Positions 1 to 32,059 of a stretch of 32,059 bases of DNA are shown piece by piece. Made by a program: the position numbers and the translations under genes. The notes beneath the pieces are model-generated. The model made no database searches. It saw only the letters and a list, made by a program, of their open reading frames with translations, and was not told the origin of the DNA. Position 1 is the stretch's first letter. Every line of letters begins with the position of its first letter. The DNA lies in the NCBI GenBank assembly GCA_015231775.1, contig JADGAY010000028.1:1-32059 (forward strand), in the 5' to 3' direction. Source of the stretch: Magnetococcales bacterium (lineage in GTDB: Bacteria > Pseudomonadota > Magnetococcia > Magnetococcales > Magnetaquicoccaceae).

Positions 1-191
1 AACGGGAGCGGCACGGCAAGCCCCGTCCGGAGCAAGACCACATAGGGGGGCGTTCTAAAGACGGCCCGTCCAGCCCCCGGGTAGGTCGCTACAGATGTCC
101 GGCAACGGCCATCGCAGAGGAATGACCGTCCCCCCGTCTCCCCACGGGACAAGGTTGCGGGGGACAAAACCCGGCTTACAGGCCCACTCCG
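1..191 (+). ncRNA. rnpB: RNase P RNA, type A, 3' portion (5' end outside window)
   Basis: This is the catalytic RNA of RNase P, which matures tRNA 5' ends. The sequence shows the conserved bacterial blocks in the right order: GAGCAAGACCA followed by a near-match to the usual AAATAGG (30-46), CCCGGGTAGG near 77-86, AGAGGAATGACCGTCC (116-131) and ACAAAACCCGGCTTA (164-178). These match the 3' half of E. coli-type RNase P RNA as I know it. The 5' half, with the other strand of helix P1, lies before the window. The 3' end is placed just before the T-run at 196-202 and is approximate by several bases. A 78-codon open frame at 95-331 overlaps this RNA and is not a gene. Confidence 0.95.
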
Positions 192-202
192 GTCCTTTTT
201 TT
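181..202 (+). terminator. T-rich 3' end of rnpB
   Basis: Seven Ts (196-202) follow the GC-rich 3' end of the RNase P RNA. No strong local hairpin is visible just before them, so the stem may be helix P1, whose 5' strand is outside the window. The 125 bases between here and the next promoter hold no recognisable gene, only the separated arms AGGCGCG and CGCGCCT. Confidence 0.45.
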
Positions 203-327
203 CCGCCTTTTCACCAGACTCCAGGCGCGCATCTTGAAAAATGGACGCCCATCCTGGTCCACGACGCGCCTATCCTCTCTTTTGCCAGACTTTTGAGTCG
301 ATTTTCCATCCAGGTGTTTTGCCTGTC

Positions 328-357
328 TTGACCGGTTATCGGATCGGAATCTATAAT
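328..357 (+). promoter_or_regulatory. Sigma70-type promoter of the dcw cluster
   Basis: TTGACC (328-333) and a perfect TATAAT (352-357) are separated by 18 bases, giving 11 of 12 consensus positions. The predicted start near 364 leaves a leader of about 115 bases before rsmH. The leader has a single GTGGAG-like copy and no triplet of evenly spaced boxes of the kind MraZ binds, in keeping with the absence of mraZ here. Confidence 0.8.
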
Positions 358-479
358 CTCGGATGCGTTAATTGATCCGTGACTCCAGTGGAGGCGCGCA
401 CGAGAAAACGTGAACCGATTCAATTCGGCGAGCGCAGGCGCATCCCGTTTTCTTCATCACACTGTCCCAACAAGAAAGG

Positions 480-1499
480 ATGGGCGGCTTGCTCGAGGCC
501 ACCGAACACGCGGCCCATGACGACTCCGGGGGCCACCGCGCCGTCATGCCGGACGAAACCATCCAGGCGCTCGCGCCTCGACCGGGTGGTTGCCTGGTCG
601 ATGCCACCTTCGGCTCCGGCGGTCACACCCGTCTGCTGCTCGCCGCTTCGGCCCCGGATGGTCGGGTGATCGCCCTGGATCGGGATCCGGAAGCCGTCGA
701 GCGTGGTCTGGCCCTGGCCGCCACCCTTGCGGGCCGGTTGGAGATGATTCACGCACCGTTTGGCGGGTTGGCCACGCATCTGGGCAGCCTCGGGTTGATC
801 GGGCGGATCGATGGTGTTCTCTTTGATGTCGGGGTCTCCTCGCGGCAACTGGATGTCGCCCAACGAGGCTTCTCCTTTCGACTGGATGGACCTCTGGATA
901 TGCGCATGGACCCCTCGAGCGACGGCCCCACGGCGGCGGATCTGCTCAACCGGCAGAGCCCGGAGACGTTGACCCGGATGTTTTGGGATCTCGGCGAGGA
1001 GCGTCATGCCCGTCGGGCGGTGCGCGCCATCGTGGCGCGGCGGACGCGGGAACCGTTTGCCACGACCACCCAGTTGGCCACCCTGCTGGAGCAGAACCTC
1101 CCCCATGCCGGACGCATCCATCCAGCCACGCGGATCTTTCAGGCGTTGCGCATCGCGGTGAATCGGGAACTCGAAGAGCTGGAGAGCGGTCTGGACGCGG
1201 CGTTGCAAGCGCTGGCGCCGGGTGGACGGGTGGCGGTGATCAGCTTTCACTCCCTGGAGGATCGCATCGTCAAGCAGCGTTTTCGCGCCTTGACCCTGCC
1301 TCCCCCGCCCCCGAGCGGTCCGGCGGCGCTGTTGCCCATCCGACCGGCCCCATTCAAGCCCGGTTTCCGTTTGCCCCATGTCCGCCCCATCGTTCCGAGC
1401 GACGCGGAAATCGCCACCAATCCGCGCGCGCGCAGCGCCAAACTGCGGGTCATCGAACGGGTCGGTGACCCCTTGCCGCACCAGGAGCGGGACGGATGA
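480..1499 (+). CDS. rsmH: 16S rRNA (cytosine(1402)-N(4))-methyltransferase
   Basis: RsmH (MraW) uses S-adenosylmethionine to methylate N4 of C1402 in the P site of 16S rRNA. The protein (up to 339 aa) has the SAM-binding motif DATFGSGGHT at about residues 41-50, ALDRDP at 65-70, the catalytic-region motif DGVLFDVGVSS at 111-121 and the C-terminal signature VISFHSLEDRIVKQRF at 253-268. Length is slightly above the usual 310-320 aa. The start is uncertain. The ATG at 480 directly abuts the purine-rich AAGAAAGG, with no room for a normal spacer. A TTG at 489, three codons later, sits nine bases after AAGGA and may be the real start. It is the first gene of the dcw operon, and its stop overlaps the ftsL start as ATGA. 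Confidence 0.96.
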   Translation: MGGLLEATEHAAHDDSGGHRAVMPDETIQALAPRPGGCLVDATFGSGGHTRLLLAASAPDGRVIALDRDPEAVERGLALAATLAGRLEMIHAPFGGLATHLGSLGLIGRIDGVLFDVGVSSRQLDVAQRGFSFRLDGPLDMRMDPSSDGPTAADLLNRQSPETLTRMFWDLGEERHARRAVRAIVARRTREPFATTTQLATLLEQNLPHAGRIHPATRIFQALRIAVNRELEELESGLDAALQALAPGGRVAVISFHSLEDRIVKQRFRALTLPPPPPSGPAALLPIRPAPFKPGFRLPHVRPIVPSDAEIATNPRARSAKLRVIERVGDPLPHQERDG

Positions 1500-1765
1500 A
1501 ATCCCCCTGGATTCTGCACACCCTGTTGACCATTCTGCTGGTGATCACCGCCGCCATCACCATCGCCTCGCGCATGTGGATGCAGGAGGCCCATCGCGAA
1601 CTGGAGAATCATCTTAAAAAACGGGTACAACTGCTGGATCAGGAGCAGGCGCTGCGGGTCGAATGGGTGGCACGCACCGATCTGAACACCATCGAACGTC
1701 GGGCCAAAAAGGATCTGGGCATGCGCCCGATGCGACCCGATCAGTGGCGCGAGGCACCCGAGTGA
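1496..1765 (+). CDS. ftsL: Cell division protein FtsL
   Basis: FtsL is a bitopic division protein that works with FtsB and FtsQ to activate FtsW/FtsI at the septum. The 89-residue product has a short cytoplasmic start, one hydrophobic membrane segment (about 6-25, LHTLLTILLVITAAITIASR region) and then a charged, coiled-coil-like stretch rich in Glu, Leu and Gln. The C-terminal block LRVEWVARTDLNTIERRAKKDLGM resembles the conserved FtsL end, LRxEWxxLTxxxRIExxAxxxLGM. Size and position between rsmH and ftsI are standard. Its start overlaps the rsmH stop (ATGA) and its stop overlaps the ftsI start (GTGA), which suggests translational coupling. Confidence 0.93.
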   Translation: MKSPWILHTLLTILLVITAAITIASRMWMQEAHRELENHLKKRVQLLDQEQALRVEWVARTDLNTIERRAKKDLGMRPMRPDQWREAPE

Positions 1766-3897
1766 GCACCGGCAGGAAGGTCAGTCGCCTGGGGGGCATC
1801 CTCGCCGGCTTGCGGAAACTGGGCGGACTCCTGCCACGGACGGGCAAGCGGTCCCGTTCCGGTTCATCTTCCGGGCCGTCCGCCTCCGCTCCCCTGCCCT
1901 CGCCGGCCCTCACCCCGGAACGGTTGAAGCCACGTCCCGGCGTTCGTCCCCCCGAGACCGTGAATGTGGGGATGCGCCTGAGGTTCCTGCTCGGATTCTT
2001 CATGCTCGCCTTCACGATCCTGGCCGCCCGCGCCGTCGATCTGACCGTGGTGCAGGGGGATGATCTCCATCGTCGCGCCCTGCGACAATATCAAAAGAAA
2101 ATCACCGCCCAGGGCCATCGGGGACGCTTTCTGGATCGGCGCGGCCATACCCTGGCCATCAGCCTGCCGGTGCGCTCCCTCTCCGTGGATATCGATCAGG
2201 TGCACGATCGGCAGCAACTGGCCGATCAACTCGCCCCGATCCTCGGCATGGAACGCTACTACCTGCGCTCCAAGCTCAAACGGGCCAAGGTCGGCTCCTA
2301 CCCGATCATCGCCCGGAAACTGCCGCCGACCATCATTCAGAAGATCCAGCATCTGAACAATCCCGCGCTGTTCTTCATTCCGAACATGCAGCGCTACTAC
2401 ACCCTGGGGGAGATCACCGGCCACATTCTCGGGTTCGTCGGTTTCGACGGCAAGGGGGCGGAGGGGCTGGAGAAGGTATTCCAGAAGGATCTCGAGGGGG
2501 TGTCCGGTACCCGCATCATCACCCAGGACCGCATGGGACGGGTGATGCCGACGGTCAAGAACATCACCGACGCCAAACCCGGTCACGACATCGTGCTGAC
2601 CATCGACTCCACGGTTCAGTACATCGCCTATCGCGCCCTGTTGCGCGGGGTGACCCGCAGCAAGGCCAAGGCCGGCTCGGTGGTGATCATGGATCCCAAG
2701 AGCGGCGATATCCTGGCCATGGTCAACCAACCGGCCTTCAATCCGAACAATCTTTTGGAGAGCCATTCGGACACCCGTCGCAACCGGGCCATCCTGGATG
2801 CCTACGAGCCGGGTTCGACCTTCAAGATCTTCACCATCGGCGCGGCCCTGGATCTGGGGCTGATCAAGGAGAACACGGTCATCAACATCGAGGGTGGCCG
2901 TTTCACCATCGGGGATCGCACCATCCGTGACTTCCACGTCGGCCCCCAGAGTCTGACCGTCAGTCAGATCATCCAGAAGAGTTCCAATGTCGGCGCGGCC
3001 AAGATCGGCCTGTTGATGAAACACGACGTGCTCGAGCAGTACATCCTCAACTTCGGTTTCTCGCGCCCCACCGGCATCGAGCAGACCAACGAAGCCCCCG
3101 GCTCCATGGCCGACATCACCCACTACCGGTTCGTGGGACAGGCCAACCGCTCCTACGGCTACGGGGTGCTGGCCACCCCGCTCCAGATCACCAGCGCCGC
3201 CTCCGCCGCGGTGAACGGCGGTCTGTTGCGTCCCCCGCACCTGGTGGCCGGACGGATCATCGATCACAAGCAGACCGCGATCCAACGCCCGGAGCCCAGA
3301 CGGGTGATCTCCGAACAGACCTCCGCGACGCTGCGGCGCATTCTCACCACCGTGGTCTCCACCGAGGGAACCGCGGCCCAGGCCAAGGTGGCCGGCTACA
3401 CGGTCGGCGGCAAGACCGGCACCGCCCGCAAGGCCTCGGGTCGTCAGGGGTACATGGGGGGGAGTTATTTTGCCTCGTTCGTGGGCATGATCCCGGCGGA
3501 AGATCCCAGGATCGTGATCTTTGTCGGCATCGACGAACCGGACACCAAGCTCTATTACGGGGGACTGGCCGCGGCACCGGTCTTCCGGGAGATCGCCGAG
3601 GAGATCCTGCCTCTGCTGGCGGTGCTCCCCACCACACCGGCGGAACTCAAACTGCCCCCGCTTCGGGACGAGGCCAAACCCATGCCCATGCCCGATCCGC
3701 CCGGCGCCAGACCGGCGCCGCCCACCCCGACAGCGGAGGAAGAGTCCGTGGAAAAGAGAGGCTACAAAGGGCTCTCCCTGGCCAATGCCTTGGAAAAGGC
3801 CCAAGGACAGGGCGTCGTACCCAAAATTTCCGGATCAGGTCGCGTGGTCCAGGAGAGCGTCGGAGAGGAGGGCGACCTGCGCCTGGTGCTCGAATGA
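1762..3897 (+). CDS. ftsI: Septal peptidoglycan transpeptidase FtsI (class B PBP) with C-terminal PASTA domain
   Basis: FtsI cross-links septal peptidoglycan with FtsW as glycosyltransferase partner. The start is taken as GTG 1762, overlapping the ftsL stop; the frame stays open upstream to 1663 but only inside ftsL. The 711-residue protein has a basic, Pro/Ser-rich cytoplasmic tail of about 70 residues, one membrane segment (about 72-92), a dimerisation domain and a transpeptidase domain. The active-site motifs are all present: S352-T-F-K355, S407-S-N409 and K551-T-G553. A Pro-rich linker follows, then a PASTA-like domain at about 665-711. E. coli FtsI lacks a PASTA domain, so this longer form is notable. 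The stop overlaps murE as ATGA. Confidence 0.96.
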   Translation: MSTGRKVSRLGGILAGLRKLGGLLPRTGKRSRSGSSSGPSASAPLPSPALTPERLKPRPGVRPPETVNVGMRLRFLLGFFMLAFTILAARAVDLTVVQGDDLHRRALRQYQKKITAQGHRGRFLDRRGHTLAISLPVRSLSVDIDQVHDRQQLADQLAPILGMERYYLRSKLKRAKVGSYPIIARKLPPTIIQKIQHLNNPALFFIPNMQRYYTLGEITGHILGFVGFDGKGAEGLEKVFQKDLEGVSGTRIITQDRMGRVMPTVKNITDAKPGHDIVLTIDSTVQYIAYRALLRGVTRSKAKAGSVVIMDPKSGDILAMVNQPAFNPNNLLESHSDTRRNRAILDAYEPGSTFKIFTIGAALDLGLIKENTVINIEGGRFTIGDRTIRDFHVGPQSLTVSQIIQKSSNVGAAKIGLLMKHDVLEQYILNFGFSRPTGIEQTNEAPGSMADITHYRFVGQANRSYGYGVLATPLQITSAASAAVNGGLLRPPHLVAGRIIDHKQTAIQRPEPRRVISEQTSATLRRILTTVVSTEGTAAQAKVAGYTVGGKTGTARKASGRQGYMGGSYFASFVGMIPAEDPRIVIFVGIDEPDTKLYYGGLAAAPVFREIAEEILPLLAVLPTTPAELKLPPLRDEAKPMPMPDPPGARPAPPTPTAEEESVEKRGYKGLSLANALEKAQGQGVVPKISGSGRVVQESVGEEGDLRLVLE

Positions 3898-5387
3898 GAC
3901 TCTCCCAACTGCAGCAAGCCACCCGTGGCCAGGAATTGAACCGCACCGGCGCGGATGTCAAGATCACCGGATTGTGCGCGGACTCCCGGGCCGTCACCCC
4001 CGGCGCGTTGTTCGCGGCCCTGCCCGGCAGTCGCGCGGATGGAGGGGGCTTCATCGACGCGGCCATCGCCGCCGGTGCCGTGGCGATCCTGCACGACGGG
4101 AGCCGGACGCTTCCGGTCCCGAGCCTGATCCACCCGGAACCCCGGGCGGCCCTCTCCCATCTGGCGGCAGCCTTTCACGGCCATCCGGCGGATCATCTCA
4201 CCATGCTGGCCGTCACCGGCTCGAATGGCAAAACCAGCGTCGCCGGAATGGTCGAGGCGATCCTGCATGCCGCTGAAATCCCCACCGGGGTGATCGGCAC
4301 CACCGGCATCCGCCATCCGGGTGGCACGCAGGGCCCGTCCCTGACCACGCCGGATCCGATCAGGTTTCAGGCGACCCTGGCCGCGATGCGCGCGGCGGGT
4401 TGCCAGGCGGTGGTGGCCGAGGTCTCCTCCCATGCGCTGGATCAAGCGCGCACCGCCGGCATCCCCTGGCAAGCCGCGGCCTTCACCAACTTGAGCCGCG
4501 ACCATCTGGACTATCACGGCACCATGGAGGCATATTGGCTGGCCAAGCGCCGGCTCTTCCTGGACCCGCCGCGTCCGAATGCCGCGATCATCAATCTGGA
4601 CGACCCGCAAGGTTTGGAGTTGGCCAAAGTCTGCCGGGAGGCGGGCCTCCCGGTGAGCGGATTCTCCCTGGAGGAGCATCCGGAGGCGGAGATCCGCGCC
4701 GAGGCGCTGCGCCTCGACTGGCTGACCACCGGCTTCGACCTGATCACCCCGATGCAGAGCCGATCCATCACGCTCAAGACCTCGGGCCGGTTTCAGGTCG
4801 CCAACGCCCTGACCGCCGCCGCGCTCTGCCGCCGCATCGGCATCGACTTCTCCACGATCGTCGCCGGATTGTCCCTGTTCCAGCCGATCAAGGGACGCAT
4901 GGAGACGATCCGGCAAGGACAACCCTTTACCATTCTCGTGGATTTCGCCCATACCCCCGACGCCCTGGAGCGACTGCTGTCCACGGTCGTTGAGATCTCC
5001 CCGCGGGCGCGGCATATCCTGGTCTTCGGCTGCGGCGGGGAGCGCGATGTCGGCAAGCGTCCGCTCATGGGCGAAATCGCCGCCCGGCTGGCCAGCTTCA
5101 CGGTTCTGACCGACGACAATCCGCGCTCCGAGGATCCGGCCACGATCCGCGCCGCCATCCGCGCCGGCATGGCCGGGGCCGAGGAGCATCTGATCGAGAT
5201 TCCGGATCGCGCCGAGGCGATCGGTCATGCCATCGGCATGGCCCGCGCCGGGGATGTGGTGCTGATCGCCGGCAAGGGGCACGAAACCCAGCAGATCCTG
5301 GACGATGGCCCGATCCCCTTCGACGATGGACAGGTGGCCCGCGCCCAGTTGGCGGAGATCGGTTTTCAAGGACTCTCCAACCCATGA
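3894..5387 (+). CDS. murE: UDP-MurNAc-L-Ala-D-Glu:meso-diaminopimelate ligase
   Basis: MurE adds the third stem-peptide residue to UDP-MurNAc-L-Ala-D-Glu in the cytoplasm, using ATP. The 497-residue protein shows the N-terminal uridine-binding region (LCADSRAVTPGALFAAL), the ATP loop GSNGKTS at 109-115, a central domain with HDL-type residues (NLSRDHLDYHGTMEAYW) and the C-terminal DNPR motif at 408-411, followed by SEDP. DNPR marks ligases specific for meso-diaminopimelate rather than lysine. The ATG overlaps the ftsI stop by four bases and the 3' end overlaps murF by four bases. Confidence 0.97.
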   Translation: MRLSQLQQATRGQELNRTGADVKITGLCADSRAVTPGALFAALPGSRADGGGFIDAAIAAGAVAILHDGSRTLPVPSLIHPEPRAALSHLAAAFHGHPADHLTMLAVTGSNGKTSVAGMVEAILHAAEIPTGVIGTTGIRHPGGTQGPSLTTPDPIRFQATLAAMRAAGCQAVVAEVSSHALDQARTAGIPWQAAAFTNLSRDHLDYHGTMEAYWLAKRRLFLDPPRPNAAIINLDDPQGLELAKVCREAGLPVSGFSLEEHPEAEIRAEALRLDWLTTGFDLITPMQSRSITLKTSGRFQVANALTAAALCRRIGIDFSTIVAGLSLFQPIKGRMETIRQGQPFTILVDFAHTPDALERLLSTVVEISPRARHILVFGCGGERDVGKRPLMGEIAARLASFTVLTDDNPRSEDPATIRAAIRAGMAGAEEHLIEIPDRAEAIGHAIGMARAGDVVLIAGKGHETQQILDDGPIPFDDGQVARAQLAEIGFQGLSNP

Positions 5388-6764
5388 AGCGCTCCTTCAT
5401 CCATGCCGCCTGCGGGGCCCAATGGGGATTCGGCGCCCCCTCCGAGGATCCGGAACTCACCGGCATCACCACCGACAGCCGCAAGGTGCGTCCGGGAGAG
5501 CTGTTCGCCGCGCTGGCCGGACCGAACTTCGACGGCCATGATTTCATCGATGTCGCCATCGAAAAGGGGTGTGCCGCGCTGCTTGTCAGCCGCCTGCCGG
5601 AGAGCGCGCCGTCGGTCCCGGTGCTGCTGGTTGCCGATGTCCTGACCGCCCTGGGTCAAGCCGGCAAGGCCTGGCGTCGCCAGGTGGCCCCCGTGGTGAT
5701 CGGTGTCACCGGCTCCTCGGGCAAGACCACGGTCCGGGAGATGATCGCCGCCTGCCTGCGGGCCGAATGCGGGCCGCTGCACGCCACCACCGGCAACCTG
5801 AACAACCACATCGGCGTGCCGTTGACCCTGTTGGCCATGCCCGCCGACTGCCGGGTGGCTGTGATCGAGATGGGGATGAGCGCGGCGGGCGAGATCGCTT
5901 TTCTCGCCCGTTTGGTCCTCCCTTCCATCGGCGTGGTCACGAATATCCAGCCCGCCCACCTGGCATCCTTCACCGGTTTGCAGGCGGTGGCCGCCGCCAA
6001 GGGGGAGCTTCTGGCCGCCCTGCCCGAGGAGGGGTGGGGGCTGGTCCCGGCGCTGGAACCGCAACGCCCGGTGTTGGAACAATCCGCGACCGGCTGCCGG
6101 CGGCTCACCTTTGGTCCCACCCCCGAGGCCGACATCCGTTGGGTGGATGATCCCTCGACGACAGAGGCGGACGGAAGACGGCGCGGGACGATCCTCTGGC
6201 CGGATGGCGCGCGGGCGGAGGTCGATCTGGGGGTGTGCGCCCCCCATCGGCTGGTCAATGCCCTGGCCGCCGCCGGTGTGGCCCGCTTGGCCGGCGCCTC
6301 CCCCGAGGCGATCGGCGCGGCCCTCGCCGCCTTCCAGCCCCTGGCCGGACGGGGGGCATCGCTGGCCGGACCCGAGGGGCGGATCATCCTCGACGACACC
6401 TACAACGCCAATCCCGGCTCCATGGCCGCGGCACTTGCCACCCTGGGCTCCCATCCGGCCCCGCGCCGGGTGGCCATCCTCGGGGACATGCTGGAGTTGG
6501 GCGCGGAGAGCCTGGCGCTGCACGCCGGTCTGGCCCGTGACATCGCCCAAAATCGCGTGGATCTGGTTGTGACCGCCGGGATCCACATGCGCGCGCTGCA
6601 CGAGGCGCTCCTGCGCGAACTGCCGGGGGTCGGCGCCCATCACGCGGATGACCCGGCCAACTGGTTGGAACACCTCTCTTCTCTGCTCCATGTCGGCGAC
6701 GTGATCCTGGTCAAGGGATCACGGGGCATGCGCATGGAACGACTTGTCAAGGATCTGATGAATC

Positions 6765-6775
<11 letters not shown>
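5384..6775 (+). CDS. murF: UDP-MurNAc-tripeptide:D-Ala-D-Ala ligase
   Basis: MurF attaches the D-Ala-D-Ala dipeptide made by Ddl, completing the UDP-MurNAc-pentapeptide. The 463-residue product has the Mur ligase layout: an N-terminal substrate domain ([18 protein letters not shown]), an ATP loop TGSSGKTT at 109-116, a central ATPase domain with [10 protein letters not shown], and a C-terminal domain with the MurF motif [11 protein letters not shown] and LGDMLELG. The ATG lies inside the murE stop (ATGA). The 3' end overlaps the mraY start by 11 bases. Confidence 0.97.
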
Positions 6776-7849
<1,074 letters not shown>

Positions 7850-7850
<1 letters not shown>

Positions 7851-9223
7851 TGAACCACCCATCCCCACCCGTCGGCGTCATCGGCCTGGGTCGCTCCGGG
7901 AGCGCGGCGGTCCGTTTCCTGGCGGCACGCGGGTGCCGCGTGGTGGCCTGGGATGCCAATCCGTCCACCCTCGCCCCGCTCGCCGACCTGCCCGGCGTCA
8001 CCCCCCTTGCCGGCGCCACGCCACCGGTGGAGCCCCTCTCAGCCTGCGGAACGCTCCTGCTCTCGCCGGGGGTGCCTCGCGCGCTACCTGAGATGCGGAA
8101 ACTGATCGCCGCCGGGATCCCGGTGGTCAACGATGTGGAATGGCTCCACGCCCATGTCCGCGCCCAGCGTCCGGAAGCCCGTTTTCTGGCCATCACCGGC
8201 TCCAACGGCAAATCCACGGTCACCACCCTGATCGGCCTGATGCTGCAACAACAAGGGATCGCCACCGCCGTCGGCGGCAACCTGGGCATGCCGGCCCTCT
8301 CCCTCTGGGAGGCCGCCATCGACGCCTATGTGCTGGAACTCTCCTCGTTTCAGCTCGAGAGCATCGCCGCGTTTCGCGCCGAGGTGGCGATCCATCTCAA
8401 TCTCACCCCGGACCATCTGGATCGCTACCCGGATCTGGCCGCCTATGGCGCGGCCAAGAGCCGCATCTTCGCCAACAGCCGCCCCGGCGATCGGCTGGTG
8501 ATCAACGCCGATGATGCCAATCTGGCCGCCGACATCCACCGGGCGGACGCCATGGGGCTCGGGGTGATCCCCTTCTCCGTGGAACGGGTGGTTCCCGGTG
8601 GGGTGTACGCCTCGGAGGGTTGGTTGATCGACGGGCGCGGCCCCACCCCCCTGCCCCTCCTGCCGCTTGAGACCATCGGCATCCGGGGGATCCACAATCA
8701 GGCCAATGCCGCCGCATCCGCCGCCGCCGCCCTGGCGTCCGGGGTCTCCCCCGAGGCGGTCGTCTCGGTGCTCCAGAGCTTTCCCGGACTCACCCACCGC
8801 ATGGAACCCGTGCGCACCCTCGACGGGGTGACCTACTACAACGACTCCAAGGGGACCAATGTCGGGGCCACCCTGATGTCCCTGCAATCGTTCCCTGACG
8901 TGGCCTCCGGTGGCGGGGTGATCCTGATCGCCGGCGGACGCGACAAAAAGGGGGCGTTCGCCGCCCTGGCGCCGGTAGCCCGGCGGGTGGTGGCGGAGGC
9001 GATCCTGATCGGCGAGGCGGCCAACGACCTGGCCCGTGCCCTCACCGATGGTCCGAATCTCCACCGCGCCGCCAGCATGGTCGATGCGGTTCGACTTGCC
9101 CGAAAACTGGCCCGTCCCGGCCAGGCGGTTCTGCTCTCGCCGGCCTGCGCCTCCTTTGACATGTTCAAGAACTTCGAGGATCGCGGCGATCAATTCCGCG
9201 AGGCTGTCCATGAGCTCGTCTAA
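7850..9223 (+). CDS. murD: UDP-MurNAc-L-alanine:D-glutamate ligase
   Basis: MurD adds D-glutamate to UDP-MurNAc-L-Ala. The frame is open from 7763, but the ATG at 7850 is chosen because it overlaps the mraY stop by one base and gives the family N-terminus VGVIGLGRSGSAAVRFL, a Rossmann-like substrate domain. The 457-residue product has the ATP loop GSNGKST at 117-123, NLTPDHLDRY in the central domain and the MurD motifs TYYNDSKGTN, LIAGGRDKKG and LSPACASFDMFKNFEDRG near the C-terminus. Its last 14 bases overlap ftsW. Confidence 0.96.
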
Positions 9224-10397
9224 ACCCACCACCCCGTGGCGCGATAAATACACCGAGGAGAACAAGGGCCTCGGCCACATCGATTTGTGGCTGGCCGGAA
9301 CCGCCTTTGTCCTGCTGCTGGTGGGTCTGGTGATGGTCTACTCCGCCTCGACCCCCATTGCCCTGAAGAAATACGACGACTCCACCCACTACGCCCTGCG
9401 CAACGCGGTGTTCGCCCTGGCCGGACTGGCCGCCATGGCCTGGCTGAGCCGCATGCCGATCCCCACCATCCGCGCCTTGAGCCGTACCGCCTTCTGGGTG
9501 TTGATCTTCCTGTTGGTGCTGGTCTTCGTCCCCGGCATCGGCATGGAAGGGGGTGGCGCGCGCCGCTGGATCAATCTGCGCCTCTTCACCCTGCAACCCT
9601 CGGAACCGTTCAAGGTGGCGCTGATCCTGTATGTCTCCCACCTGCTGGCCCTGGAGCCGCAACGGGTGCGCTATTTCAAGGAGGGGCTGTTGCCGCTGCT
9701 GGGGCTCTTTGGCCTGGGGGCGGTGCTGTTGATGGCCGAACCCGACTTCGGGGCCACCCTGATCTGCGGCATGGTGGTGATGACCGTGATCTTCATCGCC
9801 GGCATGCCCCTCTCCTGGATCACCGCCGTGGCCGGCGCCGCCATCCCCCTGGCCGCCGCCGGGGTGATCATGGCCCCCTACCGCTTTCGCCGCGTCACCT
9901 CGTTTCTCGATCCCTGGGACGACCCCTTGAACAGCGATTTCCAACTGGCCCAATCCCTGATCTCCTTCGGGAGCGGCGGGGTGATGGGCGCGGGATTGGG
10001 CGAGGGACAACAAAAGCAGTTCTACCTCCCCGAGGCCCACACCGACTTCATCTTCGCGGTGATCGGCGAGGAGCTGGGGCTGATCTGGATTTTGATCATC
10101 ATCTCCCTGTTCGCCCTGCTGGTGTGGCGCGCCATGCTCATCGCCCGCTTGAGCGACGATCTGTTCGTGCGCCTGAGCAGCGCGGGTCTGACCACCCTGA
10201 TCGCCTCCCAGGCGATCGCCAACATGGCCGTGGTGATGGGACTGCTGCCACCCAAGGGGTTGACCCTGCCGCTGGTGAGTTACGGCGGCTCGTCGATGGT
10301 GATCACCCTCTCCTGTGTCGGACTGCTTCTGGCCTTCTCCCGCACCGTTCCGGCCCAGAACCGGGGCGGGGCCTCCAGCCGGGATGGATCGGGATGA
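9210..10397 (+). CDS. ftsW: Peptidoglycan glycosyltransferase FtsW (SEDS family)
   Basis: FtsW polymerises lipid II into glycan strands at the septum, paired with FtsI. The frame is open from 9036, but the upstream part lies within murD; ATG 9210 gives a 395-residue protein with a normal short cytoplasmic N-terminus. About ten membrane segments are visible, starting at LAGTAFVLLLVGLVMVYSAS. SEDS hallmarks include GGARRWINL, the LQPSEPFKVALILY block, AEPDFGATLI, QKQFYLPEAHTDFIFAVIGEELG and the C-terminal PLVSYGGSSM. It overlaps murD by 14 bases and murG by four (ATGA). Confidence 0.96.
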   Translation: MSSSKPTTPWRDKYTEENKGLGHIDLWLAGTAFVLLLVGLVMVYSASTPIALKKYDDSTHYALRNAVFALAGLAAMAWLSRMPIPTIRALSRTAFWVLIFLLVLVFVPGIGMEGGGARRWINLRLFTLQPSEPFKVALILYVSHLLALEPQRVRYFKEGLLPLLGLFGLGAVLLMAEPDFGATLICGMVVMTVIFIAGMPLSWITAVAGAAIPLAAAGVIMAPYRFRRVTSFLDPWDDPLNSDFQLAQSLISFGSGGVMGAGLGEGQQKQFYLPEAHTDFIFAVIGEELGLIWILIIISLFALLVWRAMLIARLSDDLFVRLSSAGLTTLIASQAIANMAVVMGLLPPKGLTLPLVSYGGSSMVITLSCVGLLLAFSRTVPAQNRGGASSRDGSG

Positions 10398-11500
10398 GCC
10401 CAGCGGGGAAAAAGCTGCTGTTGGCCGGGGGCGGCACCGGGGGACATCTGTTTCCAGCCCTGGCGGTCGCCGATCTCTGGGAGGCGGGTGGCGGGGAGAC
10501 CCTCTTTGTCGGCGCCGAAGGGGGGATGGAGTGCCTCCTGATCCCCCAGCACGGCAAAAGGCTCAAGACCTTGCGGGTTGGCCGACTCAAGGGGAGCGGC
10601 GCCGTGGCCCGGATGCGTACCCTGCTGGGCATCCCCGGCGCGATTCTGGCCGCGCGGCGGGTGCTGCGGGCGTTCCAACCCCACGCCGTGCTCGGCATGG
10701 GGGGCTACGCCTCGGCCCCGGCGGTGATCGCCGCCCGTCTGGCCGGCATCCCCACCCTGCTCCACGACCAGAACGCCATCCCCGGCTTGACCAATCGCCG
10801 TCTGGGACGGTTCGCGGACCGCATCCTGACCGGCTTTGCCCAGGCCACCCGTTACTTTCCGCCCGGACGGGCGGTGGAAACCGGCAATCCGGTGCGCGAG
10901 GCCCTGGTGCGCGACGTGCCGCCCCTGACACCCCCGGCGCCGGGTGAGCCCTGGCAGATCCTGGTGTTTGGCGGGAGCCAGGGGGCGCGGATCTTCACCG
11001 AGGTGGTGCCCGAGGCGTTGACCCGCCTTCAGCGGGAGGGATTTTTTCTCAAGGTGCGCCAGCAGGCCCGTCCCGAGGATGTCGAGGAGGTGCGCGCCGC
11101 CTACCAGGCCGCCGGCATCGAGGCCGACATCGCCCCGTTCTTTTCGGAGATGACCCGCGCCTATCGCGAGGCCCATCTGGTGATCAGCCGCGCCGGGGCC
11201 TCGTCGGTGGCGGAACTGGCCGCCACCGGGCGCCCGTCGCTGCTGGTTCCCTACCCCTTTGCCGCCGACGACCACCAGACCGCCAACGCCAAACCGCTCA
11301 CCGATGCCGGTGGAGCCTGGACCCAGAGGCAAAATAACTTTAACGTATCCTGGCTGACCACGTTTCTGGCCGAACGACTCCGGGAGCCACGCTCCCTGGA
11401 AGAGGCCGGCCAACGGGCGCGCGCCTTGGCCCGTCCACGGGCCGCGGCAGACATGATGGACGAAATTCTCCAACTTCTGGCACGCCAGGGAAACGGTTGA
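10394..11500 (+). CDS. murG: Undecaprenyldiphospho-muramoylpentapeptide beta-N-acetylglucosaminyltransferase
   Basis: MurG transfers GlcNAc from UDP-GlcNAc to lipid I on the inner face of the membrane, making lipid II. The frame stays open back to 9287, but that part is out of frame with ftsW and is a shadow; ATG 10394 overlaps the ftsW stop (ATGA). The 368-residue GT-B protein starts with the glycine loop AGGGTGGHLFPALA (11-24) and also has MGGYASAPAV, HDQNAIPGLTNR, a second glycine-rich loop FGGSQGAR and the UDP-sugar-binding VISRAGASSVAELAATGRPSLLVPYP region. Confidence 0.97.
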   Translation: MSPAGKKLLLAGGGTGGHLFPALAVADLWEAGGGETLFVGAEGGMECLLIPQHGKRLKTLRVGRLKGSGAVARMRTLLGIPGAILAARRVLRAFQPHAVLGMGGYASAPAVIAARLAGIPTLLHDQNAIPGLTNRRLGRFADRILTGFAQATRYFPPGRAVETGNPVREALVRDVPPLTPPAPGEPWQILVFGGSQGARIFTEVVPEALTRLQREGFFLKVRQQARPEDVEEVRAAYQAAGIEADIAPFFSEMTRAYREAHLVISRAGASSVAELAATGRPSLLVPYPFAADDHQTANAKPLTDAGGAWTQRQNNFNVSWLTTFLAERLREPRSLEEAGQRARALARPRAAADMMDEILQLLARQGNG

Positions 11501-11503
11501 GCG

Positions 11504-12904
11504 ATGTACGATAAGATCCGCAGGCTCCATTTCGTCGGTATCGGCGGCATCGGCATGAGCGGTATCGCCGAGGTGCTGCTCAATCTGGGCTATCAGGTAT
11601 CGGGCTCGGACATGGCCGAAAATGCTTCGGTGATGCGTCTGAAGGGTCTGGGCGCCGACATCCGCATCGGCCATGCCCCCGAACATGTGCGGGATGCGCA
11701 TGTGGTGGTGCGATCCTCAGCCATCACCACCGAAAACCCGGAGATCCGCGAGGCCAAACGGCTGCGCATTCCGGTGGCGCGCCGCGCCGAGATCCTCGCC
11801 GAGTTGATGCGCATGAAATACGGCATCGCCATTGCCGGCACCCACGGCAAGACCACCACCACCTCCATGACCGCCACCCTGCTCGGCGAGGCCGGCATGG
11901 ATCCCACGGTGGTCAACGGCGGGGTGGTGAAGGCCTTTGGCAGCAACGCCCGTCTGGGCACCGGCGATTTTCTGGTCACCGAGGCCGACGAGAGCGACGG
12001 CACCTTCCTGAAGCTCTTTCCCACCATCGCGGTGGTCACCAACATGGATCCGGAGCACATGGAGTTCTATCAGAGCTTCGATGCGGTTCGGCAGGCCTAT
12101 TTCACCTTTGTGGAGAAGATCCCCTTTTACGGACTCGGGGTGCTCTGTCACGACCATCCCCAGGTGGCGGCCCTGGTCGGACGCCTGGAGGAGAAACGCC
12201 TGATCACCTACGGCCTGACCGAAGGGGCGGATCTGCGCGCGGTCAACCTCCGTCGCGAGGGTGGACGCACCCGCTTCGAGGTGCTCTTGCGAGATCCGGA
12301 CGGCGCGGGAACCGCCCGCTCCCTGGGGGAGCTGGCCCTGCCGGTCCCCGGCCATCACAACGTACAAAATGCCCTGGCCTCCGTGGCCGTGGCCCTGGAG
12401 CTGGATATCCCCTGGGAGGCGATCGTCCGGGGCCTGGAGCGCTACAAGGGGGTGCGGCGGCGCTTCGACATCCTCAAGGAGAGTCCGGAGCGGGTGATCA
12501 TCGACGACTACGCCCACCACCCCTCGGAGATTCGCGCCACCCTGTCCGCGGCCCGTGAGGCGTATGGCACGCGCCGCATCGTGGCGATCTTCCAGCCCCA
12601 CCGCTACAGCCGGGTCCAGGATCTGTTTCCGGAGTTCCTCACCTGTTTCGCGGATGCGGATCTGGTTCTGGTGGATCGCATCTATCCCGCGGGCGAGGCG
12701 CCGATTCCCGGTCCCCTGGACAAGGGGGGACAAACCCCGCTGGTGCGCGGCATCCGCGACAAGTGCAGCGTGGAGACCCAGCCCCTCCCCGGCGGCGAGA
12801 ACTGGCGCGAGGCGCTCGAGGCCCTGCTTCGGCCCGGTGATGTCACCCTGTTTCTGGGTGCGGGCAGCATCTCCCACCGGGCGCGCGATTTCGCGGCCTC
12901 GTGA
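11504..12904 (+). CDS. murC: UDP-MurNAc:L-alanine ligase
   Basis: MurC performs the first stem-peptide addition, joining L-Ala to UDP-MurNAc with ATP. The 466-residue product has the N-terminal loop HFVGIGGIGMSGIAEVL, the ATP loop GTHGKTTT at 112-119, EADESDGTFLKL and TNMDPEHMEFY in the central domain, and DDYAHHPSEI and FQPHRYSR in the C-terminal domain, all MurC-specific. Only three bases separate it from murG. Nine bases separate it from murB. Confidence 0.97.
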   Translation: MYDKIRRLHFVGIGGIGMSGIAEVLLNLGYQVSGSDMAENASVMRLKGLGADIRIGHAPEHVRDAHVVVRSSAITTENPEIREAKRLRIPVARRAEILAELMRMKYGIAIAGTHGKTTTTSMTATLLGEAGMDPTVVNGGVVKAFGSNARLGTGDFLVTEADESDGTFLKLFPTIAVVTNMDPEHMEFYQSFDAVRQAYFTFVEKIPFYGLGVLCHDHPQVAALVGRLEEKRLITYGLTEGADLRAVNLRREGGRTRFEVLLRDPDGAGTARSLGELALPVPGHHNVQNALASVAVALELDIPWEAIVRGLERYKGVRRRFDILKESPERVIIDDYAHHPSEIRATLSAAREAYGTRRIVAIFQPHRYSRVQDLFPEFLTCFADADLVLVDRIYPAGEAPIPGPLDKGGQTPLVRGIRDKCSVETQPLPGGENWREALEALLRPGDVTLFLGAGSISHRARDFAAS

Positions 12905-12913
12905 CGACGGCGC

Positions 12914-13831
12914 ATGGACCCGTTCGCCCCGTTCGCGCTCACCCTGCCGGTGCGACGCGATGTGCCCCTCAAGCCGCGCACCACCTGGCGGATCGGCGGG
13001 CCGGCACGCTGGCTGATCACCCCGGTTGATGGGGCCGAAATCGCCGGATTGCTCGCCGCGTGGCCGGAAAACCTGCCTCGGGTGATCCTGGGAGGAGGGA
13101 GCAATTTGTTAATTTCCGATAAAGGTGTCCATGGTGCAGTTATGGATTTGACCCAGGGCATGAATCGGATTTATACTATTACCGAATCCTTGATCGCCGA
13201 CTCGGCGTGTCTCGTGCATGCCGACGCCGGTGCCACCACCCAGGCCCTGGCCCACTTTGCCAGACGACTGGGGTTGACGGGCGCGGAGTTTCTGGCCGGC
13301 ATACCGGGCAGCGTGGGGGGTGCGTTGCGCATGAACGCCGGCGCCCACGGCGGTGCGATCCGGGATCTGCTCGTGGAGGCGGATCTGATCGATCCCGCGG
13401 GTGGGATCCACTGCCTGCCGGAAGCGGCGTTGGGGATGGGGTATCGACACTGCGGCATCGACGCGGCATGGATCTTCACCGGGGCCCGGTTTCGTTTCAG
13501 GCCCGACGACCCGGCGCGGATACGCGAGCGGATGCGTGCTTTCAACCAGCGACGGCGACGGTCGCAACCGTTGGCGTGGCCGAGCGCGGGCAGCGTGTTC
13601 AAGAATCCCCTCTCTGGACCCCTGGCCTGGGAGTTGTTGGACCGGGCCGGCTTGCGTGGCATGCGCGTCGGGGATGCCCAGGTGTCGGAGATGCATTGCA
13701 ATTTTTTCATCAACCTGGGCCAGGCCACGGCCAGGGAGATGCGCGAACTGATCGATCGGGCGCAACAGACCGTGGCCGATCATGCCGGTATCCTCCTGGA
13801 ACCGGAAATCAAATTCGTCGGATGGGAGTGA
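12914..13831 (+). CDS. murB: UDP-N-acetylenolpyruvoylglucosamine reductase
   Basis: MurB is a cytoplasmic FAD enzyme that uses NADPH to reduce UDP-GlcNAc-enolpyruvate to UDP-MurNAc. The 305-residue protein has the FAD-binding motifs TTWRIGGPA and LGGGSNLLISD, the GAEFLAGIPGSVGGALRMNAGAHG block and AGSVFKNP, with S227 at the position of the catalytic serine. It ends in EPEIKFVGWE, carrying the expected conserved glutamate. Codon choice shifts from GC-rich to AT-rich around 13105-13195 although the encoded protein stays normal; a candidate promoter is hidden there. The start ATG 12914 has only a weak ribosome site. Confidence 0.95.
   Translation: MDPFAPFALTLPVRRDVPLKPRTTWRIGGPARWLITPVDGAEIAGLLAAWPENLPRVILGGGSNLLISDKGVHGAVMDLTQGMNRIYTITESLIADSACLVHADAGATTQALAHFARRLGLTGAEFLAGIPGSVGGALRMNAGAHGGAIRDLLVEADLIDPAGGIHCLPEAALGMGYRHCGIDAAWIFTGARFRFRPDDPARIRERMRAFNQRRRRSQPLAWPSAGSVFKNPLSGPLAWELLDRAGLRGMRVGDAQVSEMHCNFFINLGQATAREMRELIDRAQQTVADHAGILLEPEIKFVGWE
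13148..13177 (+). promoter_or_regulatory. Candidate internal sigma70-type promoter inside murB
   Basis: TTGACC (13148-13153), an 18-base spacer and TATACT (13172-13177) match the consensus at 10 of 12 positions, and the layout is the same as the promoter at 328-357. The surrounding codons (AAT, ATT, TAT, ACT, ATT) are AT-rich and unlike the rest of the cluster, as if DNA-level selection acted here. It would serve ddl, ftsQ, ftsA and ftsZ. No experimental support is visible. Confidence 0.5.
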
Positions 13832-13841
13832 GCGTGACGCC

Positions 13842-14825
13842 ATGCTGGAGCAACTCAAGCGCGCCCTGGCCGAGGGACAACGAATCGCGGTATTGATGGG
13901 AGGCGCCTCCCCGGAGCGTGCGGTGAGCCTGCGCAGCGGCGCGGCCCTGATGACCGCCCTGGAAAAGCGCGGCTGGAATCCCCTCGCCATCGATCCGGCC
14001 AACGGTCGGGAGTTGCCCGAAGCCCTGCTGAAAAACCGGGTGGCCGCGGCGGTGCTGGCCCTGCACGGCGAGTGGGGCGAGGATGGCACGATCCAGGGGT
14101 TGCTCGAAACCTTGAGCATCCCCTACACCGGCTCGTTCGTGGGCCCATCGGCCCTGTGCATGAACAAAATCGCCAGCAAGCGCCTGTTTCGGGATGCCGG
14201 CCTGCCCACCCCCGCCTGGGAGGAGGTGGTGGTCGATGGCGCGGAGAGTCTGGCCGCATTGCCGGATCTGGCCCTCAATCCGCCCTGCTTCGTCAAGCCC
14301 ATGGCCACCGGGTCGAGCGTCGGCATCAGCCGCGTGGACGATCGGGAGGGGTTGAAGGAGGCGCTCGGTATCGCGGTGCAAGCCTCGGGAACCGGTAAAG
14401 CCCGCATTCTGGTGGAAGAGGAGATCATCGGACCCGAGTTGACCCTGGCGGTCCTCGATGACCGGCCCCTGCCGCTGATCGAGATCCGACCCGCAGGTGG
14501 ATTTTTCGACTACAACGCCAAGTACGCCTCGGGAGAGACCCGCTATCTGATCCCGCCGGAGAGCGTGGACCAGGCGACCCTGGAGCGCGCCACGCGCATC
14601 GGCCTGGCGGCGGGTCGGGTGGCGGGATGTCGCGGACTCTACCGGGTGGACCTGATGGTGGATGGTGATGGCACCCCCTGGGTTCTGGAGATCAACACCC
14701 TGCCGGGGATGACCGCCACGAGTCTGGCCCCCAAGGCGGCGGCGGCCAGCGGCATCGCCTTCGAGGCGTTGGCGGAACGGATTCTGGCAGGTGCCGGATT
14801 GGAACGATGCCGCGCTTCTTTTTGA
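13842..14825 (+). CDS. ddl: D-alanine:D-alanine ligase
   Basis: Ddl joins two D-alanines in an ATP-grasp reaction, supplying the dipeptide used by MurF. The frame is open from 13782, but the ATG at 13842 is chosen because it follows the murB stop by ten bases, with GGGAGTGAG upstream, and gives the family start of RIAVLMGGASPERAVSLRSG after a short lead. The 327 residues carry ALHGEWGEDGTIQGLLE, PYTGS, the ATP-grasp VKPMATGSSVGI and the terminal metal-binding EINTLPGMTATSLAPKAA. The 3' end overlaps ftsQ by 19 bases. Confidence 0.96.
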   Translation: MLEQLKRALAEGQRIAVLMGGASPERAVSLRSGAALMTALEKRGWNPLAIDPANGRELPEALLKNRVAAAVLALHGEWGEDGTIQGLLETLSIPYTGSFVGPSALCMNKIASKRLFRDAGLPTPAWEEVVVDGAESLAALPDLALNPPCFVKPMATGSSVGISRVDDREGLKEALGIAVQASGTGKARILVEEEIIGPELTLAVLDDRPLPLIEIRPAGGFFDYNAKYASGETRYLIPPESVDQATLERATRIGLAAGRVAGCRGLYRVDLMVDGDGTPWVLEINTLPGMTATSLAPKAAAASGIAFEALAERILAGAGLERCRASF

Positions 14826-15550
14826 GCCTCCTGCTCCTGCTCCTGGTGATCTTCGCGGGACGGCAGAGTTGGGAGATGCTCAAGCGGTCGAACTGGTTTC
14901 CGCTCGAGACGATCCACATCCGTGGATTGGTGAACATTCCGAATCAGGTGGCGGTGGGGGCGATGGAGACCCCCAAGGGGGCCAACCTGCTCGCCATCGA
15001 TCCGGAGACGATTCGCACCCGCTTGCAGGCGTTGCCGTGGATCCACGCGGTGCGGGTGAAACGGATCTTTCCGTCCACCCTGACGGTCACCCTCTCCGAA
15101 AAGAGCGCGGTGGGGCTGAGTCGCCAGGGGGAACGGCTGATGGTGCTCGACGAGTACGGCATGCCGATCAAGCCGTTTGAAAAGGGAGATCCCCTGCTGC
15201 TGCCGGTGATCACCCCCCTGCCCGGTTCACACCAGGCGGAACAAGCGGTGAAATTATTGAATTTATTGGATAAACAGGCATGGATCAAAGACCAGGTCTC
15301 CGAGGCGATCGGCATGCCGGGTGGTGGATGGACCCTGTACACACGCAAGGGGGTCAAGCTATTATTATCGAATCGTGCGGAACAGGAACTTAGCCTCTTG
15401 CATAGGTTACAGAAACGTTACAAGATATTGGATCTGCGTATTCGCCAAGTTGAGCTGCGCATCGCCAATCGGATCGCCATCCGGCCAGAAACGGTCCCGG
15501 AACCTCCACGTCCCGATAAAAGCGATCTCAAACGCGCTCCGACCACCTGA
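14807..15550 (+). CDS. ftsQ: Cell division protein FtsQ
   Basis: FtsQ is a bitopic inner-membrane connector that recruits FtsL/FtsB to the septum. The 247-residue product has an N-terminal membrane helix (about 3-18, FFLSLLLLLLVIFAG) preceded by almost no cytoplasmic tail, shorter than in E. coli. A POTRA domain follows (IHIRGLVNIPNQVAVGAM to RIFPSTLTVTLSEK), then the beta domain with LMVLDEYGMPI. Similarity in the last 80 residues is weak, and codon use becomes AT-rich at about 15245-15435. It overlaps ddl by 19 bases, the largest overlap in the cluster. Confidence 0.9.
   Translation: MPRFFLSLLLLLLVIFAGRQSWEMLKRSNWFPLETIHIRGLVNIPNQVAVGAMETPKGANLLAIDPETIRTRLQALPWIHAVRVKRIFPSTLTVTLSEKSAVGLSRQGERLMVLDEYGMPIKPFEKGDPLLLPVITPLPGSHQAEQAVKLLNLLDKQAWIKDQVSEAIGMPGGGWTLYTRKGVKLLLSNRAEQELSLLHRLQKRYKILDLRIRQVELRIANRIAIRPETVPEPPRPDKSDLKRAPTT
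15336..15365 (+). promoter_or_regulatory. Candidate promoter inside ftsQ, upstream of ftsA
   Basis: TGTACA (15336-15341) and TATTAT (15360-15365) match consensus at four and five of six positions, with an 18-base spacer, in an AT-rich island of ftsQ. It would serve ftsA and ftsZ. E. coli is known to have an ftsA promoter within ftsQ, which makes the position sensible. The -35 match is modest, so this is a weak call. Confidence 0.3.
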
Positions 15551-15681
15551 TCATCCGGACGGTTCGACCGATCGCCCGGAAAGAGACGCGAGGTAATCGC
15601 GCCTATGCGGTTCATAAACATTGCGCTGAGCGCGACAGGCGCCCCACGGGGCACGGATCAACACAAGATTTCGGGTTGAGC

Positions 15682-16923
<1,242 letters not shown>

Positions 16924-16928
16924 TCTGG

Positions 16929-16944
16929 CAAGGGCACGCCCTTG
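16929..16944 (+). repeat. Perfect palindrome just after ftsA
   Basis: CAAGGGC and GCCCTTG form seven-base arms around a two-base centre, five bases after the ftsA stop. No T-run follows, so it is unlikely to be an intrinsic terminator. It could be an operator or an RNA hairpin ahead of the putative ftsZ promoter. Confidence 0.5.
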
Positions 16945-16957
16945 AGGATTGACTTGG

Positions 16958-16986
16958 TTGATTTTTCCCGGACTTTCAGGTTTATT
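16958..16986 (+). promoter_or_regulatory. Putative ftsZ promoter
   Basis: TTGATT (16958-16963), 17 bases and TTTATT (16981-16986) each match consensus at four of six positions, in the AT-rich 99-base gap between ftsA and ftsZ. The long gap in an otherwise tightly packed cluster supports separate ftsZ transcription. The match itself is weak. Confidence 0.35.
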
Positions 16987-17022
16987 TGAGCGTTATCTTT
17001 TTTGAAAAGAGGATCTTCATTC

Positions 17023-18246
17023 ATGGCCATCGAATTCGAGACGACGTCAGAGCCGTTGCAGCGCATCAAGGTCATTGGCGTGGGCGGTGGGGGTGGCAAT
17101 GCCATCAACAACATGATTCAAGCCCAGCTCGAAGGGGTGGAATTCATCGTGGCCAATACCGATGCCCAGGCCCTGGCGCGCAACCTAGCCCCGACCCGGC
17201 TGCAAATCGGCACCAACATCACCCGTGGACTCGGCGCGGGGGCCAAACCCGAGGTGGGGATGCGTTCCGCCGAGGAGAGCCGTGAAAGCATCAAGGAGGC
17301 GATGCATGGTGCGGACATGGTGTTCATCACCGCCGGCATGGGTGGTGGCACGGGAACCGGCGCCGCGCCGGTGATCGCCCAGGTCGCCAAGGAGTTGGGA
17401 ATCCTGACGGTGGCGGTGGTCACCAAGCCGTTCGGATTCGAGGGTCGTCGGCGCATGCAGTATGCCGAGGAGGGGTTGAAGTCGCTTCGCGATCACGTTG
17501 ACACGGTGATCACCATCCCCAACCAGAAACTCCTCTCCATCGTCGGCAAGAACACCACCATTCTCGAAGCGTTCCGCAAGGCCGACGACGTGCTGTTGCA
17601 GGCGGTACGCGGCATCACCGATCTGATCACCATCACCGGTCTGGTCAACGTGGACTTCGCGGACGTGCGCACCGTGATGGACGAGATGGGTCATGCCATG
17701 ATGGGTGCGGGCGAGGCCACGGGGGACAACCGTGCCCTCGAGGCGGCCACCAAGGCCATCTCCAGCCCACTTCTGGACGAGATCTCCATCCATGGCGCCC
17801 GTGGCGTGCTCATCAACATCACCGGCGGGTACAATCTGGCCCTGCAAGAGGTGGACGATGCGGTGACGGTGGTCAAGGACATGGTGCACGACGATGCGAT
17901 CATCGTGGTGGGCGCGGTGCTCGACGAGTCGATGGACGATTCGGTCCGGGTCACGGTGGTGGCGACCGGCATCGGCGAGGCCGAGCAGGTGGCGTTCCCA
18001 AGCAAGGAGAGCATCACCAACAAGACCCAACCCACGAAGCAGCACGCCATTCAGCGTGGCGCGGCTTTCAACAAGGCCCAGGTCACCGCCAAGGAGATCG
18101 CCCTGGAGGGTGTGGATCCCAAAAAGAGCAACGTCCGCGCCCTGCGTCGTCCCATGCGCACCCTGGACGATTTCAACAGCCTGGAGCAGACCAACAACGA
18201 GGATGCCCTGGACATCCCCACCTTCCTGCGCCGGCAGATGGATTGA
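17023..18246 (+). CDS. ftsZ: Cell division protein FtsZ
   Basis: FtsZ is the tubulin-like GTPase that forms the Z ring. The frame allows a TTG start at 17002, but ATG 17023 is chosen because AAGAGGA lies nine bases upstream. The 407-residue protein has the N-terminal [16 protein letters not shown] loop, the tubulin signature GGGTGTG at 107-113, TIPNQKLL and [11 protein letters not shown] (T7-loop region), then a short variable linker. It ends in [12 protein letters not shown], a good match to the conserved tail peptide that binds FtsA and other partners. An intrinsic terminator follows. Confidence 0.98.
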
Positions 18247-18279
18247 CGCCTCACGCCTCATCCAAGGTATGCAAGCAAG

Positions 18280-18307
18280 GCGCTCCCGGATCTTCGGGAG
18301 CGCTTTT
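18280..18307 (+). terminator. Intrinsic terminator after ftsZ
   Basis: GCGCTCCCG and CGGGAGCGC form a perfect nine-base stem (18280-18288 with 18295-18303) around the loop GATCTT, followed by TTTT. It lies 33 bases after the ftsZ stop and closes the dcw cluster. Confidence 0.9.
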
Positions 18308-18387
18308 GTGTCCGTGGAACCTCCAACCCTGGATACCATGGGCGCGCGGGCCGTACCTTTCGGACATCCAATCCGTGGTGCCGAGGC

Positions 18388-19488
18388 ATGAAGGCTCTTC
18401 CCCCGAATTCATCCCCATCGCCTATTCGGATTGCCATGCAGATACTCACGGATATCAGAAAGTCGTTTCAGTGGCGAAGCTCGGCACTCGCCCGGCATCT
18501 TTTCTCCAGACTCCCCCTGTTTGCCAAGAAATGGTTTTTCAGACAGGCCGTGTATCACCCCTTAATGGTCAGGCACCGCTCGAACAGCCTCCACACCTTG
18601 ACCGATATCTATCTGGAATTGCGAACCTTCTGCAACAACACCTGCCCGTTCTGCGTCGCTTCTCGCGATCCCCGTCCTGACCAGAGCATGCCTTATGAGC
18701 TGTATGAGAAGATCATCCAGGATCTGGTGGACATGCAGTTTGATGGGACCATTCACTACTATCAAACCAACGATCCACTGGTTGTGCGCGATTTCCCCCG
18801 GTTTCTCGCGCACGCCAAGCAACGCCTGCCAAACGTGCGCCATTATGTCCTGACGAATGGTTTGGCGCTGAATGTCAAGAACGGTCGCGCCATTCTGGAA
18901 GCGGGTTGTTCGGTTCTCTCCATCAACGTCTATTCCGACAACCCGGTGCTGGTCATCCCAAAGAATATTCAGCGCTTTCTCGACGAGGTGTTGTTTCAGA
19001 TTTACCCGCGGGAGAGTCAAAGCGTGCCCATTCAGGAATGCAAGGATAATTTTATCTTCAAGACCCAGAGTTTCGCCTTGTATATCCGTCGCAGATGGAT
19101 GAACACCATTCTCTCGCCACGGGTGGGAACGGCGCCAAACTATCCGGTCGTGACCAAGGACGAAACGTTCCTGGGGTTCTGCGAGATGCCATTTACCCAG
19201 ATGACCGTGACCGCCGACGGCAGAGTCGGACGTTGTTGCAATGATGCCTTGATTCCCATGCCCATGGGCAACGCGCGCGATCAGACGTTGCAGGAGATCT
19301 GGAATGGCGCGTCGTATGAACGGTTACGAGCGGAACTTCTGCGCAACAACCGGCATGCGGATGAATTTTGCCGAAAGTGCACCAGCTTGGGTTTGCACTC
19401 CTGGCGTCCTCATACAACCATGCAGCGCTTCTGCAAGGAGTGGTCGGATCAGTGGAATCCGCAACCTGACGCAACCGAGGATCCCTGA
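18388..19488 (+). CDS. Radical SAM protein with SPASM-type C-terminal domain, substrate unknown
   Basis: The 366-residue product has the radical SAM cluster motif C82-X3-C86-X2-C89 (CNNTCPFC), which binds a 4Fe-4S cluster to cleave S-adenosylmethionine. The C-terminal half looks like a SPASM domain for auxiliary clusters: C265, the MTVTADGRVGRCC block (C283, C284), GNARDQTLQEIWNG, and C328 and C331 in EFCRKC. Such proteins modify peptides, sugars or other substrates; nothing nearby identifies this one. The start could be ATG 18388 or ATG 18436, since neither has a good ribosome site. Codon use is clearly less GC-biased than in its neighbours, and it interrupts the common ftsZ-lpxC adjacency, so acquisition by transfer is plausible. 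A strong terminator precedes it, so it needs its own promoter; I see no convincing one. Confidence 0.88.
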   Translation: MKALPPNSSPSPIRIAMQILTDIRKSFQWRSSALARHLFSRLPLFAKKWFFRQAVYHPLMVRHRSNSLHTLTDIYLELRTFCNNTCPFCVASRDPRPDQSMPYELYEKIIQDLVDMQFDGTIHYYQTNDPLVVRDFPRFLAHAKQRLPNVRHYVLTNGLALNVKNGRAILEAGCSVLSINVYSDNPVLVIPKNIQRFLDEVLFQIYPRESQSVPIQECKDNFIFKTQSFALYIRRRWMNTILSPRVGTAPNYPVVTKDETFLGFCEMPFTQMTVTADGRVGRCCNDALIPMPMGNARDQTLQEIWNGASYERLRAELLRNNRHADEFCRKCTSLGLHSWRPHTTMQRFCKEWSDQWNPQPDATEDP

Positions 19489-19543
19489 CCCAAAACCGGC
19501 ATCTGAGACTCAACCGCGACCATTTTACCCGCCTTGGGAGGGT

Positions 19544-19559
19544 GGAATCCCCCTATTCC
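19544..19559. promoter_or_regulatory. Dyad upstream of the sigma54 promoter, possible activator site
   Basis: GGAAT and ATTCC flank a six-base CCCCCT centre, ending about 85 bases before the sigma54 promoter. Activators of sigma54 usually bind dyads 80-150 bases upstream, so position fits. The arms are only five bases, so this is a suggestion. The rest of the 326-base gap (19489-19814) between the radical SAM gene and lpxC holds a short pyrimidine-rich tract and no gene. Confidence 0.2.
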
Positions 19560-19644
19560 CCTGTCAGATTTTTTCTTCTCCCAGGGAAACTATTCCGCTA
19601 TAGTGGAACTTTTGATTCATGGATGTTAAGTTTCCGTTGGTGTG

Positions 19645-19661
19645 TTGGCACTATAGTTGCT
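19645..19661 (+). promoter_or_regulatory. Sigma54 (RpoN) -24/-12 promoter of the lpxC operon
   Basis: TTGGCAC, five bases (TATAG) and TTGCT give an exact match to the sigma54 core pattern. The invariant GG (19647-19648) and GC (19659-19660) are separated by exactly ten bases. Transcription would start near 19672, leaving a leader of about 140 bases before lpxC. The same stretch contains TATAGT, but no good -35 sits at the right distance for sigma70. Confidence 0.65.
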
Positions 19662-19814
19662 TTAATCTGCCATGTCTGACACCATGGGAGACGCCTGACA
19701 GAAAGTTCGGCAAAACTTTGACGTCCGTTTGCCGCCCATGTGCAGCGTCCCACGGATGCCCGTGAAAGAGATGGGTCCCAACAACGGAATCAAACTGAAA
19801 CGGAACCTAAAGAC

Positions 19815-20747
19815 ATGCTTTTTCAACGCACCCTCAAGAATACCATCCGTTGCACCGGGATCGGTCTGCATGGCGGCAGCAAGGTCTACCTGTCGCTACG
19901 CCCGGCACCGGAAAACACCGGCATCGTATTTCAGCGCATCGACCAGGGCAACGCCCTGATCCCCGCGCGGGTTGAAAATGTCGTCGATACCCGACTCTGC
20001 TCCACCATCGCCAATGCCGATGGCGTGCGTGTCTCCACGGTGGAACATCTCCTGGCCGCCTTCGCCGGACTGGGCGTGGATAACGCCTACGTCGATCTGG
20101 ACAGCCCGGAAGTCCCCATCATGGATGGCAGCGCCGCCCCGTTCGTCTTTCTGATCCAGTGCGCCGGCATCGTCGAACAGCGCGTGCCCAAAAAATGGCT
20201 GCGCATCAAGAAATCCATCTCCGTCACCCACGAAAACAAACGGGCGTCGTTCCACCCCTGCGATCACTTTCGTCTAAGCTTCCACATCGATTTCGATCAC
20301 CCCCTCCTCGAGGAGCAGGGCGTGGAGATCGACATCACCGAAACCACCTTCATCAAGGATATCAGCCGCGCCCGCACCTTCGGTTTCCTCAAGGATCTGG
20401 AAACCCTGCGCGCCAATGGCCTGGCCCGGGGCGGCTCTTTGGACAACGCCATCGTCATCGGTGATTTCCGCATCCTCAACGAAGGTGGCCTGCGCTACGA
20501 AAAAGAGTTCGTGCGTCACAAGATCATCGATGCCATCGGCGACCTCTATCTGTTGGGGCGTCCGATCCTGGGCCATTTCAAGGGGGTCCGCTCCGGTCAC
20601 GCCATGAACAACCTCCTGCTGCGCAAACTCCTGGCGCGCTCCGATGCCTGGGAGTTGGTGGAGTCCGCCGAACATGCCCCATTCCAGGAACTCGTGCAAA
20701 ATGCGGTGCCGCGCGTGCTCCAACCTGCCGTCGCCTTCTCCATGTAG
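19815..20747 (+). CDS. lpxC: UDP-3-O-acyl-N-acetylglucosamine deacetylase
   Basis: LpxC is the zinc enzyme of the committed step of lipid A synthesis. The frame is open from 19740, but ATG 19815 gives the family N-terminus ([18 protein letters not shown]) and a normal 310 residues. Catalytic residues are visible: E77 and H78 in TVEHLLAA, H235 and D239 in [14 protein letters not shown] (with H78, the zinc ligands) and H262 in [17 protein letters not shown] is also typical. In this organism it appears to be under a sigma54 promoter and followed at 16 bases by a DUF4390 gene and the ntrYX pair. Confidence 0.97.
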
Positions 20748-20763
20748 CCCGCCCCTGGGCCGC

Positions 20764-21336
20764 TTGCCGCCATCCATCCGCCCGGCGATCCTCGGCGTCT
20801 TCCTGGTGACGCTGATGATCGCCGGCTGCGAAAAACCTCGCTCCGAATCCCCCACCCCGATCATTCAGGTGGCCGAAGCCTTTATGCAGGGGGAAAAACT
20901 CCTGGCGCGGGTGACCCTCGAACCCTCTCTCCTGGAACGCCTCGGCGAAAACCTCCAGCAGGGCGAACCCCTGCTCGCCACCTACCGCTTCCGCCTGATC
21001 CGTAAGCACCCGTGGCTGCCGCATGCCCAAGTTCTGGACAGGGAGATCCTGCGCCATGTCCGCATGCGCCTGATCACCGAGCGCTACGAACTCCAGGAGA
21101 ACCAACAGCGGCTGGTTCACTACACCACGGACGAGAGCGAGGCGTTGCAATTCATCGGCAATCCGCGCTTCCTGCTGCTCCACCCGCGCTTCCGGCCCCT
21201 GCCCGATACCGGCTACCTGCTGCAAACCCGCGTCTCCATCACCCATGAGGGGATGTCGCGCATGTTCCGCTTCCTCGACCGCTGGCTCACCTGGCATCAA
21301 CCCATGGACTTCTTCCATCAGTCGGAACTGCCATGA
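20764..21336 (+). CDS. DUF4390 lipoprotein
   Basis: This is a DUF4390-family protein of unknown function. With the TTG start at 20764, the 190-residue product has a clear lipoprotein signal: a short basic start, the hydrophobic ILGVFLVTLMIAGC and a lipobox I-A-G-C with Cys22. The body (FRLIRKHPWLPHAQVLDREI, RYELQENQQRLVHYTTDESEALQFI, NPRFLLLHPRFRPLP) follows the DUF4390 pattern. An alternative ATG at 20701 would overlap lpxC by 47 bases and spoil the signal peptide. DUF4390 genes commonly precede ntrY-like kinases in proteobacteria, so it may act with the sensor outside the inner membrane. Its stop overlaps the kinase start (ATGA). Confidence 0.8.
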   Translation: MPPSIRPAILGVFLVTLMIAGCEKPRSESPTPIIQVAEAFMQGEKLLARVTLEPSLLERLGENLQQGEPLLATYRFRLIRKHPWLPHAQVLDREILRHVRMRLITERYELQENQQRLVHYTTDESEALQFIGNPRFLLLHPRFRPLPDTGYLLQTRVSITHEGMSRMFRFLDRWLTWHQPMDFFHQSELP

Positions 21337-23561
21337 AACGGTTCACCTTTCCCATTCGACACATCTACCTGCTCCTGGTCCCCCTGGTGGTGGCGATCAT
21401 CACCTTTTTGACCGCCCAGGGGTTGCGCGGCGCGGCGGCGGTGACCAGCGGCGATTACGGCGTGGCCTTTCTGATCCTGCTCTACGTCAACCTGTTTCTG
21501 GCCCTGGCACTCGGATTCCTGGTTCTGCGCCATGTGTTCCGGCTCTGGCTCGACCGGCGCCAGCGGCGTACCGGCTCGATGCTGCGCACCCGCATGGCGT
21601 TGATGTTCGTGGCGTTGTCGCTGCTGCCCACCCTGATCATCGCCATCCTGTCGGTCAATTTTCTCAACCGCGGGGTGGACTCGTGGTTTTCGGACCGGAT
21701 CGCCAGGGCCATGGATACGGCTCTGGGGGTGTCGCGGGCCTACTACCGGGAGAGTCAACGCAACGTCCGCCATGATGCCGAGGGGATCGTGCGCAACCGG
21801 GCGGTGGCCTCGGCCCTTGCCCTGGAGGACAACGAGGCGGTCGCGGCGATTCTGGAGGTGGAACGCAACGCCCGTGGACTCGACGAGGTGATCATCCTGC
21901 GCCCGGATGGCACCAGCATCGCCAAGGCGGGGGGACTGCCGTTCGACCCGCTGCCCGATCTCGACGCCCTGACGGAGGGGGGATCGCGGGCCCTGGTGGT
22001 CACCAGCGACGCTGGCGACCGGGTGCGGGCCTTCGTGGCCCTGGACGACAACTATGTACTGGCCACCGGTCACTGGATCGACCGGCAGATCCTCGGCCAG
22101 TTGGAGAACATCGAGGCGGTCTACGTCGATTACAAGAATCTGCGCGCCTCCCACGGCCTGCTCAAGGCCAACCACACGGTCACCCTGGCCCTGATCGCCC
22201 TGCTGTTGCTCCTGGCCGCCATCTGGTCCGGGTTCCGCATTGCCGATGACCTCACCGATCCCATCGCCGAGTTGATCATCGGCGCCCGCAAGGTGGCCAT
22301 CGGCGATCTCACCGTGACCCTCTCGGTGACCGGCGACGACGAGTTGGCCACCCTCATGGCCGCCTTCAACGCCATGACCCGCAAGCTGCAAGAGAACCAC
22401 GAGGAGCTTCAGGCCACCAACGCCCTGCTTGAGGAGCGGCGGCGCTTCATGGCCGCGATCGTGCAACACATCTCCGCCGGGGTGATCAGCGTCAACCGGG
22501 GCGGCGAGATCACCCTCATGAACCCAGCCGCCGGCGTGCTTCTGGGTCTGGACAGCCAGGGGGTGATCGGCCAGCACCATCGCGCGGTACTGCCCGAGGC
22601 GATGCTGGCCCCCCTGGTCCGCCGCGACGCGCGACGCGCCACCAACGGCGGCGCGGAGCCCCCGCCCGCCGAATCGGCCATGCAGTTCCAGATGCAGATC
22701 CAGGGCGCGGATCGTATCCATACCCTGACGGCGCGGATCACCCCGCTGGTGGATGGCTCCGGCGATGGCCAGGGGTTCATCGCCACCTTCGACGACATCT
22801 CCGACATCCTCCTGGCCCAGCGCTCCCACGCCTGGAGCGAGGTGGCGCGCCGCATCGCCCACGAGATCAAGAATCCCCTCACCCCGATCCAGCTCTGGGC
22901 GCAACGGCTGCGGCGCAAGTACATGAAGCACCAGTCCGCATCGTGTCCGGATTGGCAGGTGCTCGACGAGGGGACCAACGCCATCATCAGCCAGGTCGAG
23001 GAGTTGCGGGTGCTGGTGAACGAGTTCTCCACCTTCGCGCGCCTGCCGCGCCCGGAGTTGGCCATGAACGATCTGCATGCCAGCATCGGCGAGGTGTTGC
23101 AACTCCACCGCGCCGAATTGGAGAAATTCGCCCTCACAACCGAGTTCGCGCCGGATCTGCCCCTCTTTCCCCATGACCGGGGTCAGTTGAAACAGGTCTT
23201 CACCAACGTGATCTCCAACGCCATGGCGGCGATTCGCGAACGCGACGAAGCGCGCAATCTTGCCATTTGCACCGAGGTTACGGAAAATGGCGAAGGGGTG
23301 CGGATTCAGATCGCCGATTCCGGCTCCGGCATCCCGCCCAAGGATCGGGATCGCGTCTTCGAACCCTATTTCACCACCAAGGCCACGGGAGTCGGATTGG
23401 GCATGGCGATCGTCAAGAAGATCATCGAGGATCACGGCGGCACCATCCGCATCCGTCAATCCCAGTGGGACGGGGCCCTGGTTGAGATCCATCTGCCGCT
23501 GACCCAGACCATCTCCCCGCCGCCCGCCGGCTCTGTCGTTTCCTCTCGGGAGCAAGCCTGA
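21333..23561 (+). CDS. ntrY: NtrY-like membrane sensor histidine kinase
   Basis: This is the sensor of a two-component system with the regulator encoded next. The 742 residues begin with three hydrophobic segments (about 10-30, 43-66 and 88-108), then a periplasmic sensor region and a further membrane segment (about 284-302). A HAMP domain follows (DDLTDPIAELIIGARKVAIGD), then a PAS domain with QHISAGVISVNRGGEITLMN. The H-box RRIAHEIKNPLTPIQ carries the phospho-accepting H510. The ATPase domain has NVISNAMAAI, DSGSGIPP and GVGLGMAIVKKIIEDHGG. Layout and length match NtrY. It is translationally coupled to DUF4390. Confidence 0.93.
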   Translation: MKRFTFPIRHIYLLLVPLVVAIITFLTAQGLRGAAAVTSGDYGVAFLILLYVNLFLALALGFLVLRHVFRLWLDRRQRRTGSMLRTRMALMFVALSLLPTLIIAILSVNFLNRGVDSWFSDRIARAMDTALGVSRAYYRESQRNVRHDAEGIVRNRAVASALALEDNEAVAAILEVERNARGLDEVIILRPDGTSIAKAGGLPFDPLPDLDALTEGGSRALVVTSDAGDRVRAFVALDDNYVLATGHWIDRQILGQLENIEAVYVDYKNLRASHGLLKANHTVTLALIALLLLLAAIWSGFRIADDLTDPIAELIIGARKVAIGDLTVTLSVTGDDELATLMAAFNAMTRKLQENHEELQATNALLEERRRFMAAIVQHISAGVISVNRGGEITLMNPAAGVLLGLDSQGVIGQHHRAVLPEAMLAPLVRRDARRATNGGAEPPPAESAMQFQMQIQGADRIHTLTARITPLVDGSGDGQGFIATFDDISDILLAQRSHAWSEVARRIAHEIKNPLTPIQLWAQRLRRKYMKHQSASCPDWQVLDEGTNAIISQVEELRVLVNEFSTFARLPRPELAMNDLHASIGEVLQLHRAELEKFALTTEFAPDLPLFPHDRGQLKQVFTNVISNAMAAIRERDEARNLAICTEVTENGEGVRIQIADSGSGIPPKDRDRVFEPYFTTKATGVGLGMAIVKKIIEDHGGTIRIRQSQWDGALVEIHLPLTQTISPPPAGSVVSSREQA

Positions 23562-23566
23562 CCACC

Positions 23567-24946
23567 ATGAACCGCACGATCCTGATCATCGACGACGAGG
23601 AACCGATCCGCACCAGCCTGCGGGGCATCCTGGAGGACGAGGAGTATCCGGTTCTCGAGGCCGCGTCCGGGGAGGAGGCCCTGGCGATCCTGGAACAGCA
23701 GGAGGTGGCGGCGATCATGCTGGATATCTGGATGACCGGCATCGACGGCATCGAGACCCTGCGACGCATCAAGGCGCGGGAGAAGGGACGCGCCGGCGAG
23801 GGAGAGACCCCGGTGATCATGATGTCCGGCCACGGCACCATCGAAACCGCGGTCTCGGCCACCAAGGAGGGGGCCTATGACTTTCTGGAAAAGCCCCTCT
23901 CCCTGGACCGGGTGCTGTTGCTGCTGGATCGGGCGATCCGCGCCCATGATCTGGCGCGGGAGAATCGCGCCCTGAAGGCGCAAATGGAGTCCGTGCCGCC
24001 GATGATCGGCGACTCCCCGGCCATGTGCGCCCTGGAGGAGAAGCTCCTGCGCGTCGCTCCCACCGAGGGGTGGGTGTTGATCACCGGCGACAACGGCACC
24101 GGCAAGGAGGTGGCCGCCCGGCGTCTGCACGCCCTCTCCAACCGCGCGGCGGGACCGTTCATCGCCGTCAACTCGGCGGCCATCCCGGAGGAGTCCATCG
24201 AGGTGGAGCTGTTCGGCCAGGAGAGCACCACCCCCAACGGGCAGAAACTGATCCAGGCCGGTCGCTTCGAACAGAGCAATCGGGGCACCCTGTTCCTCGA
24301 TTCGGTCGGCGACATGTCCTTGAAGACCCAGGCCAAGATCCTGCGCGCCCTTCAGGAGCGACGCTTCGAGCGGGTCGGCGGACGTCGCCCCATTCAGGTG
24401 GATGTGCGGGTGATCGCGGCCACCAACAAGGATCTCCAGGAGGAGATCGACCAGGGCCGTTTCCGGCTGGATCTCTACTACCGCCTCAACGTCATCCCCA
24501 TCGCGGTGCCGCCCCTCAAGGAGCGTCTCGAGGACATCAAACCCCTGGTGGAGTTCTTCATCAAGACCCATCAGGCCACCCTGCCCCAACATCGCACCTT
24601 CTCCCCCGCCGCGCTCACCTGCCTGAAGAACTACCACTGGCCCGGCAATGTGCGGGAGTTGAAAAACCTGGTGGAGCGCATGCTGATCATGGCCCCCGGC
24701 ACGGTGATCGATCCGGAGGATCTCCCCGAGTTCATCCATCTCAAACCCGGCGCCACCCCCTCCTCCACCCCCTGGGACACGCTGCTGGAGAACGAGAATC
24801 TGCGCGACGCCCGGGTGGCCTTCGAAAGAATCTTCCTGAAGGCCCAACTGGCCCGTCACAACGGCAACATCTCGCGCACCGCCGAAGTGATCGGCATGGA
24901 GCGTTCGGCGTTGCATCGCAAGTTGAAAACCCTGGGTCTGGACTGA
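23567..24946 (+). CDS. ntrX: NtrX-like response regulator with altered AAA+ domain
   Basis: The regulator (459 aa) has a receiver domain with DD at 9-10, the phospho-acceptor D53 and K109 in EKP, an AAA+ domain, and a Fis-type helix-turn-helix at the C-terminus (NISRTAEVIGMERSALHRKLKTLGL). Walker A is intact (GDNGTGKE, 174-181). Two key features are missing. The sigma54-contacting GAFTGA loop is replaced by QESTTPNGQKL (about 218-228). The Walker B glutamate is serine: LFLDS with D245, S246. Some alphaproteobacterial NtrX proteins are known to lack GAFTGA; the additional Walker B change is unusual. It probably acts as a DNA-binding regulator rather than a sigma54 activator. Confidence 0.92.
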   Translation: MNRTILIIDDEEPIRTSLRGILEDEEYPVLEAASGEEALAILEQQEVAAIMLDIWMTGIDGIETLRRIKAREKGRAGEGETPVIMMSGHGTIETAVSATKEGAYDFLEKPLSLDRVLLLLDRAIRAHDLARENRALKAQMESVPPMIGDSPAMCALEEKLLRVAPTEGWVLITGDNGTGKEVAARRLHALSNRAAGPFIAVNSAAIPEESIEVELFGQESTTPNGQKLIQAGRFEQSNRGTLFLDSVGDMSLKTQAKILRALQERRFERVGGRRPIQVDVRVIAATNKDLQEEIDQGRFRLDLYYRLNVIPIAVPPLKERLEDIKPLVEFFIKTHQATLPQHRTFSPAALTCLKNYHWPGNVRELKNLVERMLIMAPGTVIDPEDLPEFIHLKPGATPSSTPWDTLLENENLRDARVAFERIFLKAQLARHNGNISRTAEVIGMERSALHRKLKTLGLD

Positions 24947-24994
24947 TAGAATGATCCAGTATGCCACGAGGAAACCACCCCCTGGAGCCGCCCG

Positions 24995-26221
24995 ATGAAG
25001 CCACTCGACACGGTGATGATCGACAAGATCCTCATTCAATACGATCAGCAAAAGAAGAACTACCAGGATTTCCTGGAGCGCACCCTGACGCTGATCAAGG
25101 AGTTCATCGTGCCCGATGGCCCGAAGATCCATTCCATCGTCGGTCGCATCAAGGAGAAGGAGAGCCTGGTCGAAAAGCTCAACCATCCCAGGGTGCCCTT
25201 CGCCACCTTGAGCGACGTGCCCGACATCGCCGGAATCCGCATCATCACCTATTTCGAGGAGGAGGTGCAGCTCATCTCGGAGATCATCCGGCGCGAATTC
25301 AACGTCTTCGCCTCCCCCGAGCACCCCAAGGCGCAAACCGTGGATCCGAACCGCTTCGGTTACACCTCGACCAATCTTCAGGTAGGGCTGCTCGACAACC
25401 GGCTGGAGCTGATCGAATACCGGCGTTTTCGGGGCTTTCTGGTGGAGTTGCAGATCCGTTCGGTGTTGCAGCACGCCTGGCTGGAGATCAACAAGCATCT
25501 GGGCTTCCAGACCCGCGAGCACTGCCCGCCGGCCAGGCAGCGTGAATACGCGCGGGTGACGGCCCTGTTCGAACTGGCGGATCTGGAGCTCAATCAGATC
25601 AAGCCCCACGCCTGGCAACCGCCGAAACAGAGCCGCGCCAACGATTCCGGCGCCGAATCGGAGACCCTGCCCCTGTTGCCGGAGGTTCCCTTCGAGCCCC
25701 CGCCCACCCTGGAAGGTGAGACGCCGGATCCCCCGATCCACCCATCGGGGGCGGGCAAGCCGGGGCTCCTGGAGCGGGCGGTGCCGAACACCCGCATCAG
25801 CGAAGCGGAGATGGAGCGCTTCGTGCTCGACAACCGGTTGCTCAACGCCTACGACCGCAAGATCGCCGACCACTACGACACGCGGCTGATCTTCAAATCC
25901 CCGAGCATCGCGGTACTCACCGAGGCCTGCCAGTTGGTGGACATCCCCTCCATCGCCGTGGCCGGGGAGACGATCCGCCACCACGAAAAGTTCATCAGGC
26001 CGGTGGCGCGGGTGTTGTTCGGGGATCCGGCCAACAGCAAATACGAACACATCTCCCGTGGCGTGACCCTGCTCGCGGTCTGCGCCACCCTGGCGGCCAA
26101 GACCGGTCAGACCAACGCGGTGTTCGGATTCATCACCCGCATCCGCTTCGAGAACGATCCCACCGTCACCGGTCTGGCCTCGGATCTGATCGAGCGGGTG
26201 AAGGAGATTCTGGAGTCATGA
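24995..26221 (+). CDS. RelA/SpoT-type (p)ppGpp synthetase-domain protein with extra C-terminal domain
   Basis: Residues about 15-205 form a RelA/SpoT synthetase domain: HSIVGRIKEKESLVEKL (ATP-binding), DVPDIAGIRII with D74 and D77, the substrate loop FGYTSTNLQ and VELQIRSVLQHAWLEI with E151. There is no HD hydrolase, TGS or ACT domain, so it is not a long RelA/SpoT. The substrate loop normally reads Y-x-S-x-H; here the histidine is N127. A Pro-rich linker (about 208-262) leads to about 145 residues that I do not recognise. The ATG at 24995 has GGAG eight bases upstream. It lies 48 bases after ntrX and may be its last operon partner. Synthesis of an alarmone-like nucleotide is likely but unproven. 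Confidence 0.85.
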   Translation: MKPLDTVMIDKILIQYDQQKKNYQDFLERTLTLIKEFIVPDGPKIHSIVGRIKEKESLVEKLNHPRVPFATLSDVPDIAGIRIITYFEEEVQLISEIIRREFNVFASPEHPKAQTVDPNRFGYTSTNLQVGLLDNRLELIEYRRFRGFLVELQIRSVLQHAWLEINKHLGFQTREHCPPARQREYARVTALFELADLELNQIKPHAWQPPKQSRANDSGAESETLPLLPEVPFEPPPTLEGETPDPPIHPSGAGKPGLLERAVPNTRISEAEMERFVLDNRLLNAYDRKIADHYDTRLIFKSPSIAVLTEACQLVDIPSIAVAGETIRHHEKFIRPVARVLFGDPANSKYEHISRGVTLLAVCATLAAKTGQTNAVFGFITRIRFENDPTVTGLASDLIERVKEILES

Positions 26222-26230
26222 CCAGTCAGG

Positions 26231-26257
26231 GGGGGGCGACCCGGCGGGTAGCCCCCC
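26231..26257 (+). terminator. GC-rich hairpin after the synthetase gene
   Basis: GGGGGGC (26231-26237) pairs with GCCCCCC (26251-26257), and inside it ACCC pairs with GGGT around GGC, giving an 11-pair stem with one mismatch, ten bases after the stop codon. No T-run follows. A second stem (CCCGCC with GGCGGG, 26278-26293) lies just beyond. It may end the lpxC-ntrYX-synthetase transcript in a factor-dependent way or protect its 3' end. Confidence 0.4.
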
Positions 26258-26377
26258 GGAGAATGGCGTGGGCGTTTCCCGCCTGGGGGCGGGTCACCCC
26301 TGGGTGCGTGCCGTATCGATGCGGCGGCGGGCAAGATCGCAAATCCCCGTTGCTGACCCACTCGGATGAACCGAGCC

Positions 26378-26668
26378 TCACGCTTGGGAGCCGCGCCCAT
26401 CCGGTACCAGACCGATCCGTGGCGCTGGCGCGCCTCTCAACAACCCTTCGGTCGAGAGATCCTCATCCAGAGCCTCCCAGTGGATGCCATACCCACCACC
26501 GCAGATCTCCCATTGCGCCCGCAAGGCGGGTGTCGCGCTTTCCAGACGGGGGAACCAGGCCAACGGCGCGGAAATGGTACGACCGTCCATCAGTCGCACG
26601 CTGATCTCCTCGTCGGTCAACGCCACATCCCGAACACGTTCATCAGCCCTCAAGGCTAAAATACCCAC
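26378..26668 (-). CDS. DUF2442 domain protein
   Basis: This is the only convincing minus-strand gene. The 96-residue product matches the DUF2442 pattern: RDVALTDEEISVRLMDGRTI, PLAWFPRLESATPALRAQW and GYGIHWEALDEDLSTEGLL. Function is unknown. DUF2442 genes usually follow a DUF4160 gene in a pair often suspected to be a toxin-antitoxin-like module. The start is GTG on the minus strand at 26668. The expected upstream partner is missing or reduced to a fragment. It converges on the RelA/SpoT-type gene. Confidence 0.85.
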   Translation of the reverse strand: MGILALRADERVRDVALTDEEISVRLMDGRTISAPLAWFPRLESATPALRAQWEICGGGYGIHWEALDEDLSTEGLLRGAPAPRIGLVPDGRGSQA

Positions 26669-26714
26669 GCCACGCCTCCATCAAGGGTTCGCGCCGTCCC
26701 AGCCGTCGGAAGCT
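26643..26714 (-). pseudogene. Possible C-terminal remnant of a DUF4160 gene
   Basis: On the minus strand, just upstream of and overlapping the DUF2442 start, a frame ending at 26643 reads SFRRLGRREPLMEAWRGYF followed by SLEG and a stop. The tail LMEAWRGYF resembles the LLEAWHxYF-type end of DUF4160 proteins, and DUF4160 normally sits exactly here. Upstream, the frame runs straight into the inverted-repeat element at 26709-26849, and no DUF4160 N-terminus is visible beyond it. The match is short, so this is a tentative call. Confidence 0.3.
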
Positions 26715-26881
26715 GTTTGGCACAAGCCAAACAGCCGATGCGGGCCATGCATGGCCCGCCAGATTGAGCAGCACTTTGAAAATCACGAATCGATTTGTTC
26801 GATTCGTGCTGGTTTGGTGTTTCCATTCATGGAATCACCAAACAGCCTCTTCTGAGGCGCGATCCAGTGTATCCTACTGGA
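26709..26881. repeat. Array of six hairpins; first five within a 141-base element with terminal inverted repeats
   Basis: Six perfect or near-perfect hairpins follow one another. (1) GCTGTTTGGC/GCCAAACAGC, 26712-26735, loop of four. (2) A 20-base palindrome, 26740-26759, half-site GCGGGCCATG. (3) CACGAATCGA/TCGATTCGTG, 26784-26808, loop of five. (4) GTTTGGTG/CACCAAAC, 26812-26843, with TTCCA/TGGAA nested inside. (5) GCCTC/GAGGC, 26845-26858. (6) TCCAGT/ACTGGA, 26863-26881. The outer ends, GAAGCTGTTTGG at 26709-26720 and the complement of CCAAACAGCCTC at 26838-26849, match at 11 of 12 positions, like terminal inverted repeats. I see no target duplication and no transposase. Confidence 0.75.
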
Positions 26882-27188
26882 GCAAACCGTAAAAAGAAAG
26901 CCGACACTCTCGGGGATCGCGAGCCTGTAGCTGCCAATGTTTTGACTCATCCCGCTGGCCCTCTCGACACCAAACGGGCCAGGATAGGGCCAAAACAATC
27001 AACGGCGCGTTTCTTGCATTTTGTTTCCAACTCCTCCCCCATGTCCAACGCACGACGCGCGGCACGGGTGACGAGGCGGGGATCACCTCCCCGACATGCC
27101 CGTGGGACGCGCCCGATTTCCGGCCAGTCGGAGCGCTCGGCGCCTTGAATTCAAGCTTGGCCCATCCAAACATCGACAAAAGGCTCTT
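26882..27188. other. Gene-poor stretch with further dyads
   Basis: No recognised gene. Two more dyads are present. CTGGCCC/GGGCCAG lies at 26955-26982 with a 14-base loop. A nested structure lies at 27063-27104: CACGGG pairs with CCCGTG, and inside it CGGGGA pairs with TCCCCG around TCACC. A minus-strand frame without a proper start (26947-27150, about 67 codons, containing RLVTRAARRALDMGEELE) looks protein-like but I cannot assign it. The dyad at 27063-27104 ends 84 bases before the SPOR gene and could belong to its leader. Confidence 0.45.
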
Positions 27189-28091
27189 ATGAAAGCATCA
27201 CCCAATCGTGAACAGTTTCTGTTTCTGGTGACCGGCGGCATCATCCTCGTCTTGATCCTGCTGGTGGTGATCTTCAACATGGTTCGATCGCCCGGTGATC
27301 TGATCGTCGAAAAGGAGACGCAACCGCCACCCAAGGTGAAGGTCGGGGATCGGGCCGGCGATGCCAACAAATCGGCCTGGCTCACCCAGGTGGCGCCGGC
27401 CCCGATCTTCAACACCGACGCCGGCAAGGGGGAGGCCAAACCCGAACCTCGGATCGAGATCGACGCCAAGGATCTCACCGCGCCGGATTCCAATGCCAAG
27501 GAGGAGTCCACCAAGTCGAGGGATCCGTGGAGCGCCAAGGAGGCCTCGGCCCTGGAGTCGGCGCGACTGGAGTCCAAGCCTCTACCCAAGGAGGTGGGTT
27601 TGAGCACCGCCAAGGCGCCGCCGGCCCCCACCGACGGCCATGTAGCCCCTCCCATGCCGCAGATGGCCACCACGCCAGGCGCCCGTCCCGCGCCACCCCC
27701 GCCGGCGCGCGGAGGGGCTCAGGCCCCCAACGATGCCAAAAACGCCGCCGCGTCCAACAAGCCGAACCCTCGGGATCCGGTCGAGGAGAGCGACGCGGGC
27801 GAGGAGAACCCCAAGCCGCAAAAGAGCGCACCCGGAAACGGCTTCACGGTGCAGGTGGCCTCCTTCAACGACACCGAGCATGCCGAGGCCCTGGTGGCCA
27901 AGCTTTCGAGCCTGATGTTCGAGGGAAAACGGATGCCCACCTTCATCTCCAATCCGAAGGCCGGGGCCAAAACCGTCTATCGGGTGCGTCTGGGCCCCTT
28001 CCAGACCCAGCAACGCGCCCAACAGGCGGCCAACATGGCCCAGACCAAAATCGGGGGGGTGAAGGCGGTGGTTCTGAATCCCGGACAGTAA
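27189..28091 (+). CDS. Membrane-anchored SPOR-domain protein
   Basis: The 300-residue protein has a short basic N-terminus, one membrane helix (about 10-30, FLFLVTGGIILVLILLVVIFN), a long low-complexity linker rich in Pro, Ala, Lys and Glu, and a C-terminal SPOR domain at about 218-298 (FTVQVASFNDTEHAEALVAKLSS ... YRVRLGPFQTQQRAQQAANMA). SPOR domains bind glycan strands stripped of stem peptides at the division site, so a role in septal wall processing like FtsN or DedD is plausible. The frame is open from 27096, but the ATG at 27189 follows AAAAGG by five bases and puts the membrane helix at the N-terminus. Confidence 0.88.
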   Translation: MKASPNREQFLFLVTGGIILVLILLVVIFNMVRSPGDLIVEKETQPPPKVKVGDRAGDANKSAWLTQVAPAPIFNTDAGKGEAKPEPRIEIDAKDLTAPDSNAKEESTKSRDPWSAKEASALESARLESKPLPKEVGLSTAKAPPAPTDGHVAPPMPQMATTPGARPAPPPPARGGAQAPNDAKNAAASNKPNPRDPVEESDAGEENPKPQKSAPGNGFTVQVASFNDTEHAEALVAKLSSLMFEGKRMPTFISNPKAGAKTVYRVRLGPFQTQQRAQQAANMAQTKIGGVKAVVLNPGQ

Positions 28092-28094
28092 CCA

Positions 28095-28135
28095 CCCTCT
28101 CCGGCTTGGGCGAAGATCCCCATGGCGGGAGAGGG
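28095..28135 (+). repeat. Imperfect hairpin after the SPOR gene
   Basis: CCCTCTCC (28095-28102) can pair with GGAGAGGG (28128-28135) across a 25-base loop, directly after the SPOR gene stop. There is no T-run, so termination here is uncertain. Confidence 0.3.
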
Positions 28136-28238
28136 AGCCCCCCTCCCTCCCCGCCCGCCACCTCCCGGACACACGCCCCGACTGAGTTCCGATAGCGCGA
28201 TCAGCCGGCCATTTTCCCGCCTGCACGCGAAAATCACT

Positions 28239-28266
28239 TTTACATCCGCCACCAAACCGCTAAAGT
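28239..28266 (+). promoter_or_regulatory. Putative promoter of the ccm operon
   Basis: TTTACA (28239-28244), a 16-base spacer and TAAAGT (28261-28266) match consensus at five and four of six positions, about 90 bases before ccmA in the only AT-richer part of the 262-base gap after the SPOR gene. The match is moderate. Confidence 0.45.
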
Positions 28267-28353
28267 CTACCCTCTGGATTGCCAAGCCCGCGAACATGCA
28301 CCAGGGATCCCACCGATCTTCGGTGTCCCAACCACCGTTTTGGAACAACCTGG

Positions 28354-29049
28354 ATGAACCCAGCCGTCACGGACGCGACCGACCAACCTGTGGCCCGATT
28401 GGAAGGGGTGCGCCACCGCTATGGCCGCCATCTGGTGCTCGCGGGGGTCGATCTCAATGTCGCGCGCGGCGAATGCGTGGTGCTGTACGGGGCCAACGGC
28501 TCGGGCAAATCCACCCTGCTGGCGTTGCTCTCCACCAGATATGCCATCCGCGAGGGAGCCTACCACCTCGATGGCCTGGATGTGCGTCACCACGGCCAGG
28601 AGGCGCGGGAACGGTTGCTGTTCGTCGGCCATCACACCCACCTGTACGGCCATCTGACCTCGGTGGAAAATCTGCTTTTTTTCAGTGATCTGCGTGGTCT
28701 GTCCGTTTCAGAACCGCAACTGCGCCGCGCCCTCGATACCGTGGGACTGGCCAAGGCCGCCGACAAACCGGTGCAGTGGTTTTCCGCCGGCATGCGCAAA
28801 CGGTTGGCCCTGGCGCGCATGCTGCTCGCCCAACCGCTGCTGCTGCTCCTCGACGAACCCTACTCGGCACTCGACACCCAGGGGGTGAACTGGCTCAACG
28901 CCATGCTGACCGACTACTTGAACCAAGGCGGCGCGGTGATCATGGCCAGCCACGACCCGGAACGGGTCGCGGTGCTGCACCATCGTCCCCATCACCTGGC
29001 GCGGGGGATTCTCACCCCCCTCGACACCCCGCGTCCGGAGGTGGCCTGA
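28354..29049 (+). CDS. ccmA: Cytochrome c maturation ABC transporter ATP-binding protein CcmA
   Basis: CcmA powers the CcmABC complex, which releases heme-loaded CcmE. The frame is open from 28279, but the ATG at 28354 gives a typical 231-residue protein. ABC motifs are in order: Walker A GANGSGKS at 46-53, the signature FSAGMRKR at 143-150 (in place of the usual LSxGQ), Walker B LLLLLDEP at 162-169 and the switch histidine in ASHD. It is the first gene of the ccm operon and abuts ccmB with no gap. Confidence 0.94.
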   Translation: MNPAVTDATDQPVARLEGVRHRYGRHLVLAGVDLNVARGECVVLYGANGSGKSTLLALLSTRYAIREGAYHLDGLDVRHHGQEARERLLFVGHHTHLYGHLTSVENLLFFSDLRGLSVSEPQLRRALDTVGLAKAADKPVQWFSAGMRKRLALARMLLAQPLLLLLDEPYSALDTQGVNWLNAMLTDYLNQGGAVIMASHDPERVAVLHHRPHHLARGILTPLDTPRPEVA

Positions 29050-29715
29050 ATGTTCAAGGCCATCTACCGCATCGCCTGGAAGGATGTGGCCGGGGATCTG
29101 CGCCGCCGCGCCACCCTCTCCTCCATGCTCTTCTTCGCCATCTCGGTGCTGGTGGTGTTCCAGGCCGCCTTCGAGCCGGATCGCAAGGAGGCGCTGCGTC
29201 TGCTGCCCGGTCTGCTCTGGGCCACCACCCTGTTCACCACCCTGGTGGGTCTGGGACGGGTGTTCCAGGCCGAGGAGGAGGATGGCGCCTTCGAAGGGTT
29301 GCTGCTCGCCTCGGTACCGCGCGGGGTGATCTTTTTTGGCAAGTGGCTCGGCAATCTTTTGTTGACCCTGCTGGTGGAATTCCTGATACTTCCCCTGACC
29401 ATGGTGCTCTTCAACGTCGATGCCTGGGCGCACATCCCGGCGATCCTGGCCATTCTGGCCCTGGGCACCCTCGGGTTGACGGGTCTGGGCACCCTGCTGG
29501 CGGCCATGACCCGCGGCGCCCGCTCGCGGGAGACGCTGCTGGCGCTGTTGTTGCTCCCCCTGACCGCGCCGCTTCTGATCAGCGGCGTGCAGGCGGTGGC
29601 GGCAATCCTCGCCACGGATGGCCAGGTGGCGCCCTGGCTGAAACTGCTGGTGATTTTCGATGTGGTCTATCTGGCCATGACCCCCTGGGCCTTCGGTTGG
29701 CTGGTGGAGGAGTAA
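29050..29715 (+). CDS. ccmB: Heme exporter membrane subunit CcmB
   Basis: CcmB is the ABC permease partner of CcmA and CcmC in System I cytochrome c maturation. The 221 residues contain about six membrane segments and family motifs near the N-terminus (IAWKDVAGDLRRRATLSSMLFF) and in the middle (FQAEEEDGAFEGLLLASVPRGVIFFGKWLGNLL). The ATG immediately follows the ccmA stop. A 14-base gap precedes ccmC. Confidence 0.94.
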   Translation: MFKAIYRIAWKDVAGDLRRRATLSSMLFFAISVLVVFQAAFEPDRKEALRLLPGLLWATTLFTTLVGLGRVFQAEEEDGAFEGLLLASVPRGVIFFGKWLGNLLLTLLVEFLILPLTMVLFNVDAWAHIPAILAILALGTLGLTGLGTLLAAMTRGARSRETLLALLLLPLTAPLLISGVQAVAAILATDGQVAPWLKLLVIFDVVYLAMTPWAFGWLVEE

Positions 29716-29729
29716 TCAGTTGAAATAAG

Positions 29730-30428
29730 ATGAATATTCTCAAGAAAATCCAGCCCCTTGTCGGACTGGCGACCCTGATCGCCCTCGCCATCGGCCTGTG
29801 GTACGTCTACCAGGCCCCGGCGGATTTCCAGCAAGGCGGCGCGGTGCGCATCCTCTATATCCATGTACCCTCGGCCAAGATCGCCCTGTTGAGTTATCTT
29901 TTCCTCACGGCAGCCTCGATCCTCTACCTCTGGAAACGTTACGAAGGGGCCGACATCCTCGCCGAGGCCGCGGCCTCGGTGGGCGCCGCCTTCACCGTCA
30001 TCACCCTGGCCTCGGGGTCGATCTGGGGCAAGCCGATGTGGGGTACCTGGTGGGCCTGGGACGCGCGCCTTACCTCGATGCTGGTGCTGCTGATCCTCTA
30101 CAAGGGGCTGATGGTGCTGCGCCACTCCCTGGACGATCCGGTCAAGGGGGCGCGCGCCACCGCGATTCTGGCCATCATCGGGGCCGTGGATCTGCCGATC
30201 ATCCACTATTCGGTGGTCTGGTGGCGCACCCTCCATCAACCCCCGTCCCTGGCCACCGGCGAAAACACCGCTGTCCACATCACCGGCCCCCTGCTGCCGC
30301 CATTGCTGATCCTGTCGGTGGCGTTTATCCTGTTGGGTCTGTACATGGTAACGGTCAAGGCGCGCCAGATCGAGGCCCGCCGCCATCTCGACGCCCTGGA
30401 AGCCGCAAGGATGCATCACGATGAGTGA
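29730..30428 (+). CDS. ccmC: Heme-handling membrane protein CcmC
   Basis: CcmC attaches heme to CcmE. The 232-residue protein has about six membrane segments, the tryptophan-rich WWD motif WGTWWAWDARLTS (104-116) that holds heme on the periplasmic face, and the flanking axial histidines H45 (IHVPSAK) and H159 (IIHYSVVWW). Length and motifs are standard. It overlaps the small ccmD gene by eight bases. Confidence 0.95.
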   Translation: MNILKKIQPLVGLATLIALAIGLWYVYQAPADFQQGGAVRILYIHVPSAKIALLSYLFLTAASILYLWKRYEGADILAEAAASVGAAFTVITLASGSIWGKPMWGTWWAWDARLTSMLVLLILYKGLMVLRHSLDDPVKGARATAILAIIGAVDLPIIHYSVVWWRTLHQPPSLATGENTAVHITGPLLPPLLILSVAFILLGLYMVTVKARQIEARRHLDALEAARMHHDE

Positions 30429-30558
30429 TTATACCCTCTATGTGGCCGCGGTGTATGGATTGGCCATCCTGGTCTATGGTGGCTATACCCTGCGCTGGCG
30501 CGCCTCCTACAAAAAACTGGAACAGCAACGCGCATCCCTCTCCCAGGAGTCCCCATGA
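30421..30558 (+). CDS. ccmD: Heme exporter accessory protein CcmD
   Basis: A 45-residue ORF lies exactly where ccmD is expected, between ccmC and ccmE. The product has a short start (MSDYTLYVAAVYG), one membrane helix (about 6-22, ending LAILVYGGYTLRWR) and a charged C-terminal tail (YKKLEQQRASLSQE), the usual CcmD design. CcmD helps release holo-CcmE from CcmABC. The start overlaps ccmC by eight bases and the stop overlaps ccmE as ATGA. Confidence 0.88.
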   Translation: MSDYTLYVAAVYGLAILVYGGYTLRWRASYKKLEQQRASLSQESP

Positions 30559-31010
30559 GCATGCCCATCAATCGTCGGGTCTTCATGATCCTGAGCCTGA
30601 TTCTGGTCATCGGCTCCCTCGGGGCGTTGGTGCTCTCCTCGTTCACCGGCGCGCTGGTCTATTTTCACACCCCCACCGAGGCCCTGGCCAAGAACAAGGA
30701 TCTCACGGACAAAAAAATCCGCATCGGTGGCATGGTCCAGGCTGGCACGCTGACCCGCGAGGCCGGCACGCTGAAGATCCGCTTCCTGGTCACGGACGGC
30801 AAGACGCAAATCCCGGTCCGTTACGAGGGGATCGTGCCGGATCTGTTCCGCGAGGGACAAGGGGTGGTCGTGGAAGGCACCTGGAAAAACGGACAGGATT
30901 TCCCGGCGGATACCATCCTCGCCAAACACAGCGAGGATTATGTCCCGGTGGAGATGAACGAGCAGGGAATCGCCAAATCCAAGGAGTCGCTGCTCAAATC
31001 CCTGAAATAA
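30555..31010 (+). CDS. ccmE: Periplasmic heme chaperone CcmE
   Basis: CcmE binds heme covalently in the periplasm and delivers it to CcmF. The 151 residues have an N-terminal membrane anchor (about 9-37), an OB-fold domain (KIRIGGMVQAGTL ... IPVRYEGIVPDLFREGQGVVVEG) and the heme-binding motif AKHSEDYVP with H125 and Y129. The ATG at 30555 overlaps the ccmD stop. A hairpin lies between ccmE and ccmF. Confidence 0.96.
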   Translation: MSMPINRRVFMILSLILVIGSLGALVLSSFTGALVYFHTPTEALAKNKDLTDKKIRIGGMVQAGTLTREAGTLKIRFLVTDGKTQIPVRYEGIVPDLFREGQGVVVEGTWKNGQDFPADTILAKHSEDYVPVEMNEQGIAKSKESLLKSLK

Positions 31011-31016
31011 TGGCTC

Positions 31017-31042
31017 CCCCTGGAGATCGTCTGGTCCAGGGG
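31017..31042 (+). repeat. Hairpin between ccmE and ccmF
   Basis: CCCCTGGA (31017-31024) and TCCAGGGG (31035-31042) form a perfect eight-base stem with a ten-base loop, in the only sizeable gap (77 bases) between ccm genes. No T-run follows. It could be an RNA-processing or partial attenuation site that adjusts ccmF expression relative to ccmABCDE. Confidence 0.5.
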
Positions 31043-31087
31043 CACGCATGACATCACTCAAGATCACGACTCGGGTCAAACCACCTC

Positions 31088-32059
31088 ATGTGGATCGAAA
31101 TCGCTCATTTTTCCACCTTGCTCGCCCTGCTGCTCACCGGCGTGCTCCTGGTCGCTCCCCTGGCCGGCATTCGTTGGCAGAATCTGGCCTGGATCCGCGT
31201 CGGTCGCCAGGCGGCTTTTTTCACCTGCGGCCTGCTCACCGTGGGCTCGGCGGGCTTGATCATCTCGTTCCTCAATCATGACTTCTCGGTCAAATACGTG
31301 GCCGAACACGCCTCCCTGAAACTCCCGGTTTTCTATCTGGCCACGGCCATGTGGGGTGGTCACGAGGGATCGCTGCTGCTCTGGGCCTGGCTGTTGTCCC
31401 TGTTCATCGCCATCGCCGCCTGGCGCCACTGGTCCACCCATCCGGTCTCCATGCCGTGGGTGCTGTCGATCCTGGGCGGGGTGCTGCTTGGCTTCCTGAT
31501 GCTGGTGGTGTTCCTCTCCAGCCCCTTCGAACGGTTGATCTCACCCCCCTTCGACGGACGGGATCTCAATCCGCTCCTCCAGGATCCGGGCATGGTCTTT
31601 CACCCGCCGTTTCTCTATCTGGGTTACGTCGGCTTCGCAGTGCCCTACGCCTTTGCCATGGCCGCCCTGATCACCGGCCAGGGGGATGCGGAGTGGATTC
31701 TGGCCACCCGGCGCTGGACCCTCTTCTCCTGGATCATGCTCACCATCGGCATCGTCTTCGGCGCCTACTGGGCCTATTATGAACTGGGCTGGGGCGGCTA
31801 CTGGGCCTGGGATCCGGTTGAGAACGCCTCGTTCATGCCCTGGCTGACCGGCTTGGCCTTCCTGCACTCGGTGATGGTCCAGGAGCGGCGCGGCATGTTT
31901 CGAACCTGGAACCTCTTCCTGATCATCACCACCTTCGCCCTCTCCCTGCTCGGCACCTTCCTGGTTCGCTCCGGGGTGCTCTCGTCGGTGCATGCCTTTG
32001 CCACCGATCCGGGACGGGGCGTCTATATCCTCATCTTCATGGCCGCCCTCCTGCTCTTC
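31088..32059 (+). CDS. ccmF: Heme lyase subunit CcmF, N-terminal part (runs off window)
   Basis: CcmF is the large membrane protein that, with CcmH, joins heme to apocytochrome c. The 324 residues present are the N-terminal half of a protein usually near 650 aa. The frame is open to the last base. Motifs include MWGGHEGSLLLWAW (88-101), LLQDPGMVFHPPFLYLGYVG (163-182, with H172) and the WWD motif WGGYWAWDPVENASFMPWL (235-253). An in-frame stop lies upstream, so ATG 31088 is the first possible ATG. The ribosome site is poor. Confidence 0.94.
   Translation, partial: MWIEIAHFSTLLALLLTGVLLVAPLAGIRWQNLAWIRVGRQAAFFTCGLLTVGSAGLIISFLNHDFSVKYVAEHASLKLPVFYLATAMWGGHEGSLLLWAWLLSLFIAIAAWRHWSTHPVSMPWVLSILGGVLLGFLMLVVFLSSPFERLISPPFDGRDLNPLLQDPGMVFHPPFLYLGYVGFAVPYAFAMAALITGQGDAEWILATRRWTLFSWIMLTIGIVFGAYWAYYELGWGGYWAWDPVENASFMPWLTGLAFLHSVMVQERRGMFRTWNLFLIITTFALSLLGTFLVRSGVLSSVHAFATDPGRGVYILIFMAALLLF

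Follow-up and report, generated by a model that had tools for sequence, protein, structure and literature searches.

The hairpin-rich stretch in the window (here the whole 32,059-nucleotide stretch of Magnetococcales DNA that was analysed) contains a decayed member of a dispersed family of repeats of ∼142 bp. With a probability of nearly nine in ten, the element is a MITE that is moved in trans by an IS5-family (DDE) transposase and has an old, unusually constrained hairpin body. This assignment is based on multicopy dispersal, defined ends, target duplications and the presence in a congener of an IS5-family element with the same ends. The kind of element, an IS5-type MITE, is known; unusual is the conservation of its structure across distant bacteria.

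Structure of the window copy

An earlier note on this DNA, made from the letters alone, described six hairpins lying end to end and imperfect 12-base terminal inverted repeats that enclose a 141-base unit. The terminal repeats pair at 11 of 12 positions, and homology to other copies is bounded at 26709 and 26849. Three hairpins with perfect ten-base arms (H1, H2 and H4) and a fourth with 14/15 pairing (H5) are present as described, and with H3, which is decayed here and well formed in most other copies, five hairpins belong to the unit (Table 1). The count of six was too inclusive, because homology to the copies stops at 26849/26850 and the hairpins at 26846–26857 and 26860–26883 are therefore border-straddling or flanking. 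The note also held the hairpins to be beyond chance, and this is borne out: the 191-nt hairpin stretch has a predicted folding energy of −90.7 kcal/mol versus −56.0 ± 4.7 kcal/mol for 200 dinucleotide shuffles (z = −7.4), with no shuffle (0/200) folding as well. A tRNA search at the hairpin stretch found none.

On its two sides the element is bordered by a RelA/SpoT-domain gene and a SPOR-domain gene. A small DUF2442 open reading frame (26378–26668, − strand) is found just upstream of it. At the other end of the window, positions 1–194 (+ strand) constitute the 3′ part of a class A RNase P RNA gene, cut by the window start.

Table 1. Features of the element copy and its borders (positions in the window)
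Feature	Position	Strand	Remarks
Mobile unit, decayed five-hairpin MITE copy, 141 bp	26709–26849	+	Shared with 40 other places in the genome; homology is bounded here
Left terminal inverted repeat, GAAGCTGTTTGG	26709–26720	+	Also 5′ arm of H1; family consensus GAGGCTGTTTGG
Right terminal inverted repeat, CCAAACAGCCTC	26838–26849	−	Overlaps 3′ arm of H5; reverse complement matches ends of the L156 IS5-family element
H1, GCTGTTTGGC acaa GCCAAACAGC	26712–26735	+	Arms 26712–26721/26726–26735, 10/10; consensus helix
H2, GCGGGCCATGCATGGCCCGC	26740–26759	+	Arms 26740–26749/26750–26759, 10/10
H3, decayed here	26760–26778	+	Family consensus CAAATTGC gca GCAATTTG
H4, CACGAATCGA tttgt TCGATTCGTG	26784–26808	+	Arms 26784–26793/26799–26808, 10/10
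H5, GTTTGGTGTTTCCAT/ATGGAATCACCAAAC	26812–26843	+	Arms 26812–26826/26829–26843, 14/15, one mismatch
Left target-duplication position, TCG	26706–26708		Differs from right side; duplication lost in window copy
Right target-duplication position, TTC	26850–26852		
Flanking DNA with small hairpins	26853–26883		Outside the unit; homology to other copies stops earlier

Copies in Magnetococcales genomes

The earlier note proposed a search for further copies with variable flanks. In the organism's own assembly (G000; 3.82 Mb in 389 contigs, 89% complete), blastn reveals 41 places with 76–100% identity, different flanks and sharp borders at window positions 26709 and ∼26850. The true copy number is higher, as several contigs end inside a copy. 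Covariance models (R1, built from 30 copies, and later a broader model, R2) find about 60 copies in this genome (61 matches with R2); in the congeneric genome G007, which is 57% complete, they find about 40. The same element is also borne by a public contig of Magnetococcales bacterium nHA4bin8 (L132), and no match was found in the phages, plasmids and viral contigs searched. Copies in G000 are intergenic and are spread over many contigs on both strands. The family consensus is non-coding, and its 5′ and 3′ ends are GAGGCTGTTTGG and CCAAACAGCCTC. The closest pair of copies is 99.3% identical and the median identity is 87%; activity therefore appears to have been both recent and long-lasting. 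In-frame insertion into proteins was considered as well and is unsupported, the open reading frames that span old copies being without a Pfam domain.

Two variant arrangements are found in the same genome. One consists of two tandem copies with a common internal boundary and a different hairpin 4 sequence (G000:C4:15747–15999; L037:2048–2300). The other is a ∼30-bp TIR-loop-TIR palindrome flanked by TCA duplications, seen at G000:C205:5290–5325 (L145:991–1026) and at G000:C34:15542 (L137:2043). These palindromes probably arose by deletion between direct repeats, CCAAACAGCC, that are present in hairpin 1 and at the right end, and possibly they are minimal mobile units.

Target duplications and a likely helper transposase

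Most copies are flanked on both sides by TNA triplets (TAA, TTA, TCA or TGA), and the 3-bp flanks are identical in 16 of 30 scorable copies. TNA is present at both ends of 19 copies, and in 16 of these the middle base is matched, compared with 5.8 expected from shuffling; 0 of 100,000 shuffles reached this value. The duplication corresponds to the IS1031 type, which we take to be a group within the IS5 family.

A candidate source of the transposition enzyme is found in G008, a genome of the same genus. It is a 913-bp insertion sequence (L156:1451–2363) with 17-bp identical ends, GAGGCTGTTTGGTGATT, and a TGA/TGA duplication. It encodes a single transposase of 263 amino acids that belongs to the IS5 family (NF033580, E 6.2e-71) and has DDE_Tnp_1 and DUF4096 domains. 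Read as its reverse complement, the right end of the small element is nearly the same as the left 25 bases of this insertion sequence, GAGGCTGTTTGGTGATTCCTTCATG, which identifies the likely type of helper. An IS5-family transposase would recognise the GAGGCTGTTTGG ends and duplicate the TNA target, and an element that has no transposase of its own would be mobilised in trans by such a helper. That the copies have in fact transposed, and which helper serves the host strain, we infer.

The dispersed copies, varied flanks and TNA duplications, together with the congener's IS5-family element, agree with a small non-autonomous mobile element, which was one of four readings offered in the earlier note. 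Two of the others fit poorly. REP/BIME-type repeats that depend on a RAYT tyrosine transposase, or single-strand elements of the IS200/IS605 type, would also be hairpin-rich, intergenic and present in many copies, but would not explain target duplications with a matched middle base, nor terminal inverted repeats in common with a DDE insertion sequence, and the copies have no GTAG/CGTC foot tag; this reading is very improbable. GTAG/CGTC-tagged REP repeats are 20–40 bp, palindromic and intergenic (PMC3733652). The element resembles them in being palindromic and intergenic and differs in having terminal repeats and a target duplication. Least probable of all is an integron attC-like site that recombines as a folded single strand. 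The size range and the folding are appropriate for it, but the copies are dispersed in both orientations and not arrayed, they have target duplications, and five hairpins in a row are unlike the one bulged stem of attC.

The earlier note saw no transposase near the element, correctly; no gene with DDE_Tnp_1 was found anywhere in the assembly of the organism either, and given its 89% completeness and 389 contigs the helper may lie in missing DNA. Searches of this genome by family, protein and end pattern for a full insertion sequence with these ends gave only copies of the element, copies truncated at contig ends and the short TIR-loop-TIR palindromes. DDE_Tnp_1 was likewise not found in four other genomes (G030, G061, G063 and G095), whose assemblies are fragmented or incomplete. 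A helper candidate in G030, with inverted ends 864 bp apart, is no insertion sequence: the ends belong to two remnants of the element with a gene between them. A candidate from a genome of family f18 proved to be only a 126-amino-acid piece of a transposase that adjoins dnaA and has an element remnant at its side. The helper is thus demonstrated for one lineage only.

Both rejected loci have features of their own. At G030:C84:34037–34900 (L267:1038–1901), two degenerate inverted elements enclose an open reading frame that resembles a cyclic-nucleotide-binding protein, in the manner of a composite element. At L272:1164–1709 (G072), element remnants and a fragment of an IS5-type transposase adjoin dnaA.

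Distribution and conservation of the hairpin chain

The chain of five hairpins is retained, with other stem sequences, by divergent copies from G000 and G007. A 23-base hairpin 2 pattern also matches Desulfarculales and deltaproteobacterial MAGs that display the same chain. With R2, these three MAGs have 38, 7 and 69 matches, a few of their copies having gone into building the model. By contrast, G030, which belongs to another Magnetococcales family, and the genomes of family f18 contributed nothing to R2. G030 has 35 matches. Outside Magnetococcales, 399 genomes were sampled from the phylum and 25 have matches, nearly all of them in f18. As a control, most genomes searched are empty at the same threshold. 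The assignment of f18 to the Neisseriaceae was considered and rejected, as no uptake sequences are present in 75 kb.

Minimum-energy folds of unaligned sequences show five hairpins in the same order across the lineages. Between eight lineage consensuses, H2 is the most conserved hairpin (92% of base pairs identical), and H1, H4 and H5 are the least conserved (41–46%). The sequence GGCAAAACCACG in hairpin 4 is common to G030, Desulfarculales and f18 copies.

The ends vary with the lineage. In G030 they are of the CAGNCTGTTGAAAAAGTC type, with 4-bp NTAN duplications (CTAG, TTAA, GTAA and GTAT; scored by eye in 5 of 8 copies). In f18 they are GGATACTCTGAAAA or GGAAGCGCTGAT, with YTAR duplications (TTAA, TTAG and CTAA), and Desulfarculales copies have at least two types of ends. 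In every lineage the outer arms of H1 and H5 coincide wholly or partly with the element ends. The lineage-specific ends and duplication types (TNA, NTAN and YTAR) suggest different helpers. The five-hairpin body belongs to an old family that is spread over several lineages of Pseudomonadota and Desulfobacterota, and the terminal repeats and type of target duplication are particular to each lineage.

MITEs are usually seen as short-lived deletion derivatives of one insertion sequence. Here the same five-hairpin body is shared by at least two phyla, where it is combined with three kinds of target duplication and with several different sets of ends, and it seems to outlive its helpers. Nothing on five-hairpin MITEs in these bacterial groups was found in the literature collection searched.

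Base-pairing, loops and possible roles of the hairpin body

Covariation between the arms, another check proposed in the earlier note, is pronounced across lineages. In 78 copies there are 1080 double-change cells versus 313 in shuffles. The covariation score is 0.678, whereas shuffles score 0.170 and slid controls 0.122 at most; these values come from alignments that were fitted to the covariance model and are biased towards its pairing. Of the 414 pairs scored in the eight lineage consensuses, 405 are Watson-Crick and two are G-U. Within G000 paired changes are few (six pairs with a double change versus 3.2 in shuffles). Selection on the + strand RNA of each copy would be expected to raise G-U pairs above A-C mismatches. 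G-U pairs are no more frequent than A-C mismatches, either within the genome (29 and 35, respectively) or across lineages (100 and 103), and resident copies therefore decay as DNA. Taken with consensuses that are nearly devoid of G-U, this indicates that pairing is kept at the DNA level in the transposing lineage, by what seems to be either selection or arm-to-arm correction. Stem complementarity is upheld in the lineage that transposes, and resident copies decay neutrally.

Correction could operate by template switching, with one arm re-copied from the other and the palindromes of the MITE persisting without function. The almost purely Watson-Crick consensus stems are what such correction would yield, and the parity of G-U and A-C is consistent with it. 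On its own, however, template switching leaves unexplained the persistence across phyla of the hairpin order, the H2 sequence and the GGA loops described below, and single copies within one genome mostly show uncorrected mismatches. We regard it as a possible but doubtful account.

On the + strand, the apical loop of H2 contains GGA in 64 of 70 copies outside G000, and that of H5 in 63 of them; TCC is found in one copy each. The stems around these loops vary between copies, and the retention of GGA while stems change counts against mere arm-to-arm correction. The eight G000 copies of the youngest subfamily are without GGA in the H2 and H5 loops. Paired stem changes and one-strand GGA loops together point to constraint on the body.

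The remaining reading of the earlier note was a structured RNA. As a full alternative, this would be a cis-regulatory or small RNA that is multicopy by chance, with selection acting on the RNA fold of each copy. The strong fold, the cross-lineage covariation and the strand-specific GGA loops favour it. The TNA duplications and shared insertion sequence ends, however, mark a transposon, copies within the genome decay with few paired changes, and there is no excess of G-U. Neighbouring genes, as defined by simple open reading frame calling, show no clear orientation bias (27/27 upstream, 32/21 downstream), and a search with the Rfam 15 covariance models gave two chance miRNA matches and nothing else at E ≤ 1. 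The structured RNA is therefore quite unlikely as an explanation of the family, although the GGA loops keep a role as RNA or single-stranded DNA alive.

Such a role could be that of a transposable RNA decoy, in which two GGA-loop hairpins of a transcript would serve as binding sites for a regulator of the CsrA/RsmA type or for some other protein that recognises hairpins. The loops are of the ANGGA type, two per element on one strand, and presumably resemble CsrA/RsmA-binding hairpins such as those of CsrB and RsmY/Z. ANGGA in the hairpin loops on one strand, as in CsrA/RsmA sponge RNAs, is present in the other lineages, and GGA has been lost from the window's own subfamily. The TwoAYGGAY motif (listed in PMC2864571) was considered as the family of the element and set aside, as there is no Rfam match. 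The decoy is unlikely; if it existed, an ancient element would have been kept across phyla with its transposon ends swapped to suit different insertion sequence helpers.

For the IS5-type MITE, the preferred roles of the body are a folded DNA intermediate or host tolerance to insertions, ahead of correction without function and of a protein-binding RNA. Most likely the palindromes are kept because the element would have to adopt a folded state on its way, or to be tolerated while folded.

Comparison with other MITEs

Like other bacterial MITEs mobilised by IS5-family elements, the element is short, non-coding and dispersed, has 3-bp TNA duplications and has its terminal inverted repeats in common with an IS5-family element. 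Its body sets it apart: five palindromes form a chain and keep their order and pairing across phyla, even though the ends, the type of target and the stem sequences change. Stable folding is predicted for transcripts of the Coxiella QMITEs and of other MITEs (reviewed in PMC10969869). By description, the QMITEs are similar in being MITEs with predicted structure, whereas the element described here has documented paired changes over several lineages.
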